DNA from: Pyrobaculum oguniense TE7
GTDB taxonomy: Archaea; Thermoproteota; Thermoprotei; Thermoproteales; Thermoproteaceae
DNA length: 64,000 bases
Reading direction: 5' to 3'
Assembly: GCA_000247545.1 (NCBI GenBank)
Contig: CP003316.1
Location: 2,141,233 to 2,205,232 of the forward strand
In this document: positions 1-64,000 of the stretch, in pieces
Position numbering within the stretch: the stretch's first letter is position 1
Layout: the number at the start of each line of letters is the position of its first letter
The notes under the pieces: generated by a model
Told to the model about the DNA's origin: nothing
The model's database searches: none
What the model saw: the letters and a program-made list of their open reading frames with translations, nothing else
Made by a program: the position numbers and the translations under genes

Positions 1-598
1 ATATTAAGGAGGTGAGCCTATCCATACGCCTCTGCATTGCGGTTGAGAACTCCACTATGTCCATATCCATGTAGAGGGAAAGCTTGGCTACGATGTCTTC
101 GCCTATCCTCAGCGACGTGTAGAGAGAGTTGAACCGGTACACCAGTTTTTGGGGGGCTAGCTTCTCCACGGCTCTCTTCATCGAGTCTAGAGGCTCCATC
201 CCTATCATCCTGGCGTTGTTCCACGCGGCGATAGCCAAAGTCCTAACGCCAGGGAGCTCCTTGTACCGCGTCATGCGCTCGATGAGGAGGTTGAGGTGCG
301 CCTTTGTGGCAAAGCCCATTTGCACTAGCGCAGTAAAGAACACCATCTCTGTGGAAAGCATCTCGCGTATCGATCCAGCTCGTACAGACACAATCAACTT
401 CGGCATCATAAACACCATAGCGCCGGCGCCCAGGATGAGAGGGGCAAGCGGGAAGCCTAACGCCAGTAGCACGGCTCCTGCGGCTACAACGCCTAGACCC
501 AACGTGGTGAAGAGCCTCGCTGTATTGCGAAACTTCAGCGGATCGAGATCGGTCTTCTCAATTCCCCGCAGTTGCCATTTAGCTATGGCTCCTAACAC
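1..598 (-). CDS. TadC/GspF-like pilus or secretion platform protein (partial)
   Basis: The frame opens with GTG at 598 and leaves the window at its left edge without a stop, so only about 199 N-terminal residues are visible. Residues 25-70 are strongly hydrophobic (one or two membrane segments, e.g. LFTTLGLGVVAAGAVLLAL), followed by a mainly helical cytoplasmic stretch with short basic and small-residue motifs resembling T2SSF domains of archaeal TadC/PilC platform proteins. An A/T-rich TATA-like element (about 616-628) lies some 25 bases upstream, which fits a leaderless GTG start. Such proteins sit in the membrane and anchor assembly ATPases of type IV-like pili; no pilin or ATPase gene is visible here because the cluster would lie outside the window. 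Assignment rests on overall pattern only. Confidence 0.55.
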   Translation of the reverse strand, partial: MLGAIAKWQLRGIEKTDLDPLKFRNTARLFTTLGLGVVAAGAVLLALGFPLAPLILGAGAMVFMMPKLIVSVRAGSIREMLSTEMVFFTALVQMGFATKAHLNLLIERMTRYKELPGVRTLAIAAWNNARMIGMEPLDSMKRAVEKLAPQKLVYRFNSLYTSLRIGEDIVAKLSLYMDMDIVEFSTAMQRRMDRLTSLI

Positions 599-641
599 AT
601 AACGTTGCGATGCTAATGTTAAATATTTTGCTTTGCGCCTC

Positions 642-1172
642 CTATAGAGGACAAGCCATTAGAAAGGCATCTTCGCCATCGCTGTAGTATCCGGGAATTC
701 GCCCAACCACTTTGTAGCCTAGTTTTTCATAAAGGGATATCGCTGGCATATTGGAGACCCGGACTTCGAGATATACCTCCGACGCGCCGTAAAACACTTT
801 CATGGCCTTCATGGCCCTCAACATCATTGCAGTGGCGATGCCAAGCCTCCTCGCGTCGGGGAGCACGCCCACAGAGACGATATGTCCCTTCCTCACAGCC
901 TTCCCCTTCTGGATATTGCTCCAGCCATATTCGACACGAGACATGACATAGCCTACTACTCTGCCGTCTATCTCGGCAACGATGAAGGCTTTGGGGAACT
1001 GCTCCAAGTGCTCAACAAAAAACCAAGTAGGGTAGTTTTCCGGTAGCACTTTCCTATTTATCATGATCACATCGTTGAGATCCTTGGTAGTGGCTTCCCT
1101 GATCACAAATGCGGTCTTGCCGTCTTTACCCATAAGCCTCTGGGGACCCTCTAGTACAATTTCGAGGGTCAT
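642..1172 (-). CDS. GNAT N-acetyltransferase, RimI/Ard1-like
   Basis: A 176-residue GNAT-fold protein. The acetyl-CoA pyrophosphate-binding motif R-R-x-G-x-A is visible as RRLGIATAM, and the C-terminal segment AISLYEKLGYKVVGRIPGYY is typical of the RimI/Naa10 family that acetylates protein N-termini after methionine removal. The length matches archaeal Ard1 homologues, which carry a short N-terminal extension. The ATG start lies two bases downstream of the pyrB stop, so the two genes are probably co-transcribed. Substrate preference cannot be read from sequence; archaeal enzymes of this type acetylate Ser-, Ala- and Met-starting proteins. Confidence 0.85.
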   Translation of the reverse strand: MTLEIVLEGPQRLMGKDGKTAFVIREATTKDLNDVIMINRKVLPENYPTWFFVEHLEQFPKAFIVAEIDGRVVGYVMSRVEYGWSNIQKGKAVRKGHIVSVGVLPDARRLGIATAMMLRAMKAMKVFYGASEVYLEVRVSNMPAISLYEKLGYKVVGRIPGYYSDGEDAFLMACPL

Positions 1173-1174
1173 GG

Positions 1175-2086
1175 TTATGAAAGGATTAGGTATATAAGAG
1201 CCATCCTAAGAGGGACGCCTAACGCGGCTTGTCTGAAGTACTTAGCATGCGGCGTGTTATCTAGTCTGTGGTCAATTTCGTCGACTCGGGGTAGCGGGTG
1301 TAGTATCGCTAGGTGCTTCTTTGCCTTTTTTAGAATTTCTAACGTGACTCGGTAGCTACCCTTTACTCTTTCGTACTCGAGGGGGTCTAAGAACCTCTCC
1401 CTCTGTACTCTGACTACGTACAGCACGTCTAGCTCGTGTATTACCTCCTCTACGTTGGTGTGGAAGCTGAGCTTTAGGCCTCTCGACTTGACGTAGTCCA
1501 GAGTCTCTGCCCTCGGGCGGAGGTATTCCGGAGAGATTAGAAAAGTCCTCACGTCGAAATTCGCGAGAGCCTCCAGGAGGCTGTTTATAGTTCTGGCGTA
1601 GCGTAGATCGCCCATAAGCCCTATGTTTAGGCCGTCTATGTGGCCGAACTCGCGCCATATGGTGTAAAGGTCTAACATGGCCTGCGTGGGATGATTAAAG
1701 GCGCCGTCCCCGCCGTTTATTACGGGGCTCTCCGCCACCTCAGCGGCCAGCTTGGCGGCCCCCTCCAGCTTGTGCCTAATGACGATAATATTCGAATACG
1801 CATCTAGCATCCTTATTGTGTCTGCTAGCGTCTCTCCCTTCTCCACGCTGGTCCCCTCGGCGCCCCAGAAGCCTATTACGTCACCTCCCAGCCTCCTCAT
1901 TGCCGTTTCAAAGCTTAGCCTAGTCCGTGTGGACGGCTCAAAGAAGGCGACGGCCATGATCTTACCCTTTAAGAAATCAACGCGGCTTTTGGCGTATTTC
2001 TCCATGTACTTCGCAGTCTCGAAAAGCTCCTCTAATTCACTTCTGCCGAAGTCGCGCATTGTTATGACATCCCTACCACGCCACAC
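1175..2086 (-). CDS. pyrB: aspartate carbamoyltransferase catalytic subunit
   Basis: This enzyme joins carbamoyl phosphate and aspartate in the second step of pyrimidine synthesis. The carbamoyl-phosphate loop [12 protein letters not shown] lies at residues 49-60, and the second signature [11 protein letters not shown] starts at about residue 132. The length (303 residues) is normal for PyrB. No regulatory subunit pyrI follows; the next gene downstream is an acetyltransferase. The divergent neighbour is pyrF, so two pyrimidine genes flank the 217-base region at 2087-2303. A symmetric TATA-like CTTTAAAG lies near 2108-2115, about 25 bases before the start at 2086. Confidence 0.96.
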
Positions 2087-2139
2087 GTTTGCATATTGAT
2101 CTCACAATCTTTAAAGTTGACTGGTAAGGATAGAGTCTA

Positions 2140-2225
2140 GAGACTGCCCCGGCATGGCTCCTCGGCGTAGGAGGACGGCGCTGTTAGAAGATACAGCGAG
2201 AGCGCAGCTTCCGACACTACAGCGT
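2140..2225 (+). ncRNA. two adjacent hairpins between pyrB and pyrF, possible structured RNA
   Basis: The 217-base space between the divergent pyrB and pyrF genes has no good reading frame, but it holds two tight hairpins: CTCCT/AGGAG around a six-base loop (about 2168-2183) and CGCTGT/ACAGCG around an eight-base loop (about 2189-2208). There is no box C/D motif. A structured small RNA or leader is possible; the strand is not determined. Evidence is limited to base pairing seen by eye. Confidence 0.2.
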
Positions 2226-2303
2226 CGACAACAGGTAAGCGAAGGCGTATAAGAAAGCGTTGTGTTGAAGATCGTATAAATACTTCACTTTACCGCACAA
2301 GGC

Positions 2304-2903
2304 GTGTTGCCAGTCATAGCGGCTCTTGACGTTGGTGTGCTGAAGGCCCTGGATCTGGTAAAGTTACTGAAAGACAAAGTAGCGGGGTTTAAGGTGGGCT
2401 GGGATCTTGTCTTTGAGGGAGGTATATCCATAATAAGTGAGATCTCGAGATATGGCAACGTCATTGTAGACCTAAAGCTGGCGGATATACCGTATATAGT
2501 AAATAGAGTCATAGATAAGGTAGTCGAGAAGGGGGCGTGTTGCGCCATACTCCACGGCTTTCTTTACCCTTCCTTGCCGAAAGGAGACAGGTTATACGTC
2601 CTTGCTAAGATGACCGCTCCAACTCTTTACGACGAGGTTTGGGAAAGGCTAGTGGAGCAGGTTAGGGATGTTAGGGGATTTGTGTTGCCAGGCAATAAGC
2701 CCGAGGTGGTGGCATATGTCAGGAAAAAAGTGGGGTGTAGCTACAGGATCATTACGCCTGGGATAGGCGCCCAAGGAGGACGCCCTGGAGAGGCCCTTAG
2801 GGCAGGTGCAGATTTCGAAATCGTTGGGAGGTATATACTAGAAAAGCCGGATAGGGTGACTGAGTGGGCCGGCCTCAGTTCCCGTTGCTTTAATACACCT
2901 TAA
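2304..2903 (+). CDS. pyrF: orotidine 5'-phosphate decarboxylase
   Basis: Catalyses the last step of UMP synthesis. The catalytic DxKxxD signature is present as DLKLADI (residues 56-62), and an N-terminal ALDVG strand supplies the first active-site aspartate. At 199 residues it is the short archaeal form. The GTG start at 2304 is supported by a TATA box (GTATAAATA, about 2274-2282) some 25 bases upstream, which implies a leaderless message. The stop overlaps the stop of the convergent DUF763 gene by four bases. It is divergent from pyrB. Confidence 0.93.
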   Translation: MLPVIAALDVGVLKALDLVKLLKDKVAGFKVGWDLVFEGGISIISEISRYGNVIVDLKLADIPYIVNRVIDKVVEKGACCAILHGFLYPSLPKGDRLYVLAKMTAPTLYDEVWERLVEQVRDVRGFVLPGNKPEVVAYVRKKVGCSYRIITPGIGAQGGRPGEALRAGADFEIVGRYILEKPDRVTEWAGLSSRCFNTP

Positions 2904-4015
2904 AGCGTCGGCTTTTTCTTGTCTTGGGGGTATCTCCACGCCTCGGCCTTCTTGGCTAGGTGAGAAAGATAGCGGTAGAGGCCTGGATCGCTCCTTGCCT
3001 TGTCCACCACGGCGTCGAGTATAGCTATGAGCTCGTCGTATGTCCTTCTATCGACGGGGTAGGGTACGCCGTCCTTTCCGCCTACTGCGAAGGCGAATTT
3101 GAATGGGTCCGTTGCCGGGTCGTTCCAGTCGGCGGGAGTCTTAAATACAAGCTCCGCCACCAGCGAAAGGGCCCGGAGGGTTTTAGGTCCCACGCGGTAT
3201 TGCAGAAGAAGCTCCTTGAAGTCGGTTACCGACTTGGGCGGGGGCAAATTCTTCACAACTGTCCTTACTTCTATGTCGATTTTCGTATAGGGGTGGTATC
3301 TTGGCACGTCGAAGAGAGTCGCTTGTCCGCGTAGAAGCGCGAGGTATTTCGCCACCTTCGTTGCCCCCTCGTTTACGAGTTCTAGGATGACGGACCTATT
3401 CTCTCTGCTCTTTGCCGACGCCAAGTTGAGCACTCTATTGCGCTTTACTCCCACCACGCCGGTGTGGGGGCTGTCAAAGTAGTTTTCAGTAGCGAGCCAG
3501 TGGTACCGACGAGCCATCCTAACTTCTGGATTTAAGCCTTGTTGTACCACCGCCCACCTGCCGGTGGAGGAGACGAAGAAGGCGTGGTGGTACAAGTCGT
3601 AGCCGTCTTGCACCAGTACGTTGTCCACTTTCGCCACTAGCCTAGAAGTGGCGATTAGCCTCTCGGCGTCTAGATTAAATTGCCGGGATATCTCCGCCAG
3701 TTCGTTCGGCGCGTTTAAGGCCTGCCTTCCCTTGCCCCCCGCCACTCTAACCGGGATCTCGGACTTGGACAACGCCTCCTTAACAACGGCAGTAGTGACG
3801 GTAGTACTGCCGGAGCTGTCCCAATCCATCCCGATGAGATTATTAAACGCTTGGAAAAATACAGGATGGGCAAACCTCTCCACAATGCCGTCTGGGCCGT
3901 ATATATCGTGCATAATGGTTAATACAAGCGATGCCAGCTTCTTCATCCTGGAAAGCAACCAGTACGGCACTGTACCGTCGTGAAGAGGCAAATCCGCCGT
4001 TCCGGCAAGTCTCAC
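2900..4015 (-). CDS. DUF763 family protein
   Basis: A 371-residue protein beginning VRLAGTADLPLHDGTVPYWL, the conserved opening of DUF763 proteins. The C-terminal half carries the family's region around VGPKTLRALSLVAELVF, which looks like a helix-hairpin-helix, followed by FAFAVGGKDGVPYPVDR. The frame stays open upstream to 4489, but the extra residues are low-complexity antisense to the next gene; the GTG at 4015 fits both the family start and a TATA box (about 4033-4044) 24 bases upstream. The function of DUF763 is unknown to me; a nucleic-acid role is a guess from the HhH-like segment. Confidence 0.85.
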   Translation of the reverse strand: MRLAGTADLPLHDGTVPYWLLSRMKKLASLVLTIMHDIYGPDGIVERFAHPVFFQAFNNLIGMDWDSSGSTTVTTAVVKEALSKSEIPVRVAGGKGRQALNAPNELAEISRQFNLDAERLIATSRLVAKVDNVLVQDGYDLYHHAFFVSSTGRWAVVQQGLNPEVRMARRYHWLATENYFDSPHTGVVGVKRNRVLNLASAKSRENRSVILELVNEGATKVAKYLALLRGQATLFDVPRYHPYTKIDIEVRTVVKNLPPPKSVTDFKELLLQYRVGPKTLRALSLVAELVFKTPADWNDPATDPFKFAFAVGGKDGVPYPVDRRTYDELIAILDAVVDKARSDPGLYRYLSHLAKKAEAWRYPQDKKKPTL

Positions 4016-4032
4016 GTTTAGTCCTAAGTATT

Positions 4033-4044
4033 GGTATAAATACC
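4033..4044 (-). promoter_or_regulatory. TATA box for the DUF763 gene
   Basis: On the minus strand the sequence TATTTATACCAA is centred about 24 bases upstream of the GTG at 4015. The spacing decides the start codon over the longer open frame that extends into the divergent phosphomutase gene. Confidence 0.6.
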
Positions 4045-4132
4045 CGTCGCGGTAGTGAAACGCCGGATGTGTCAATGTAGAAGCTCTGTTGTGCGCACCT
4101 AAAATATATAACTTCGCGGCTAGTTCCGGCAC

Positions 4133-5419
4133 ATGTCGGTTTTTAAGGCCTATGATATAAGAGGGGTGGTAGACCGCGAGTTGACAATGGAGCTTGTGGA
4201 AAAAATCGGCTACGCGATTTCCAAGTTCTTCGGCGGAGGCGACATCATAGTAGGAATGGACGTGAGGACGCACTCTTTTAGAATTGCGGAGGCTCTTGCC
4301 CGGGGTCTCCTCTCCGGAGGCGACGTCATTTTCATCGGAACCTCTACGACGCCGGTGACGCACTATGCGTCGTACGTGTTGCAGAGACCTGCCGTGATGA
4401 TCACAGCCTCGCACAACCCGCCTGAGTACAACGGTATGAAGATCATGAAGAGCGGAGGCCTCGACTTGGAGAGCCAAGAAATTCAGCAACTTGCAACTAT
4501 GCTAGAGGGGCCACCTGCGGAGAAGCGCGGCGTAGTGCGGGTTGCTGACGCGCTGTCCCGCTACATGGACTACATGTCGGGCAGATTCGGGGAGCTCGGT
4601 CTCTCAGCCGGCTTCGACCCGGCTAATGCGGCAGGCGTGGTGCTAAAGCCTTTGCTTAAGAAGGTGTTTCAAAAGGTGGTGGCAATAAACGACGTGCCGG
4701 ACGGCCGCTTCCCAGCGCACCTCCCCGACCCGGAGAAGGCGGAGAATCTACAACAGCTCCGCGCCTTGGTTAAGGAGAACAACCTAGACGTAGGCATAGC
4801 TCTTGACGGGGATTGCGATAGAGTCGGCTTAGTCACAGCTAGGGGGGAGATCTTCAGACCCGAGAAGATTGTATACGCGTTGCTAAATTATCTAGCCAAG
4901 CCAGGCGACGTCGTAGTCCTAGACGTGACAATGCCCCTTTACCTAGAAAAAGTAGCCGAAGAGAGGGGGGTAAAGGTGGTTAGACAGAGAGTTGGCCACA
5001 GCTTCCAGAAGCCAACTGCTGTCAAATACAACGCGCTCTTCTGGGCGGAGTACAGCGGCCACATAGGCTTTAGGGAGCACAACTACTTCGACGACGGTAT
5101 CTACGCGGCGTTGAAGTTGCTCGCTACGTTGGGCGACGCCGGCGTTACCATGGATGAGGTATTAGAGAAAGCGCCGAAGGTGTACGAAGAGCGTGTAGAC
5201 ATTAGAGCAACCGATCCTAGAAGGGCTGTGGAGGAGGCCAAAAAGCGGGCGGCTAACTTAGAGTTCCACGAGCTGGACGGTCTAGACATACGCACTAAGG
5301 ACGGAAGAGTCTTAATTAGGCCGAGCAATACCGAGCCCGTTATCCGCGTGAAAATTGAAAGCATCACAAAAGACGGGTTTGACAGACTTAAGTCGCTAGT
5401 GGCTCAGCTACTGCCATAG
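4133..5419 (+). CDS. phosphomannomutase/phosphoglucomutase
   Basis: An alpha-D-phosphohexomutase of 428 residues that interconverts hexose 1- and 6-phosphates in sugar-nucleotide synthesis. The phosphoserine loop TASHNPPEYNGMK has its serine at residue 93, the metal-binding loop DGDCDRVG is near residue 225, and the C-terminal phosphate loop RPSNTEPVIRVKIE is intact. The N-terminal FKAYDIRG is the family opening. The ATG lies about 26 bases after a TATA box (about 4099-4110). The last 16 bases overlap the convergent oxidoreductase gene. Substrate choice between mannose and glucose phosphates is unresolved. Confidence 0.92.
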   Translation: MSVFKAYDIRGVVDRELTMELVEKIGYAISKFFGGGDIIVGMDVRTHSFRIAEALARGLLSGGDVIFIGTSTTPVTHYASYVLQRPAVMITASHNPPEYNGMKIMKSGGLDLESQEIQQLATMLEGPPAEKRGVVRVADALSRYMDYMSGRFGELGLSAGFDPANAAGVVLKPLLKKVFQKVVAINDVPDGRFPAHLPDPEKAENLQQLRALVKENNLDVGIALDGDCDRVGLVTARGEIFRPEKIVYALLNYLAKPGDVVVLDVTMPLYLEKVAEERGVKVVRQRVGHSFQKPTAVKYNALFWAEYSGHIGFREHNYFDDGIYAALKLLATLGDAGVTMDEVLEKAPKVYEERVDIRATDPRRAVEEAKKRAANLEFHELDGLDIRTKDGRVLIRPSNTEPVIRVKIESITKDGFDRLKSLVAQLLP

Positions 5420-6807
5420 AGCATTTGCGGTTTGCCATAAAGGAAGTATGAGGGTTTTTGCGCAAGCAAGGCCCCCAGTATTATAGATGCATACGTAAGA
5501 CACACGCTCTCTGCGCATACGCTTTCGCCGAACGAGAGCTTGGGCAATCTTAATTGCCTGAGGACGTCCGTCTCCTCGTGCGTGATCTTCACCTTAAGCT
5601 TCTTAAGTTTGTTCATCTGCTCTATTTCCTTTAACACTCTCTCGGCCGGCGTGCCGTCGCAAGGGCACAGCACTATGTCGCCGGCTTCCTCAATCTGGGG
5701 CCAAAATGATGCCCAGTGGGGGACATCAATGACGTTAGGCTCCACATAGCGCCCCGTGCCGTCGGTGCCGCGCTCAAGCCTGTTGCCCAGGTTGTAAAGC
5801 CAGTTTGCTTCTACTGTGAACGTGACCAAGAGCTTGTCAAGTGCGTCTTTTGCCTTGTCCATAGACTCTACACCGTCTTTCGCGGCTATGTACGTTGCCA
5901 GTACTTTGGCTTGTTCTGCTATATGGCTTTCCCTAAGCGCTCCGTAGAGGTGGCCGGTTGCGTACACATTGCTCCCGCCCACTGCTCTCCCTCCATCGTC
6001 TACTATTAACAACTCGCCGTAGTTATTACGCCTCGGTATGAGCGAGCCCAGCTCGAAGGTGTAGTATATCTTATATCCAAGCTTGAGCGGTACGTAGGGA
6101 TTCACAATCCTCACGGCGGAAACTATGAGGTCAACTCTCTCCTTTCTGCTCTCTGGCTCTTTTTTGCCGGTTATTATGTCATATATCAACACGCCTTTTT
6201 CATATCTCTTTACAATTACAGAGGGTATTATTGGAAAGTCAATCTTTGACTTTACTTTCTCGTAATACTTTACGTCTCTTAAGTATGCCGAGTTGTCCAA
6301 GACAACTACTTCATTACCCCGATTTCTCAACGCAAGGGCTGTGCGTAGCCCCCACTCAGTAGTACCCCAGACCACAATTTTTAAACCAGTTGGGGTAGCT
6401 GAGAGAACCTCTTCTGCGGTTTTTTGGGGTGCTTTAAGTCCGCCGGGAAATGTAATCGGCACGTCGGTGCCGCCTGTGGCGAGGATAAGGTGTCTATAAC
6501 ACACACGATACCTCACCCCTCCCTGATACAAGTATACTCCATCAAAGAACCCCTGGGATACGTCTAGGTTTTTTGCTTTTGCTATTACTCCGTCTATATC
6601 TATATCGGAATACCTAGGGGCGTCTCCAAGGATGTGGTGCCCCCCCAAGTTCCCCGTGTATACTACCTTGGGATTGTAGCCGTACTTCTTAAGCTCAGAG
6701 GCGACTATAAGCCCCCCTAGGCCGCCTCCGACTACTAAGACGTCAACCTCTAGCTCCTCCTCTCTAGTGGCCTCCGGCTTGCAGTGAATGGCCGATGTAC
6801 AGCTCAC
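5404..6807 (-). CDS. FAD-dependent oxidoreductase with BFD-like cysteine domain
   Basis: A 467-residue flavoprotein. An N-terminal Rossmann dinucleotide motif VLVVGGGLGGLIVASEL (residues 24-40) binds FAD, and a second nucleotide-binding segment near KIVVWGTTEWGLRTAL resembles the NAD(P) domain of pyridine nucleotide-disulfide reductases. The last 90 residues contain two cysteine pairs, CPC and CAESVC, placed as in the BFD-like [2Fe-2S] domains of proline dehydrogenase, HcnB and sarcosine oxidase alpha subunits. The usual redox disulfide CxxxxC is absent near the N-terminus. The GTG start lies about 22-25 bases after a TATA box (about 6822-6836). Physiological substrate unknown; no partner subunit adjoins it. 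Confidence 0.72.
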   Translation of the reverse strand: MSCTSAIHCKPEATREEELEVDVLVVGGGLGGLIVASELKKYGYNPKVVYTGNLGGHHILGDAPRYSDIDIDGVIAKAKNLDVSQGFFDGVYLYQGGVRYRVCYRHLILATGGTDVPITFPGGLKAPQKTAEEVLSATPTGLKIVVWGTTEWGLRTALALRNRGNEVVVLDNSAYLRDVKYYEKVKSKIDFPIIPSVIVKRYEKGVLIYDIITGKKEPESRKERVDLIVSAVRIVNPYVPLKLGYKIYYTFELGSLIPRRNNYGELLIVDDGGRAVGGSNVYATGHLYGALRESHIAEQAKVLATYIAAKDGVESMDKAKDALDKLLVTFTVEANWLYNLGNRLERGTDGTGRYVEPNVIDVPHWASFWPQIEEAGDIVLCPCDGTPAERVLKEIEQMNKLKKLKVKITHEETDVLRQLRLPKLSFGESVCAESVCLTYASIILGALLAQKPSYFLYGKPQMLYGSS

Positions 6808-6846
6808 GGCGGTCCTTTGATAAAACTATAAAAATTGTAGCGCTGA

Positions 6847-6898
6847 GATCAGCGCTTTGGACCTGCATCACCATATCAACGTTTACATCTCATCACAT
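6847..6898 (-). ncRNA. box C/D guide sRNA
   Basis: Reading the minus strand: C box GTGATGA (6896-6890), 10-base guide GATGTAAACG, D' TTGA (6879-6876), spacer TATG, C' GTGATGC (6871-6865), 12-base guide AGGTCCAAAGCG (6864-6853), D box CTGA (6852-6849). This is the archaeal dual C/D architecture that directs fibrillarin-dependent 2'-O-methylation. A TATA element (TTTATAT read on the plus strand, 6918-6924) is centred about 24 bases upstream, so the gene seems to have its own promoter. It occupies most of the space between two divergent protein genes. Targets were not identified. Confidence 0.85.
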
Positions 6899-6924
6899 TA
6901 AAATAAAAATCGCATTCTTTATAT

Positions 6925-7482
6925 GTGCTAAGCGAGCTCGGTGCGCTGGTGAGGAGATTCCTTGATGGCGATAGGTCAGTGGCAGACCGCCTGGCGGAGG
7001 TGGGTTTTATAGAGAGAGGAGAGCCACTTACTAGGAGCTATATACTCTACAAGGCTTTGAAGAGCGGGATCAACGTATCTAGCTATTTAAGAAGGCTGGA
7101 ATGGAGAGAGTTCGAGGAGTTCATCAGATATGTCTTCTCCGAATTTGGCTACAACGTAGTTGCCAATATTAGACTAGAATGTGGCAGAGGTGCCGAGTTC
7201 GATATAGTTGCGTGGAGTAGGGACGTGGCCTTCGTGGTAGAGGCAAAGAAGTGGAGGGCCGGCGGAGGCAGGTGGGATGAAATCGCGCGTATTCACTTAC
7301 AGAAGGTGACGATGTGTCTTCACAAGCTTCTTGCATTTTCACCTTCGGTTGTGCCTCTGGTTGTCACTTCCACGGACACCAGTTTTATTTCTAGAGGAGT
7401 ACCGGTTGTACCTGCTTGGAAAATAGGGAACTTTCTCGCCTCTTTTGATCACTTCAAGGATCAGATAACTATACTTAGATAG
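6925..7482 (+). CDS. predicted PD-(D/E)XK nuclease
   Basis: A 185-residue protein. The central part carries a restriction-endonuclease-like active site: an acidic helix EFEEFIRYVFSEFGYNV, then EFDIVAW and VVEAKKW, giving the D-(x)n-E-x-K signature of Mrr/Hjc-like nucleases. A short helical N-terminal region precedes it (residues 1-55). GTG at 6925 follows a TATA-like AAAATAAAAAT by about 20-25 bases. The 3' third overlaps the small antisense zinc protein gene (7339-7587). No methylase or partner is nearby, so it is probably a stand-alone DNA repair or defence nuclease rather than part of a restriction system. Confidence 0.65.
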   Translation: MLSELGALVRRFLDGDRSVADRLAEVGFIERGEPLTRSYILYKALKSGINVSSYLRRLEWREFEEFIRYVFSEFGYNVVANIRLECGRGAEFDIVAWSRDVAFVVEAKKWRAGGGRWDEIARIHLQKVTMCLHKLLAFSPSVVPLVVTSTDTSFISRGVPVVPAWKIGNFLASFDHFKDQITILR

Positions 7483-7587
7483 ACACTCATCGCAAGCGTA
7501 TACATATAGGTCAAGTGACAGCTCAGTCCTTATCCTAGCTATATTGTAAGAATCGAGAGGCCTTGTGCAGAAGAAACAGTAGATCAC
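7339..7587 (-). CDS. small CxxC zinc-binding protein
   Basis: An 82-residue frame beginning MIYCFFCTRPLDSYNIA, with a second pair CDEC about 30 residues later, so one Cys4 zinc knuckle is likely. Its ATG overlaps the stop of the upstream membrane protein gene (ATGA), suggesting translational coupling. The last 48 codons run antisense to the 3' end of the nuclease gene, where the sequence turns basic and low in order, so the tail may be less constrained. Function unknown. Confidence 0.5.
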   Translation of the reverse strand: MIYCFFCTRPLDSYNIARIRTELSLDLYVYACDECLSKYSYLILEVIKRGEKVPYFPSRYNRYSSRNKTGVRGSDNQRHNRR

Positions 7588-8057
7588 TCCCCTTTTTCTG
7601 TTTTCTCTTCAGTAGCGGAAAGATCTGCGATCACCCTGGCCCTCTTCTTCGGCATAAGTAAGCTTTCAGCCACCGCTACGAATAGTGCCAGCCCGAAGGC
7701 GGGTAGGGATAACGCCTTTGCGTAGTTGCTTAGCACAATAGCCACATCTTTCACTCCTATTAAGTATACATAGGGAAGGGGCAACGCGTAAAGGGCCGAG
7801 AGTAATGCCAAGATCTTTGGGAGATTGTCCACCCTCGTCTTGGAGACGACCTCTATATAAAATGCTATTAGAAGAAGGGCCGAGCCTATGACTATATACA
7901 CTACTAGAGGAATGTTTACAAATTTATCAACAGCCTCGCCTGTGACAATGGTATAATTTTTCACATTTACCGTAACTGTGGCGTAGATGGGGGTCGCCAC
8001 TGGCCCTACCAACACCGTGAGCGCCAGCAAAATAATAGCGACAATGGTCAGGAACAC
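7584..8057 (-). CDS. four-helix membrane protein of unknown function
   Basis: A 157-residue protein with four hydrophobic segments: residues 2-22, about 50-68, about 82-100 and about 120-138, ending in a charged cytoplasmic tail rich in Lys and Glu. The loop after the first helix (ATPIYATVTVNVKNYTIVTG) is polar and probably external. The GTG start at 8057 lies inside a perfect palindrome (8053-8078) and about 25 bases after a TATA sequence that is also the stop region of the upstream GTPase gene. I do not recognise the family. Confidence 0.7.
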   Translation of the reverse strand: MFLTIVAIILLALTVLVGPVATPIYATVTVNVKNYTIVTGEAVDKFVNIPLVVYIVIGSALLLIAFYIEVVSKTRVDNLPKILALLSALYALPLPYVYLIGVKDVAIVLSNYAKALSLPAFGLALFVAVAESLLMPKKRARVIADLSATEEKTEKGE

Positions 8058-8078
8058 GGCTAGATCAGTAGCCGTGTT
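8053..8078. promoter_or_regulatory. perfect 10-bp palindrome over start site, likely operator
   Basis: AACACGGCTA (8053-8062) and TAGCCGTGTT (8069-8078) are exact reverse complements around a six-base centre GATCAG. The element lies between the minus-strand TATA (8078-8088) and the GTG at 8057, spanning the expected transcription start of the membrane-protein gene. This is the classical place for an archaeal repressor site. Alternatively the RNA hairpin could separate the GTPase message from the next gene; on the plus strand it is followed by a short T run. Confidence 0.55.
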
Positions 8079-8079
8079 T

Positions 8080-8865
8080 TTATACGTTTGGTGGAAGGCG
8101 CATGTATTTCAACTTTCCCTCTGTCCAGTCTTTCAACACCATTCGGGCAGCCACATCGATATTCACCTTTCCGCCTTTCAATAGCTTTCGTTTTGTCCTA
8201 CCTATCTCCTCTAACGCGTTATCCACGTCGGAATCGATGCCGTAGGCTTCTTTTAACGCACTCGGATTATACGCCAAGACGCGCTTTAGAAGAGCATATG
8301 CATAAGGCACAGGATCGTCTACAGTTGCTGGATCCACTAACCCCCTTATTACGTCAAGCGCCAAGTCTCCTGTCGATGGCGTTTTGACAATTCCCGGAGT
8401 ATCGAGCACAAAGAGCCAGCTCTTGGCCTTAACAAGTTGTTCCCCCCTAGTCCATCCTGGCTTAGGACTCGTGGGCGCCACGTAGCGCCCCTTTAAGTAG
8501 TTAATAATTGTCGACTTGCCCACGTTGGGGTATCCCACCACCACCACTGTGGCCGGTATTCTAGGGGCCAACGCCCTTATGGCAACAAACAGCCTCCTAG
8601 TACCAAGTCTGTACTTAGCACTTACATAGACCGTGTACATGCCTAACTTCTGGAAGTACTCTCTCCACTTCTCTAACACCTCTCTATCGACTAGGTCGGC
8701 CTTGTTCAGCACTACAAGAAGACGTTTACCAAGTCTCTCCGCAATTTTCTCCACCTCTTCAGGTCTGGTGTCTACAGGATCTCTGGCATCTAGAACCTCC
8801 AGAACTACGTCTCCATCTTCTATTACTCTCCTCACAAGGCGCCAACTCTCTTTCACATTACACAT
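8080..8865 (-). CDS. circularly permuted GTPase, YlqF/RbgA/Nog2-like
   Basis: A 261-residue P-loop GTPase with permuted motif order: G4 NKAD (about residue 54) precedes G1 GYPNVGKST (about residue 113) and G3 DTPG (about residue 155). A DARDP motif near the N-terminus and this order are hallmarks of the YlqF/YawG family that acts in large ribosomal subunit assembly. The ATG at 8865 is preceded closely by A/T-rich sequence; the TATA centre near 8879 would fit a start at GTG 8856 slightly better, shortening the protein by three residues. The stop codon TAA is part of the next gene's TATA box. Confidence 0.88.
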   Translation of the reverse strand: MCNVKESWRLVRRVIEDGDVVLEVLDARDPVDTRPEEVEKIAERLGKRLLVVLNKADLVDREVLEKWREYFQKLGMYTVYVSAKYRLGTRRLFVAIRALAPRIPATVVVVGYPNVGKSTIINYLKGRYVAPTSPKPGWTRGEQLVKAKSWLFVLDTPGIVKTPSTGDLALDVIRGLVDPATVDDPVPYAYALLKRVLAYNPSALKEAYGIDSDVDNALEEIGRTKRKLLKGGKVNIDVAARMVLKDWTEGKLKYMRLPPNV

Positions 8866-8871
8866 ATCTGG

Positions 8872-8884
8872 TTAAATTTAAAAA
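8872..8884. promoter_or_regulatory. shared symmetric TATA element of GTPase and atpD
   Basis: The nearly symmetric TTAAATTTAAAAA sits midway between two divergent starts: about 24 bases before the atpD ATG (8904) and about 20 bases before the GTPase start. One element may serve both directions. Confidence 0.45.
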
Positions 8885-8903
8885 ACGTAGCGGTAGCTAT
8901 GCC

Positions 8904-9503
8904 ATGTCGCTGAGACCCCCGCCTTCGAGACTTGAGTTGATTAGGCTGAGGAGGCAATTAGCTCTTTTTCAACGTATTAGAAAAACTCTGGAAGATGCCA
9001 GAAATTCGACAGTTCAGCGAATAAGAGCCCTGATAGTAGACCTTGAGAGGCTAAGACGAGAGATAGCGGACAGTTTTGTCGATGTTGCAGAGAATTTTAA
9101 AATCGCCGTAGCGAAGTCGGGTATAGATAAAATAGAGAACATAGCCGAGCTCACGCCGAAGACTGTCAAGGTTAGCCTTGTAAACCGGGGCACTCACATA
9201 GGTCTCGAAGTAACCAACTTTGTCACGTATCCCACCTACAGCATTGCGTCTGAAGCCGCCGAGCTTGACGTCGCGTTGACCAAGATGCGATCGCTGTTAC
9301 AGAAGCTAATCGAATTTGCCGAGAAGGAGACCTTATTCTACACGCTCTTAAACCGCGTTAGGGAGTACCAGAGAATGATAAATGCAATAGACTATGTGGT
9401 AGTGCCGCGCATCAAGGAAAATATGCAGTATATTCGCCTTGCACTAGAAGAGGGGGAGAGAGAGGAGTTTATAAGAAGGAAGATTACGATTTCACATACT
9501 TAA
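8904..9503 (+). CDS. atpD: A-type ATP synthase subunit D
   Basis: The 199-residue central-stalk subunit D of the archaeal ATP synthase, which turns inside the A3B3 head. The opening PPSRLELIRLRRQLALFQRI and the C-terminal half RVREYQRMINAIDYVVVPR are typical, with long amphipathic helices at both ends and a short beta region between (residues 85-115). It leads a plus-strand group with a 54-residue protein and the proteolipid K. A TATA box 24 bases upstream of the ATG supports this start. Confidence 0.93.
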   Translation: MSLRPPPSRLELIRLRRQLALFQRIRKTLEDARNSTVQRIRALIVDLERLRREIADSFVDVAENFKIAVAKSGIDKIENIAELTPKTVKVSLVNRGTHIGLEVTNFVTYPTYSIASEAAELDVALTKMRSLLQKLIEFAEKETLFYTLLNRVREYQRMINAIDYVVVPRIKENMQYIRLALEEGEREEFIRRKITISHT

Positions 9504-9526
9504 AAACCCGGTCTATTTGGACGTAC

Positions 9527-9691
9527 ATGTCCATGAGGGATCTAAATGCTATAATTAGAGACCTTATAGATAAAGAAATAGAAAAAATCTTGAACAATAT
9601 AAAGGAGGAAACAACAGATATAATATATATTATTGATAGAAAAATAGAAGAGCTCAACCAATATCTAAAATTTAAAAACATAAAGAGTTAG
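9527..9691 (+). CDS. 54-residue coiled-coil protein inside ATP synthase cluster
   Basis: ATG at 9527 to TAG at 9689-9691 encodes 54 residues, opening MSMRDLNAIIRDLIDKEIEK and continuing as one charged amphipathic helix (heptad-like I/L/I spacing) without aromatic core. It starts 23 bases after atpD and ends six bases before atpK, so it is almost certainly part of the same transcript. It resembles the N-terminal coiled coil of a peripheral-stalk subunit (E or H type) but lacks a globular domain. It could be a minimal stalk component peculiar to this lineage. A/T-rich codon use differs from atpD. Confidence 0.6.
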   Translation: MSMRDLNAIIRDLIDKEIEKILNNIKEETTDIIYIIDRKIEELNQYLKFKNIKS

Positions 9692-9697
9692 CCGGCT

Positions 9698-9964
9698 ATG
9701 CAAACCAAGGCGATACTTGCCGCCGTATTGCTGGCAGTAGCAACATTTGCGCAGACTACAGGCGGAGAGAGGTACATAGGCGCTGGGTTAGCAGTGGGCT
9801 TAGCAGGCTTGGGCGCAGGTATAGGAGTCGGCATAGCCGGCGCAGCCGCTATGTCGGCTCTTGTAGAGAGACCACAGGAGAGAATCTGGTATCTTATATT
9901 CCTTGCATTGGCCGAGGCAATAGCTATATACGGCCTGCTGATAAGTCTGTTGTTGGTTCTATAA
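9698..9964 (+). CDS. atpK: A-type ATP synthase proteolipid subunit K
   Basis: An 88-residue rotor-ring proteolipid. A short hydrophobic leader (residues 5-18) is followed by two glycine/alanine-rich transmembrane helices; the second holds the ion-binding glutamate in ALAEAIAIYGLLISLLL. The loop MSALVERPQERIW is the conserved polar turn. This is the single-hairpin form. The leader ends ATFAQTTGGERY and may be a cleaved signal or a third helix. It is the last gene of the plus-strand ATPase group and ends two bases from the convergent atpC. Confidence 0.93.
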   Translation: MQTKAILAAVLLAVATFAQTTGGERYIGAGLAVGLAGLGAGIGVGIAGAAAMSALVERPQERIWYLIFLALAEAIAIYGLLISLLLVL

Positions 9965-9965
9965 C

Positions 9966-10994
9966 CTACCTAGTCAAAGCCTCGAATATTTTTTTCCTTT
10001 TTTCCATAGGCACTCCCTCTGCCAGTAACGACGCCGCCCTTATCAAAGTTGTGACCTCGGCCTTGAGGTATTCAAGATGCGCCACCAACGCCCCAAGGGA
10101 GAATTCTGAAAACCTAGATATATAAACATCGGCAAGCCGCCTTACATAGGCCGGATATATGTTGTCCATTGCCGTGGCTATGTTCTCCAGCGTGGGCGCC
10201 TCGGCGACTTGTTCAACCAAAATCTTCCCCCACACAGAAGATTGTGCAACCTCTAGAAATCGTGCGGGCGGATCTCTCACGGCAGACAGCACAGCAGGCG
10301 ACGGCTTGCCGATAATTAACTCCTCTAACTCCTCGGTCAGCCCCCAAACTCTTGACCTCACAGCAATTAACGTGTTGAAGTACTCTCTTAGATCAGCCAC
10401 TAAGGCACGGAGCGATTGGTCCTTTTCAACAACAGGAGATGTTGATATGTCTTCTAGCCACTGCCTGTCTAGAAATATGCTCAGTTTTTCCTCGCCGTAT
10501 TTGCTAGACAGTTGAAACGCCTTGTATGCTGGGTGTTTTAGATTTCTAAGCCTTTCTTCAATTTCCTCGATGTTTTTTACACCTAGTAGACCTGCGATTA
10601 TGTGACGTCTACGCGTGAATTCCAAGGGCTCCCATAGGATGTAATCTTCTGGGTTTTTCCCAGCCTTTATTGCAATAGCTAGGTTTCTGATGTTCTCATA
10701 CTCGAAGTATTTAAGAGAAAGGAGTATGGCGTTTTTTGCATCTCTTCCAGAACTTAAAAATATAGATCTGACAGTATCTAGGTAGTTTTTTACAAGGTTT
10801 CTACGTAGTTCTGAAATATTTTCACGTGTTAATCTGTCAAGCGTGATATTGTAGTGGGTAGATTTTAGTATATTTAAAAATTCGTCAAGAGTATTAGCAT
10901 ATGCTAGAGATATGAGCTTATCTCGGGGGAGTTCTTTAATGCGTAGTCCTCTTACTCTAGGCCCTAGATACGGCCTCCGGAGTATCGAGCTCAT
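9966..10994 (-). CDS. atpC: A-type ATP synthase subunit C
   Basis: A 342-residue subunit of the vATP-synt_AC39 family, which connects the central stalk to the membrane ring. Features are the repeated helical layout with YANTLDEFLNIL, the EYENIRNLAIAIKAGK segment (E-x2-N-(L/I) motif of the family) and ALVAHLEYLKAEVTTLIRA at the C-terminus. Its ATG overlaps the stop of the upstream coiled-coil gene by four bases (10991-10994), so the two are translated together. It is convergent with atpK. Confidence 0.85.
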   Translation of the reverse strand: MSSILRRPYLGPRVRGLRIKELPRDKLISLAYANTLDEFLNILKSTHYNITLDRLTRENISELRRNLVKNYLDTVRSIFLSSGRDAKNAILLSLKYFEYENIRNLAIAIKAGKNPEDYILWEPLEFTRRRHIIAGLLGVKNIEEIEERLRNLKHPAYKAFQLSSKYGEEKLSIFLDRQWLEDISTSPVVEKDQSLRALVADLREYFNTLIAVRSRVWGLTEELEELIIGKPSPAVLSAVRDPPARFLEVAQSSVWGKILVEQVAEAPTLENIATAMDNIYPAYVRRLADVYISRFSEFSLGALVAHLEYLKAEVTTLIRAASLLAEGVPMEKRKKIFEALTR

Positions 10995-11308
10995 AAGTTG
11001 AGTATTTCAAGAGCTCTTTTCAAAATTGTCTCTCTTCTTTGTTGGTATTTGGAAACAATATTTTTGACTCTTTCCTCAGCGTCGGTAGTGATTTTTTCAG
11101 CCTCTTTTTTCGCCTCTTCTATAGTTTTTATTTTATATTCGTTAATGGCGTTTTTTACGATTTCTTCAATCCTTTTAACTACCTCATCCGAATGTTTTTT
11201 TGCTATGCTCTCTGCGCTGATTGCAACTTGCCTCTTTACATCCTCTACGCTTTTTACTAGCCTATCCACCTCCTCTAGCTCTTTTAAAATTTGGTCGAAT
11301 TTCAACAT
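10991..11308 (-). CDS. atpH: A-type ATP synthase peripheral-stalk coiled-coil subunit (H)
   Basis: A 105-residue, highly charged single helix with repeated A-E-E-R/K patterns (IEEAKKEAEKITTDAEERV), as in AhaH/AtpH, the partner of subunit E in the peripheral stalk. No globular domain is present. A TATA element (11330-11340, minus strand) lies about 25 bases upstream of the ATG. Its 3' end overlaps atpC. The start region contains ACATGT twice (11305-11310 and 11321-11326), a small dyad that could be regulatory. Confidence 0.72.
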   Translation of the reverse strand: MLKFDQILKELEEVDRLVKSVEDVKRQVAISAESIAKKHSDEVVKRIEEIVKNAINEYKIKTIEEAKKEAEKITTDAEERVKNIVSKYQQRRETILKRALEILNL

Positions 11309-11340
11309 GTGAAGGTCTGTACATGTTCACAATATAAAAG

Positions 11341-11389
11341 TTGATGACTCCAGGACTGACAGAACTGTGAAGAGACTTCTCGCGGCTGA
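11341..11389 (+). ncRNA. candidate box C/D guide sRNA
   Basis: Plus-strand order: C-like TTGATGA (11341-11347), 8-base spacer CTCCAGGA, D' CTGA (11356-11359), seven-base spacer, C' GTGAAGA (11367-11373), 12-base guide GACTTCTCGCGG (11374-11385), D CTGA (11386-11389). The C'/D half is perfect; the first half is short and its C box begins with T instead of a purine. No TATA box lies 25 bases upstream on this strand. It is in the 213-base gap between atpH and the stomatin gene. Confidence 0.42.
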
Positions 11390-11521
11390 GTATTATCGGG
11401 AGCGCGGAATTTACATCATTTTCAGCCCGTCCCCGTGTTTACCTCATCTAGTTAGCCAGTTATATGTCTAGTTAAAAATTTCTGTAGACTTAAGCTTTTA
11501 TACTCAGTCACATATTGTCAT

Positions 11522-12310
11522 ATGCTACTCCAAATAGAACAGATAGTCTTTGCCGCTTTGGTTTTCTTCGCGTTGATAATTCTTGTAGCCATACTTTCTT
11601 CTGCTATTCGTATCATCCCTGAGTATCAGAGAGCTGTTAAGTTCAGGTTGGGTCGTGTTGTAGGAGTCGTAGGCCCTGGCTTGGTCTTCATCATACCCAT
11701 AATTGAGACAATAATGAGGTATGACCTTAGAGTTGAGGTCGTCGACGTACCTGCGCAGCGCGCATTAACTAAGGACAACGTGGAGGTGACCATAGACGCT
11801 GCTATATATCTCCGTGTGATAGACCCCCTAAAAACAGCCTTAACTGTGCGCAATCACGTCCCTGCTGTGGCTATATATGCCGCGTCGACTCTACGCGATG
11901 TGGTAGGTATGGTAGATCTAGACACACTCCTTACGCATAGGGACGAGATTGCTAAGAGAATTGCCTCGATAGTCGATGAGCATGTCACGCCGTGGGGGGT
12001 GAAGGTAAGCGCGGTGGCTATAAAGGATATCAAACTGCCCGACGTGTTGCTCCGTGCCATGGCGAGTCAAGCAGAGGCCGAGAGGGTGAGGCGGGCGAAG
12101 ATAACTTTGGCCTCTGCGGAGTACGAGGCTAGCAAGATATACCTAGAGGCTGCGGAGCGGTATTCGCAAAACCCGACGGCTGTTCAGCTCCGGATGATAG
12201 ACGCGTTGATTGAAATAGCTCGGGAGCACAACCTGATAATTGTGACCCCGCCTACCATGGAGTACGTCGCCCTCCCCTTAGCGATATCTAGAAGAGAGCA
12301 ACAGAAGTAA
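11522..12310 (+). CDS. stomatin/SPFH-domain membrane protein
   Basis: A 262-residue p-stomatin. One N-terminal membrane helix (residues 8-30) is followed by the SPFH/band 7 domain with IIPEYQRAVKFRLGRVVG and GPGLVFIIPII, then a coiled-coil stretch rich in Ala/Glu (AEAERVRRAKITLASAEYEA). It forms an operon with the NfeD protease, whose ATG shares one base with this stop. Archaeal p-stomatins are cleaved at their C-terminus by the partner NfeD (1510-N) protease; a hydrophobic segment ending the protein fits that role. Likely works in membrane quality control. Confidence 0.92.
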   Translation: MLLQIEQIVFAALVFFALIILVAILSSAIRIIPEYQRAVKFRLGRVVGVVGPGLVFIIPIIETIMRYDLRVEVVDVPAQRALTKDNVEVTIDAAIYLRVIDPLKTALTVRNHVPAVAIYAASTLRDVVGMVDLDTLLTHRDEIAKRIASIVDEHVTPWGVKVSAVAIKDIKLPDVLLRAMASQAEAERVRRAKITLASAEYEASKIYLEAAERYSQNPTAVQLRMIDALIEIAREHNLIIVTPPTMEYVALPLAISRREQQK

Positions 12311-13593
12311 TGAGAATAGTGATTCTACTGTTGTTAGTAGCCTTTTCCTATGCCTATGTGGCTACGTCGGTTTATGTAGTTGAAATTAAGGGGGTTGTAG
12401 GTCCCTATACCTACTCGCAGATACAGCGAGCTATATCCCTCGCGGAGCAGAACAACGGGCTTGTGCTCATATTGTTATCAACTCCTGGAGGCTTGGCAGA
12501 CCCCACTCTCCAGATAATAAGGGAGATTGGCAACTCCCCCGTGCCTGTTGTGGGGTATGTCTACCCGGACTACAGCTATGCCTGGTCTGCGGGGACTTAT
12601 ATACTGCTATCTACCCATATCGCCGCCATGGCGCCGCATACTGTAATAGGCTCTTGTCAGCCGATATCGGGTGGAATTCCGGTAAATGAGTCTAAGATTT
12701 TAAACGCGTTGATAGGATATCTCGAGACTGTGTCTAAGTCGTATGGCAGGAACGGTACTTTTGCCCGTCTCTGTATCACCCAGAATATTAACCTAGACGC
12801 CGAGACGGCGTTGAAATATAGAGTAATAGACGTGGTGGCCACCGGCGTAGATGACCTTTTGAAGAAGATAAACGGCATGACGGTGTTATTGCGAAACCAG
12901 CAAACAGAGTTGGTGGTGGAGAACCCGGTGATAAGGCGTGTCGAGCCTTCACTTACTGAAACCTTACAGATGTGGCTAAGCGACCCAGTGATGTCCAGCG
13001 TCTTGTCTCTCTTGGCGTTTTTGTTACTGCTTGCGGCGTTTATTACAGGCCACCCAGCCGCCGCGGTGGCGGCCATAATATTGCTGGTCATATCTATGTT
13101 CTCGATTTTGCCAACGGCGTGGTTGGGCCTCGCGCTTATAATTATGGGCGCTGTGTTAATACTGGCAGAGATATTAATGGGCATGGCGACACACGGCGCC
13201 GTGGCCGGCGTAGGCGCCGTCCTGCTAGTAGTGGGGTTCTTATCCGCCTACCCGGCTAACGTTTTCAGTGGGGAGCTTATCCACATCAGGGATTGGTGGC
13301 TCATCCAGCTTGGCCTATATATAAACATAGCAATACTTCTAGGATTTCTCGTCTTTATCGTGTACAAGGCAGTTATTATCCATAAACAGAGGCCGCCCTC
13401 TGAAATTTTGACAACTCTCAAGGGGGCGGAGGGAGTGGCAGTGGACGACATAGGGCCTGGATCTCCCGGCTTTGTTATAGTCTTCGGAGAATACTGGAGG
13501 GCTGTTTCTGATACACCAGTAAAGAAGGGTTGCAGAATACGTGTGGTGGAGATTGCTGGGGAGATCTTGAAAATAGAGCCGGTTCAGTGTTAG
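12310..13593 (+). CDS. NfeD-type membrane serine protease (1510-N-like)
   Basis: A 427-residue protein with an N-terminal signal peptide (residues 1-16), a ClpP-fold protease domain, four membrane helices (about 220-345) and a C-terminal OB-fold NfeD domain. The catalytic serine is in AWSAGTY (Ser93) and the lysine of the Ser-Lys dyad is probably in ALKYRVIDVVA; LLSTPGGLADP forms the oxyanion strand. This is the long NfeD class that cleaves stomatin. It is translationally linked to the upstream stomatin gene, and a small membrane protein follows six bases downstream. Confidence 0.9.
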   Translation: MRIVILLLLVAFSYAYVATSVYVVEIKGVVGPYTYSQIQRAISLAEQNNGLVLILLSTPGGLADPTLQIIREIGNSPVPVVGYVYPDYSYAWSAGTYILLSTHIAAMAPHTVIGSCQPISGGIPVNESKILNALIGYLETVSKSYGRNGTFARLCITQNINLDAETALKYRVIDVVATGVDDLLKKINGMTVLLRNQQTELVVENPVIRRVEPSLTETLQMWLSDPVMSSVLSLLAFLLLLAAFITGHPAAAVAAIILLVISMFSILPTAWLGLALIIMGAVLILAEILMGMATHGAVAGVGAVLLVVGFLSAYPANVFSGELIHIRDWWLIQLGLYINIAILLGFLVFIVYKAVIIHKQRPPSEILTTLKGAEGVAVDDIGPGSPGFVIVFGEYWRAVSDTPVKKGCRIRVVEIAGEILKIEPVQC

Positions 13594-13599
13594 TTATTT

Positions 13600-13818
13600 G
13601 TGGCTCTTTTAAAAGCGGCTGAGAATCTTGTTATGTTTATACACATGGCAACTGTGTACGGAGGCTTCCTGTTAGTGATGGGGGTAATGGGCAACGAGTA
13701 CGAGCTGGTGGTGCTGGGTCTCGCTATGATGTTCTTGGGGAATCTCCATAGGCTTGGGAAGATGGCTATGAGAAGAAATAAATATCGAATTATATCTAGG
13801 CACGGAGTGAAGAGCTAA
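13600..13818 (+). CDS. small two-helix membrane protein
   Basis: A 72-residue protein with two hydrophobic segments (residues 10-28 and 34-48) and a basic C-terminal tail (RLGKMAMRRNKYRIISRHG). The GTG start is six bases after the NfeD stop, so it is the third gene of the stomatin operon and may belong to the same membrane complex. I do not recognise the family. Its 3' end overlaps a candidate box C/D RNA on the same strand. Confidence 0.6.
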   Translation: MALLKAAENLVMFIHMATVYGGFLLVMGVMGNEYELVVLGLAMMFLGNLHRLGKMAMRRNKYRIISRHGVKS

Positions 13819-13856
13819 GGGTCTTCTGATATGTGAAGAAATGCCCAGGCGGAAAG
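13805..13856 (+). ncRNA. candidate box C/D guide sRNA overlapping a stop codon
   Basis: C GTGAAGA (13807-13813), 12-base guide GCTAAGGGTCTT, D' CTGA (13826-13829), spacer TAT, C' GTGAAGA (13833-13839), 12-base guide AATGCCCAGGCG (13840-13851), and at the D position GAAA instead of CTGA. The spacing is exact and a TATA-like AAATAAATATC (13775-13785) is centred 25 bases upstream, but the missing D box is a serious flaw. The C box lies inside the last codons of the small membrane protein, and the first guide contains its stop codon. Confidence 0.45.
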
Positions 13857-13896
13857 ATCATTGTAGTTATTAAATATTGATAGGTTTCTAGCAGAT

Positions 13897-14358
13897 ATGT
13901 ACCTCCAAGTCCCCGAGGTTATAGCTCTTGTGTTAGCTCTAGCCGTGCTTGGGGTAATCATATTCTTCATTGCGAGGAGGACCCCTCCCCCTCCTCCGGA
14001 GCTAGGGACTAGGTTTACGCCAGGAGAGCAAGAAATTATTAGGCAAGTAGGCGAGTTGAAAGAAAGGTTGGATAAGGTTATCCCGCCTTATGGGAGGGTG
14101 GGGTATATACCCTCCTCGCTAGAGGAACTGAAAGACTTACTAGGGTTTAAGTACGTTAAGCTTGGAGATAAGGAAATAGGAGAGAGGATGGACATCGATA
14201 TGTACGAAAAGCTAGATGTAGATTTTCTTCAAGCAGAGCGCGGTGGTGAGTATGTATATGTAATAAGGAGAGGTGGCAAAAAGCTTGTGGCAGTAGGATC
14301 GCAGTATCTTGACTACCTCACGATACGCTTTTTAAGCGAATTCCTTGACTACGTGTAG
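13897..14358 (+). CDS. membrane-anchored protein of unknown function
   Basis: A 153-residue protein with one N-terminal membrane helix (residues 8-26), a proline run (TPPPPPELG) as linker, and a soluble domain of about 110 residues with a predicted helix (EQEIIRQVGELKERLDKV) and a final alpha/beta part. No catalytic motif is visible. The ATG lies 23-25 bases after a TATA-like TTATTAAATATTG (about 13868-13880), so it has its own promoter separate from the stomatin operon. Family not recognised. Confidence 0.65.
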   Translation: MYLQVPEVIALVLALAVLGVIIFFIARRTPPPPPELGTRFTPGEQEIIRQVGELKERLDKVIPPYGRVGYIPSSLEELKDLLGFKYVKLGDKEIGERMDIDMYEKLDVDFLQAERGGEYVYVIRRGGKKLVAVGSQYLDYLTIRFLSEFLDYV

Positions 14359-15003
14359 CTATTTTCGGCACTTGGCTAGCTCGCCTAAAAGATCTCTTTG
14401 GTAAACCTCCTCGTTGGGTTCTCTCTCCCGGAATATCTGTGCCTCGTATATGTAGAGTTTTGTCCTACGATCTAGCCAACAATCGCCCGGAAGCCACGCC
14501 TTCACACACGTATGTATTAGGAACTCTTCTGTAGACCAGCACTCTTCGACTGCCACTTGTGGCAGAAGTAAGCCAGAGTAAGGCCCCCTCTTCACTACAA
14601 GGCCATGGCGGCCGACCTGCACCAACTCAAGGTATTTCCTAGGATCGTCGTCTAATAGCGTCAATGGGCTTAGAATACTCACTTCGAAGACAACAGAATT
14701 AAGCTCTTCTCTGCGCATAGCGGGGAAGCGGGGATCTTGGCAACATGCACCTATGGCGCTGTAAATTGTGGCATATAGCGTGTTTCTATACCCCTCGGGA
14801 TAGCCTATGCATCCTCTTAGTTCAAATTTCTCTCCCTGAACTGTCTCTATTGTGGTAAATACGCCGTAGTTGTCGTTTATAAGTCTCGGTGGGGGGTTTT
14901 CTGGAATTACGATTTTGCCGTGTGTTAGATAAGCCTCTACAACAGACCTAGCCAGCTTGACTAGATATCTGCCTTCTTCTAGGGTGTATGGCTGGAACAC
15001 CAT
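14359..15003 (-). CDS. AMMECR1-domain protein
   Basis: A 214-residue AMMECR1 family member. The signature LRGCIGYP is at about residues 62-69, followed by the family's conserved CCQDPRFPAMRREELNSVVFEVSILSPL pattern (given here only as CCQDPRFPAMRREEL and EVSILSPL) and HGLVVKRGPYSGLLLPQVA. The domain is found alone in archaea and fused to other domains in bacteria; a role near a radical SAM protein and the MEMO protein is known from genome context elsewhere, but neither is adjacent here. Its stop lies one base from that of the convergent membrane-anchored gene. Confidence 0.92.
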   Translation of the reverse strand: MVFQPYTLEEGRYLVKLARSVVEAYLTHGKIVIPENPPPRLINDNYGVFTTIETVQGEKFELRGCIGYPEGYRNTLYATIYSAIGACCQDPRFPAMRREELNSVVFEVSILSPLTLLDDDPRKYLELVQVGRHGLVVKRGPYSGLLLPQVAVEECWSTEEFLIHTCVKAWLPGDCWLDRRTKLYIYEAQIFREREPNEEVYQRDLLGELAKCRK

Positions 15004-15046
15004 ATTACGTATGTTTACGCTTATAAATTTGTGGCATATATCTCAA

Positions 15047-15274
15047 ATGCCCCAATGTGCTGTGTGTAAACGGGAAGTAAATTTTAAGAATATATCATAT
15101 ATACATAAAGATATATTTGTTTGTAAAGAGTGTTTCCCTCAGTTTTATATTAAAAATATCTGCAAAGTTATAGAAAAAAGGTTAAGAGGGGAAAGCCCCG
15201 TTGCTTGTATCTACTGCGCCTACAAGAAACAATGCGACTCATATGTGTCGAGGACAATCAAGGCGCTTTCTTAG
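15047..15274 (+). CDS. small zinc-finger protein, three CxxC motifs
   Basis: A 75-residue protein beginning MPQCAVCKREVNF. CAVC and CKEC form one likely zinc site; a third pair CIYC plus a later Cys (KKQCDSY) may form another. The ATG at 15047 is preferred over the longer upstream frame because the extra residues overlap the divergent AMMECR1 gene and because a TATA box (CTTATAAATTTG, 15019-15030) lies 22 bases upstream. The last 17 bases overlap the convergent methyltransferase gene. Function unknown; size and fold suggest an RNA- or protein-binding accessory factor. Confidence 0.68.
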   Translation: MPQCAVCKREVNFKNISYIHKDIFVCKECFPQFYIKNICKVIEKRLRGESPVACIYCAYKKQCDSYVSRTIKALS

Positions 15275-16391
15275 CCTTTAGAACCGCGATGAAGAAACCC
15301 GGGGTGTTATGTATGTGCGGCAAGAATCTTCTACACTCTGCACATTCCCAACCCGGGGCGCCTATGCTTATTTCCGGGTCTACTATTTCCGCCCCGGACT
15401 TCTTAATCACCTCTTCGTTTTCTATTGCAGTGGTTGTGCACGTTGAATAAATTACGTAGTCGGCGAGCTTTAACGCGGTTTTTAAAAACTGAACCTGGTA
15501 CTTGGACAATGTCATGGCCGTGCTGTACGTCACTTTTTGGTATATCTTAGGTCTCACTCCTAGGTCGGTGCAAGGTGGATCTACCAGCGCAACATCCGCT
15601 TTTAATTTTGGGAAATCCCTATCTAGATACCTACTATCGTGTAGCAAAACGTCGACCGAGTTGAGTCCAAGTCTTTCTACCTCGTATTTCAATTTGCTAA
15701 TTTTTGGCGAGGATCTATCTACAGCAATTACGTGAATTCCGTATTGTGCCAAGTGGGTGGCTTTGCCGCCGGGGGCCGCGTTAAGGTCTACTGCGCTCTG
15801 TTGTGCGAATTTTCGAGCTATGTGGCCCACTGCTATGGCAGGTAGGCTCTGGCTGTAGAAAAGCCCCTCGGCATATTCCGGCAAATCCCTGAGCTTCGGG
15901 GCCTTGTATAGAGATTTTTCAACCTTTACAAAAAGTCCCCTTCTACTTCTGAGCGCTTCGTCGCTGTTCATTACAGCCTTCCCATATGCCACTAGTACCC
16001 CATTATCCGATACTATGTTTACCTCCTCGCCGCTTTTTACGGGGTCGGTTTTTATTATGGCAGGTCCATATAAATCGGCCCCCAACATAATACTTTCTGC
16101 TGCTTTTTTGTCAACAACTACAATCTTTTTAGCAGAGGGTATCTTAAAGGGCCCTTCTACGGGGAACCATACGGCGTCTTCAAAGACTTCGTCTTTATAG
16201 GCTGAGATACCGCGGAGGTTAAGTCTTTTTATGAGCTCGTTTGGTGAAATCTTTGTCGTGTTAACTCTTATGTAGTAGCGTTGCGGTGGTGTTAGGACAG
16301 AACGTAGCATTGATTCTATTTCCAAGTCAGATAAATATTCCAAGAAATGTTTATATAGTAAGTTATCTATTTCTATACTTACATAATACAT
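15258..16391 (-). CDS. RNA m5C methyltransferase (NSUN/Nop2 family) with PUA domain
   Basis: A 377-residue SAM-dependent methyltransferase. The SAM motif NAAPGGKATHLAQYG (about residue 203) and the two catalytic cysteines, one in DPPC (about 272) and one in STC (about 318), mark the NSUN family. Between the short N-terminal helical part and the catalytic domain is a PUA-like region (about residues 65-150, GADLYGPAI... GKAVMNSDE), as in NSUN6-type enzymes that methylate tRNA. The ATG directly follows the stop of the upstream winged-helix gene (TAAATG), so the two are co-translated. Confidence 0.9.
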   Translation of the reverse strand: MYYVSIEIDNLLYKHFLEYLSDLEIESMLRSVLTPPQRYYIRVNTTKISPNELIKRLNLRGISAYKDEVFEDAVWFPVEGPFKIPSAKKIVVVDKKAAESIMLGADLYGPAIIKTDPVKSGEEVNIVSDNGVLVAYGKAVMNSDEALRSRRGLFVKVEKSLYKAPKLRDLPEYAEGLFYSQSLPAIAVGHIARKFAQQSAVDLNAAPGGKATHLAQYGIHVIAVDRSSPKISKLKYEVERLGLNSVDVLLHDSRYLDRDFPKLKADVALVDPPCTDLGVRPKIYQKVTYSTAMTLSKYQVQFLKTALKLADYVIYSTCTTTAIENEEVIKKSGAEIVDPEISIGAPGWECAECRRFLPHIHNTPGFFIAVLKAKKAP

Positions 16392-16709
16392 TTACTTGGA
16401 AATTATTTTCATAAGCACTTCTCTCGCTTTTTCTGGATCTTTACGGACAAGTTGCCACAGCTCGTCATCAGCTTTTACGACATATCTATACGTCTTATTT
16501 CCCCTTCTCTCTGGAGCTATTCTTACGAATTTATACATGGAAAGTTTTTGAAGAAGCCTTGCGGCTTTTAGTATTGCTCCGTGATTTTCACCTAGACCTG
16601 CTATTTTTGCTAGGGAGGTCGCCTTGATGCTGACGATTTTTCCGCGCGCGTTTAGTAGCAACACTACTAGGGCCTCAATGAGCTTTTTTTCAGCAACTTC
16701 GAGGCGCAT
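16392..16709 (-). CDS. small winged-helix protein
   Basis: A 105-residue protein with a predicted winged-helix fold: helices at residues 5-20 and 25-37 (KATSLAKIAGLG), a recognition-type helix (HGAILKAARLLQKLSMY) and a basic beta wing (VRIAPERRGNKTYRYVV). It immediately precedes the RNA methyltransferase gene with touching stop and start codons. It may be a regulator or a nucleic-acid-binding accessory protein. Family not recognised beyond the fold. Confidence 0.65.
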   Translation of the reverse strand: MRLEVAEKKLIEALVVLLLNARGKIVSIKATSLAKIAGLGENHGAILKAARLLQKLSMYKFVRIAPERRGNKTYRYVVKADDELWQLVRKDPEKAREVLMKIISK

Positions 16710-16811
16710 TGTCGATGCGAAGAGTTTTATTTTTAAAATTTAGCATATATTCATGTTTTTTATGAAATTTGTGTTTAAAAAGTTTAATGGCGCAGGTATT
16801 ATACATCTTAT

Positions 16812-17912
16812 CTATATGTTTTTCAACAGTTTCCTTAAGTTTACCGAGAGGGGTTGTGTCGCAACTCCTTTTTCAGTAATTATCCCCGTTATGTATTTGG
16901 GAGGAGTTACGTCGAATACGGGGTTGTAGACTTGGATATCCTTCAGTGTTACATATACTTTTCCCTGGCTTGTTCTAACCGTGCGCACCTCGTCTGGATC
17001 GCGTTCTTCTATTTTTACGCTGTCTACGTTGCTTTTTGGGTCTATTGTGCTGGTTGGTGCTAGTACATAGAAAGGTATACCGAACTCGTGGGCGAGTATG
17101 GCCTCGTTCAGTGTACCTATTTTGTTAAAAACGTGTCCGTCAAGCAAAATACGGTCAGCGCCAACCATAACTATGTCAACCATCCGCTTATACATCACAA
17201 GTCCTAACGCGGTATCCGCTATTAACGTAGTCCTTATACCATTGTTAACAAGCTCGTAGACTGTGAGTCGTGCGCCTTGTTGCCACGGTCTCGTCTCAGG
17301 CGCTATTACCGAAACGTCTTTTCCCATCATTTTAGCAACGTAAATTGGGGCGGTTGCGGTGCCTAAGCCCGTGCCTGTGGCAAGACCACCGGCATTGCAT
17401 ATTGTCAGAACAGTATCTCCATCTTCCAGTAGCTCCGCGCCGTATAGACCTATCCTAATCTCCGCCTCTAGCTCTTCCTCGAATATTTTCTTAGCCTCTT
17501 CCTCTAGTCCCTCTCTAAGTTCTCTAACTGATGACGTAGTAGAGACTAGGCTAAGAGCCTTGTTGTACATCCTATCAAGGGCCCAGAATAGGTTGACGGC
17601 GGTTGGCCTAGTTTTAGAAAGGATGTCTCTTGCCAATGACAAAGTCTTTAGGGCATCGTCTATGTTGTCAATAGTTTTTTCGCTTAACGCTATCACCATG
17701 CCGAAAGCGGCTGTTATGCCAATAGCGGGAGCCCCTCTTACGACCATATCGCGTATGGCCGTCGCGACATCTTCTACAGTCCTAGCTTCTACATACCTCG
17801 TCTCAAAAGGTAGCATCCTCTGATCAAGGAGTACCAGCTTATCGCCCCTCCATTCAATAGGCTTCACCTTAGGCTTAAATTCACGGCGTATTTTCTCTAC
17901 TCTGGGATCCAC
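16812..17912 (-). CDS. mtnA: S-methyl-5-thioribose-1-phosphate isomerase / aIF2B-like
   Basis: A 366-residue member of the eIF2B/MtnA family. MtnA hallmarks are [13 protein letters not shown] (about residue 58), the catalytic cysteine in CNAGGLATG (about 170), the catalytic aspartate in GADRI (about 250) and NKIGT. The enzyme isomerises methylthioribose 1-phosphate to the ribulose form in methionine salvage; related archaeal proteins act on ribose 1,5-bisphosphate or AMP-derived sugars, so the substrate is not certain. The start overlaps the end of the upstream nuclease gene by 32 bases. Confidence 0.88.
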
Positions 17913-18534
17913 AAGGATTCTTTGTGGATTTTAAAAATCTGATACACTGGTTGACCTCCTCACATATCATTGGCATTGCGTTGTGTAGCTCTAGAACTAG
18001 TAATATCATTTCAATATTACGTGCCTCTTTTGGTAATTTTTTAAATAATTCATCACAATTTACTTTTTTACAAATACATTCCATTTCTTGGCACTCTTTG
18101 ATGTAATCAAGATATTGGTATAGATTTGTATATAGTGACAATACTGCTTTGAAGAATCTGGCTAGTCCGCTCGCGAATGCAGTGTATAGATCGTCTAGTG
18201 AGAGGAATATGTAGTCGGGCAATAGCACTACCTCTACGCCAAGTTCTTTGGCGAGTTGTCGCGCCCCCTCGTCTGCGTAGCCCCTTGCTATGACCAACGG
18301 TTTGGCCCCCATCAGCATGGCGTTTACATAAGCCTGCCTCACGCCACTGATATCAACTTTCCCAGCCTTCACCTCTATAGCATAGGTATCTCCCTTTTCA
18401 TCTATGGCGACTATATCAACTTCCCCAACCTCAACGCCTTCTCTAAAAATTTTGAGGCGTGTCGTCTTTGGTGACAAGCCTAGGGCGGGGAGTAGATCCA
18501 TAACTAGTTTCTCGAAACGGGCGCCCACGCCCAC
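17881..18534 (-). CDS. RecB-like PD-(D/E)XK nuclease with cysteine cluster
   Basis: A 217-residue protein. The N-terminal half carries the nuclease signature: a first helix [14 protein letters not shown], then [11 protein letters not shown] and YAIEVKAGK, giving D-(x)n-E-x-K. The C-terminal half has an unusual run of cysteines ([18 protein letters not shown], then two or three more), which might bind zinc or an iron-sulfur cluster as Cas4/AddB-type nucleases do. It overlaps the mtnA start by 32 bases. No CRISPR locus is nearby, so a DNA-repair role is more likely than a Cas role. Confidence 0.68.
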
Positions 18535-18584
18535 TGTAGCAGTCGTTAATAAATATGTTGCAGATGTATGTGAAATGTTTAGGA

Positions 18585-18881
18585 TTAACTATTTGTTTTA
18601 TTCAATATTTTTTGATTCTGTTTAATTTTTTCATTAGCTACTATTAAAGCTTTAATTAGAGAAATTACTACGTCATCTTTCCTCACCTTTACTAATCTCA
18701 CACGGCCTACCCGCCTCTCCTCTACTAGGCCATAGTTGATAAGATCTTTTAAATGCGTAGCAAGTTGGGCGTAGTTAGTTCCTAAAATATGTGCTAGCTC
18801 CGTCGCGTTAATCTCGCCATACTCCCAGAGAGCTAGTAAAATACGTATTCTAAGCGGGGCCTTAAGTGCTTCCTCTATCAT
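18585..18881 (-). CDS. winged-helix transcription regulator (ArsR/MarR-like)
   Basis: A 98-residue helix-turn-helix protein. The segment RIRILLALWEYGEINATELA followed by HILGTNYAQLATHLKDLINYG forms a winged helix with recognition helix at about residues 35-52, and a basic wing EERRVGRVRLVKV. Its ATG overlaps the cdc6 stop (ATGA, 18878-18881), so it is co-translated with the replication initiator. It may regulate the operon or bind DNA with Cdc6; this is inferred from position only. Confidence 0.78.
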   Translation of the reverse strand: MIEEALKAPLRIRILLALWEYGEINATELAHILGTNYAQLATHLKDLINYGLVEERRVGRVRLVKVRKDDVVISLIKALIVANEKIKQNQKILNKTNS

Positions 18882-20047
18882 TTTAACTCCTCCCTTATTA
18901 TCCTTATCAGCACAGATTCCAGTGTGTCAAGGGGCTCCGTCCCTATCGAGATGAGTGTAGTCCGCCCACGTACCCCCTCGCCCTTTCTATTTTGACGAGT
19001 CTCGATTATGCCCTTTTCTTTGAGATCGTTAAGATAAGTCCACAACTGGCTGTGAACCCTTGGCTTTTCGCCATGCTCTTCACAGATCATTTTATAGGTC
19101 TCTTCTGCCTCTCCAAATGTGGCATAAGGGGTGTGCGACGTTTTAAGTGTCCTGACAATGGCAAGTAGGAGCAACTTCTCGTGGAGCGGGAGGCCTACCA
19201 GCACTTCTTCCGACACTCCGAACAAGACCTCTTTAGAAGCTTTTCTCACATCTTCAGGCATTATCTGTCTCCGCCCGCTTTGTTGGGCGATATAGGCTGA
19301 TCTGTAGAGGATATCTATTGCCAGTCTGGCATCGCCTTTGTGGGCATCAAGGGGGCTCTGGGCCCCGGTTATGTCCGAAATCATTTGCAGTATTTCTTCG
19401 CTGTAGGAACCCTCTGCAAGCCCCATTTTCGCCCTGTCTAGTAATATGTCGAAAATCTGGTCCTTGGTGTAAGGGTTAAATCGTATCACATATTTGCCCA
19501 TTATTCCACGTGTGGAGGGGTCAAGGTTGTTTAACAACGTGTCGCTGTGACCCACAACGGCTAGGGCTACCCTAAATGCGCCTAGTTTGTCAACCTCCTG
19601 CCCCAGTCTAATAAAAGTTGAGAGGATATCTGGCGATATGTTAAAGGCGTCGTCAAAAACCATAAAGGCGTATAGATCGCGCTCACGTAGGTGTTCTATA
19701 AGAAGCGCCAAAAACTCGTCTCTGCTTAAACCTCTACGCGGGAACGGGATACCTAAAGATCTGGCAATTTCATTTATAATTGCAGTAAAATTTCTAAATA
19801 TAAATCCATTAATATAAATAAACTTAGCCTTTGATCGCTCTCTATACATTTCCCATAATTTACGTATTGTGACAGTTTTACCAGTGCCTGGCCTTCCTAT
19901 TAGGGTTACTCTGGGATAGTGTTGGCCAGGGCTCTGAAGCCACCCAGACAGCAGAAGGTGCAACTGCCGCAGTTGTTCATCTCTATGCGGTAGCTTATCA
20001 GGGACGTAGCTGGGTGAAAACACGGCTTCATCAACTACAATGGCCAT
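18878..20047 (-). CDS. cdc6: Orc1/Cdc6 replication initiator
   Basis: A 389-residue AAA+ initiator that binds replication origins and helps load the MCM helicase. Walker A is GRPGTGKT (residues 51-58), Walker B VFDDAF, and sensor motifs are in VALAVVGHSDTLLNN; the C-terminal winged helix includes RVHSQLWTYLNDLKEKG and the wing QNRKGEGVRGRT. The sequence is clearly close to the Pyrobaculum Cdc6 of known structure. Upstream is a TATA box (about 20062-20073). It lies in one orientation with rfcS, rfcL and two small genes. Confidence 0.96.
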   Translation of the reverse strand: MAIVVDEAVFSPSYVPDKLPHRDEQLRQLHLLLSGWLQSPGQHYPRVTLIGRPGTGKTVTIRKLWEMYRERSKAKFIYINGFIFRNFTAIINEIARSLGIPFPRRGLSRDEFLALLIEHLRERDLYAFMVFDDAFNISPDILSTFIRLGQEVDKLGAFRVALAVVGHSDTLLNNLDPSTRGIMGKYVIRFNPYTKDQIFDILLDRAKMGLAEGSYSEEILQMISDITGAQSPLDAHKGDARLAIDILYRSAYIAQQSGRRQIMPEDVRKASKEVLFGVSEEVLVGLPLHEKLLLLAIVRTLKTSHTPYATFGEAEETYKMICEEHGEKPRVHSQLWTYLNDLKEKGIIETRQNRKGEGVRGRTTLISIGTEPLDTLESVLIRIIREELK

Positions 20048-20111
20048 GCGGAAATCACTGAGTCAATATAAATACTTTCAACTTACAACTGAAAAGAGAT
20101 GAATGTGTATC

Positions 20112-20423
20112 CTAAAAGTTTTTGCCAACCCTACGTACGAAATACACTTCGCCAATCTTTACGACGATACAGTCGTCGCACCTAGACGGTTCGTAGTGTG
20201 ACACCTCGTCGTACACCTCAAAACCCCTCACCAGCTTTTTGAAATAGTCCATTGCTAAGCAGTTTTGGAAAGCGCCTACTAATGTATACACATAAACTCT
20301 GCCAACAGCCACTGGGACGCACATAACCTCGCTATCATGGAAATAGATACAATCACATAGATCCCTAGCTACTTGTCCCTCCTTCTTCGGAATAGTCCGA
20401 ACAAGAATGTATTTTCTATCCAC
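20112..20423 (-). CDS. 103-residue protein between rfcL and cdc6, unknown
   Basis: GTG at 20423 follows the rfcL stop by one base, so the gene is in the clamp-loader operon. The protein is mixed alpha/beta with several cysteines (DLCDCIYF, EVMC, NCLAMDYF, SRCDDCIVV), which could form a zinc or disulfide site. I do not recognise the family. It ends 64 bases before cdc6, which has its own TATA. Its position between clamp loader and initiator suggests a link to replication but the sequence alone does not show it. Confidence 0.65.
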   Translation of the reverse strand: MDRKYILVRTIPKKEGQVARDLCDCIYFHDSEVMCVPVAVGRVYVYTLVGAFQNCLAMDYFKKLVRGFEVYDEVSHYEPSRCDDCIVVKIGEVYFVRRVGKNF

Positions 20424-20424
20424 G

Positions 20425-21693
20425 TTACAAGAGCGTTTTGATATCTATGGCGTTGATCCCAAGAGCCTTGCTTAACCTTTCTACAATTTTGGAATCGCTC
20501 TTGGCCAACGCCCCTAATACGTAGATTATCTCGGACTTCACGTAAGACCTAGATACGTGCAGATTCTGTGCCAGATATTCCACGAGGGCGTCTCTCCTTT
20601 TCCTAGCCTCTCTCGACTTGGCGAGTATGAGAAGCCGTTGAGGAAATCCATATTTTATAAAGGGAGGCAACCTAGGTTTGTTCTTAATCTGGGAAACCCC
20701 GCCGAGGGCAAGCTCGAGGGCATATGGTAAGAGCTCCCACTCCTGCGTACGCTTTATACGCCCAATGAACATATCCGCTTTGCTGAGCCTATCATAGGCA
20801 ACAGACATAGTCTCTACCTCTTTATATACGACGGGAATAGTCTCTGTAGCCCAGATGAAGTACTGCTCCCAGTCAAAAGAGGGGTTAAACGAAATTGCCC
20901 GCGCTTCGTCAAACCAACGGGCCCTATATACGCGGTCCAGTATTTCAAACATAGATAGTTGCGGGTTCCGCTCTCCTACCCTCTTAATATCGTCTACAGT
21001 CAACGTCTTCCTCCCGCCAGAGAGGTACATCTGCAAGTCGTTTATAGCCGCCCGCAAATCCCCCAGAGACGACTTAGCAATGCTTCTCAACGCCTCCTCT
21101 TCACACTTGGCGCCCTCACTTGTGCAAATCCTCCTCAAAACCTCCACAACCTCCTCCTCGGAGAGGCGCTTCAGGTTGACCACGAGAGATATATCTCTCA
21201 GAGGCCTAAACCTGGGGTCGTAGGGATTATTGGCTGTCATGACTATGGGAACTTTTGAATTCTCTATGATCTCGATAATGGCCTCTAATCCCCCAGCATC
21301 TTCTTTTACATGAAGCCCGTCTACTTCGTCAAATAGAACAATTTTACCTCCATAGCCGAACAGCGACCCCTCTCTCAGCCCTCTACCAACTACCTCCTTT
21401 AGTCTCTCCGCAGTTCTGACATCGCTAGCATTGAGCTCAATAAGCTCATACCCAATCTCTCGGGCAAGGGCATGGACCAGCGTGGTTTTGCCAACCCCAG
21501 GCGGCCCCGCAAGGAGGACAGCCCTCGCGTCTAAAATCTCCTTGTCTTTTTTCTTTGCCCACCTGGTACAGAAGTCTTTAGGTGCCCTAAATCTGGCGCA
21601 GATCCACGATGCCAAGACGTATTTAGCCTCCTCTTGGTCTACTACGTCTGCAAACGACTTAGGCCTATACTTCTCAACCCACGGCAGGGCCAT
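20425..21693 (-). CDS. rfcL: replication factor C large subunit
   Basis: A 422-residue clamp-loader ATPase. It opens with PWVEKYRPKSFADVVDQ (RFC box II), and has Walker A GPPGVGKT (residues 63-70), Walker B LFDEVD and the sensor segment MTANNPYDPRFRPLRD. As in other archaeal large subunits the SRC motif is lacking. The C-terminus ends in AIDIKTLL and shows no clear PCNA-interacting peptide (Q-x2-L/I-x2-FF), which is usual at the end of many RfcL proteins. Its ATG touches the rfcS stop (TAAATG). Confidence 0.95.
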   Translation of the reverse strand: MALPWVEKYRPKSFADVVDQEEAKYVLASWICARFRAPKDFCTRWAKKKDKEILDARAVLLAGPPGVGKTTLVHALAREIGYELIELNASDVRTAERLKEVVGRGLREGSLFGYGGKIVLFDEVDGLHVKEDAGGLEAIIEIIENSKVPIVMTANNPYDPRFRPLRDISLVVNLKRLSEEEVVEVLRRICTSEGAKCEEEALRSIAKSSLGDLRAAINDLQMYLSGGRKTLTVDDIKRVGERNPQLSMFEILDRVYRARWFDEARAISFNPSFDWEQYFIWATETIPVVYKEVETMSVAYDRLSKADMFIGRIKRTQEWELLPYALELALGGVSQIKNKPRLPPFIKYGFPQRLLILAKSREARKRRDALVEYLAQNLHVSRSYVKSEIIYVLGALAKSDSKIVERLSKALGINAIDIKTLL

Positions 21694-22683
21694 TTACCTC
21701 CTCTTCGAAGGAGGCGGCGTCTGTCTAGCTCTCTTCCCTATGGCGCCCAGCTTAGATAGAAGATACAACAACTGCAGTTCCTCATCTGAGCCTTGCGTTA
21801 ATCTGTAATCGACATCGGCCAAAAGCTCGGCTATCTCCGCTTTAACCTCATCGTCGAGGGGCATACGAATGAGCTCTCTCTGGAATGCTCTTATGAAGTC
21901 GATTCCAGCAATTCCCTTTACATACATCAATTCTCTTAGCTTTTCCCTGGCCTTTGCAACATCGCCGTTGAGTGCTAAATTGAAAAGCTCTATGACATCC
22001 GCCGGCCTAATCATCGTGGTGGCCGACGCCACGGCGTTTGCGTCGACGACATTGCTAGTAGCCGCCGCCACTTGTAGCAGATTTATAGCCTTACGCATGT
22101 CCCCCTCTGATACCTCGTATATCAGATCTATGGCGTCATCTCTCAACTCAATCCCCTCACTCTTAGCAATGTGGCGAAGCCTCTCAGCCATTAGGCCACG
22201 GGGCATTGGGGAAAACCTAAACACCGCACACCTGGATATTATGGGATCAATAATACGCGACACGTAGTTTGCTAGTAGTATGAATCTTGTGTTTTGGGCG
22301 TACATTTCCATTATTCTGCGTAGTGCTTGTTGGGCGTCTGAGGTCATGTTGTCTGCCTCGTCTAGTATTACGAGTTTAAACGGCGCCTTGCCTACGGGGG
22401 CTGTTCTGGCGAATTCCTTCACCCTCTCCCTAATTACGTTTATCCCCCTCTCGTCTGAGGCGTTTAGCTCCAGCGTATTCTCCCGCCAATACTCCCCATA
22501 CAACTCCCTAGCCAACACAAGCGCCATGGTAGTCTTCCCAGTGCCGGGAGGTCCGTAGAAGAGGAGATGCGGCATATTCCCACTCCTCACAAACTCCCTA
22601 AGCCGAGCCTTAACCTCCTCAAGATCCACCACCTCATCAAAAACCCTCGGCCTATACTTCTCAAACCAGAAAAGCTCAGCCAT
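21694..22683 (-). CDS. rfcS: replication factor C small subunit
   Basis: A 329-residue AAA+ protein. RFC boxes are intact: [15 protein letters not shown], Walker A GPPGTGKT (residues 44-51), LDEADNMT (Walker B), and the arginine-finger motif SRCAVFRF. With RfcL it forms the pentameric clamp loader that places PCNA (encoded at 30379) on DNA. It is the first gene of the rfcS-rfcL-103aa-cdc6-HTH run. The tail ends in a basic, proline-containing stretch ([12 protein letters not shown]). Confidence 0.96.
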
Positions 22684-22712
22684 GTATCGAAATTGGGACT
22701 TGTTAAAAACTG

Positions 22713-23384
22713 TTAGCGCGACGCCGCGGCTATGCGTTCTAGTTCTTCCCGCTTTCTCACGGCGTAGCTCTTGGGGTCATTAGCCGCGGCGGCGACTATC
22801 TCATCCGCCAGGCACTCCTCTATAGGCTTTGGGTTATTAAAGGAGCACGCCCTAGCCCCCTCCGCTATCCAGCGGAGAGCTAAGTCGAGCCGCCTCTGGG
22901 GCGACACGTCAACAGACACGGCGTAGGCAATGCCGCCCATGATAATCCTGGTAACCTCTTCTCTAGGCGCCGTGTTTATAATAGCGTCTATGAACACTTG
23001 GAGCGGGTTCTTACCTGTTTTGTAGTACACGAGGTCAAAAGCCCTCTTCACGATGTTGTAGGCCTTGTGTTTCTTTCCGGCGTTTCTTCCTGGGCGCATC
23101 ATTAAGTTTATCAGCCGCTCCACAATAGGTATCCTAGCCTTGCCAAATCGCTTCTTCTGGTATCTCCCCTCCGTATGAGGAAGCACCACAGGCTTTAGGC
23201 AGATATATCTCCTCAGACCTGGGTCTCTGACAACAACGTCCTCGTAGCTCCACTTCCCGAAGAGGAGCACAGGCTCGCCGTTAAGAGTTTTGACATCGCG
23301 CGGGCACTCCTCAACGATGGGCACGTCGCCTATATACTCCACACGTGTGCCTTTAGGGAGCTGTTCGCCGAAGATAGACGACAC
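22713..23384 (-). CDS. rps7: 30S ribosomal protein uS7
   Basis: A 223-residue archaeal uS7. Conserved stretches include [40 protein letters not shown] and [15 protein letters not shown], the 16S rRNA-binding helices of the small-subunit head. The N-terminal 60 residues are an archaeal/eukaryotic extension. The GTG start is 22 bases after a TATA-like TTTTTAAATCC. Unlike most archaea, rps12 is not adjacent; it is at 60886-61329 with the RNA polymerase genes. Confidence 0.96.
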
Positions 23385-23480
23385 AGCCTACTAAAGTGGG
23401 GGATTTAAAAACTTAAGACACGATAAGCCAACGGAAAACATGCCACCTAGGTACTTAAATAGACACAGCTATGTATAGAC

Positions 23481-23533
23481 GGGTGAGGACGACCCCGATC
23501 GCTGACTTGTGAAGACTGGTATTACGACTGATT
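23481..23533 (+). ncRNA. box C/D guide sRNA, predicted 16S rRNA target
   Basis: C GTGAGGA (23483-23489), guide CGACCCCGATCG (12), D' CTGA (23502-23505), spacer CTT, C' GTGAAGA (23509-23515), guide CTGGTATTACGA (12), D CTGA (23528-23531). The spacing 12-3-12 is ideal. A TATA element (CTTAAATAG, about 23453-23461) lies 25 bases upstream. The D-guide is complementary over ten bases to GUAAUACCAG of the conserved 530 loop of 16S rRNA; the five-nucleotide rule points to A532 (E. coli numbering). The RNA overlaps the stop codon of the opposite-strand etfA gene. Confidence 0.9.
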
Positions 23534-24562
23534 CTTAAGCCTCTTTAATTCCTCGATAAGCATGGGAATTATCTGCTTATAGTCGCCCACGACGGCATAA
23601 TCAGCATTTTCCATAATCGGAGCGTGGGGATCAGGATTGATGGCAATTATCATCTTCGCCTCTGTTATCCCCATCAAATGCTGTATAGCGCCGCTTATCC
23701 CCACTGCGATGTAAAGCTTAGGCCTAATTGTCTTGCCTGTCTGGCCTATTTGCCGCGTGTGGGGGACCCAGCCGGCACGTACTGCCATGAGCGAGGCGCC
23801 TACAGTTCCGTTTAGCAACTTTGCCAATTCTACCAGTAGCTTAAACCCCTCGGCGGTGCCAAGTCCCCTCCCCCCAGCTACAACTATGTCTGAGGACTCT
23901 ACCGGTGGCAGATCTGCTATGTCTTTCTCCAGGCGCTTCTCTATAGATACTAGGCGCGTCCTCCTCTTCGTGATTTCCACCTTCTCTACTATGATTTCGC
24001 CGGTCCTGCTCGGATCTCTTGGCGGCTTGGGGAAGACGCCTGGTCTCACGCTCGCCATCTGGGGGCGCCTCTGCGGGGTTCTTATTGTAGCCAGTTGGGT
24101 CCCCCCGAATGTTGGGCGTATCTGCAACAAGTCGCGGGTTTTCGGGTCGATTTCCAGAGCCGTGCAGTCAGCCGTAATGCCCGTGGCCAGCGTGTTTGCA
24201 ATATACGCAGCGAGCTCTCTGCCACGTTTAGTAGCCCCTATTAGGAATATTTCAGGCCTATATTTCTGGACTACTCTAGCTATGGCCTCGGCGTACTCCG
24301 CAGGAGTATAGATCTTGAGATCCGGGTTATCTATTATCACTACCTTGTCCGCGCCGTGGTATATCGCCTCGCGTGCCAAATCCTCGCCACCGGCAACGAG
24401 CACCCCAGCCACCTCAACGCCGCCCAATTTTTGGGCCAGGTCCCTAGCCTTGCCCAACAGCTCAAGGCCCACATCCTTCAGCCTATCTCCCTCCCTTTCT
24501 AGGTATACCCAAACTCCTCTATAATCCTCTTTATTTATTGGAGGCCAGAGTCTGCACGGCAT
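23522..24562 (-). CDS. etfA: electron transfer flavoprotein alpha subunit
   Basis: A 346-residue ETF alpha subunit. The C-terminal FAD domain is intact: GGRGLGTAEGFKL, RAGWVPHTRQIGQTGKTI, LYIAVGISGAIQHLMG and IIAINPDPHAPIMENADYAV. These residues bind the electron-transferring FAD. It is the last gene of fixC-fixX-etfB-etfA and follows etfB by two bases. With EtfB it makes the heterodimer that takes electrons from NADH and, in EtfABCX complexes, bifurcates them to quinone and a low-potential acceptor. The 3' end is overlapped by a guide RNA on the other strand. Confidence 0.95.
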   Translation of the reverse strand: MPCRLWPPINKEDYRGVWVYLEREGDRLKDVGLELLGKARDLAQKLGGVEVAGVLVAGGEDLAREAIYHGADKVVIIDNPDLKIYTPAEYAEAIARVVQKYRPEIFLIGATKRGRELAAYIANTLATGITADCTALEIDPKTRDLLQIRPTFGGTQLATIRTPQRRPQMASVRPGVFPKPPRDPSRTGEIIVEKVEITKRRTRLVSIEKRLEKDIADLPPVESSDIVVAGGRGLGTAEGFKLLVELAKLLNGTVGASLMAVRAGWVPHTRQIGQTGKTIRPKLYIAVGISGAIQHLMGITEAKMIIAINPDPHAPIMENADYAVVGDYKQIIPMLIEELKRLKNQS

Positions 24563-24564
24563 AG

Positions 24565-25359
24565 TTACACCACCCCCTCAGACTTCAATATTTCAACTAA
24601 TTTTTTCACAACCTCACTGGGCTCTCCCTGAATTACCACTTTCTTGCGCGGTGGATACGTAGCCGGCGCCATCCCGGCAACTAATGTCGGGCTTCCCCTA
24701 AGTCCTACACACTCTGGATCAAGCCCTAGCTCCTTATTGCTGACCACCTGTATATACTCCCTTGCATTGAGCTTGCGGCTCAGCCTCACCTCTCTAGGTA
24801 TCTGCGATCCTTTTAATACCGAAATAACTGCAGGCATGTCCACCTCATAGACCTCGTCAACACCTTCGTCTTCGAGAAAACGCCTTACCACAAGCGTTCT
24901 CCCCTTGACCTCGGCGTCATATACGTAATAAATATACGGCACCCCCAGCCAACTAGCTGTTTGCGCTCCTATGTGCGCAGTGGTGCTGTCAATAGTCTCC
25001 TCGCCAGCCACCACTAGGTCGTAATCAGGAATGTATTTTTCGATTGTCTTAGCAAGGACATGTGCGGTGGCCCAAGTATCCGCGCCAGCAAAAGCCCTGT
25101 CTGATGCAAGTATGGCCCTATCAACTCCCATTCCTATAAGACTCTCCAATGCAGGTATTCCGCTTGGAGGCGCCATAGAAAGCGCAATGACCTCTCCTCC
25201 ATATCTGTCCTTAAGTCTAAGCGCAAACTCCACAGCATCTCTATCCCATATATTTACTGTCAACGGAACACCTTCACGAATTAATGTGCCTGTTTTGGGA
25301 TCGATTCTAATCGCTGAGGATAGCGGAACGGCGGCTTTTGTAAGAACTACGATCTTCAT
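24565..25359 (-). CDS. etfB: electron transfer flavoprotein beta subunit
   Basis: A 264-residue ETF beta subunit, starting MKIVVLTKAAVPLSSAIRID. The family stretch DLVVAGEETIDSTTAHIGAQ (about residues 116-135) belongs to the second nucleotide-binding site, which in bifurcating ETFs holds the bifurcating FAD. AINDKDEFAVEEALRLK-type helices are present as WDRDAVEFALRLKDRYG. It sits two bases downstream of fixX and two upstream of etfA. The arrangement with fixC and fixX assigns it to the membrane-bound EtfABCX class. Confidence 0.94.
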   Translation of the reverse strand: MKIVVLTKAAVPLSSAIRIDPKTGTLIREGVPLTVNIWDRDAVEFALRLKDRYGGEVIALSMAPPSGIPALESLIGMGVDRAILASDRAFAGADTWATAHVLAKTIEKYIPDYDLVVAGEETIDSTTAHIGAQTASWLGVPYIYYVYDAEVKGRTLVVRRFLEDEGVDEVYEVDMPAVISVLKGSQIPREVRLSRKLNAREYIQVVSNKELGLDPECVGLRGSPTLVAGMAPATYPPRKKVVIQGEPSEVVKKLVEILKSEGVV

Positions 25360-25361
25360 AC

Positions 25362-25652
25362 TTACGTAAATCTATACCAGATCCCCATTCCCGAACGTGG
25401 GTAGTTCCACTCTATGTTACCGTGGGGACAAACGACACGGCATGTGCCACACTCAACACAAGCCTCAGTGCTGAGGACGATGTAGTCGCCTTGTTGTACA
25501 TAACACTTGGCAGGGCACATGTATGTGCATGGCTTCTTTTCACACTTCTTACAACGTTCTGGGTCTTTGATCTTGATATGAGGCCTATGGACATCAACAT
25601 CCCACGCATTTGCGTTTAATCTCTCTTCAATAGTAAAATATTTCAGGCTCAT
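25362..25652 (-). CDS. fixX: FixX/EtfX ferredoxin-like protein
   Basis: A 96-residue ferredoxin-like partner of FixC. One complete [4Fe-4S] motif is CVECGTCRVVCP (C-x2-C-x2-C-x3-C), and an N-terminal cluster-like set CKKCEKKPCTYMCPAKC supplies further cysteines. The ATG overlaps the fixC stop by four bases. In EtfABCX it passes electrons between the ETF dimer and the quinone-reducing FixC subunit. Confidence 0.93.
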   Translation of the reverse strand: MSLKYFTIEERLNANAWDVDVHRPHIKIKDPERCKKCEKKPCTYMCPAKCYVQQGDYIVLSTEACVECGTCRVVCPHGNIEWNYPRSGMGIWYRFT

Positions 25653-26923
25653 AGGCTCCTCACCGCTCTTAGCATATTTATCATTATCTTTAGTATACTT
25701 ATTCCGGTCTTCTTCGACGCCTCGCGTGCCGCCTCTAGTAGCGTTCTGTGCTCGTCATCAATGTTGAAGTACCTATACGCCGCCTCCGTGGAAAATACAG
25801 CCAAGTCCTTAAAGAGAGCTTCATCGCCCAGTAGCTTGTCGGCGCCTCTAAACTTTTCAAGCTGAGGCAGTATAAAGCTTGTTCTAAGCTTTTTCTCGTA
25901 TACAGAGAGATCCTCGGCAGAGGGGCTTTTTGCCTCTTTTATAGCCTCCGCGGCCAAAACTCCCGAAGCTATGGCAAAGTCGACACCTCTTATAAGGACA
26001 CCTGTATGGAGGAGGAAGCCTGCGGCGTCCCCTGCTATCAGTAGGCCATCGTAGTAAAACCTCGGCGGCGCCATGTTGATGCCCGCCACCGGAGTCATGT
26101 GTCCCCCGTACTCTTGTAATGTAGCCCCCTTGACGAGAGACGCTATGTAGGGGTGTAGGCGGAGTCTTTCCACGAGATCGTACACCGGAGTCCTCAACTT
26201 CTCCCAGTTCTTCAAATAAACAACAACTCCAAGTGCGAGAGAGTCCTTGTACGTATATATGAAGCCGCCGCCCGGCAGATATTCTGTGGGATAGCCGGCG
26301 ATAGCCCACGCAAGCCCCTCGTCTTCGTCTAGGCCGAGCCTCTCTTCCAGCACCTTCTTGTTTTCAAATTTTAACACCTCCTTAACTCCCACGGCGACGT
26401 AGTGCGGCTCTAGTTTTTTCACAATACCAGCCCTCTCTAGTAGCAAGCGGTTAACTCCCTCTGCGTCTATTATAAAGTCGGCTTGCACCATGTCAGAACC
26501 AGACTGGACGCCCACAAATCTGCCTTTTTCATCTCTCACCAACGCATCAACGGTGACCTCAGTTACTATCTTCGCACCTGTGTTTTGTGCAAGCTTTGCC
26601 ATCCACGAAACAAAAGAAACCAACGGCACCACGAAGCTAGACCTCTCCTTCTCTAGTACCGCCGACTCCACAGTCAGAGCCTTGTTCTCTGTCAGCAAAG
26701 TCACTCTTTCTTTCCTAACCCACCTATCGACCGGAGCGTCTTTACGAAATTCAGGGAGAAATCTATCAAGCCAGTAAGCATAAATCCTTCCGCCGTACAG
26801 CTCCTTAGCGCCTGGCTCTCTACCTCTTTCTAGGACAAGTACTTTAAAACCAGCAGAGGCAAGCTTGTAAGCCGCCGCAAGGCCCGCTGGGCCAGCTCCG
26901 ACTACTACGACGTCGTATTTCAT
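25649..26923 (-). CDS. fixC: FixC/EtfC, ETF-quinone oxidoreductase flavoprotein
   Basis: A 424-residue FAD protein of the geranylgeranyl reductase/ETF-QO type. The N-terminal GAGPAGLAAAYKLASAG (residues 9-25) binds FAD, and LIAGDAAGFLLHTGVLIRG carries the second FAD contact. A C-terminal basic, hydrophobic helix (LKIMINMLRAVRSL) may touch the membrane. It is the first gene of the operon; the promoter has a TATA run (26944-26957) and a perfect palindrome (26925-26937) next to the ATG. FixC reduces menaquinone in the EtfABCX complex. Confidence 0.94.
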   Translation of the reverse strand: MKYDVVVVGAGPAGLAAAYKLASAGFKVLVLERGREPGAKELYGGRIYAYWLDRFLPEFRKDAPVDRWVRKERVTLLTENKALTVESAVLEKERSSFVVPLVSFVSWMAKLAQNTGAKIVTEVTVDALVRDEKGRFVGVQSGSDMVQADFIIDAEGVNRLLLERAGIVKKLEPHYVAVGVKEVLKFENKKVLEERLGLDEDEGLAWAIAGYPTEYLPGGGFIYTYKDSLALGVVVYLKNWEKLRTPVYDLVERLRLHPYIASLVKGATLQEYGGHMTPVAGINMAPPRFYYDGLLIAGDAAGFLLHTGVLIRGVDFAIASGVLAAEAIKEAKSPSAEDLSVYEKKLRTSFILPQLEKFRGADKLLGDEALFKDLAVFSTEAAYRYFNIDDEHRTLLEAAREASKKTGISILKIMINMLRAVRSL

Positions 26924-26924
26924 G

Positions 26925-26937
26925 CGAGAATTTCTCG
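26925..26937. promoter_or_regulatory. palindromic operator-like site before fixC
   Basis: CGAGAA (26925-26930) and TTCTCG (26932-26937) are exact inverted repeats around a single base, two bases upstream of the fixC ATG and just downstream of the TATA box. The position overlaps the expected transcription start, which suits a repressor controlling the whole fixCX-etfBA operon. Confidence 0.5.
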
Positions 26938-26943
26938 GTAGTA

Positions 26944-26957
26944 AATATATATATAAA
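26944..26957 (-). promoter_or_regulatory. TATA box of the fixC-fixX-etfB-etfA operon
   Basis: An alternating TA run (AATATATATATAAA on the plus strand) is centred about 27 bases upstream of the fixC ATG. The 195-base gap that contains it (26924-27118) is otherwise A/T-rich with no reading frame; it also holds the promoter of the divergent moaD-moaE gene. Confidence 0.6.
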
Positions 26958-27118
26958 TTTCGGCAAGAAGTTAATCGAAATTTCTATTAGCAAAATTATA
27001 TAATAATCTATATAAAGAATATAGTTTGTAATTTAGGTAGAACTATTTCATTATAGAAATTAGTGTTAGATATGTACAAACCCGAATTACTTAAAAATTC
27101 TAAACATTCAAAACCGAC

Positions 27119-27805
27119 GTGAAGATACGCGTAAAGTACTTCTCAGCACTGAGGGATATAACCGGTAAAACATCAGAAGACTTAGAAATGCCCGACGGAT
27201 CTACACTAGGAGATCTCATCAACTGGTTCTTTAAGCAGTACCCAAAAGCCCAAGCTTTCAAAGAGGAACTACTAGTACTAGTAAACGGAAAGTCTCTAGA
27301 TTGGTCGTACGTACTGAACGGAGGAGACGAAGTAGCCATTATGCCACCAGTCAGCGGTGGAGGAGGCGTGATAAATACCCAGCTTGATTTAAACAAGGAG
27401 CTGGCCGATATTATACACAAGACAGCCCCCCAGGGGGCTGGAGGTGTTGTCATATTTGTGGGGTACGTAAAGGGAAGAGTTGATCAAGCCACAGTAGAGA
27501 CTCTCGAATATGAGGCATATGAACCACACGCCACATCAAAACTACTTGAAATAGAAGAGTGGGCAAGGCGCCAGGAGGGGGTACTCGACGCGAGGATATA
27601 TCATATGGTGGGCTCGCTGAAGCCCGGCGATCACACCGTATATGTATTTGTCTCTGCTATAACACGCGAAATCGCATTTAGAGTTGCTAGAGACGCATTG
27701 GAGCGAGTAAAGCACGAGGTACCGATTTTCAAGTTAGAAAAGAGAAGCGACGGAGAGTTCTGGGTGCTCGGAGACGGCAAGAGAGTTCCTAGAAGTCGGG
27801 GTTAA
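27119..27805 (+). CDS. MoaD-MoaE fusion, molybdopterin synthase
   Basis: A 228-residue fusion of both molybdopterin synthase subunits. Residues 1-82 are MoaD (beta-grasp; KYFSALRDITGK, and the tail PPVSGGGG at 76-83), and residues 90-220 are MoaE (GGVVIFVGYVKGRV, YEAYEPHATSKL, RIYHMVGSLKPGD, VPIFKLEK). The synthase converts precursor Z to molybdopterin for Mo/W enzymes. The MoaD glycine tail must normally be free for thiocarboxylation, so internal glycines imply proteolytic release, as described for mycobacterial MoaX. GTG start, 24 bases after a TATA box. Confidence 0.92.
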   Translation: MKIRVKYFSALRDITGKTSEDLEMPDGSTLGDLINWFFKQYPKAQAFKEELLVLVNGKSLDWSYVLNGGDEVAIMPPVSGGGGVINTQLDLNKELADIIHKTAPQGAGGVVIFVGYVKGRVDQATVETLEYEAYEPHATSKLLEIEEWARRQEGVLDARIYHMVGSLKPGDHTVYVFVSAITREIAFRVARDALERVKHEVPIFKLEKRSDGEFWVLGDGKRVPRSRG

Positions 27806-27860
27806 GTAGTCTACGATCCCATCTCTGACACCAACTCCCTAGTATATTGGCATCTGTGCT

Positions 27861-27974
27861 GTGGGGGCGCGGCTAAGGGTGTCGGGCTACAAATGGGATA
27901 TCGCAATAAGACTGAGGGGCAAGGTGGTTACAAAGCTAGGCGAGCTGATGAGGGGCGTCAATTATCCGGACTAG
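27861..27974 (+). CDS. possible 31-37 residue protein, unknown
   Basis: A short frame from GTG 27861 (or GTG 27879) ends in NYPD and TAG at 27972. Residues SGYKWDIAIRLRGKVVTKLG read like an ordered basic beta/alpha protein rather than random sequence. Its stop shares CTAG with the stop of the convergent 126-residue gene, an arrangement seen for other genes in this window. No homologue comes to mind and a frame stop lies just upstream, so it could be the tail of a decayed gene. Confidence 0.3.
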   Translation: MGARLRVSGYKWDIAIRLRGKVVTKLGELMRGVNYPD

Positions 27975-28351
27975 AAGTCTTCGACTTTGAATGGGGACTC
28001 CTCTACGTCGACTACGCCCTCTATCTCCGCTACGTACTGGTTTTGTCTCTGTCTTACCACGATGTTGATGACATATCCGCGCTTTGTCACGATTACTGTC
28101 CGGCCTCGGCTGAATTCTATGTCTAGAACCTCCTCGCCGGCGTCTTCGAGGTGTTTAGCTACGCGGTTGACTAAACTCCAGAGGAAGGTGAGGGCTATGT
28201 TGACGCTACCTGATTTTACCTCAATTGGCTTTGTGAGGGCCTCAGACATAAAGTCGCTGATCTCCTTGCTCAAATCCGGCGCTGTGGACTCGACTAGCAT
28301 GTAGACGCGTAACTTGCCGATGTTCTTTATGCGTTCACTTATCAACTCCAC
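27971..28351 (-). CDS. 126-residue protein of unknown function, divergent from KaiC-like gene
   Basis: An alpha/beta protein with an N-terminal helix-strand unit (LISERIKNIGKLRVYMLVE), a central helical stretch and a C-terminal three-strand sheet (RTVIVTKRGYVINIVVRQ...). No catalytic motif is evident. GTG start at 28351; the TATA (TATTTAAATA, about 28367-28376) lies about 21 bases upstream. It is divergent from the KaiC-like ATPase with only 61 bases between them, which hints at joint control. Confidence 0.65.
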   Translation of the reverse strand: MELISERIKNIGKLRVYMLVESTAPDLSKEISDFMSEALTKPIEVKSGSVNIALTFLWSLVNRVAKHLEDAGEEVLDIEFSRGRTVIVTKRGYVINIVVRQRQNQYVAEIEGVVDVEESPFKVEDF

Positions 28352-28412
28352 AGGTACTGGGGCAGGAGTATTTAAATAGAAGAGTATATATAGGCAACTG
28401 GTATCTAACTTT

Positions 28413-29189
28413 GTGGCTGAATATCACCTATATTACGAGACTATCCCCACGGGGATCGAGGGGCTGGACAATGTGTTGGGAGGTGGTTTCATAAGGGGTA
28501 GGACGTACCTAATCTCTGGAGAGACTGGAACCGCCAAGACGTTGACTGCCCTCACTTTTCTTATTCAGGGCGCCCTCAAGTACGGGGAGCCCGGTATATA
28601 CATATCCGTTGATGAGACGTATGAGCAGTTTGTGGAGGGTGCCAGACGCTTTGGCTGGGATATAGAGGACCTAAGAGCAAGAGGGCTAATAGAGGTTCTA
28701 GTACCTGAGATGGATATAGTTGAGCGGATCCGCGAAAAGGACCCGACAGCAATTGCGAAGTCTCTTGTGGCATCCATAAGGGAGTACGTAGCAGCACTAA
28801 ACGCACAGAGGCTGGTGATAGATCCCATCGCGCCGCTTGTCTCACTGGATAAGGATGTTCAGGTTTTGAGAGAATATATCAGGGTTCTGGTTATGAGTAT
28901 CGAGAGGGAGATAGGGACTACTAACATAATCACAACCGAAATCCCATCGGGCTCGGGCGCCATCAGCAGATACGGCGTCGAGGAATTCTTAGCCACAGGC
29001 GTTTTTATAATGGGAATCGGCAAGACTGTAGATGGTCAATTCAAACGAGTGATGTTCATAAGGAAAATGCGCTGGAGTGCAGTACATCCAGGTGTGTACG
29101 AAATAGAAATTGTGCCAAAAGCAGGTATCATCGTAAAGGGACAAATAAGAGAACGTCTAGTCCCAGTTACCTATTTGCCAACTCTATAG
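28413..29189 (+). CDS. KaiC-like RecA-superfamily ATPase
   Basis: A 258-residue single-domain KaiC-like protein. GIEGLDNVLGGGF is the family opening, Walker A is GETGTAKT (residues 36-43), the catalytic acidic pair sits in SVDETYEQF, and Walker B is LVIDPIA. Archaeal KaiC paralogues have roles in signalling and motility regulation; which one this has is unknown. GTG start with a TATA about 25 bases upstream. A guide RNA gene begins on the opposite strand right after its stop. Confidence 0.88.
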   Translation: MAEYHLYYETIPTGIEGLDNVLGGGFIRGRTYLISGETGTAKTLTALTFLIQGALKYGEPGIYISVDETYEQFVEGARRFGWDIEDLRARGLIEVLVPEMDIVERIREKDPTAIAKSLVASIREYVAALNAQRLVIDPIAPLVSLDKDVQVLREYIRVLVMSIEREIGTTNIITTEIPSGSGAISRYGVEEFLATGVFIMGIGKTVDGQFKRVMFIRKMRWSAVHPGVYEIEIVPKAGIIVKGQIRERLVPVTYLPTL

Positions 29190-29191
29190 TC

Positions 29192-29244
29192 AGTCAGCTG
29201 GGTTCTGCCTGTCACCGTTCTAAAAATCCCGTCTTCATCACATC
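29192..29244 (-). ncRNA. box C/D guide sRNA
   Basis: Minus strand: C GTGATGA (29241-29235), guide AGACGGGATTTT (12), D' variant TAGA (29222-29219), spacer ACG, C' variant GTGACAG (29215-29209), guide GCAGAACCCAG (11), D CTGA (29197-29194). A TATA element (CTTATATTA, RC of about 29264-29272) is centred 25 bases upstream of the 5' end. The D' and C' boxes are degenerate, as internal boxes often are, but C, D, spacing and promoter are good. It abuts the 3' end of the KaiC-like gene in antisense orientation. Targets not assigned. Confidence 0.78.
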
Positions 29245-29347
29245 TTAGAAAAAAGACGCAGACTTAATATAAGCCTAGCTCCGACAAGGCATAGCCTCAG
29301 AGGGTCACCGGTACCATCTTGTTGTTATATCTCAGTAATTTTCTAGA

Positions 29348-29710
29348 TTGTTTGCTGGGAATATAGCTCACAACTACGACGTATACGTGTCAGAGGAGTT
29401 AGCCCTGTTAATACGGAGAGGGGTGCTACTAATAAAGAAGACATATATAAAGAAAGGCGAGACGGTGATAGGAGAGTATATCTTTGTAAAAAGAGGCCTA
29501 TTTGAAGCAGAGGCGGAGTACGACATCGAAGAAGGTGTACTTTACTATTTGCAAATATGCTGGCTAAGGAGATGCTATGTGTGGTACAATGAGGAGCCGG
29601 ACAGGGCTCCTCCGCCGCTGGTTGTTAAGAGGGCGCGTAAAATTTTCAGAGAGTTGTCGAAGTTCTCTGTTGCAGCCAACGCGGCGCTAAGAGTATTAGC
29701 CTCGGTATAA
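29348..29710 (+). CDS. 120-residue protein of unknown function
   Basis: Starts with TTG at 29348, giving MFAGNIAHNYDVYVSEELAL. The first 70 residues look like a beta-rich domain (ISEELALLIRR, YIFVKRGLFEAEAEYDIEEG), followed by a basic helical tail (VVKRARKIFRELSKFSVAANAAL). No motif is recognised. The start codon is the least certain part; a TATA-like GTTATATC lies 20-25 bases upstream. It is followed by a structured non-coding stretch. Confidence 0.55.
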   Translation: MFAGNIAHNYDVYVSEELALLIRRGVLLIKKTYIKKGETVIGEYIFVKRGLFEAEAEYDIEEGVLYYLQICWLRRCYVWYNEEPDRAPPPLVVKRARKIFRELSKFSVAANAALRVLASV

Positions 29711-29755
29711 GGCCGGTCTTCACGTGTCAGGTTCTCTGACCTTGCTCATCGGCCG
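29711..29755 (+). ncRNA. nested hairpin, possible H/ACA-like or other small RNA
   Basis: GGCCG (29711-29715) pairs with CGGCC (29750-29754), and inside it GTCAG (29726-29730) pairs with CTGAC (29736-29740) around a five-base loop, leaving two unpaired internal-loop strands of about ten bases. This is the outline of a one-stem pseudouridylation guide, but no clear ACA box follows. A transcription terminator-like or regulatory fold is also possible. Confidence 0.25.
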
Positions 29756-29824
29756 ACGCTTCTCAATCTAGTGTATTTTAAAAATTAACGCGAAAGCAAT
29801 AAATATCAACGCGCAACGGCTTAC

Positions 29825-30043
29825 ATGGGCGCCACCTCTCGGGGACTGGCAGAGTTGATTATAAACCTGCTAAGAGAACGCGGAGAACTAAGTAGTAAGG
29901 AAATAGCTGAAATATTAGGCGTGAAGAGGAGCTCAGTCACTGCTGTGCTAGCCCGCCTAAGGAGGGAGGGTGTAGTGGAGTATCTTGGCTTTTGTTTCGG
30001 TGGCAACAGGTGCAACACTAAATGGAGGCTTAAAATGAATTAG
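29825..30043 (+). CDS. small winged-helix DNA-binding protein
   Basis: A 72-residue MarR/IclR-like winged helix: LAELIINLLRERGELSSKEI, then AEILGVKRSSVTAVLARLRR as turn and recognition helix, and a short wing EYLGFCFGGNRC. It consists of the DNA-binding domain alone. The ATG is 26 bases after a TATA box (AATAAATAT, about 29796-29804). It may be a local regulator; two cysteines in the wing (C57, C62 area) could sense redox state or metal, which is speculation. Confidence 0.72.
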   Translation: MGATSRGLAELIINLLRERGELSSKEIAEILGVKRSSVTAVLARLRREGVVEYLGFCFGGNRCNTKWRLKMN

Positions 30044-30110
30044 TTTCAGAGAACCCCCCGGTGAGGTAGATATATGTGAAATCAATAATTGTGGCAACGT
30101 TCAAAATTAA

Positions 30111-30320
30111 GTGCCGTCTTTTTGTACCGTAGTCTGGAGGGGGGAGAAGTACCGAGTTCTCTGCACTCCTTCCTATTTACTAAGTGTTGCCACTAAGATA
30201 GCCGAAGCGGAGCACGTGTCGTATATCGACATATACAAGCGGCTAGTTGCCAGCTTGTGGAGTGAGTACGCAGAGGCGCGTACTGTAGCATCGGTAATTC
30301 TTTCAGAGAAGCGGGTCTAA
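30111..30320 (+). CDS. 69-residue protein of unknown function
   Basis: GTG at 30111 opens a small protein with an N-terminal beta hairpin (FCTVVWRGEKYRVLC) and two amphipathic helices (LLSVATKIAEAEHVSYIDIY and LWSEYAEARTVASVILSE). It lies just upstream of the PCNA gene in the same direction, 58 bases away. No motif recognised; size and position suggest it could be expressed with pcn, but PCNA has its own TATA. Confidence 0.5.
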   Translation: MPSFCTVVWRGEKYRVLCTPSYLLSVATKIAEAEHVSYIDIYKRLVASLWSEYAEARTVASVILSEKRV

Positions 30321-30378
30321 TGGCGACTAATACACCTTAGTCACTATAAATTATTTAATCACATGTGGTGGTGGATTC

Positions 30379-31149
30379 ATGAGTGTTAGAGCATTATTTC
30401 CTAAGGGGAAGGAGCCTCGGTACGTCTTTGAAGTGCTTATAGGAGCTCTTCCTGAGGCGGTCCTGAATTTTTCTCATGACGGCATAAGTTTAAAGGCGCT
30501 GGATCCTACAAAGACTGCGCTTTTCGAGTTAATGTTCCATGCCACTGCACTAGAAGATTACAGCGTTGAAGAAGAAACTAAAGTCGGCATAATCTTTACG
30601 ACATTGAAAGACGTGTTAAAACGTATCGGCGCCACGGAGAAGCTAGAAATAGGAGTAGACAAGGATAGGAACCGCTTCTCCCTTTACGTATATCCAAAGA
30701 AAGGAAAAGACGTTGGGCTAGTTAGGCGCTTCTCGTTCCCTGTAGTCCAGGCAGTTGAAGAGGAAATTCCTGAGCTACCGCTAAGTTTTGATGCCAGTTT
30801 TGAAATGGACGCAGACGTATTTGACGACGTTGTAGCCATGGTGGAGGAGGTCTCCGACTGGATAGAGATCAGAGTAGGGCCGGACTCTGTGACGTTTAGA
30901 GGAGTAGGCGAGGGGGGAAAAGCCGCGGAGGCAGAGTTTACGCACGATAGTGATTCGGTATTTAGCATATCTGCCGATAACCCCGTCTCTGCTAAGTACA
31001 GTGTAGAAATGCTCAGAGATATAAGCAGAAAAATGAAGAGCCTATCAAAACGGGTGAAGATTGAGCTCTCCTTGGGAAAACCGATAAGACTCAGCTACGA
31101 ATTCGCTACCGGCATCTTCACGGCCACTATTGCTCCAAGAGTTGACTAA
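30379..31149 (+). CDS. pcn: PCNA sliding clamp
   Basis: A 256-residue PCNA. Two-domain repeat with the central linker PVVQAVEEEIPELPLSFDA (interdomain connector), DGISLKALDPTKTALFELMF in domain 1 and YSVEMLRDISRKMKSLSKRVKIELS in domain 2 are typical. It tethers polymerases, FEN-1 (44322-45362) and ligase to DNA and is loaded by RFC (20425-22683). Crenarchaea often encode several paralogues; this window holds only one. A TATA-like CTATAAATTA lies about 29 bases upstream of the ATG. Confidence 0.95.
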   Translation: MSVRALFPKGKEPRYVFEVLIGALPEAVLNFSHDGISLKALDPTKTALFELMFHATALEDYSVEEETKVGIIFTTLKDVLKRIGATEKLEIGVDKDRNRFSLYVYPKKGKDVGLVRRFSFPVVQAVEEEIPELPLSFDASFEMDADVFDDVVAMVEEVSDWIEIRVGPDSVTFRGVGEGGKAAEAEFTHDSDSVFSISADNPVSAKYSVEMLRDISRKMKSLSKRVKIELSLGKPIRLSYEFATGIFTATIAPRVD

Positions 31150-31221
31150 TAGTTGCCAAGGTGCAAGAAGTTAGAGGGGCTGAGGGTTTAAGTGTTTTTA
31201 ACTTAGAGATCTTTAAAGAGT

Positions 31222-31274
31222 TAGTGATGTGGGCTGGTATTACAGAGACGTGACGATAGACACCAATTCTGATG
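31222..31274 (+). ncRNA. box C/D guide sRNA, predicted 16S rRNA target
   Basis: C variant GTGATGT (31224-31230), guide GGGCTGGTATTA (12), D' variant CAGA (31243-31246), spacer GAC, C' GTGACGA (31250-31256), guide TAGACACCAATT (12), D CTGA (31269-31272). Spacing is exactly 12-3-12. A TATA-like TTTTTAACTT (31195-31204) is centred about 24 bases upstream. The D' guide is complementary over all 12 bases to UAAUACCAGCCC of the 16S rRNA 530 loop; the five-nucleotide rule points to A535 (E. coli numbering). The D box lies two bases from the stop codon of opposite-strand sdhD. Confidence 0.88.
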
Positions 31275-31625
31275 TCATGTGACAAATACTAATACATAGA
31301 ACATCACAATGCCCGTAATAACCATTATGGCATTTATCAAGAAATCTAAGATCTTCCTCCCTCTTTCTGATTTTATAAGCTCGCCCAATACCCTCCTCAT
31401 TCCGTGAGAGCCGTGTACAACCCAGTCAACCGCCACCACGGCCCAGATTAGTCCCCACCCAATTTTCACAAAGGCGTATGGAATAGTGACAAGGGGATGC
31501 GTAGAGAGGGCTTTATCCAAGGGTATCTCGCCGAGGGCTATTGCAGCGAGTATCACAGCGGGCATTCCAATTACCATTATAAATGCGCCAATTATTAGGA
31601 TTGTTCTTTCTGTACTGGCTCTCAT
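31275..31625 (-). CDS. sdhD: succinate dehydrogenase membrane subunit D
   Basis: A 116-residue membrane anchor with three hydrophobic helices (about residues 9-30, 44-68 and 92-114). The histidine in VDWVVHGSHGMRRVLGEL is a likely haem or quinone-site ligand as in other SdhC/D proteins. The ATG at 31625 overlaps the sdhC stop by four bases; the frame stays open far upstream but that part is antisense-like. Last gene of sdhABCD. Confidence 0.82.
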   Translation of the reverse strand: MRASTERTILIIGAFIMVIGMPAVILAAIALGEIPLDKALSTHPLVTIPYAFVKIGWGLIWAVVAVDWVVHGSHGMRRVLGELIKSERGRKILDFLINAIMVITGIVMFYVLVFVT

Positions 31626-32044
31626 GGCCACGTCTCGGCGCCGTATAGGACTAGATATGTGCCAATTGCGGTTCCTATTATGGTTCCCAACACAGTCAGC
31701 ACAACCATTAGCCAATTCGCCTTGGAGGCGCGTAGCGCTGGCGTGGGCTTTATCGGATCCCTCACGGGCCACCCCTTTATCACGCCTAGTTCTACGAGCA
31801 TGATTCTCAAGCCGTTTATCCCATGTAGCAGTATGGAGAAGACGAAAAACGCCGCTAAGAGCTTGCCTATAGGGGTCATGTCTAGCTTCAAGGCCTCCTC
31901 CCACGAGCCGTAAAGGAGGATTAAGTAAGGCCGGGGGAATATGTATAGCACCAAGTATACCCCGGTGATTCTGTGTAGCAGGAATAGGACACGCTCTAGG
32001 TTTATGACCCTGAACCATTCTCCAATTCCCCTGCCCGCCCTCAT
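31622..32044 (-). CDS. sdhC: succinate dehydrogenase membrane subunit C (cytochrome b556-like)
   Basis: A 140-residue anchor subunit. RVLFLLHRITGVYLVLYIF contains the conserved H-R-x-(T/S)-G signature of SdhC, whose histidine region binds quinone, and FSILLHGINGLRIMLVELG holds the haem-ligating histidine. Three membrane helices are visible (about 18-38, 60-85, 112-135). It overlaps sdhB at its start and sdhD at its end by four bases each, so the four genes are tightly coupled. Confidence 0.88.
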   Translation of the reverse strand: MRAGRGIGEWFRVINLERVLFLLHRITGVYLVLYIFPRPYLILLYGSWEEALKLDMTPIGKLLAAFFVFSILLHGINGLRIMLVELGVIKGWPVRDPIKPTPALRASKANWLMVVLTVLGTIIGTAIGTYLVLYGAETWP

Positions 32045-32754
32045 GGCCTCGCCCTTCTCCTAAGTATTGCGCTTTTCAGCAATTGTATTGAAAAACCTGG
32101 GTCTACCCCGCGTGGGCACACAGCGCTACAGGTATACGCCAGGTGGCACGGCCACACGCCGTCTTCCGCATCTATCACGGCCCTTCTCGCATTCCACCCC
32201 CTATCTCTGCTGTCGGCGCTCCACCTATACGCCGCGTTGAGCGCCATGGGGCCGAGGAACTTGGGGTTAGATCCGAGAATCGGGCAGGCGGCCATACAGA
32301 TCCCGCACTGTATGCAATACGCGAAGTTGTAATACTTCTCCAGATCCTCGGGTCTTTGACCAAACTCGACGTCGCTTTCGTATATCTCCTTAGTATCCCG
32401 AAGAATGTATGGCTTTACTGCCTTTACTTTTTCAAAATCAGGTTCTAGATCTACCACTAAGTCTTTAACTACTTCGTGGTTCCACATAGGTTCAACTGTA
32501 ATTTTAGAGTCGCCTAGCTCAGATATCAAGGTTTGACAGGCGAGACGCGGTATTCCGTTTATAACCATGCCGCACGAACCGCAGATCGCCATACGGCAAC
32601 TGTATCTTACAGCTAAGGTCGGGTCCTGCTCCTCTTTTATTTTTATCAAGACGTCTAGAACCGAAATTTTCTCCGATGAAATATCTACTTTGTATTCCTG
32701 CCACCAAGTCTTAGAGCCGTCGAATCTCTTTACCTTGACTACTAGAGACTTCAT
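32041..32754 (-). CDS. sdhB: succinate dehydrogenase iron-sulfur subunit
   Basis: A 237-residue iron-sulfur protein. The [2Fe-2S] loop is SCRMAICGSCGMVI with a following RLAC, and two ferredoxin-type clusters are given by CIQCGICMAACPI and CHLAYTCSAVCPRGVD. The third cluster set is the classical [3Fe-4S]/[4Fe-4S] arrangement of complex II. It passes electrons from the SdhA flavin to quinone. It lies one base downstream of sdhA. Confidence 0.96.
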   Translation of the reverse strand: MKSLVVKVKRFDGSKTWWQEYKVDISSEKISVLDVLIKIKEEQDPTLAVRYSCRMAICGSCGMVINGIPRLACQTLISELGDSKITVEPMWNHEVVKDLVVDLEPDFEKVKAVKPYILRDTKEIYESDVEFGQRPEDLEKYYNFAYCIQCGICMAACPILGSNPKFLGPMALNAAYRWSADSRDRGWNARRAVIDAEDGVWPCHLAYTCSAVCPRGVDPGFSIQLLKSAILRRRARP

Positions 32755-32755
32755 A

Positions 32756-34501
32756 TCAGTACCTCCTCTCTTCTGGTTGCCACTTGGTAATAGTTACCGG
32801 AGTGTACGTCAGCTTTATCTCCCCGCCGTATAGATACGCCACAGTATGTCTAAGCCAGTTGACGTCATCTCTCTTTGGATAGTCAAGCCTATAATGGGCG
32901 CCCCTAGACTCCATGCGGGCATATGCGCCTATGCCTATTACCAGAGCCAAGTCGATCATGCCATCCACCTCTAGCGCATCTTTTAAATTCTGGTTGTAGA
33001 CCTTACTACTGTCTACAACCCGGTAGGAGGAGACATCTCTTAGCTTCTTAAGTTTGGCAAGTCCTTCTGCCATTGCTGAGCCGTGTCTAAAAGGTCCAAA
33101 GTGCTCCTCCATTATGTCGTTTAGCTGTCTTTTAACTTCGTAGGGCGTAGGCGCGTTCACCTCCTTGTGTAGGAGTTTGTCAAACACCCGGGCCTCCTCC
33201 TTCTTGGCTATCTCCACAACTTTACCATCCGGCGAGGAGAGCGGCGGTTGCTCTAGGATGTACTTAGCGGCTTGTTCACCGGTGAGTCTTCCCCACACAG
33301 AGCACTCGCTCAGGGAGTTGGAACCAAGCCTATTTGCTCCGTGGACGCTGACAGCCGCCGCCTCGCCGGCCGCCCACAACCCCCTCACCCATTTGCCGTC
33401 CGCGGTGAGCACACGTCCCCAAGTATCCGTGTGTATCCCACCCATTGTGTAGTGGACCGCCGGTCTCACAGGTATGGGCTCAGACAAGACGTCTATGCCG
33501 GCGTATTTATGCGCCAGCTCCCGTATGAACGGAATCCTTTTGTTAATCTTCTCCTCTCCCAAGTGTCTTAGATCTAGCCCCACGTAGCACATTCCAGATT
33601 CGTGCTGAAATCCCCTCCCCTCCATGCACTCGGTGAGGATAGCACGGGACACAATGTCCCTTGGGGCCAGCTCCATTTTCTGTGGCGCATATTTTTTCAT
33701 AAACCGCTCGCCGTCTTTGTTTATTAGATAGCCGCCCTCCCCCCTTGCCGCCTCGCTGACTAAAATACCACTGGGCACAAGTGCCGTGGGGTGCCACTGA
33801 ACGAACTCCATGTCCTTAATGGCTATTCCCTCTCTCAGGGCGTAGGCCAGTGCCTCCCCAGTAGTGGAGTGCGCCGTGGTGGTGAAGCGGTACAGCCTTC
33901 CGGCGCCGCCCGTCGCTATTACGCCAGCCTTGGCGTAGAAGAATTTAAACTCCCCCCTCTTTAGATCGTAGGCGGTGACCCCCCTAAACTCGCCATTTTC
34001 AATAATAAACTTCGTCACAAAGTGCTCGTGGTAGACATGTATATTGTCAAATCTCCGGGTCTCAGAGAAAAGCGTTGACATAATAAAGAAGCCTGTCTTG
34101 TCGGCTGCGAAAGTAGTCCTAGGGATGGACATCCCTCCGAAGGGTCTCTGTGCAATTCTCCCATCAGGCTCCCTCGTCCAGGGGACGCCAATTCTTTCTA
34201 GATACCTAACCTCTTTCGGCGCGTATTCTACCAGAACCTGCACTGCGTCTTGATCTGCCAAGAAATCACTACCCTTAACGGTGTCATAGGCGTGCAACTC
34301 TAAAGAATCGTTTGTCTTTTCTGGGTAAAGTACAGCCGACATACCGCCCTCCGCCGAGAGGCTGTGACTACGCATTGCCTGGATTTTGGACAAAATCGCA
34401 ATGGATATTTTCCCCCCGCTGGCCCATGCGGCTGCTGTGGCCGCACGCAAACCCGCTATTCCGGATCCAATGATTAGTAAGTCGTGCTTCAAAATCTCCA
34501 T
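32756..34501 (-). CDS. sdhA: succinate dehydrogenase flavoprotein subunit
   Basis: A 581-residue flavoprotein with GSGIAGLRAATAAA (FAD binding, near residue 11), the FAD-linking histidine region MRSHSLSAEGGMSAVL, and active-site stretches such as EFVQWHPTAL, EAARGEGGYLIN and RPAVHYTMGGIHTD. It oxidises succinate in the citric acid cycle or reduces fumarate in reverse. The start is set at ATG 34501, 25 bases after a TATA-like AATTTAAACT; the open frame upstream adds an unrelated 26 residues. Divergent from the DUF364-like gene. Confidence 0.96.
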   Translation of the reverse strand: MEILKHDLLIIGSGIAGLRAATAAAWASGGKISIAILSKIQAMRSHSLSAEGGMSAVLYPEKTNDSLELHAYDTVKGSDFLADQDAVQVLVEYAPKEVRYLERIGVPWTREPDGRIAQRPFGGMSIPRTTFAADKTGFFIMSTLFSETRRFDNIHVYHEHFVTKFIIENGEFRGVTAYDLKRGEFKFFYAKAGVIATGGAGRLYRFTTTAHSTTGEALAYALREGIAIKDMEFVQWHPTALVPSGILVSEAARGEGGYLINKDGERFMKKYAPQKMELAPRDIVSRAILTECMEGRGFQHESGMCYVGLDLRHLGEEKINKRIPFIRELAHKYAGIDVLSEPIPVRPAVHYTMGGIHTDTWGRVLTADGKWVRGLWAAGEAAAVSVHGANRLGSNSLSECSVWGRLTGEQAAKYILEQPPLSSPDGKVVEIAKKEEARVFDKLLHKEVNAPTPYEVKRQLNDIMEEHFGPFRHGSAMAEGLAKLKKLRDVSSYRVVDSSKVYNQNLKDALEVDGMIDLALVIGIGAYARMESRGAHYRLDYPKRDDVNWLRHTVAYLYGGEIKLTYTPVTITKWQPEERRY

Positions 34502-34608
34502 TGTAATTACGTCATTGCTAGAGTTTAAATTTTGATTTTCGACAAACGCGCAAAGCCGTATCTCAAGACACAGCGTCAAGGTTTATAACTACATCTCGCC
34601 TTAGGGAC

Positions 34609-35208
34609 GTGTTGTCTGTTGCGATACTAAAAGAGTACGGCGTTGATCTATGCGATGGTCAGGCACTTGCAAGATGTTGTCTTGGAGACATCTGCGCAGA
34701 CGTACCAGTAGACAAAAAAACGGCGCCGGGCCTCTACAGTCTTGAAGAGGCGGAGAGAAGCCCCAGTCTACGGACATGCCTCGAAGTATTGAAAAGACAA
34801 AGAGAAAAAGGTCTAAGAAGAGTAGAGGTTTGTAGCGAGAAGAAGTCAGATACGTGTGTCAAGAAGCTTGTGGAGTACTTGCTAGCTAGATACGGCGGCC
34901 CCATCCTTCTAGTAGGGTTTAATAGCAGAGTAGCAAGAGAGCTATTCTCTCTAACAAACGGCGTGGTGGCAGACGTCGAGGGGAGACTCGTCCCCTACGA
35001 CCTCGTAGACCTATCGGAGCCAGAAAACTGGGTAGAAAAAGCACGTGTAGTGTTGATAACACCTGGGGCTCTGCACCTCACCAATGTGGTGGAGCTTGTG
35101 AAAAAAGCCAAAGAGCTTGGGAAGCCAATAGTGATGTACGGCGCAATTTCCACCCTGTACAAAGACCTTGGAATTGAGTATTTCTGCCCGTATGGTTTAA
35201 GGACATAG
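34609..35208 (+). CDS. DUF364-like Rossmannoid protein
   Basis: A 199-residue protein. The C-terminal half follows the DUF364 pattern: ILLVGFNSRVARELF, then ADVEGRL, then ARVVLITPGALHLTNVVELV and GKPIVMYGAISTLYKDLG. DUF364 proteins are thought to be Rossmann-type domains linked to metal or chelate handling. The N-terminal part has a cysteine-rich stretch (LCDGQALARCCLGDICADV) that might bind metal. GTG start 24 bases after a TATA box (GGTTTATAACT). Function not established. Confidence 0.6.
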   Translation: MLSVAILKEYGVDLCDGQALARCCLGDICADVPVDKKTAPGLYSLEEAERSPSLRTCLEVLKRQREKGLRRVEVCSEKKSDTCVKKLVEYLLARYGGPILLVGFNSRVARELFSLTNGVVADVEGRLVPYDLVDLSEPENWVEKARVVLITPGALHLTNVVELVKKAKELGKPIVMYGAISTLYKDLGIEYFCPYGLRT

Positions 35209-35241
35209 TAAAAAAATATTAACACGCACGATAGACTTGTT

Positions 35242-35679
35242 GTGAGGTTTTATGAGCGCTCCGCTGGGGCGGTAGTGTACATAGTAGATAGAGGAGACGT
35301 ATTCTACTTGTTGCTACACGGCAGATTCGGATGGGATTTTCCCCACGGCCTTGTCCACCTCTACGAGACAGACGAGGCCGCCGCGATACGGGAAATACTA
35401 GAAGAGACCGGCCTAAAAGTGGAGCTGATTCCCTCCTTCAAGGAGGAGATACGCTACAAATACTCAAAAAAGGGACGTACTATATACAGGGAGGTGGTAT
35501 ACTTCCTAGCCCGTAGCCGCGAGAAAGAAGTAAAACTCTCAAAAGAACACGACTCATACATATGGGCCGCCAGAGAAGAGGTACTGCGGCTAGTATCGCG
35601 TGACGAAATTAGGGCAGTTTTACTAAAGGCATGGAAAAAGATCTTAGAAACCGAGAAGCTAGTAGAAAAAATTAGCTAA
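35242..35679 (+). CDS. Nudix hydrolase
   Basis: A 145-residue Nudix protein. The Nudix box G-x5-E-x7-REILEETG is intact at residues 36-58, so it hydrolyses a nucleoside diphosphate linked to some moiety. The N-terminal SAGAVVYIV and WDFPHGLVH resemble diadenosine tetraphosphate hydrolases of the NUDT2/MutT type. Start GTG at 35242. It ends eight bases inside the 3' end of the convergent subtilisin gene. Confidence 0.9.
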   Translation: MRFYERSAGAVVYIVDRGDVFYLLLHGRFGWDFPHGLVHLYETDEAAAIREILEETGLKVELIPSFKEEIRYKYSKKGRTIYREVVYFLARSREKEVKLSKEHDSYIWAAREEVLRLVSRDEIRAVLLKAWKKILETEKLVEKIS

Positions 35680-38600
35680 TTACAGACACCCCCTCAACGG
35701 CGTACCACGGATATCCGCCAAAGTTATTCCCGCTAATCCTATACCACGTCGCGTATCTGGATGAGTAGAGCAATGCGACGTAGTCTACAAACAGCGGGGT
35801 CCTTATGAAGTACATGTTGAAGCTTAAGTCTCCGCCGACCGTCGCCATGGGCACTACGAACCCACCGCCGAGCACAGAAGCGAACTTAACGGCGAAGTCG
35901 TAGTCTATTGGCGGCTTGCTAAGCGCGACTCTTATAAACGGCGACGTGGTGACTAAAACCGGCGCATCTCTGCCCTCTATAAACGGCCTGACCACACCCT
36001 TAATCAACTCGCTGGTGCCACAGCCGCCGTACAGCGAAGTCCGCGCCAGAATTATAAAACTCCTACTCTCGCGGATGGGGTAAGAGGCAGACATAGTTGT
36101 GTGGGCATATCCGCTGACGCTTATGGGCACCGCGAATGAGGCAGAGGGTAGGGCCACAATCTTAGTCTGGCCGCCCGTGCCTGTCCACGTAAATCTCCCG
36201 GATTCCAGATACCGGTGGTAGCTGACGCCTTGGTTCCAGAAATAACCTGCAAAGAACCCGCTGTCGGTCATTGTGTAGACGATCATAGACGTGTTGGCGT
36301 AGCTCCATGTGAAGTCCACGTAGAGCCCTCTGGCAAGTGTCGGAGTGGAGATATAGTAGACGCGCCAGTCGCCTGACTCGTACCTCCAGCCCCAGTCGTT
36401 GCCGCCCCTCAACTCGCTGGCGTTGTACCAGCTGTCAGACCTCCCGGCAGTTAGCTCATACGCCCTGTTCACCGGGACGCTAGCCCTCACAACATAGCTG
36501 AGAGGCACTATGTAGCTCGTGCCGTTTATTGTGAGGACAATAAGCCTTTCGTAGGCAGTGGGAGCGGCGTTTGGAGGCGCTCTAACGACTACTGTAAAGG
36601 TGAAACTCTGGCGCGGCTTCAACTCCATGCTTGTCGGCGTTATCTGCACGTCGGGCGCCGGTGTCCTCTTATACGCCACTACCTCGATCTTCACAGGCAC
36701 TGAGGCAGGATACGGAGCCACCGCTGGGCGCACATCGACTCTTAAGACAAGCTTCTGGTTGGGCAGTAGCTTTGCGGATAGCTTCGAGACTGGCACCTCA
36801 GTAGCAGTATGGCGCTGATAGCCGTAGTTCAGCCACGTGAGCTCGTTAGTGGAGATTTGTCCATTGTTGTTGAGATCGGCCCAGCCGAAGACCCACAAAA
36901 CCGGCCTCGTGTTAAATGCGTAGTTAAACTCTGGGTCAAATGCCGAGAAGCCATAAGACATCCTAAACACCACGAGGTCGGCCTGCCTCAGCACGCTTTC
37001 GTCGAAGCCGAGTTGCTCCATAGTGAAGTAGCCTCCAAGCGTCCGAACCGGTATGTTGACTACTGCAGATTTCCTGTACACCGGCGTTAGCGTAAAGGCC
37101 TCTGCTCTAACAGAAAGCGCCCAATTTGTCGAAGTGACCACAAGTTGCCCCACTGCTTGGCCGCCTGGCGTCGTGCTTAGGTAGAGGCTTGTCATACCGA
37201 TGTTAGGTTGCGGGATATAGGTCTGTATATAAGATGCCCATTGAGTTGTCAATATGTTGTTCAGCAAGTAGCCGAAATATAGCGGTATGTTTACCCTCCA
37301 CTGGAAATCCCAAGAATTGCCTGGGTTGAATACAGAATTCGTACGGATCAACGCCACGGGCGCGGTCGGCGCCGGCAAGCCGTAGTAGGAACGGGCCGCG
37401 ATAACGGCTGCTGTGGCGTTTACGAAGCCGTGGCCTGCGGTAAACGGCGTGTAGCCTATGTCGACCGCGGTGCTTGTGATGAACTGCCTAACCAGATAGG
37501 GGTCTACAGAGGCGGGGTCGACCCTGTCGGCCACCGCGCTGAGCACAAGAGCAACTACGCCTGCTGTTAGCGGCGTTGCCTGCGAGGTGCCGCCAAAGAT
37601 ATCCCAATCTTCGGGAGTGCCGTAGTAGTATCTGCCCCAGCCCACCGGATAGGCGGCGATTCCGAAGGCGCCTACGTTGACTACATCGGGTTTCACATAG
37701 CCGGCCGGTGCCGGCCCCCTCAGCGACCAGCTAATTATATCGCCCCACCTAAAGCCGTTAAACGGAGTGCCGATCGCTAGCCAGAAGTGTCCGCTGGTGG
37801 CGGCGCCTACGGTGATGGCCCCTACGGCGGCGCCGGGGCTTGTGATGGTGCCGAAGCCGTAGCCGCCGTTGCCTCCGGCATGTACTATTACAATGCCCGG
37901 GTAGTTTCTGTCGAGGAACCTCGGCGTAGCCAAGGCGTTAATAACCGCCGACTCGAAGTCGTAGCCGAAGCCTGCATAGTCGTATGTAAACGTCGAAATG
38001 CCCCAGCTGTTGCTAATGACGTGGGCCCTCTTCTGCCCAGTCCAGAACCACTGCCCGTTGTTGTCTACGTCAAAGCCGGCAGCCCACATCATGCCGGGCT
38101 CCACCATGCCCCACCACAGTCCCTTAACGCCGAGCACCTTGGCGCCGGGGGCGATCCCCCTCAAGTTCTGCGGGCCTAGTAGGCCCAGGTTATATGTGGC
38201 CTTGCCCCTACCCGCGGCCACGGAGCTACAGGCCGTGCCGTGGCTGTTGAAGTCGTAGAAGATGCTGAGGTAGTTGCCGGAGAGGTCCCACCCGGGGTAG
38301 AACTTGGCGTAGAAGTCGAACCAGAGGCCCCAGTCGAAGAAGTAGCCTCCGGCGACGCCGAGGCTCCTAGTAGGCGCCGTGGGGTTGTCTACAATAAGCC
38401 TATTGCCGAAGTACCTCAGCTCCGTGTCGTCGGAGAAGTTGCAGTTGTTGTTGATATCTACACGGGCCGCGGTGTAGACGCCCGGCCGTTCTGGGTCATA
38501 CATCACAACGCCGACACTTACATAGCCGCCGTACCACGGAATGTACAAGTACGTCATGCCAAATTTATACACGCCGCTCCTACTTGTCAGACCCGCCACT

Positions 38601-39190
38601 GCGTAGTTGCAAGATGCGGTGACGTCGTAGAGGCTGGGTCCGTCTACTACATTAAATGCCTTGCCGCTGGTGGGCAAGTAACCTCCAGAGGCCGTAAAGC
38701 CCTGGAGCATAACGACCTGTGACTCGTCTGCGTCGAGGACAAGCGGCTCTACTGAGGCAACTTGATCAAGGGGTACCGAGGCTGTCTGACCCCTCAGCGT
38801 CTTATACTGGAGAGTGGTGCCGGAGATCGCTATTGAGGCGGCTATAATCTCCTTGTTGTCCTTAGTCTTTATCAGCCATGCCAGTGCGTCTTGGAGGTCT
38901 AGGTGACCGTAGTCGACGCCTGTGTCCACTATGGCGATCACCACGCCGGTGCCGTTTACGCCGAATAGCTGTTCAACTTTGCTGGCGCCGATTATCTCCC
39001 TCATGACCGGGAGCGTGGGTTGCGGAGTGCCCGCCCCCCTTTCCACAAAATCGCGCACCTCCGTAAAGAAGTCCTTAGGCGGTATCTCCGGTATTGCCTT
39101 CACGTATACGGACTGGACATATGGAGATTCCACAACTTTTTTCAAAGCCGCGGCTTGGCCCCTTGTAGTAAAGCGATGCCACATTGCCAT
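35672..39190 (-). CDS. large subtilisin-like (S8) secreted protease, N-terminus shifted
   Basis: The uninterrupted frame gives 1172 residues. The S8 triad is intact: Asp in VVIAIVDTGVDYGH (about residue 110), His in NSHGTACSSVAAGRG (about 320) and Ser in FGGTSQATPLTAGVV (about 530), plus the oxyanion Asn in HAGGNGGYG. About 600 residues of beta-rich C-terminal sequence follow, as in pyrolysin/tripeptidyl-peptidase-like archaeal proteases. The first 13 or so residues of this frame are not native: the true N-terminus, with a signal peptide, lies in two other frames upstream (39157-39450). A secreted protein-degrading enzyme, if the shifts are not real. Confidence 0.9.
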   Translation of the reverse strand: MAMWHRFTTRGQAAALKKVVESPYVQSVYVKAIPEIPPKDFFTEVRDFVERGAGTPQPTLPVMREIIGASKVEQLFGVNGTGVVIAIVDTGVDYGHLDLQDALAWLIKTKDNKEIIAASIAISGTTLQYKTLRGQTASVPLDQVASVEPLVLDADESQVVMLQGFTASGGYLPTSGKAFNVVDGPSLYDVTASCNYAVAGLTSRSGVYKFGMTYLYIPWYGGYVSVGVVMYDPERPGVYTAARVDINNNCNFSDDTELRYFGNRLIVDNPTAPTRSLGVAGGYFFDWGLWFDFYAKFYPGWDLSGNYLSIFYDFNSHGTACSSVAAGRGKATYNLGLLGPQNLRGIAPGAKVLGVKGLWWGMVEPGMMWAAGFDVDNNGQWFWTGQKRAHVISNSWGISTFTYDYAGFGYDFESAVINALATPRFLDRNYPGIVIVHAGGNGGYGFGTITSPGAAVGAITVGAATSGHFWLAIGTPFNGFRWGDIISWSLRGPAPAGYVKPDVVNVGAFGIAAYPVGWGRYYYGTPEDWDIFGGTSQATPLTAGVVALVLSAVADRVDPASVDPYLVRQFITSTAVDIGYTPFTAGHGFVNATAAVIAARSYYGLPAPTAPVALIRTNSVFNPGNSWDFQWRVNIPLYFGYLLNNILTTQWASYIQTYIPQPNIGMTSLYLSTTPGGQAVGQLVVTSTNWALSVRAEAFTLTPVYRKSAVVNIPVRTLGGYFTMEQLGFDESVLRQADLVVFRMSYGFSAFDPEFNYAFNTRPVLWVFGWADLNNNGQISTNELTWLNYGYQRHTATEVPVSKLSAKLLPNQKLVLRVDVRPAVAPYPASVPVKIEVVAYKRTPAPDVQITPTSMELKPRQSFTFTVVVRAPPNAAPTAYERLIVLTINGTSYIVPLSYVVRASVPVNRAYELTAGRSDSWYNASELRGGNDWGWRYESGDWRVYYISTPTLARGLYVDFTWSYANTSMIVYTMTDSGFFAGYFWNQGVSYHRYLESGRFTWTGTGGQTKIVALPSASFAVPISVSGYAHTTMSASYPIRESRSFIILARTSLYGGCGTSELIKGVVRPFIEGRDAPVLVTTSPFIRVALSKPPIDYDFAVKFASVLGGGFVVPMATVGGDLSFNMYFIRTPLFVDYVALLYSSRYATWYRISGNNFGGYPWYAVEGVSVIS

Positions 39191-39450
39191 CCACTCTACC
39201 AGACAACTGGACGCCGTTTATGGAAAGCGATACGACATTTACATCTCTATATAGCTATTTTCACCAATCGTACAGTCGGGGCAACCTTCCACTGAGATGC
39301 AAACGAGTTTAAGTCAGATACAACGAGTTTGGCAACCACAGGCGTGTTTGTGTCGAAGATAGCCGGGTTTGTGCCTGTGGTTTTCGGAGACTGGGCGTAA
39401 AGGATTACCACTGTTATTACCAATGCTGTAAGTATTGGCTTTATTCTCAT
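39157..39450 (-). pseudogene. detached signal peptide and propeptide start of the S8 protease
   Basis: ATG at 39450 opens MRIKPILTALVITVVILYAQ, a classical signal peptide, and continues to VRLVKIA before a TAG at 39249-39247. A second frame then reads YRDVNVVSLSINGVQLSG and RVDGNVASLYYKG, and a third joins at about 39160 into QAAALKKVVESPYVQSVYVK, which is the protease frame. Skipping one base near 39252 and one base at the GGGGCC run near 39158-39163 restores one continuous secreted protease. The upstream TATA region is shared with the divergent pth2 gene (about 39468-39480). Confidence 0.72.
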
Positions 39451-39501
39451 AGCACATAGTTGAAAACTTTTTTAAATATTGCAACTTTACAAATTTTTTA
39501 C

Positions 39502-39876
39502 ATGACGACTTTAGGTCATATGAAAATGACCATTGCTGTTAGGAAGGATTTAGAGATTTCTTGCGGGAAAGCGGCGGCGCAGGTAGGGCACGCAGCTGTG
39601 GAGTGCGTGCTACTAGCGATGCGGGATGTGAGGTGGAGGAAGTGGCTAGACAAGTGGCTTGCCGAGGGGCAGAAAAAGGTGGTGCTAGCGGCGGAGGACG
39701 CCGCCCACTTGTACCAGATTTACGAAACTGCGAAGAGGCTCGACTTGCCCACAGCGGTTGTGGTGGACGCGGGGCTTACAGAACTCCCGCCAAACACGCC
39801 AACCGCCGTCTGCGTGGGGCCAGGCCCTGACGACGTTGTGGACAAGGTTACTGGGTCTCTTAGGTTGTATCGATAA
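39502..39876 (+). CDS. pth2: peptidyl-tRNA hydrolase, Pth2 type
   Basis: A 124-residue Pth2 enzyme that frees tRNA from stalled peptidyl-tRNA. Conserved elements are VRKDLEISCGKAAAQVGHAA, KKVVLAA with the following E/D-rich turn, DAGLTELPPNTPTAVCVGPG and the final LRLYR. ATG 39502 is chosen because a TATA run (TTTTTTAAATATT, 39468-39480) is centred 26 bases upstream; ATG 39520 and 39526 are also possible. The frame is open further upstream to 39460 but that precedes the promoter. Confidence 0.93.
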   Translation: MTTLGHMKMTIAVRKDLEISCGKAAAQVGHAAVECVLLAMRDVRWRKWLDKWLAEGQKKVVLAAEDAAHLYQIYETAKRLDLPTAVVVDAGLTELPPNTPTAVCVGPGPDDVVDKVTGSLRLYR

Positions 39877-39904
39877 GTATAAATTTGCGTTTTTCCCACC
39901 GCCC

Positions 39905-40099
39905 GTGAGGCTGATATACGCCTACGCGGGTTTCTCCCTGGGAATTGCGCTGTACCTCATTGTCCTCACAGTCTCAGGTCTCAGGACTCCGGACATCGCA
40001 ATAGGCCAGGCGAAGGTTAACCTATTCCTATTCATCGTGTCTGCCTTTGTCATCTTTACCCTCTACGTCATCTACAAGCTTAGGGAATCTGGTAGCTGA
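39905..40099 (+). CDS. 64-residue two-helix membrane protein
   Basis: GTG at 39905 opens VRLIYAYAGFSLGIALYLIV with a second hydrophobic helix VNLFLFIVSAFVIFTLYVIY; the loop between is polar. The start is fixed by a TATA box (AGTATAAATTTG, about 39875-39886) 25 bases upstream; the longer upstream frame runs through pth2 out of register. Family not recognised. Confidence 0.65.
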   Translation: MRLIYAYAGFSLGIALYLIVLTVSGLRTPDIAIGQAKVNLFLFIVSAFVIFTLYVIYKLRESGS

Positions 40100-40122
40100 G
40101 GTGCTTGTCTTACGCCTTTGTG

Positions 40123-41820
40123 TCAAAACGACACGTAGTTGAGGTACTCTCCATCGCCCACCTTCTGCCTTAACTCGTCTAGGCTCTTAAAGGGCCTTCC
40201 GCTAACCAGAGCTTTTAGCCTATCCCTGGTCATCCCCGGGAGGTGTCTGAGAATTCGCTTATTGGCCACGTTTATGTTGACCGGATATGGCAGGGCCAAG
40301 ACGCTACGCGAGCCGTGGTCGACGACCACCACGTCGATGTATCTGCCTAGTTCCAACCTGGTGGGTATGTACACGAGGAGGGGGTAGGAGCCTACCTGCC
40401 TGGCGTAGGTGCCGTTGTGGTAGTGGACTTCTGTAAAGACTTCCCTAAGCACTGTGCCCCGCGGCACTAATCTCCTAAGCATCTCCCTGTCAAAAACCTC
40501 CCTAACCCACTTCTTGAACAGGAGGAATCTCCTCTTATGCTCCCTAAGCCTTGAGGTGAGCTTACGCGCCTTTGGCCACAGGCGCGATGTGGGGAATATC
40601 AGGAGTTGCCTTATGTTTACGCGCCTCACGAGCAGGCCCCTGGCCAGCACCTCTTTTAGAAACTCCACATTGTGGCGGTACGTCTCCTCGGTCTCGCCTG
40701 GCAGACCGGCGACGAAATTTATGCCGGCTAGCAGATACGGCATGCCGTTTGGGCCCCTGGCGGATCCGTATTTGGTAAACAAAGCCACCGCCTCGAGCGC
40801 CTCCTCGGCGTCGACTTTGAGATTGTTGATCTTAACCACGCGGGGGTCGGCGCTCTCAATCCCCATAGCCGCCACGTTTCCAGGCGTGCCGTACTCCACC
40901 AGCAACTTCGTGATTTGGATAGACTCCTCCCTCCACCTAGCCACGGTGCCGGGGTTTACGTTGTCTATGTGAAGGGTTCTCAGCCCAGGAGCCGCGTTTC
41001 TAATCCCTACGAGAAGTCTCTCTATTGCAGTTGGGTTTGGTCTCGGGAAATCCTCACGCCCAACGTCGTGCGCCATGTAGGTGTAGAAGTCGGCCTGTCG
41101 TCCAAGTCTAAAATGCATCACTCCGGCTTTGTAAAGTGCTTCTACCTCCTTGACTATTCCCTCAATTGACCTAGTTATAACCGGCCCGTAGGCAACCGTG
41201 GTGCAGAAGGAACAACCCCCCGTGACATATCGAGGACAGGATCGATAAGTCTCCAGCTCTACTATTAGGTTCTTCCCGTAGTTAGGGTGCTGGAGGACAA
41301 TTTTTGCCCCCCGTACTGCAAATTCGTCTACCAAGTAGAAGTCTTTATGTGTTTCGGAAGGCACCGCCTTTTCTAGTCCTTCGGTGAGTGCTCTGTACAC
41401 CACCAAGTCAACGTCTCCTGATACCACAACGTCGTAGTAACGCCTGAACTTTGAGGGGGGGACTGCCACGGTCCCTCCCTCTATTCCGTATCCGAACTTC
41501 GCCACTGGGCCGCCTAGAATTTTCACAGGTCCCTCAACGCGACCGATGTCAAGGATTTCATCTAGCGATATAGGAGTGCCGCCTAGATATTTGCCGGGAG
41601 TCGTCACGCCGGCGATCACCACTACGACATCGTACTCCGCGAGGTGGCTCAAGCTCTTTGCCCAATCCTGTCTGAGAGTGTCGATTGTGAAGTAGTGAAC
41701 TGTCTCGACGCCAGCCAGCTCGGCGGCTCCGGCCACATACCTGGCATATACGTCCAGGTAAGGCGGGACTCCAAGACCCGCCGGCTCGTCTGTGTAGCCA
41801 TCAACTATAGCAAGCCGCAT
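40123..41820 (-). CDS. radical SAM enzyme with C-terminal helix-hairpin-helix (COG1031-like)
   Basis: A 565-residue protein. The N-terminal 170 residues resemble a B12-binding-like Rossmann domain (VVVVIAGVTTPGKYLGG). The radical SAM cluster cysteines are C195, C203 and C206 (CPRYVTGGCSFC), spacing CX7CX2C rather than the usual CX3CX2C. The barrel continues with FRLGRQADFYTY, GIESADPRVVKINNL and FVAGLPGETEETY. The C-terminus carries a TRAM-like beta part and a helix-hairpin-helix (LRHLPGMTRDRLKALVSG). The substrate is unknown; HhH suggests RNA or DNA. ATG start with a TATA upstream shared with the divergent KH gene. Confidence 0.85.
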   Translation of the reverse strand: MRLAIVDGYTDEPAGLGVPPYLDVYARYVAGAAELAGVETVHYFTIDTLRQDWAKSLSHLAEYDVVVVIAGVTTPGKYLGGTPISLDEILDIGRVEGPVKILGGPVAKFGYGIEGGTVAVPPSKFRRYYDVVVSGDVDLVVYRALTEGLEKAVPSETHKDFYLVDEFAVRGAKIVLQHPNYGKNLIVELETYRSCPRYVTGGCSFCTTVAYGPVITRSIEGIVKEVEALYKAGVMHFRLGRQADFYTYMAHDVGREDFPRPNPTAIERLLVGIRNAAPGLRTLHIDNVNPGTVARWREESIQITKLLVEYGTPGNVAAMGIESADPRVVKINNLKVDAEEALEAVALFTKYGSARGPNGMPYLLAGINFVAGLPGETEETYRHNVEFLKEVLARGLLVRRVNIRQLLIFPTSRLWPKARKLTSRLREHKRRFLLFKKWVREVFDREMLRRLVPRGTVLREVFTEVHYHNGTYARQVGSYPLLVYIPTRLELGRYIDVVVVDHGSRSVLALPYPVNINVANKRILRHLPGMTRDRLKALVSGRPFKSLDELRQKVGDGEYLNYVSF

Positions 41821-41866
41821 GACGGGTATTGGTAAGAGTTTTTAATTCATTAAAATTAACAGACCA

Positions 41867-42388
41867 ATGGTTAAGATACCATTTTGCGAGTTCTGCGTAA
41901 AGACGCGGGTGCTGTGCCAAAAGTGCCAGTCGCTTATAGATAGCGGGAGGTATAGCTGGCTCGACGTGGAGGTCTCAGACGCCTTATTAAAGGTGAGTCG
42001 TAAAATGAACTTATCGGAGGTGGAATATGTAAAGTCATACGAGGTGGACGACTTATTAATTATACTGCTTAGAAACGTAAAGAGGATCCCCCGCGGCGCC
42101 TTTATGCAGTTAGAGAAAGAGTTATCCTCCATAATCGGGCGTAGCGTCAAAGTGGTGGAACACGGGAGCGTGAATGAGGTTATTGCGCAGCTTGTATCCC
42201 CCGCCAAGTTGCTTACGATATCAACGTCGTGGTTACCGGATGGCACTACTGAGACTGTAGTTAAGATCCCGTCGAGGGAGCTGAGGCGGTTGCCAATAAA
42301 GCCAGAGCGGCTTCAAGCTATCATAAGCCAAATTTCAGGCGCCACTGTGAAAGTGGAGCTTGTGAAGGAGAGGGAACTAAGGGTGTAG
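41867..42388 (+). CDS. NusA-like KH protein with N-terminal zinc finger
   Basis: A 173-residue archaeal protein. Cysteines CEFCVKTRVLCQKC form a zinc finger (residues 7-20), followed by a KH-like domain around RNVKRIPRGAFMQLEKELSS and a second alpha/beta part. In archaea this family is commonly encoded immediately upstream of aspS, as here (28 bases). It probably binds RNA, in transcription or translation. Confidence 0.82.
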   Translation: MVKIPFCEFCVKTRVLCQKCQSLIDSGRYSWLDVEVSDALLKVSRKMNLSEVEYVKSYEVDDLLIILLRNVKRIPRGAFMQLEKELSSIIGRSVKVVEHGSVNEVIAQLVSPAKLLTISTSWLPDGTTETVVKIPSRELRRLPIKPERLQAIISQISGATVKVELVKERELRV

Positions 42389-42415
42389 TTTTTTAATCGG
42401 CATTTACTCTCCTGT

Positions 42416-43702
42416 GTGTATCCCAAGAAGACTCACTGGACATCGGAAGTAACTCCAGAGCTTCACGGATCAAACGTCGTAGTGGCGGGCTGGGTTTGGG
42501 AGCTGAGAGATCTCGGGAAAATTAAGTTCATTGTGGTTAGGGACCGGGAGGGATTCGTGCAGATTACTCTAAAGGCGGGGAAGACGCCTGATCACCTTTT
42601 TAAGATCTTTTCAGAACTGGGGAAGGAGGACGTTGTTGTAGTAAAGGGCATTGTGGAGTCCAGCAAAATTGCAAAGAGCGGCGTCGAGATATTCCCCGAG
42701 GAAATTTGGGTTTTGAACAAGGCGAAGCCTCTCCCACTTGATATTTGGTCAGAGACTCCAGATCTCGCCACAAGGCTAAAGTGGCGCTCGGCGGATTTGA
42801 AAAGGCCCCGGAATCTAGCTGTTTTCTCTACAGCGTCGGCAATTCTGCGGGCTATTAGGGATGTTATGTACGAAGAGGGATTCGTGGAGGTCTTCACCCC
42901 TAAGATCATCGTCACAAGCACAGAGGGGGGTGCGGAGTTGTTCCCAGTTATGTATTTTGAAAGAGTTGCATATCTCTCCCAGAGCCCCCAGCTGTACAAG
43001 GAGCAACTAACGGCGTCGCTTGAGAGGGTTTTCGAAATAGGCCCCGCCTACAGGGCCGAGAAGCACAACACCGACTACCACCTCAATGAGTTCATCTCCG
43101 TTGACGCAGAGGCGGCCTTTATGGACTACAACGACATAATGGACATACTTGAGAAGCTGGTTAAACGCGTCATCTCGACAATTACTACAGTCGCGCATAG
43201 GCTTGAAGAGGCGGGCTTAAAGCCGTTGCTGGAGATCTCTAAGATTCCGAGAGTAGACTACGACGAGGCTGTGGAGAGGCTGAGACAACTTGGCTACTCG
43301 ATCAGCTGGGGGGATGACTTAAACGTAGAAATGCAGAAGGCGTTAACCAAGTTTTACGGACCTGTATACTTCCTAGTACACTTCCCAGCATCCCTCCGGC
43401 CGTTCTACACGAAGCGGAAGGAGGGAGACAAAAGCGAATCGTACGACTTAATAATCAACGGAATAGAAGTAGCCTCAGGCGCCACCAGAGTGCACAGAAG
43501 AGATGAGCTAGAAGAGGAAATGAAGAGGAGGGGGCTTGACCCGAGGCTTTTCGAAAGCCACCTCGCCGTGTTTGACTACGGTATGCCCCCGCATGCGGGG
43601 TTTGGGCTCGGATTTAACAGGCTCCTTGCGGCGTTGCTTGGGCTAGACAACGTGAGACATGCGACGCTTTACCCCCGCGACAGGTATAGAGTAGAGCCCT
43701 AG
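42416..43702 (+). CDS. aspS: aspartyl-tRNA synthetase
   Basis: A 428-residue archaeal-type class II AspRS. The N-terminal OB fold starts VVVAGWVWELRDLGKIKFIV; motif 2 is seen as FEIGPAYRAEKHNTDYHLNEF (first part FEIGPAYRAEKHNTDYHLNE), and motif 3 as GFGLGFNRLLAALLGLDNVR. SPQLYKEQL recognises aspartate. GTG start at 42416. Whether it is discriminating or also charges tRNA-Asn depends on residues I cannot judge; no gatCAB genes are nearby. Ends adjacent to the convergent pcm gene. Confidence 0.96.
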   Translation: MYPKKTHWTSEVTPELHGSNVVVAGWVWELRDLGKIKFIVVRDREGFVQITLKAGKTPDHLFKIFSELGKEDVVVVKGIVESSKIAKSGVEIFPEEIWVLNKAKPLPLDIWSETPDLATRLKWRSADLKRPRNLAVFSTASAILRAIRDVMYEEGFVEVFTPKIIVTSTEGGAELFPVMYFERVAYLSQSPQLYKEQLTASLERVFEIGPAYRAEKHNTDYHLNEFISVDAEAAFMDYNDIMDILEKLVKRVISTITTVAHRLEEAGLKPLLEISKIPRVDYDEAVERLRQLGYSISWGDDLNVEMQKALTKFYGPVYFLVHFPASLRPFYTKRKEGDKSESYDLIINGIEVASGATRVHRRDELEEEMKRRGLDPRLFESHLAVFDYGMPPHAGFGLGFNRLLAALLGLDNVRHATLYPRDRYRVEP

Positions 43703-45362
<1,660 letters not shown>

Positions 45363-45388
45363 GTAAGAATTCTGATAAGATATTTATA

Positions 45389-48115
<2,727 letters not shown>

Positions 48116-48155
48116 GAGTCCACGCAACGAGTCGTGTATTTAAAACTTGCCCCCG

Positions 48156-48353
48156 TTAGGGTCCTACAAAACCGCACTCAGGGCAACGATACGTAACTCC
48201 TAGCTTCCTAGACCTCGCACTCCGCACAACCGTCGTCTTGCCACAGTTTGGACATGCAAATACTACCCCCCTCTCCAGCGGAGCCAATACCCAGTTTGTC
48301 ACCGTATCTGAAGGCGGAGATGGGCCATGGAACTTAGCACCACGAATAGACAT
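48156..48353 (-). CDS. zinc-ribbon RNA-binding protein (COG2888-like)
   Basis: A 65-residue protein with CPNCGKTTVVRSARSRKLG and YRCPECGFVG, two CPxCG knuckles forming a zinc ribbon typical of archaeal translation-associated COG2888 proteins next to EF-1B. The start ATG 48353 is chosen because a TATA element (TTTTTTATACTTA, about 48371-48384) lies 25 bases upstream; the longer open frame runs through the tRNA gene and is not coding. Confidence 0.85.
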   Translation of the reverse strand: MSIRGAKFHGPSPPSDTVTNWVLAPLERGVVFACPNCGKTTVVRSARSRKLGVTYRCPECGFVGP

Positions 48354-48410
48354 AGGCGCACCAGACAGGATAAGTATAAAAAACTTTCCACGCCTGAACA
48401 TGAGGATAAC

Positions 48411-48419
48411 TTTATAAAT
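48411..48419 (+). promoter_or_regulatory. TATA box of tRNA-Ser
   Basis: TTTATAAAT is centred about 24 bases upstream of the first base of the tRNA gene at 48439, the normal distance for archaeal tRNA transcription. Confidence 0.6.
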
Positions 48420-48438
48420 CGAGGCGTTGTAAAAACCA

Positions 48439-48548
48439 GCCGGGGTGGCCGAGCGGCCCAAGGCGCGGGACCGCCGTAGCGGCGGCGCCAAACTCGAGAT
48501 CCCGTCCCCGTACAGGGGTCGTGGGTTCAAATCCCACCCCCGGCGCCA
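48439..48548 (+). tRNA. tRNA-Ser(CGA) with intron, CCA encoded
   Basis: Acceptor GCCGGGG pairs with CCCCGGC; T arm GTGGG-TTCAAAT-CCCAC; long variable arm TCCCCGTACAGGGGTC, as in Ser and Leu tRNAs; discriminator G73 and encoded CCA (48546-48548) point to Ser. The anticodon stem CGGGA/TCCCG encloses 29 bases; removing 22 leaves CTCGAGA, anticodon CGA. The intron is 48472-48493 (or 48471-48492, as a repeated C makes the cut ambiguous), so it lies at position 31/32 or 32/33 instead of the canonical 37/38. The intron contains a CCGCCG/CGGCGG hairpin. Confidence 0.92.
48472..48493 (+). other. non-canonical tRNA intron
   Basis: A 22-base insertion in the 5' side of the anticodon loop of tRNA-Ser(CGA). 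It would be removed by the archaeal splicing endonuclease from a bulge-helix-bulge or relaxed fold, which I could not draw with certainty. The exon GGCGC just before it can pair with GCGCC near the intron's 3' end. Confidence 0.75.
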
Positions 48549-48572
48549 CTAAACGTTTTATGCCAGCTTTAC

Positions 48573-48875
48573 ATGGAGATTGTTGTCAAGTTTGGCTCTG
48601 GTAAGACTCAGCTCTGCCATCAGCTGGTGGTGATGGTCCAGCTCCCAGAAGAGAGGGTGGGCTGGGGGCGAAGGCCGTATATACTAATGGAAAATACTTC
48701 CCGGTCAGAGCGCATTATGCAAATAGCCAAGGCGCGAGGTCTCTATCTTGACAAAGCTTTCAGAAATATTTTCTATTATGCGATGGCCTATAGTTCGGAT
48801 TTCAAGGTGATTCTTATCGAGTCCCCTCTTTACCTATATAACTGCTTTATAAACATATATAAGATTATACTTTAA
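48573..48875 (+). pseudogene. decayed fragment of a RadA recombinase gene
   Basis: The frame begins 24 bases after the tRNA gene and reads [50 protein letters not shown] and NIFYYAMAYSSD, matching the Walker A region and following strand of archaeal RadA ([21 protein letters not shown]). The N-terminal HhH domain and everything after about 90 residues are missing, and key residues are changed (YILMEN where RadA has YIDTEN). The last 15 residues are unrelated A/T-rich sequence. A non-functional duplicate is the best reading; the intact radA is outside the window. Confidence 0.75.
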
Positions 48876-48897
48876 AGATCCAAGTTTACTCAATCAT

Positions 48898-50331
48898 ATG
48901 AAGTTATCTCAAGTAGTAGGGATTGTTGTCGCGTTGGTTATTGTGGCGTTGTTGGGGTATTACCTCGGTTCTATGTCGCAACAGCCGCAAACTACGGCGC
49001 CGCCTTCACAGACTACGGCCTCACCTCAGCCGACCACACCGTCGGCCCCTAAGAAGATTACGTTCTACACCTGGTGGGCTGGCCTTGAGAGGTTTGCCAT
49101 CGATGCCGTTATTGGAAACTTTACTAAAAAGACCGGCATCGCTGTAGAGAAGACGGCGGTGCCTGGCGGCGCCGGTGTGAATGCCAAGTTTGCAATCTTG
49201 GCGCTGATGCAAGCGGGGAACCCGCCGGCTGCATTCCAAGTACACTGCGGCCCCGAGATGTTGAGCTACATCTACGTAGCACCGAAGGGCGAGGCCAGCT
49301 TTGTGGAGCTGAGCAACGTGGCCAAGGAAATAGATATGTCTACCCAGGCGCCTGACGTTCTGTCTGCGTGTTCCCTCAACGGTAAGGTTTTCGCGCTTCC
49401 CGTCAATATCCACAGGGCCAACCTCATCTTCATAAACAAACAAGTTCTCGACAAGCTCGGCGGCTCTATCCCCACAACCCTAGACGACTTGGTTACCCTC
49501 TGCAAGAAGGCCTCTGCCGCTGGGATACCATGCCTAATTCAAGCGGGCGCAGATCAGTTCACAGTGCTACACCTCTGGGAGCAAGTTTTCCTTGCAGTGG
49601 CGGGGCCCCAGAAGTTTATAATGTTCATGTACGGCACTCTGCCACCCGATGACCCCTCGCTGAAACAGGCCACGGAGAAGTTCTTAGAACTAGCTAAGTC
49701 ATTCCCAGCTAACTGGCCAGCCCTAGACTGGACAGGCGCCGTCGCTGACTTGGTTGCGGGCAAAGGGCTGGCCCACGTAGACGGGGATTGGGTAGTGGGC
49801 CTAATATACAACGTGTATCCCCAGGTGAAGATGTGTCCCTACACCTCGATAACTCCAGACTGTAACATAGTTGTCGCGCCGTTCCCCGGGACTCAGGGAG
49901 TTTACAACCTGGTGATTGACTCAGTGGCGGTGCCGGCCGGCGGCCCGACTACGCAATTGGGCATAGAGTTTGTCAAGTTCTTCGCGGGGCCAGAGGGGCA
50001 GTCTATCTTCAACCCATTAAAGGGCTCAATAGCCGTGTACAAGAACATAGATCCTGCAATATACCCCACCCCAATACAGAGGTGGGAAGTACAGGAATAT
50101 AGAGACGCCAGATCCTACGTATTCAGCCTTACCCACGGCGCGTTGTTCTCAGACGTCTGGCAGATGTTGTTACAACAGGCCATAGTCCTTGTGCAGACGG
50201 GGAGGGCAGATCTGTGGTACGACACCTTGTCAAAAGCGCTGTCCACAGAGCGCTCGCTGTGGAAGGACACCTGGTACCTCGGCGCGCCGGGTAAGCCCTT
50301 CGGCGGCTACCAACCGCCGTGGGTTAAATGA
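48898..50331 (+). CDS. ABC transporter substrate-binding protein, sugar type
   Basis: A 477-residue secreted binding protein. An N-terminal membrane helix (residues 5-25), likely an archaeal signal/anchor, is followed by a Thr/Pro/Gln linker (TTAPPSQTTASPQPTTP) and a type I solute-binding domain: KKITFYTWWAGLERFAIDAV, VFALPVNIHRANLIFINKQV, and MHVDGDW-like AHVDGDWVVGL. The pattern fits family 1 carbohydrate receptors such as Sulfolobus GlcS. The stop overlaps the first permease gene by four bases. Ligand unknown; likely a mono- or oligosaccharide. Confidence 0.9.
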   Translation: MKLSQVVGIVVALVIVALLGYYLGSMSQQPQTTAPPSQTTASPQPTTPSAPKKITFYTWWAGLERFAIDAVIGNFTKKTGIAVEKTAVPGGAGVNAKFAILALMQAGNPPAAFQVHCGPEMLSYIYVAPKGEASFVELSNVAKEIDMSTQAPDVLSACSLNGKVFALPVNIHRANLIFINKQVLDKLGGSIPTTLDDLVTLCKKASAAGIPCLIQAGADQFTVLHLWEQVFLAVAGPQKFIMFMYGTLPPDDPSLKQATEKFLELAKSFPANWPALDWTGAVADLVAGKGLAHVDGDWVVGLIYNVYPQVKMCPYTSITPDCNIVVAPFPGTQGVYNLVIDSVAVPAGGPTTQLGIEFVKFFAGPEGQSIFNPLKGSIAVYKNIDPAIYPTPIQRWEVQEYRDARSYVFSLTHGALFSDVWQMLLQQAIVLVQTGRADLWYDTLSKALSTERSLWKDTWYLGAPGKPFGGYQPPWVK

Positions 50332-51152
50332 GGATAACCCTAATACTTTTTTCTCTCCCCCTCTTTATCACTACAATACTCCTCTACGGCTTCTTGGCGT
50401 GGAATTTGTACTTCTCATTTACTAACTTCTCAGTGCTGAACCCAGACTACAAATTTGTTGGGCTTGCAACATATCTCCAGCTCTTCTCAGATCCCTTGTT
50501 CCAAAGCGCCTTGGTTAAAACGCTGTTCTGGATTGTCGTGCTGGTAGCTGTGGGCAACTTAGCGGGGCTCGTCATAGCATCTCTCATCTACAACGTGGCG
50601 AGTACCACGTGGAGAAATATCCTCACGGCGTATTTTATATACCCCCTATCCCTCTCTCTAGTAGCGTCGGGGATAATATGGAGGTGGCTACTAGACGCGG
50701 ACAGGGGAATAGGCCACTTTTTAGGAAACCCTCTACAAGGAGATGCGGCATTTTGGAGCATCTCCCTAGTCTCTGTTTGGGTCTACTCTGGCTTAGCTAC
50801 GCTGTTTTACCTAGCCATGTTCTACAACGTGGACAAGTCACAACTGGAATCGGCTCAAATTGACGGGGCTAGCAAGCTCTATACGATGTTAAGCATAGTA
50901 ATTCCTCAATCTAAGCAGAGTCTTATAATATCTACAATATTTTTTACATTATTTGCAATTCAAATGTTTGACTTACCTTATTCGATACTTTTTTTAAATC
51001 CTAATACCATGACTCTTGTAATGTATACATTTATGAAATTTACAGCTTTCTACCTAGCTGTGGCGAGCGCGTCGGCCGTTGTGATAATAGCAATATCGGC
51101 AGTGATGGTAATCCCATACGCTCTACTTAGTCTGAAACGATGGATAAAATAA
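50328..51152 (+). CDS. ABC transporter permease, first (MalF-like)
   Basis: A 274-residue permease with six hydrophobic segments. The EAA loop ESAQIDGASKLYTMLSIVIP, which docks to the ATPase, is present at about residue 170. It overlaps the binding-protein gene (ATGA) and the second permease by 13 bases. The stretch coding for the fifth and sixth helices (about 50920-51040) is markedly A/T-rich compared with the rest of the gene. Confidence 0.92.
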   Translation: MRITLILFSLPLFITTILLYGFLAWNLYFSFTNFSVLNPDYKFVGLATYLQLFSDPLFQSALVKTLFWIVVLVAVGNLAGLVIASLIYNVASTTWRNILTAYFIYPLSLSLVASGIIWRWLLDADRGIGHFLGNPLQGDAAFWSISLVSVWVYSGLATLFYLAMFYNVDKSQLESAQIDGASKLYTMLSIVIPQSKQSLIISTIFFTLFAIQMFDLPYSILFLNPNTMTLVMYTFMKFTAFYLAVASASAVVIIAISAVMVIPYALLSLKRWIK

Positions 51153-51955
51153 GACTCCTACCTCACCTCATAATTGCAGGAATAGGCGCATTATGGGCAC
51201 TCCCTCTGTATGTCTTGACTATAGGCGCTTTGAAGCCGCTTTCTGAGGTGTTAACCACTCCGGTGTACGTGCCGAGTACAAATATCGACTTGACCACCTT
51301 ATTCAGAGTGGCTGGTGAGCTCGCACCTGTTTTGCTAAACACAGCATTGGTAGTAATCCCCACAGCTCTAGGGGCGGCATTTATTGGCTCTCTGGGGGCA
51401 TACGCGTTGTGGAGGGCGACGACTAAGCTGAAAGACGTACTTCTCGTAGTAGTGGCCGTGGCTACCTACTTGCCGTATCAGTCAGCGGTTGTTCCACTTG
51501 CCCGTTTTATGACAGAAAGAGGGCTGTTCGATACGCTGTACGGCATCGCCCTGGGTCTCCTCATATTTTTCATACCATTCGCCACGTTGATGATGTTGAT
51601 ATTCATCACAGCGATACCACGTAGCGTTGTGGAAGCCGCTGAAATAGACGGCGCCGGCGAGATGTTGATATTCGCCAAGGCGGTGTTGCCCCTCCTAGGC
51701 CCGGCCTTCACCTCCGTCGCCACATATCTAACAATCAGCGGGTGGAACAACTTCTTTATTCCACTGGCGCTGTCCCGGACGTACAACAACCACATAACTC
51801 TGAAGGTGTTCAGCTACGTCGGCCAATCCGGCAATCTCTACAACGAGATGTTCTCAGCGGCTTTAATAGCCTCTCTCCCGCCGCTTTTGCTGTTTATAGC
51901 TCTAGGAAGATATTTCATAAGAGGGCTACTTGTGCTGGGGTCGGGCGGAAAGTAA
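51140..51955 (+). CDS. ABC transporter permease, second (MalG-like)
   Basis: A 271-residue permease of the MalG type with six membrane helices and the EAA loop EAAEIDGAGEMLIFAKAVLP. With the preceding gene it makes the channel of a sugar importer. No ATP-binding subunit follows; the next gene is a universal stress protein. A shared MsmK-like ATPase encoded elsewhere would complete the transporter. Confidence 0.92.
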   Translation: MDKIRLLPHLIIAGIGALWALPLYVLTIGALKPLSEVLTTPVYVPSTNIDLTTLFRVAGELAPVLLNTALVVIPTALGAAFIGSLGAYALWRATTKLKDVLLVVVAVATYLPYQSAVVPLARFMTERGLFDTLYGIALGLLIFFIPFATLMMLIFITAIPRSVVEAAEIDGAGEMLIFAKAVLPLLGPAFTSVATYLTISGWNNFFIPLALSRTYNNHITLKVFSYVGQSGNLYNEMFSAALIASLPPLLLFIALGRYFIRGLLVLGSGGK

Positions 51956-51984
51956 TAATAAAAATTACTTTCTTCTACTACATC

Positions 51985-52371
51985 ATGTATAGGAGAATCT
52001 TGGTGGCATATGACGGCTCAGACCACGCCAAAAAGGCGGTAGTACATGCAGCCGCATTGGCAAAGGCCTTTGGTTCTTCGGTTTGTGTTATTACAGTCGC
52101 AGTAGATCCCTCACAAGCGTCGTTAGACAAAGCCCAGAAAATCGCATCTGAAGCCGCCGAAGCTTTGAAATCTCAGGGAGTAGCGCTGGAAGAAGTAGCT
52201 GTTAGGTCTGGCACACCCGCAACGGAGATTCTAAACTACGCAGAGGAGAAGGGGGTGGACCTCATCGTGATGGGCTCCCGTGGCCTCTCCGCGCTACAGA
52301 GGTTGGTCCTAGGCTCAGTATCCCAGGCGGTGGCGTCAAGGGCAAGGGTTCCGGTTCTCATCGTCAGATAA
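51985..52371 (+). CDS. universal stress protein (UspA family)
   Basis: A 128-residue Usp with [19 protein letters not shown] at the start and the ATP-binding motif [20 protein letters not shown] (G-x2-G-x9-G-S) near the end. The ATG at 51985 is chosen because a TATA-like AATAATAAAAATT lies about 24 bases upstream; the longer frame runs back into the permease gene. The last 36 bases overlap the convergent endonuclease V gene. Confidence 0.93.
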
Positions 52372-52980
52372 GGCGGCTTTTTTGATTTTTTGCGTAATCT
52401 CGTGCGCCGCCCTTAACGGGTACACATCCCCCTTTTTGCACAAAGTCTCTACGATCCTCACGGCGTCTTCCAGCGTGGCGTATGAGCCAACAGACACGTA
52501 CTTCTTCCCCCCGCACTTTACAACATAAGCCAAAACCTCGCCTGTAAATGGGTCTAAGAGGCGCCCGCCCTCCTCTACCCCATAGAGCCTCGACTTGGCG
52601 ACGCCTATAGTGGGCTTTTTTAGAACTACGCCCATGTGAGACGCAATGCCAAATCTGCGGGGGTGCGCCACCCCGTGTCCGTCTACGAGGATCACGTCGG
52701 GCTCTACTCTTAGCTTGAAATACGCCCTAAGCATAGGCGTCAGCTCCCGGAAGGCCAAAAAGGTGGGGACGTACGGGACGGCGACTTTGCTTACAGAACA
52801 TGCCACGTCAACGACTTCCAGCGCGGGCATCTTGACCACAACCGCCGTGCCGTATGCCACATCGCCGCTGTAAGCGACGTCGAGGCCGGCCACAGTCTCG
52901 GCTTTGGGTATGGGGGCAAAAACCACGAGTTTGGCTAAGCGCTCCTGCACCCGCCGCGCCGCTTCGGCGTTAAAGGGCAC
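52336..52980 (-). CDS. nfi: endonuclease V
   Basis: A 214-residue deoxyinosine 3'-endonuclease that starts repair of deaminated adenine, important at high temperature. Motifs: [20 protein letters not shown] (first catalytic Asp), [14 protein letters not shown] (substrate wedge), and [20 protein letters not shown] with [18 protein letters not shown] start shares one base with the upstream ribL stop. Its 3' end overlaps the usp gene. Confidence 0.95.
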
Positions 52981-53696
52981 TAGCGAAATATAGACAAGAT
53001 TTTTTCAATTATTCGCGTAGTGCTGCACAACTCGCACTGTCTAAGCTCTTCCAAGCGGATTACATCCACGTCTACTCCCCTTTTCTTAGCTTCTCTTTTT
53101 ACTACCTCCTCCTTTACGCCCTGGTTGGGCCCCAGGAGAACTACATCAGGCCTCACGGTGTTGAAAATATCAAATATGTCGCCCGGCGAGCCTAGAACAA
53201 CTCTGTGAACATAATAAAGAGAAGAGAGGACCTCAGCTCTCTGTTGCTGTGGAATTACTATCTTACGTTTTTTCGCCCTCTCGGCGTTTTCGTCAGAGGA
53301 AACCACGGCTATGACATATCCCATTTCCCACGCCTTTTTCAGGTAGGCCAGATGTCCAGGATGCAGAATCTCAAAAGTGCCGGCGACCATCACAGTCTTG
53401 GCGTTTTTTATCTCGCTGGGCTTCTTCCACGTAAAGTCGGCGACTCCTATCAGCTTCAACGCATCGAGAAGCCCCTCGGCATACGAAACCGTGGCGAGCG
53501 CTGTCTCTCTATCTCCAATAGAGAAGTAATACTTGGCGTCTTTCAGATATGCCCTAGCCAAGTCTACCACGTGTCTGTAAGATGGGTCTTTCAGAGTTAA
53601 GGAACCCAGCGCCTCTTCTAGGTTTTTAATGTAAATCGCCACTCTATCCACAGAGAGGCGAAACTGATTAGTTAAAACTTTATAAGTTAGCCACAT
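52980..53696 (-). CDS. ribL: DUF357 fused to RibL-like FAD synthase
   Basis: A 238-residue two-part protein. Residues 1-90 are a DUF357 helical domain ([38 protein letters not shown]). Residues 98-238 are a nucleotidyltransferase with [21 protein letters not shown] (HxGH), [16 protein letters not shown] and [14 protein letters not shown], which follow archaeal RibL, the FMN adenylyltransferase that makes FAD. The two C-terminal cysteines are a RibL feature. Phosphopantetheine adenylyltransferase is an alternative but the cysteines favour RibL. Confidence 0.82.
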
Positions 53697-53706
53697 CTAC
53701 CAGCGC

Positions 53707-53913
53707 ATGGCAGAGGACCTCAAGGCCGTTGCGGCGCAGTTGGTGATGCGCCTGAGAGAGGCTGAGAAGCTGGCGCGGGAGGGAAAAACAACGGAGGCCA
53801 AGTCTATTTTAAAGGACGTCGTGAAGACGGCGCGCGAGAAGGGGCTTGAGCGGTCTTTGAGGAACCTAGTACTGCGTGTGAGGGCGATGACACGACGAAA
53901 AACTCGACGATAG
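53707..53913 (+). CDS. 68-residue basic helical protein, unknown
   Basis: ATG at 53707 opens a small protein made of two amphipathic helices (EDLKAVAAQLVMRLREAEKL and SILKDVVKTAREKGLERSLR) and a very basic tail (VRAMTRRKTRR). The helical repeat resembles a helical hairpin or TPR-like pair. It is divergent from ribL, ten bases apart, and its last 110 bases are antisense to the 3' part of the UPF0179 gene. RNA or DNA binding is plausible from charge only. Confidence 0.5.
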   Translation: MAEDLKAVAAQLVMRLREAEKLAREGKTTEAKSILKDVVKTAREKGLERSLRNLVLRVRAMTRRKTRR

Positions 53914-54307
53914 CGAACTCTTTATTTCCGCACTTCTTGCGGCCGAGTATCTTGACTACCTTCACCTTTTCGCCTTTCTTAACTACGTCGTTTGGACAAC
54001 CCTCACAGCCTGCGCACTCATCCTCGTACGTCACCACTACCCCTTCTAGGGCTTTGTTGAGGGGAAGTAGTCCCACTATTGGGGCCTCCTCGACAACGAC
54101 AGGCACCATTTCGCCGTCGGTGATCTTGCATCGTTGCCCCATGGAGGGCCTTACCTCTACAACCTTGTAGCTTCTGCCTGGGCTCAGCCTCCCGAGGCAT
54201 ACAGAAAATAGTCTGCAACCTTTGCACCCATCAGGCACGCTGAATACGCGGAATCTGTGCCCAACCTCGGCTTGTTCCTTGGACACAAGCGTGACGACCC
54301 TCTTCAT
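53804..54307 (-). CDS. UPF0179 cysteine-rich protein
   Basis: A 167-residue member of UPF0179. Cysteine sites CKGCRLFSVCLGRLSPGR and CAGCEGCPNDVVKKG, plus later single cysteines, suggest metal or iron-sulfur binding. The conserved part ends around KEFAIVEFFVV; the remaining 28 residues are Ser/Pro/Ala-rich and lie antisense to the 68-residue gene, so the true functional end may be near 53890. Function of the family is not known to me. Confidence 0.78.
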   Translation of the reverse strand: MKRVVTLVSKEQAEVGHRFRVFSVPDGCKGCRLFSVCLGRLSPGRSYKVVEVRPSMGQRCKITDGEMVPVVVEEAPIVGLLPLNKALEGVVVTYEDECAGCEGCPNDVVKKGEKVKVVKILGRKKCGNKEFAIVEFFVVSSPSHAVLGSSKTAQAPSRAPSSRRPLK

Positions 54308-54335
54308 GGTCTTAAATACTGGTTCAGGTTTATTT

Positions 54336-55253
54336 GTGTTGAGAGACGTTGTGGAGGGCTATGGCAAGTTGACGAAGCGGGATTTGCGCGTACTGAGATT
54401 AATCGAGGTTGGCCACCGCAGATACGAGTATGTCCCCGAAGAGCTCGTCGTTGATTGGGCCAGGTACAGGAAGGAGGAGGTAGTCCAGAGCATAAAGCGT
54501 TTGCACTACTACGGCTTCTTGAGGAGGAACGTAGCGCCGTACAGGGGGTGGAAGATCACCACGCATGGGTACGACGTGTTGGCCCTACACACTCTCGTCC
54601 AGAGACGCAAGATACTCTCCTTATCGCCTACGCCAGTCGGAGTCGGTAAGGAGTCTGTGGTCTACGCCGGTGTGACGCCGTCAGGTTTTAAAGTTGCGCT
54701 TAAGTTTCACAGAGGGGGGGTCTCCGTCTTTAGGTACGAGCGGCCTTTTCTCAGAAAAGTGTCTAAATACAGACACCTGGCCGAAGTGTTTGAGACAAGG
54801 CTTTCCGCCCTGGCCGAGTACTTTGCCCTAAGCAAGGTGTTCGAGGCCGGCGGGTGGGTCCCGGAGCCGATAGCTTACAACCGGCACGTAGTTCTTATGA
54901 GCTATGTAGAAGGGGTGGAGCTGTATAGATCGGAGGAGGATATGAGAAAAATCGCAGATGATGTAGTGCACACTATCTCCACGGCGTTGAGAATCGGGAT
55001 CATACACGGCGATCTCTCCCCGTACAACATAATTGTGGGGGACCGGGGATACGTCATAGACTGGCCACAATGGGTCCCCACAAGGCATCCAAAGGCAGAA
55101 TATTACCTAAGACGCGACCTCGCCACAATTTCTGCTTTTTTCAAGAAGTGGGGGGTAGAAATCCCAGTAGAAGAGCTGTTGCTGGCTGTGGGAAAGTCCG
55201 GCGACAGCGGCAAGCAGTTCCTCTCAGAAATTTATAAACAAGACTTCCTATAG
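54336..55253 (+). CDS. rio2: RIO2-family protein kinase
   Basis: A 305-residue atypical kinase acting in small-subunit ribosome maturation. It has the RIO2 N-terminal winged helix (KLTKRDLRVLRLIEVGHRRY), the P-loop-like VGVGKESVVYAGVTPSG, the catalytic loop IIHGDLSPYNIIV with its Asp and Asn, and the metal-binding YVIDWPQWV. The GTG at 54336 is chosen from a TATA (GTCTTAAATAC, about 54309-54319) upstream; TTG 54339 is equally possible. The open frame back to 54222 runs antisense through UPF0179. Confidence 0.95.
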   Translation: MLRDVVEGYGKLTKRDLRVLRLIEVGHRRYEYVPEELVVDWARYRKEEVVQSIKRLHYYGFLRRNVAPYRGWKITTHGYDVLALHTLVQRRKILSLSPTPVGVGKESVVYAGVTPSGFKVALKFHRGGVSVFRYERPFLRKVSKYRHLAEVFETRLSALAEYFALSKVFEAGGWVPEPIAYNRHVVLMSYVEGVELYRSEEDMRKIADDVVHTISTALRIGIIHGDLSPYNIIVGDRGYVIDWPQWVPTRHPKAEYYLRRDLATISAFFKKWGVEIPVEELLLAVGKSGDSGKQFLSEIYKQDFL

Positions 55254-55255
55254 TC

Positions 55256-57013
55256 GTGGCCATCCTGGGCATTGACATTGCGCCCGGCGGCATGTTTGCC
55301 TACGCCGTCGTGGAGAACGACGTCGTGGTGGAGAAGGGCACCGCTAGCGCCAGAGATCTAGCATCCGTTTTTAAGAAGTATAGAATTCAAAAGCTGGCCT
55401 TGGACAATCTGGGGGAACTGTTTCAATACGGCAGATCTGTGATAAGACTTCTCGGTAAGCTTCCATATGACGTAAACGTCGTCGAGGTCACTAGGGTTGG
55501 AGAGGGGTATGTTAGAACAGAAGACTTGGTGAGGCAACATCTCGGGGTAGTGAAGGGGAGGCTGGATCCGCAGGAGACGGCGATATACCTAGCCATGTTA
55601 GCCGGACGCGGAGTGGGGACACCTGTAAAACTCTTCGAGGAGGAGACCGTGGTGCTTGTCTACAGGCGCATTTCGACGACCCCCGGCGGTATGAGCAGGA
55701 ACAGGTACATGAGAAACATAAGCCACAGGATAAGAGATATAGCGGCAAGAATTGAGGCAAAGCTAAAAGAGGCCAAGTTAGACTACGACTTATTCCTAAA
55801 AGAGGAGTCCGGCGAAGTCACATCTGCCAAGTTCATAGTTTATGCCAGTAAGGAGGTTGTTAGGAGGTATATAAAGACCATGCGCAGTATCGACGTTGCT
55901 GTATCTATATACTCAGCACCGGCTAAGAAAGGCGGAGTCCCCGCCCATGGGCGCTATTTAATCGTTGGAGTTGATCCAGGTATAGTGACAGGTGTCGCAG
56001 TGCTGACGCTAGACGGCGAAGTCCTCGACACCTTGGCTAGAAGAGGGTTCTCGCGGGGGGATGTGCTCAGGTACGTACACCAGTGGGGGGTGCCTGTGGT
56101 TGTTGCCACGGACGTAGCCGACCCCCCCGAATACGTGAAACGGTTGGCGTCTATGTGCGGCGCAGTGCTCTATGTGCCAAGCAGAGACCTCACGTCGGAG
56201 GAAAAGGCAGAGGTGTTAGAAAAAGTGGGCTGGAGGGCTAAGACAACTCACGAGAGAGACGCCTTGGCAGCCGCGTTTAAGGCATATCAGGATTATAAGC
56301 CGAAGTTTGAGAAAATTGAGAAAGAATTCGGAGGTATACTAAAGCCTGACCAGCTTGAATACGCCAGGGCCCTTGTTGTCAAGGGCTACTCCATAGCCCA
56401 AGCTGTCTCCGAGGCCTTGAAGAGACGTGAGGAGAAGGAGACCAAAGTTATCTACGTAACTGTGGAAAAGCCCTGCGGTTCAAGAGACGAAGCTCTCACA
56501 GCTCGTATAAAAGCCCTCGAGTATGAAAACATGGAGTTGCAGAAAGAGCTTGAAAAACTAAGGCGGGAATATGCGCAACTAAAAAGAGCGTTTGAGGATG
56601 CTAAGTGGCGAGATATGAAATACAGAGAGCTCCAGAACAGAATAGAGGCGCTTACAGTTGCGCTGACGCAGAAAGAGGATGAGATAAACGCTTTGAAAAA
56701 CTTGTTTCTGGAAATACTCAAAGCTTTTGGGACTCGGTATAAGCTACTCCACCTATCAGAGACTGTGGAGTGCAGAGGCGGCGAGGTTGTTGGCACCGTC
56801 TGCAGAAATACAGAAACTGTAGACGACGCCGTGGCGCGAAAAACCTTAGGAGTCCCCTTGAGGCTTGTGGCAAAGTTGCAACTGGGAGAGTACTACGTGA
56901 TCGATATTGACGCGCTCACAAGGCTAACAGACGAAATAAAGCGACGCATCGAAGAGAGGCGGGAAATCGACCTGAGAAAAATCGTCGAGCAGTACCGCCG
57001 AGGGCTAGTATAG
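55256..57013 (+). CDS. DUF460 protein, RNase H-like fold with coiled coil
   Basis: A 585-residue protein of the DUF460 family. Two RuvC/YqgF-like segments are visible, ILGIDIAPGGMFAYAVVEND at the N-terminus and LIVGVDPGIVTGVAVLTLDG at about residue 240, each with the first catalytic-type aspartate; ATTHERDALAAAFKAYQDY provides later acidic residues. A long coiled coil follows (about residues 400-490). Archaeal DUF460 is thought to act on nucleic acids, but no activity is known to me. GTG start three bases after rio2; ends overlapping mat by nine bases. Confidence 0.85.
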   Translation: MAILGIDIAPGGMFAYAVVENDVVVEKGTASARDLASVFKKYRIQKLALDNLGELFQYGRSVIRLLGKLPYDVNVVEVTRVGEGYVRTEDLVRQHLGVVKGRLDPQETAIYLAMLAGRGVGTPVKLFEEETVVLVYRRISTTPGGMSRNRYMRNISHRIRDIAARIEAKLKEAKLDYDLFLKEESGEVTSAKFIVYASKEVVRRYIKTMRSIDVAVSIYSAPAKKGGVPAHGRYLIVGVDPGIVTGVAVLTLDGEVLDTLARRGFSRGDVLRYVHQWGVPVVVATDVADPPEYVKRLASMCGAVLYVPSRDLTSEEKAEVLEKVGWRAKTTHERDALAAAFKAYQDYKPKFEKIEKEFGGILKPDQLEYARALVVKGYSIAQAVSEALKRREEKETKVIYVTVEKPCGSRDEALTARIKALEYENMELQKELEKLRREYAQLKRAFEDAKWRDMKYRELQNRIEALTVALTQKEDEINALKNLFLEILKAFGTRYKLLHLSETVECRGGEVVGTVCRNTETVDDAVARKTLGVPLRLVAKLQLGEYYVIDIDALTRLTDEIKRRIEERREIDLRKIVEQYRRGLV

Positions 57014-58216
57014 CGAGACCTCGCCGCTGAGAATCAAATCAGTCACCTTAGTTATTCTTTGGAGCTCCTCCCTGGCTATCGCCTCTATCTCGTTTCTTGT
57101 GTCGCCGGTCAGCGCCCCCTCTTTAATCACTTCGACGTTTAGAATCTTAGGCTCGTTAATAGGTTTACCAATCTGCGACACAACCTCGACATACACCTCT
57201 ATTATGTTCTTAACTTCTTTGTAAACCCGATCAGCTATGCGTTGGGCAACCACGTTGTATATCTTCCCCACGTGGCTCACCGGGTTTTTGCCCGCCGCCG
57301 CCTCCAGCGACATAGACCGCATAGGGGTAATAAGGCCGTTGGCTCTGTTACCCCTGCCGGTCATGCCGTCGTCGCCGTGCTCTGCGGAGGTGCCTGTGAC
57401 TGTGAGATAGAATATATCAAACTCCGGCTTGTCGGCGGCGTTTACAGTTACATCTACGTTGTAGTCGGGGGCGATTTTCGCGGCGAGGTCTTCTATTACT
57501 TTTTTCACCTCCTCCTTTACGGAGAGGTAGTGGCTCTTGTCTTTGACAAACCTGCTAATCATCGCGGCGGCTACTGTCAACCTCACGTCCTTGCCTACCC
57601 TCACTCCCATAACCTTTACGTCCTCCCCCACCTCCGGGTACTTTGCCTTAAAGTCGCGTGAATTTAACAACCTCTCTGTTTTATACACAAGCTCCTCCAG
57701 AGGAGTAAACGGAGCGTAGCCAACACCCACCGAGGTGTCGTTTGCAAGAGGAACCCCAGTAACGCCTAAGTCGTATATTCCTACAAGGTCTGCGGATCCT
57801 TGGCCTATTCGGTAGTCTATCACTACGTGGGCGTCTGGGTCTAAAAACCTAAAGTGTTGCTTAATCCAATCCCTAGCTGCCTGGATCACCACAGGCCCCA
57901 GCGGGATTTTCACAACGCCATCCCTAGTCCTCACCTCGTACGTAGCCCTCCCAGACACCAAAACATAGATAGGTTGCAAAACTTCGCCACCACCAAACCT
58001 CGGCGCGGCTTGCCCACCTACCACAAGTGTCTTGTCTACATTATGGTGCAAGATGACTCCGAACCTCTGAAGGTAGTATCTAGAAAGATAGCGGCTCACC
58101 CACTCCGAGATGCCGTCCGCTATGTAGTCGGGGTGGCCCTGGCCCTTTCTCTCTACAATTTCCACAAGCCGCCTAGCCACAGGCGTTTTGTCCACCTGCT
58201 CTACGACTACGGTCAT
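57005..58216 (-). CDS. mat: archaeal-type S-adenosylmethionine synthetase
   Basis: A 403-residue archaeal methionine adenosyltransferase, distinct from bacterial MetK. Family stretches are [76 protein letters not shown] and [17 protein letters not shown]. It supplies SAM for the methyltransferases in this window (NSUN, Pcm, radical SAM enzyme, C/D sRNPs). The start overlaps the upstream Sm-like gene end by four bases. Confidence 0.96.
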
Positions 58217-58473
58217 GGTGTCACCTCCAGAGCCGAGACATATATCACCTGGCTACCTCTAACCACAATTCGCCCATAGCGCGTCTTAGGCTCACCGGAA
58301 TTATCCAGCTCGGCGGCGCTGTCGAGAACCAGATTCATGCAGCCATCGTACGCTGTCAAAACGCCTTTTATTGCAACACCTCCCTTAAGCTTAGCAACTA
58401 TCTCCTTGTTAAGCATCTTAGTAAGCACCTTTATGGGAGAGGGTAGCTTAACTTGCTGTGGAGATTTCGACAT
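58213..58473 (-). CDS. Sm-like archaeal protein (Lsm/SmAP)
   Basis: An 86-residue Sm-fold protein. Sm1 is KEIVAKLKGGVAIKGVLTAYDGCMNLVLD with the typical D-x-x-M-N (AYDGCMNLVL), and Sm2 is YGRIVVRGSQVIYVS. Such proteins form heptameric RNA-binding rings. ATG 58473 is chosen because a TATA box (TTTTTATAC, about 58492-58501) lies 24 bases upstream; a GTG four codons earlier keeps the frame. It overlaps the mat start. Confidence 0.92.
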   Translation of the reverse strand: MSKSPQQVKLPSPIKVLTKMLNKEIVAKLKGGVAIKGVLTAYDGCMNLVLDSAAELDNSGEPKTRYGRIVVRGSQVIYVSALEVTP

Positions 58474-58516
58474 GGCAACCCCCACTTCAGCTTGTATAAA
58501 AAATTTCAGCCCTAGA

Positions 58517-58714
58517 TTATCTCTTCTCGTAAATCAAAACGTCGTCTATCCACTCCACGTGCGCCATCAATGTGCGCCTGCAGCAATAGCGCACAAGCCC
58601 CAGATCATCTAAGACTTTTCCGGGATGTTCGCCGGCGAGAACTCTCTGCTTAAAAACAGCGTAGAGATGGCCCAGCGGCCTTCCGCATGTAAAGCAACGA
58701 ACCGGGATAATCAT
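58517..58714 (-). CDS. rpoN: RNA polymerase subunit N
   Basis: The 65-residue zinc-binding subunit N (RPB10). [20 protein letters not shown] and the pair [14 protein letters not shown] form the C-x2-C...CC zinc site. ATG overlaps the rps9 stop by four bases, so it is part of the rps9-rpl13-rpl18e-rpoD run. Confidence 0.97.
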
Positions 58715-59145
58715 CTATAGGCCTTCTGCCTCTTGCTCCTTGCGTGTTTTATACCTGGCTTCTTCGGCTCCGTCCTGCGGGGGTCTCCTTTAAGCATATA
58801 TGGGTCGTATTTTTCGTACAGCTCTTTTAGCTCTTGGCTATGGAAATACGCCACTAAGCCCCTTGCGATTGCAATCCTCACAGCCACGGCTTGTCCCATA
58901 AAGCCGCCGCCCGATACGTTTACATCAATATCAACCCTCTTAGCAAGATCTCCGGCAAGCATTAAAGGCTCCTGCATCTTAACCCTAGCCATTTCAATAG
59001 GCCACGACTCTAAGGGATATCCATTGACTCTAACACGACCAATCCCAGGCCTTATCACAGCCCTAGCCACGGCAGTCTTCTTCTTCCCCACCGAAATCAC
59101 CACCCGAGGGCTCTCCTGCAAAACCTTCGCACTACGCACCTCCAT
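58711..59145 (-). CDS. rps9: 30S ribosomal protein uS9
   Basis: A 144-residue uS9. [40 protein letters not shown] and the basic C-terminal tail ending [11 protein letters not shown], which reaches the P-site tRNA, are all present. Two bases after rpl13; overlaps rpoN. Confidence 0.97.
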
Positions 59146-59147
59146 GG

Positions 59148-59708
59148 CTACCCGCTAGTGGCCTGTTTTAATTTTTTGCTCCAAACCTCGTTTGCCATCT
59201 TCCACTTCTCCCACGCCTTAGGGTCGATTGTTCGCCAAACCTCTTCCAAAGTTGTGTATTTCAGCAACGGCCTAATCCTCAGCTTGGCCTGCGGCACCTC
59301 GTATACCACCAGCTTTTTCCTATTCAGCATATCAATAGGCACCGACATATAGACCCTCAGCCTCTTTAGCGCATATCGCCCTGTCCAGCTCTTCTTCGGC
59401 AACATACCTCTAATAATACGCCTAAACACCCGATCCGGCCTCCTCGGCACTTTGGGCCCAACCTTTTCTGGGTTGTAATGCGTACGCCACTCACTTATTT
59501 TTTTCTTAAACCACTCTACGACCATCTTCTCATCCCCGGTGACTGCGAGCTTTTCCGCGTTTATCACCACTACTCTCACGCCAGGCCTCTCCACCAAAAT
59601 CTTCGCTATATATGTGGCCAACCTACCTGCAATATGGCCAGCCGCGTCTATTACAACCTCGCCGGTGTCGGGAAGTTGCGAAAATTCTAAAACCCTCCTC
59701 TCTATCAT
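59148..59708 (-). CDS. rpl13: 50S ribosomal protein uL13
   Basis: A 186-residue archaeal uL13. VIDAAGHIAGRLATYIAKIL, VVVINAEKLAVTGDEKMV, and RRIIRGMLPKKSWTGRYALK mark the family. It overlaps rpl18e by four bases at its start. The C-terminal extension (KAWEKWKMANEVWSKKLKQA) is usual for archaea and eukaryotes. Confidence 0.96.
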   Translation of the reverse strand: MIERRVLEFSQLPDTGEVVIDAAGHIAGRLATYIAKILVERPGVRVVVINAEKLAVTGDEKMVVEWFKKKISEWRTHYNPEKVGPKVPRRPDRVFRRIIRGMLPKKSWTGRYALKRLRVYMSVPIDMLNRKKLVVYEVPQAKLRIRPLLKYTTLEEVWRTIDPKAWEKWKMANEVWSKKLKQATSG

Positions 59709-60073
59709 ACCACTATCTTAACTCCACTACCCTTCGGATTTCTTCTCACAAGTTCTGGAATAGTCAGCACCTCGCCGCCGGCTTCTAAAACCTTTTGTAT
59801 AGCCTTAGGAGACGCGCCCACAGCGGCAACTACAAGCTTCTTCTTAAGTTGTCCACCGCCTAGAAGCTTGCCAGGAACTATAACCACATCACCCTCCTCG
59901 GCGATTCTATTTAACTTGCCTACGTTCACCACCACTCTCTGTCTCCGCGGCTTCTCAACAAACTCTGCAACGACTCTCCATATATTTGATGAATTCGACT
60001 TCGCCGCTTTCCTTAAAAACCTCGCCAGCATCCTCAACTGCCAGTTTGTGGGGCCTGTAGGATTAGGAGGCAT
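59705..60073 (-). CDS. rpl18e: 50S ribosomal protein eL18
   Basis: A 122-residue eL18. NPTGPTNWQLRMLARFLRKA and VVNVGKLNRIAEEGDVVIVP followed by GKLLGGGQLKKKLVVAAVGA are characteristic. It lies between rpoD and rpl13 in the standard archaeal order. Confidence 0.96.
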   Translation of the reverse strand: MPPNPTGPTNWQLRMLARFLRKAAKSNSSNIWRVVAEFVEKPRRQRVVVNVGKLNRIAEEGDVVIVPGKLLGGGQLKKKLVVAAVGASPKAIQKVLEAGGEVLTIPELVRRNPKGSGVKIVV

Positions 60074-60106
60074 ATCGGAACCCCAACAAGGATTGTATTT
60101 AAAATT

Positions 60107-60886
60107 TTACCTCTCCCCCGACGACGCCTTCTTAACCAGCTCTTCAGTAAAGGCTTCAAACTTCCGTTTCAAAATCCTAAAGGCCTCTTTCAACGCCACA
60201 TCTACGTCATAATTACCAAATGACTCGACCCAGAATACGTATTTATTCTTCTCCCACTCCACGTCCAAGCCGCCCTTACATAAATCCTTACAAGTCCACG
60301 CCTTATTAAATGTGCACTTAATGGGGTCTTCTAGGTCGGGGCAGATCTCTTTACAAATTTCCCTACACTTCTCATCTTTTATAATAACTTTCGGGTAGTA
60401 GTAATAGCTCGCAGTTGCTGCCTGCCACTTGGCGTGGTCCTTCGCTATGCCCAACTTGGCATAAGCCTCAATAACAATACTCTGGCCCTTTACAAGCTTC
60501 ACAATCGGGATGTCTTTATACACAGGCACTACATCAGGTCTCTCGGATGCCAAATCGCCGGAGTAGACAGTAACGTCGCCGTCGGCAGTTACCTGCAACA
60601 CTAGCCTTGTACCGCACTCCGTGGGATCTGCCACGCCAGTGGCGCACTCCTCGTAGGTGGGCAATGAATGGAGCGGCGTCGTCAACGGGATGAGCCCCAG
60701 CCTCTGAGCAAGAAACTCGTCATACATCACAGACGTGTTGTTAACCACAACCACTGTGTCGATAGCCATGACAGGAAGTTCCGAGATTATAACTCTCCTG
60801 AGGGAATTTACCAGCGACGGGGGGACCCCCTCAACTATGGCTTTAAGAAATAATTGAGATTTTTCAACAATAGAAACCCTTGGCAT
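60107..60886 (-). CDS. rpoD: RNA polymerase subunit D
   Basis: A 259-residue alpha-like assembly subunit (RPB3 homologue). Dimerisation motif VPPSLVNSLRRVIISELPVM and YDEFLAQRLGLIPLTTPLHS are intact. Domain 3 carries six or more cysteines (CREICKEICPDLEDPIKC, then CTFNKAWTCKDLC), enough for one or two iron-sulfur clusters as in crenarchaeal RpoD. The ATG shares its A with the rps12 stop (TAATG). Confidence 0.95.
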   Translation of the reverse strand: MPRVSIVEKSQLFLKAIVEGVPPSLVNSLRRVIISELPVMAIDTVVVVNNTSVMYDEFLAQRLGLIPLTTPLHSLPTYEECATGVADPTECGTRLVLQVTADGDVTVYSGDLASERPDVVPVYKDIPIVKLVKGQSIVIEAYAKLGIAKDHAKWQAATASYYYYPKVIIKDEKCREICKEICPDLEDPIKCTFNKAWTCKDLCKGGLDVEWEKNKYVFWVESFGNYDVDVALKEAFRILKRKFEAFTEELVKKASSGER

Positions 60887-61329
60887 TACCTGGTGGGCTT
60901 CTGCCTCTTCCCAGACCAAATAGCCCACAAAGACACACCGTTTACCTTTATTACTTTAAACCTAACTCCCGGGATATCGCCCAGCGACCTCCCCTCTGGG
61001 CCGCCTATACGTTCAATTACCACCTCGTCGTGTTCATTTATGTAGTTCAAACTGCCGTCAAGAGGAACAAACGCCGTTACCACCTTCCCGTTTTTCACCA
61101 ACTGAACTCTGACACACTTCCGGACAGCCGCGTTAGGCTTCCTAGCCTCTACACCCACCTTCTCCAACACTATGCCTCGGGCCATGGGAGCTCCCTCTAA
61201 TGGATCGTACTTCTCGACAAGTCCCAACATTTTTCTCTTGTACGTAACATCGTTCCATTTAAACCGTTTTCTCTTCCTCTTTAACTTGCCGCCTGCGAAT
61301 AGGCCGTAGGGTGATTTCTTTCCAGGCAC
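60886..61329 (-). CDS. rps12: 30S ribosomal protein uS12
   Basis: A 147-residue archaeal uS12. [40 protein letters not shown] and [20 protein letters not shown] are the decoding-centre stretches; KPNAAVRKC includes the loop near the A site. Rps7, its usual partner, is at 22713-23384. Upstream is an unusually large 433-base gap. Confidence 0.97.
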
Positions 61330-61762
61330 GCCTTCATCGTTTGGACAGTTAATAAATTTTGTCTCGGCGCTACGAGGCTGTCTCTCCCCTTCTCCACTAC
61401 CTACATTGATATCTAAGTTATTTACTCAGTGGGTCGCCTTCATATTGGTATGTATTGACATTTACCTTGCTATCTCAAGCGCCTATATTAGCCGCAGAAG
61501 CCACTGCTCAATAAGACGTGACGGTCGCTAGTAGCGGCGTTCGCATAGATCTCTCGCCTTTTGAACCTGCCGCGACACAGCTCATAGCGTCCTTACTAAT
61601 CCTTTTCGGCGATAGTGAGCATAATGATCTTCCACCCATAGTACATGGTAGTGATGCCGACAAATCTGGCCGCTAGTTACGACATAGATGTGGTGTGGTT
61701 TGGAGTCTTCTCAAGTCCAATGCGGCGTGTTGGTATGCGCTACTTGGAGAAAGGAGATATGA
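61330..61762. other. 433-base gap inside the RNA polymerase/ribosomal cluster
   Basis: This is the only stretch over 300 bases without an intact gene. No tRNA, box C/D RNA, RNase P RNA signature or repeat was found. The plus-strand reading frame from about 61410 to 61793 contains only two internal stops and reads protein-like; it is listed separately as a possible decayed gene. The rps12 promoter must lie at its left end, and A/T-rich AATAAATTT is seen at 61350-61359. Confidence 0.6.
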
Positions 61763-61793
61763 CTATGCTAGTATTATTTTGTCAATATCGTAG
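61410..61793 (+). pseudogene. possible decayed gene between nusA and rps12
   Basis: In one plus-strand frame the sequence reads YWYVLTFTLLSQAPILAAEA (signal-peptide-like), TAA, then VASSGVRIDLSPFEPAATQ, LIASLLILFGDSEHNDLPPI, TAG at 61674, then GVVWSLLKSNAACWYALLGE and [13 protein letters not shown] to TAG at 61791. The hydrophobic and charged pattern continues across both stops, as expected of a gene that has decayed. It is antisense to nusA at its end. No family recognised; a chance open frame cannot be excluded. Confidence 0.28.
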
Positions 61794-62197
61794 TACCGCT
61801 TTGCCAATAACTTAGCTCGTGCTATGTTTTTACCGTTCTTCCCTATCGCAATGCCTTTATCTTCAGGTGCCACTGTAGTGATGGCAACTTTGGCGCCTGA
61901 GGGGGCTTTTGTCACCTTGACCATTATCACCTTGGCGGGGTATAGACTGTTCTTAATCAACTCCTCAGGCGTATCGCCCGCCTCCACAATCTCGACGTCT
62001 TTTCCAACAATTTGCCGCAACATCTTCACGTTAGAACCCCCCTTTCCCACAGCTAGTGCCGCTTGGTTTTTCTGCACGACGTAGATAACTCTAGAATAGG
62101 CGTTGTCTATAACCACGTCTATAGGGGTCACGCCAGTAATGCTTTCAAAAAGCGTGGCGTATCTAATTTCTTCCTCAGTTAACCGGATATCAGGCAT
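61763..62197 (-). CDS. nusA: NusA-like transcription factor (two KH domains)
   Basis: A 144-residue archaeal NusA, consisting only of the two KH domains. Motifs are [19 protein letters not shown] (KH1 GxxG) and [20 protein letters not shown] (KH2 GxxG). It acts in transcription elongation or termination and lies, as usual, between rpl30e and rps12. It overlaps rpl30e by eight bases. Confidence 0.95.
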
Positions 62198-62504
62198 GTT
62201 CTGTTAATTTCAAAATCTCGCTTTGGCCGGGGTCGATCACTGCCAGTGCCATTATTTTATGCGGCCTCTTAGCCGCAGCGCCCAGCTCTATGCTCGAGCC
62301 GGGAAAAACAAATATCGGAATGCCGGCTAGTTTGGCGTAGTATTCAATATCGTCTTTTGCCCACTTAGGCGCGTTTGCCGCTATAATTACCAACTTAGGC
62401 GTACCCGCCAACAACGCTCTTTTCGTTTCTTCGAAGCCTATAACCACGCTTCCCGTGTTGATTGCTACTTGGAGCTCCCTGCCTATATCAATCACGAGGG
62501 CCAC
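62190..62504 (-). CDS. rpl30e: 50S ribosomal protein eL30
   Basis: A 104-residue eL30 of the L7Ae/L30e fold. [40 protein letters not shown] and [16 protein letters not shown] are the conserved kink-turn-binding stretches. It is part of the rpoA2-rpl30e-nusA order. Confidence 0.95.
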
Positions 62505-62543
62505 TAAAAGCAGGCTTTAAAAAATTTACACCCACCGCGGCTG

Positions 62544-63692
62544 TTAGAACTGCATCAAAAGGCGCACGATGCCGGTACCAATGGGTATATACTTCCCCGC
62601 AATTATGCTCTCGACCACTCCCTTAAAGGCCTCCTCTTCGCCTCTTACAGAGGCCTCAATCAGCGTCTTGACGGTGACCTCAAAGGCGGCGCGCGCCAAT
62701 GGGGATTCCTTAGCCCCAACAACTCCGTGCCGTCCTATTGGCCTAAGCCTACCTGACCAAGTCATGGTGTCAGCAACCATGTACATATGCCTAATATCAA
62801 CATCTAGGCCTTGCTCGTCAAGAACCCTCTTGATTTCTTGTGCCACTAGAGCCCTGGCCGCCTCTATGCCTAACACCTCCTCCACCTCGTGGAGATCGTT
62901 GCTGTAGGTTCTCGTGGCGTCTACCTCCTCAAGTTGTAGCACCGCCTCCAAGTTTGTCCCCTCAGTTACGATAAACCATTCATCTGCTTTTGAGTCGTAC
63001 TGGAGCACCACCTTCCTCACTCCCTTTATCCCAGCTACTTTTATCTGCAGTATTTTATCTCTGACTTTTCTTAACTTGAAAATATCAGGCGAGGTAAGCG
63101 TAACTGTAATTGTGTGGCCACGGAAAGAAATTGATAAGTCCTTTCCCCTCGCCTTGCTGACAATCTTCTCGACCTCCTTTATGTTTAAACCTCTATACCT
63201 CAACTGCTCTGTGTCCAGCTCAATTGTGATTGCGCCACTTATATAATCTACATCCACCTCCTTTGCCAACATCTCTAGAGTCACTTGTTGTATCTTCTTT
63301 GCCACAGCCTCCGCCGCCTCTCGGCTCTTATTATGCGGAGGCTTCAAATAGATATACATCAAAGGCGTTGAGGGAGTCCTCCGGGCGTCTACCACCTCTA
63401 TAAGCCTCGGAAGACCACGCGCCATGGAGAACTCCCTCAGACCCGCGTAGTGGAAAGAGCGGAGGATCATCTGGGTGCCCGGCTCGCCTATCGACTGCGC
63501 CGTTACAATACCTATGGCCTCCCCAGGGTCTATCAACGAGTTTAGGTAAAGCCTCAGCACGCGGTATATGAGGCGGAGGGCCCTCTCATCGTCTAGATCC
63601 TTCACTGCGTTTTCAATCTCAGCGTACAGCGGCTTCGGCAATATGTGTTGTATTTTTGCCAAAAGCTCCTGCTTCGAGATCATCTTATCCAC
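62544..63692 (-). CDS. rpoA2: RNA polymerase subunit A'' (Rpo1C)
   Basis: A 382-residue C-terminal part of the split largest subunit. GIVTAQSIGEPGTQMILRSF (trigger-loop/bridge region) and HYAGLREFSMARGLPRLIEV are the key elements; HGVVGAKESPLARAAFEVTV and GIPIGTGIVRL-type PIGTGIVRLLMQF close the protein. It overlaps the end of rpoA1 by 13 bases. Confidence 0.97.
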   Translation of the reverse strand: MDKMISKQELLAKIQHILPKPLYAEIENAVKDLDDERALRLIYRVLRLYLNSLIDPGEAIGIVTAQSIGEPGTQMILRSFHYAGLREFSMARGLPRLIEVVDARRTPSTPLMYIYLKPPHNKSREAAEAVAKKIQQVTLEMLAKEVDVDYISGAITIELDTEQLRYRGLNIKEVEKIVSKARGKDLSISFRGHTITVTLTSPDIFKLRKVRDKILQIKVAGIKGVRKVVLQYDSKADEWFIVTEGTNLEAVLQLEEVDATRTYSNDLHEVEEVLGIEAARALVAQEIKRVLDEQGLDVDIRHMYMVADTMTWSGRLRPIGRHGVVGAKESPLARAAFEVTVKTLIEASVRGEEEAFKGVVESIIAGKYIPIGTGIVRLLMQF

Positions 63693-64000
63693 ATCTTGAG
63701 CAACTTTACGTCTGTGACCTTGCCGTGGTCTGAACGGCTCACATCAACGCCGTCTTCGCCGTATAGGGGCTGGAGTAGCATAGAGCCGCCAAACCTCACG
63801 GTCCCGTCGTAGGCCACGTAGACGTCTTGCAACGCGTTGATAAGACGCCTCTGCATGTAGCCTGACTGCGCCGTGCGCACCGCCGTGTCTATCAACCCAT
63901 CTCTACCTGCCGCCGCGTGGAAGAAATACTCAACAGGCGTGAGGCCGCACCTAAAGCAATGTTTAACAAAGCCCCCAGAAAAGGCGCCTATATCCCCCAC
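63680..64000 (-). CDS. rpoA1: RNA polymerase subunit A' C-terminal end (partial)
   Basis: The frame enters from the right edge and ends at 63680; about 106 residues are visible. GLTPVEYFFHAAAGRDGLID, TAVRTAQSGYMQRRLINALQ and the final GKVTDVKLLKMWIR belong to the largest RNA polymerase subunit just before the archaeal split point. The true start lies outside the window. Confidence 0.96.
   Translation of the reverse strand: MGDIGAFSGGFVKHCFRCGLTPVEYFFHAAAGRDGLIDTAVRTAQSGYMQRRLINALQDVYVAYDGTVRFGGSMLLQPLYGEDGVDVSRSDHGKVTDVKLLKMWIR

What the first reader, a model, noticed from the sequence alone, without database searches (positions are those of the whole stretch)
6847..6898. Box C/D guide RNA with its own promoter between two divergent genes
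The minus strand shows C GTGATGA, a 10-base guide, D' TTGA, a 4-base spacer, C' GTGATGC, a 12-base guide and D CTGA, with a TATA element 24 bases upstream that overlaps the start region of the nuclease gene. Both guides (GATGTAAACG and AGGTCCAAAGCG) await a target. Promoters for the sRNA, the oxidoreductase and the nuclease are packed into 118 bases.
Basis: partly seen in the sequence, partly recalled or inferred. Interest (0 to 1): 0.6.

Follow-up and report, generated by a model that had tools for sequence, protein, structure and literature searches.

The report
Guide RNA for tRNA-Gln wobble methylation
A real, conserved small guide RNA sits here and most likely directs a methyl group onto the wobble base of one glutamine tRNA; it is a normal member of a well-known class, and its relatives in sister lineages seem to aim at two sites of that same tRNA.

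Summary
C box, D guide and D box recur in 11 of 11 Pyrobaculum genomes, each beside the same divergent nuclease gene. The D guide (AGGUCCAAAGCG) forms 10 unbroken Watson-Crick pairs with the anticodon arm of tRNA-Gln(UUG), and box D+5 falls on wobble U34. It has no rRNA match and mispairs at position 34 of tRNA-Gln(CUG). Um34 is reported for tRNA-Gln(UUG) of Sulfolobus acidocaldarius (Wolff 2020). The D' guide drifts within Pyrobaculum and looks like an orphan. Two results go further. In one species (size of P. calidifontis) the guide fits intron-containing pre-tRNA (11 pairs) better than spliced tRNA (8). In 19 genomes outside Pyrobaculum the same RNA carries a conserved D' guide matching the tRNA-Gln 3' end, with D'+5 on U72, where Wolff 2020 reports an unassigned methyl-U. 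So the ancestor was probably a two-site tRNA-Gln guide and Pyrobaculum kept the U34 half. The gene itself is an ordinary C/D guide, probably already among the 83 annotated in this genome, which I could not check.

The parts
6847..6898 (-). box C/D guide sRNA (predicted transcript about 50 nt)
   Evidence: four boxes in order; C...D block of 46-50 nt in 13 of 13 family orthologues
6890..6896 (-). box C GTGATGA
   Evidence: TGATGA invariant in 13 of 13 aligned orthologues
6880..6889 (-). D' guide GATGTAAACG, no target found (orphan)
   Evidence: best rRNA/tRNA run 6 bp, reached by most shuffles; varies between species
6876..6879 (-). box D' TTGA
   Evidence: sequence; variable among orthologues
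6865..6871 (-). box C' GTGATGC
   Evidence: sequence; only partly conserved
6853..6864 (-). D guide AGGTCCAAAGCG, target anticodon arm of tRNA-Gln(UUG), U34 at D+5
   Evidence: 10 contiguous WC pairs with G000:C1:610207-610279; conserved
6849..6852 (-). box D CTGA
   Evidence: invariant in 13 of 13 aligned orthologues
6918..6924 (-). TATA box of the sRNA (ATATAAA), 22-28 nt upstream of box C, abutting the nuclease start codon
   Evidence: A/T in 9-10 of 10 orthologues per column
6897..6909 (+). A/T-rich element ATTAAAATAAAAA, inferred TATA box of the divergent nuclease gene
   Evidence: columns -7 to -3 A/T in 9-10 of 10; about 20-25 nt before GTG 6925; role inferred
6826..6834 (-). TATA-like element of the oxidoreductase gene, about 23 nt before its GTG
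   Evidence: sequence, similar element in orthologues; role inferred
6839..6856 (-). inverted repeat (8-nt arms, 2-nt loop) enclosing box D
   Evidence: similarly strong in 3 other orthologues, absent in others
6925..7482 (+). NERD/Mrr-type nuclease gene
   Evidence: Pfam NERD 7e-06, Mrr_cat 7e-06; beside the sRNA in 11 of 11 Pyrobaculum loci
5404..6807 (-). pyridine nucleotide-disulphide oxidoreductase-like gene downstream of the sRNA
   Evidence: Pfam Pyr_redox_2 8e-09; directly downstream in 9 of 11 Pyrobaculum loci

Best explanation
The locus encodes a box C/D guide sRNA of about 50 nt, transcribed from its own TATA promoter. Folded into k-turn and k-loop and bound by L7Ae, Nop5 and fibrillarin, it pairs through its D guide with the anticodon arm of tRNA-Gln(UUG) and places a 2'-O-methyl on wobble U34. 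The C'/D' half is retained as scaffold, but its guide has no target in Pyrobaculum. Shown: boxes, conservation, complementarity, position rule, isoacceptor specificity. Inferred: transcription, RNP assembly, the methylation itself.
For: Boxes and spacing. C box, D guide and D box kept in 11 of 11 Pyrobaculum and 2 genomes of a sister genus while the D' guide drifts. D guide against 46 tRNA-family matches plus 16S and 23S: one 10-bp match, tRNA-Gln(UUG), next best 6; 6 of 1000 shuffled guides reach 10 or more anywhere. D+5 lands on U34; the CUG isoacceptor mispairs exactly there. Same 10-bp match in a distant genome of the order, G036, best of 46 target sequences. In the putative P. calidifontis genome a changed guide base matches a changed base of the pre-tRNA. 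Wolff 2020 (PMC7668247, passages): U34 of tRNA-Gln(UUG) is a predicted C/D target in S. acidocaldarius and is reported methylated.
Against: No RNA data seen. Guide position 1 mispairs in all cases compared, so the duplex is 10 or 11 rather than 12 bp. In G007 (Pyrobaculum) and G028 the guide has U at position 5, which would not pair with U34. The D-box hairpin in this species could compete with the k-turn. The pattern was designed after seeing the case.
Confidence: 0.9

Rival explanations
1. A cis element in the oxidoreductase leader: a k-turn bound by L7Ae that regulates the downstream gene.
For: Same strand and directly upstream in 9 of 11 Pyrobaculum loci; L7Ae binding to k-turns and proposed translational regulation are described in archaea (PMC5539422, title and abstract start in listing).
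Against: In G004 and G007 the RNA is kept without that gene next to it, and in two genomes of another genus without either neighbour within the fetched locus. The oxidoreductase has its own TATA-like element about 23 nt before its start codon. The conserved part is the D guide, not only the k-turn.
Confidence: 0.04
2. A C/D sRNA whose main target is rRNA or another RNA, the tRNA-Gln match being secondary.
For: 56% of Pyrobaculum guides have predicted rRNA targets against 16% tRNA (Lui 2018 as cited in PMC7994747 section 6).
Against: Longest rRNA run of the D guide is 6 bp against 10 for tRNA-Gln(UUG); in G036 the best rRNA run is 5. mRNA targets were not searched.
Confidence: 0.04
3. Chance box motifs in an A/T-rich promoter region.
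For: C' and D' are off consensus; the D' guide is not conserved.
Against: No full match in 200 resamples of the window; 22 invariant columns across 13 genomes, concentrated in C box, D guide and D box.
Confidence: 0.01

Closest known systems
Archaeal box C/D methylation guide sRNAs (Pyrobaculum families of Lui et al. 2018)
   Same: C/D'/C'/D order, about 50 nt, one guide on a tRNA and the other without target, as reported for tRNA-directed Pyrobaculum sRNAs (PMC7994747 section 6)
   Different: No structural difference found; I could not see Lui 2018 to match it to a numbered family
Sulfolobus acidocaldarius C/D guidance of tRNA-Gln(UUG) U34
   Same: Same tRNA and same nucleotide; Um34 reported (PMC7668247)
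Rfam RF01145 sR14
   Same: Best Rfam C/D match of the window RNA (11.6 bits, E 1) and of the G036 orthologue (31.8 bits, gathering 38, E 1.2e-7)
   Different: Below the gathering score, and the match rests on boxes more than on guides; not a member
pre-tRNA-Trp intron C/D RNA (sR50)
   Same: Guides methylation at position 34 of a tRNA (PMC7994747 section 6)
   Different: Encoded in the intron of its target; here a free-standing gene acting in trans

Membership tests
Archaeal box C/D guide sRNA | C (RUGAUGA) and D (CUGA) boxes about 50 nt apart | tested here: met
   GTGATGA...CTGA, 48 nt; 46-50 nt in 13 of 13 orthologues
Archaeal box C/D guide sRNA | internal C'/D' pair with short spacer | tested here: met
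   TTGA-TATG-GTGATGC, both boxes off consensus; degenerate in several orthologues
Archaeal box C/D guide sRNA | guide complementary to a stable RNA, target at box D+5 | tested here: met
   D guide, tRNA-Gln(UUG) U34, 10 bp; D' guide no target
Archaeal box C/D guide sRNA | stable transcript bound by L7Ae, Nop5, fibrillarin | not testable with these tools
   no RNA or pull-down data held
Archaeal box C/D guide sRNA | 2'-O-methyl on the target in vivo | not testable with these tools
   only the S. acidocaldarius report from the literature
Rfam RF01145 sR14 | score at or above gathering (38 bits) | tested here: not met
   11.6 bits window, 31.8 bits G036 orthologue
Pyrobaculum C/D family in Lui et al. 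2018 | listed in that catalogue | not testable with these tools
   paper not held

The most novel reading that the evidence does not exclude
This RNA descends from a two-site guide devoted to one tRNA: D guide for U34 and D' guide for U72, the 3' side of the first acceptor pair of tRNA-Gln, with pairing that runs to the CCA end. That would suggest a C/D guide as the source of the unexplained methyl-U72 of Sulfolobus tRNA-Gln(UUG). Pyrobaculum lost the U72 half, and in P. calidifontis the remaining guide re-adapted to the exon-intron junction, so that methylation there precedes splicing.
Probability: 0.45. Interest if true: 0.55.

Novelty: new member of a known kind. Interest (0 to 1): 0.36.

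Why it matters
It turns a guide with no target into a testable prediction at a decoding nucleotide: Um34 in tRNA-Gln(UUG) only, sparing the CUG isoacceptor. The wider family suggests how one guide RNA loses one of two targets on the same tRNA, offers a candidate system for an unassigned methyl-U72 in archaeal tRNA-Gln, and gives one case where a guide seems to follow an intron boundary, which bears on whether methylation precedes splicing.

Tried and rejected
rRNA targets for either guide: none beyond shuffles. D' guides of all 11 Pyrobaculum orthologues were scanned against P. oguniense rRNA and tRNA as a stand-in for each species' own: none convincing; the two 8-bp runs (G004, G006) were reached by 7 and 16 of 60 shuffles. 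The second hit in G001 (L027) lacks a C box and was dropped. A guide for tRNA-Gln(CUG) in the own genome: none with up to 1 mismatch. CGCTYTGGACC as a direct genomic target: in the own genome it hits only the sRNA locus itself, because the tRNA differs at guide position 1. D-box hairpin as a conserved element: strong in G000, G003, G009, G010, fair in G001, none in G002, G004, G037, so not treated as general. Viral contigs: 10 exact matches to GGTCCAAAGCGCTGA, 0 of 10 with a C box upstream. Genus g2 hits beside the 3' end of the oxidoreductase (G014, G015) do not match the tRNA-Gln sequences fetched.

Full report
Source. The window is bases 2141233-2205232 of a 2,436,033-bp contig, the chromosome length given for Pyrobaculum oguniense TE7 in PMC3558965 (abstract and passages). 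That paper reports 83 predicted C/D sRNA genes. Whether this locus is among them I could not check, since the record's annotation was not available to me and Lui et al. 2018 is not held.

Observation. A four-box pattern hits the window once and never in 200 Markov resamples; the pattern was written after the fact, so conservation is the better test.

Conservation. BLAST with 71 bases found it in 9 of 11 genus genomes. The pattern AGGTCCAAAGCGCTGA with up to 1 mismatch hit 12 of 19 family genomes (10 of 11 Pyrobaculum, 2 of 2 in genus g3) and 0 of 19 when read backwards. The remaining Pyrobaculum genome, G002, carries a variant upstream of the oxidoreductase. So 11 of 11 Pyrobaculum genomes (G000-G010) and 2 genomes of g3 have it, with C...D of 46-50 nt. 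In the 13-row alignment TGATGA, most of the D guide and the D box are invariant, whereas the D' guide is not. The nuclease gene lies beside it in 11 of 11 Pyrobaculum loci and the oxidoreductase in 9 of 11 (G004 and G007 differ); neither was found in the two g3 loci.

Target. I took 46 tRNA-family matches from the own genome and the rRNAs. The D guide gives one outstanding match, 10 Watson-Crick pairs with GCUUUGGACC of tRNA-Gln(UUG), G000:C1:610207-610279; next best is 6. Of 1000 shuffled guides 6 reach 10 or more anywhere. The nucleotide opposite guide position 5 is U34, as the D+5 rule (recalled) requires. tRNA-Gln(CUG) has C34 and mispairs at that position. The D' guide has no match above shuffles, which fits the reported habit of tRNA-directed Pyrobaculum sRNAs to have one idle guide (PMC7994747 section 6).

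Independent support. PMC7668247 (passages; section 11) says that in S. [quoted passage not shown]

A guide that follows an intron. G002 (2,009,313 bp; I recall this as P. calidifontis, the handle itself is unnamed) has an intron at the anticodon loop of both tRNA-Gln genes, so that its pre-tRNA(UUG) reads GGCUUUGGAUCC. Its guide is GGAUCCAAAGCG: 11 contiguous pairs with the pre-tRNA, 8 with spliced tRNA. The common guide would give 8 and 10. Other intron-bearing species (G004, G005, G017, G018) have guides that fit spliced tRNA slightly better than pre-tRNA. This is one informative base in one genome, suggestive only. No UUG gene was found for G008, and in G007 the guide does not pair at U34.

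The wider family. A sequence-only model from the 13 orthologues was searched in 45 genomes of the order. All 45 have some match at E<=1, many to other sRNAs. By reading the sequences I count the tRNA-Gln type D guide, small variants included, in 30 of 45: 11 Pyrobaculum, 2 of g3, G019, 4 of 5 in g6, 12 of 12 in g8. In the other 15 I saw other guides (G011-G016, G021, G023, G024, G030-G032) or did not inspect the weak matches (G020, G022, G029). In the 19 genomes outside Pyrobaculum the D' guide contains GGTAGCC (19 of 19; 18 distinct sequences, G026 equal to G025); in Pyrobaculum 0 of 11. Its complement GGCUACC(A) is the 3' end of tRNA-Gln with CCA. To test it I read all of genome G036 and found tRNA-Gln(UUG) at 2163086-2163161 and tRNA-Gln(CUG) at 1618825-1618900. 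Against 44 tRNA genes plus 16S and 23S, the D guide's best match is tRNA-Gln(UUG), 10 bp at U34, and the D' guide's best matches are both tRNA-Gln genes, 8 bp, G69 to A76, with U72 at D'+5. Taken alone the 8 bp is weak: 84 of 500 shuffled guides reach 8 somewhere, but only 98 of 20000 do so on tRNA-Gln(UUG). The agreement of both guides on one tRNA, the conservation of just the stretch that pairs, and the reported methyl-U72 make it worth testing. The D' guide of G017/G018 also matches the tRNA-Gln 3' end of those genomes by eye. For the other 16 genomes no tRNA-Gln was fetched.

In print. Searches for a U72 guide or a Vulcanisaeta-type guide on tRNA-Gln listed no paper that I recognised as describing it; only PMC7668247 was read on this point. 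The library lacks most subscription papers and Lui 2018, so this is no proof of novelty.

Promoters. In ten Pyrobaculum loci the columns -28 to -22 and -7 to -3 before box C are almost all A/T. The first is the sRNA TATA box and abuts the nuclease start codon; the second lies about 20-25 nt before that start codon on the other strand and is, by inference, the nuclease's TATA box. The two promoters thus overlap head to head, which could make them exclude one another; untested.

Verdict. A genuine, ordinary C/D guide with a now identified target. The broader two-site history is the part a specialist would want to test.

Noticed in passing
window 29241 to about 29190, minus strand: A second C/D-like candidate: GTGATGA ... 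GTGACAG ... GCAGAACCCAG CTGA, mostly intergenic, with a TATA-like CTTATATTAAG about 30 nt upstream. Its D' stretch has a 10-bp match to one tRNA gene, not tested against shuffles.
   Followed up: partly
L254, G000:C1:451961-452009 (+), outside the window; similar L235-L237, L239, L240, L242-L245, L248, L249, L251: Another sRNA family with D guides GGTTAAAAGCG or GGTTAATAGCG and, in many, a D' guide like CCAGGCTG; by eye these fit the anticodon arm of tRNA-Lys(UUU) or tRNA-Asn and a tRNA D-loop.
   Followed up: no
window 6839-6856: Perfect 8-nt inverted repeat around box D; about as strong in G009 and G010, nearly so in G003, absent in G002 and G004. It may compete with the k-turn or act on the oxidoreductase promoter.
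   Followed up: partly
G007 (L022) and G028 (L219): The tRNA-Gln guide has U instead of A at guide position 5, opposite the target nucleotide, in two distant genomes.
   Followed up: no
G014 (L241) and G015 (L238): C/D-like sRNAs lie antisense at the 3' end of the oxidoreductase gene in genus g2, whereas in Pyrobaculum the sRNA is at its 5' end.
   Followed up: no
G000:C1:1431838-1433173: A second partial SSU rRNA match (model 829-1467) suggests a large intron in the 16S gene.
   Followed up: no
window 48439-48545: An intron-bearing tRNA gene, the only Rfam gathering-level match in the window.
   Followed up: no

What the first reader, a model, noticed from the sequence alone, without database searches (positions are those of the whole stretch)
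31222..31274. Guide RNA with a 12-base perfect match to the 16S rRNA 530 loop
The D' guide GGGCTGGTATTA is the exact complement of UAAUACCAGCCC, the conserved stretch right after the universal 515-533 sequence as I recall it, predicting methylation of A535. Geometry is 12-3-12 and a TATA element lies upstream. The second guide TAGACACCAATT has no assigned target.
Basis: partly seen in the sequence, partly recalled or inferred. Interest (0 to 1): 0.68.

Follow-up and report, generated by a model that had tools for sequence, protein, structure and literature searches.

The report
Known-type rRNA methylation guide RNA gene
This is an ordinary archaeal C/D box guide RNA gene that should direct ribose methylation of the ribosome's decoding-centre helix; relatives in other archaea, with the same two predicted target sites, were published in 2015.

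Summary
Window 31222-31274 (+) reads as a complete C/D box sRNA, the only strict C-D'-C'-D match in the 64 kb (none in 60 shuffled windows). The D' guide GGGCTGGTATTA is perfectly complementary to UAAUACCAGCCC in this organism's own 16S gene; the N+5 rule puts the methyl on A535 (E. coli numbering). By replicon sizes the genome is Pyrobaculum oguniense TE7, whose published annotation counts 83 predicted C/D sRNA genes. Homologues occur through the order Thermoproteales; in most of the genus they lie between PCNA and succinate-dehydrogenase genes. Where 16S reads CAGCUC instead of CAGCCC, the guide reads AGC instead of GGC, so guide and target change together. That pair of sites is published for Pca sR28, Tte sR114 and Sac sR115, and with a weaker second guide for Iho sR21 (Dennis et al. 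2015). In P. oguniense the second guide is mismatched next to box D and may methylate poorly. A new member of a known family; low novelty.

The parts
31195..31201 (+). TATA-like element TTTTTAA, probable promoter
   Evidence: sequence; TATA-like matches cluster about 26 bases upstream of box C in homologues; function inferred
31222..31274 (+). C/D box sRNA gene
   Evidence: strict motif unique in window; homologues across the order
31224..31230 (+). box C GTGATGT
31231..31242 (+). D' guide GGGCTGGTATTA; target 16S UAAUACCAGCCC, predicted Am535 (E. coli numbering; A512 archaeal)
31243..31246 (+). box D' CAGA
31250..31256 (+). box C' GTGACGA
31257..31268 (+). D guide TAGACACCAATT; core pairs with 16S UGGUGUC, N+5 = archaeal G491 (E. 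coli 514/515)
   Evidence: published family target
31269..31272 (+). box D CTGA
30379..31149 (+). upstream neighbour on the same strand: PCNA (sliding clamp) gene
   Evidence: ORF; PF02747 and PF00705 above cut-off; adjacent to the sRNA in most of the genus
31275..31649 (-). 3' part of the convergent gene, probably the second succinate dehydrogenase membrane subunit; its stop codon abuts the sRNA 3' end
   Evidence: ORF; no Pfam match itself, but the next gene upstream matches Sdh_cyt; neighbours by tblastn

Best explanation
This is a double-guide archaeal C/D box sRNA gene. After transcription, probably from its own small promoter, the RNA is expected to form box C/D and C'/D' kink-turns bound by L7Ae, Nop5 and fibrillarin. 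The D' guide then pairs with 16S 531-542 and fibrillarin methylates the 2'-OH of A535 (archaeal A512). The D guide pairs more weakly with the opposite side of the same helix 18 (16S about 513-519), with the N+5 residue at archaeal G491. It may methylate there or mainly help hold the two strands apart during folding. Shown here: gene structure, 12-bp complementarity to the organism's own 16S, conservation, guide-target co-change, and presence of genes for the three protein families. Inferred: expression, particle assembly, methylation and any chaperone role.
For: Unique strict motif in the window, 0 in 60 shuffles. Perfect 12-bp complement to the own 16S gene; 0 of 150 guide shuffles reach it. 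A sequence model finds matches at E <= 5e-6 in 17 of the 18 other genomes of the family and in many of the order, and those read keep the boxes and both guide cores. Guide position 11 is G where 16S has C (G000, G007, G013, G014, G015, G016, G018) and A where 16S has U (G001-G006, G009, G010), with no exception among the 15 family genomes where both were read. The D core is conserved; a shuffled D guide reaches a 7-bp run in the family register only 81 times in 200,000. TATA-like peak near -26. Fibrillarin, Nop and L7Ae families are encoded. Same two sites published for Pca sR28, Tte sR114 and Sac sR115.
Against: No RNA-seq or methylation data were available here. The co-change at guide position 11 may reflect only one or two evolutionary events. 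In P. oguniense the D guide has two mismatches at positions 2 and 3 next to box D, and by rRNA complementarity alone it is not better than chance (25 of 150 shuffles reach its best score).
Confidence: 0.95

Rival explanations
1. Single-guide variant: only the D' guide works in P. oguniense, and the D guide is decaying or has moved to another target, for example 16S around E. coli position 962 (AAUUGGAGUCAA). This is a sub-case of the best explanation, not an exclusive alternative.
For: The D guide end AATT breaks pairing at positions 2 and 3 of the G491 site and gives its best raw score at the AAUUGGAGUC site. G009 shares the AATT end.
Against: The GACACCA core is kept across genera and fits the G491 site in register. 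The alternative site has a mismatch at pair 7, and its score is reached by 25 of 150 shuffles.
Confidence: 0.35
2. Chance resemblance in an intergenic stretch, with no RNA made.
Against: Unique motif, perfect guide match, order-wide conservation, guide-target co-change and promoter peak.
Confidence: 0.01

Closest known systems
Pyrobaculum calidifontis sR28 / Thermoproteus tenax sR114 / Sulfolobus acidocaldarius sR115 / Ignicoccus hospitalis sR21 (Dennis et al. 2015, PMC4644070, Fig. 3b)
   Same: D' guide directs 16S A512 (E. coli A535); the D guide points to the G491 site in helix 18, as in Pca, Tte and Sac.
   Different: The P. oguniense D guide ends in AATT, giving mismatches beside box D. 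The published sR28 letters were not read here; membership was inferred from the two shared targets and from homologues in other genomes.
Pyrobaculum C/D box sRNA families (Lui et al. 2018, 110 families in six species)
   Same: Double guides with both targets within 100 nt (as summarised in PMC7994747).
   Different: The paper itself was not held, so the family number could not be assigned.
Rfam archaeal C/D families sR2 (RF01139) and sR1 (RF01152)
   Same: Aligns end to end with the C/D frame at weak scores of 17.5 and 16 bits.
   Different: Far below the gathering scores (42 and 45 bits), so not a member of those Rfam families.

Membership tests
Archaeal C/D box sRNA | Boxes C (RUGAUGA-like), D', C' and D (CUGA) in order with guides of about 12 nt | tested here: met
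   GTGATGT, CAGA, GTGACGA, CTGA; 12-3-12
Archaeal C/D box sRNA | Guide complementary to rRNA with a Watson-Crick pair at N+5 | tested here: met
   D' guide 12 of 12 pairs, N+5 = A535
Archaeal C/D box sRNA | Core protein families (L7Ae, Nop, fibrillarin) encoded in the genome | tested here: met
Archaeal C/D box sRNA | RNA expressed and bound in an sRNP | not testable with these tools
Helix 18 A512/G491 guide group (Pca sR28, Tte sR114, Sac sR115) | D' guide targets A512 (E. coli A535) | tested here: met
Helix 18 A512/G491 guide group (Pca sR28, Tte sR114, Sac sR115) | D guide targets G491 | tested here: inconclusive
   7-bp core in the right register including N+5, but mismatches at positions 2 and 3
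Rfam sR1 / sR2 | Score at or above the gathering cut-off | tested here: not met
   16 and 17.5 bits against 45 and 42

The most novel reading that the evidence does not exclude
The D guide of this sRNA in P. oguniense has lost its G491 methylation role and acts mainly as a strand-holding chaperone for helix 18, or has begun to retarget to 16S near 962.
Probability: 0.15. Interest if true: 0.3.

Novelty: new member of a known kind. Interest (0 to 1): 0.15.

Why it matters
It confirms a conserved guide for the decoding-centre helix and gives a guide-target co-change that supports the published prediction by comparative sequence. It opens no new kind of biology.

Tried and rejected
Rfam at gathering threshold gives only a tRNA in the window; at relaxed threshold only weak sR1/sR2 matches over this gene. 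The exact D' guide pattern found only three genomes, because many Pyrobaculum guides carry A instead of G at position 11 or differ elsewhere; a sequence model recovered the rest. Two one search hits (L013 in G003, L016 in G009) lack the following boxes and are chance; the true G003 and G009 homologues came from the model. In one search the 16S register for G013, G015 and G016 was set at a wrong GGTAA; the correct 16S was read. A genome-wide search for complements of the D guide with one mismatch gave six scattered sites besides the gene itself, not examined further. Lui et al. 2018 and Bernick et al. 2012 are not held.

Full report
What is there. Window 31222-31274 (+) contains GTGATGT - GGGCTGGTATTA - CAGA - GAC - GTGACGA - TAGACACCAATT - CTGA, a complete C/D box sRNA with 12-3-12 geometry. 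A strict motif scan finds only this site in the window and none in 60 shuffles.

Organism. The genome has a 2,436,033-base contig and 2,452,920 bases in all. [quoted passage not shown] Whether this gene is one of them could not be checked here.

D' guide. The own 16S gene reads GCCGCGGTAATACCAGCCCC, a perfect 12-base complement, and the N+5 residue is A535 in E. coli numbering. None of 150 shuffled guides matches as well.

D guide. Placed in the register of the published family, TAGACACCAATT forms seven consecutive Watson-Crick pairs with 16S UGGUGUC, with N+5 21 nt upstream of A535, which is the archaeal G491 site. Counting back from G530 this is E. coli 514; the paper's legend equates it with G515. 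Positions 2 and 3 beside box D are mismatched. By raw complementarity the guide is not significant (25 of 150 shuffles reach its best score), but in the family register a run this long is rare (81 of 200,000). From the known secondary structure of 16S (own knowledge), the two targets lie on the two strands of helix 18.

Conservation. A sequence model of nine homologues finds matches at E <= 5e-6 in 18 of 19 genomes of the family, the window's own included, and in many of the order. The nine model members match by construction; the other nine do not. In 9 of 11 genomes of the genus the gene lies between convergent PCNA and sdh genes. Where 16S has CAGCUC the guide has AGC, and where 16S has CAGCCC it has GGC, in all 15 family genomes where both were read. 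This co-change may be only one or two events. TATA-like sequence peaks about 26 bases upstream of box C in 23 homologues. Fibrillarin, Nop and L7Ae families are encoded.

Mechanism. The expected mode is standard: a C/D sRNP in which each guide pairs with 16S and fibrillarin methylates the residue at N+5. A535 methylation is the confident prediction. Methylation at G491 is uncertain in this species because of the two mismatches; simultaneous pairing with both strands of helix 18 would also fit the RNA-chaperone idea of Dennis et al., but nothing here tests that.

Known status. Dennis et al. 2015 (PMC4644070) describe four sRNAs whose D' guides direct A512 (E. coli A535), three of whose D guides direct G491. 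The present gene is the P. oguniense counterpart by its targets.

Noticed in passing
L054 (G002) 1501-1550 and L058 (G010) about 1501-1551: In these two genomes the sRNA sits in the same PCNA/sdh intergenic region but on the opposite strand (with sdh instead of with PCNA), as if the short cassette had been flipped in place.
   Followed up: partly
L001, 16S rRNA gene of the same genome, after about position 2716: The 16S gene is interrupted by an insert of roughly 0.6-0.7 kb whose reading frame looks like a homing endonuclease (not searched).
   Followed up: no
window 62211-62480 (-): A second L7Ae-family protein gene lies near the end of the window (place G000:C1:2203443-2203712).
   Followed up: no
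window 48439-48545 (+): tRNA gene of 107 bases, longer than the 71-position model, so probably with an intron.
   Followed up: no
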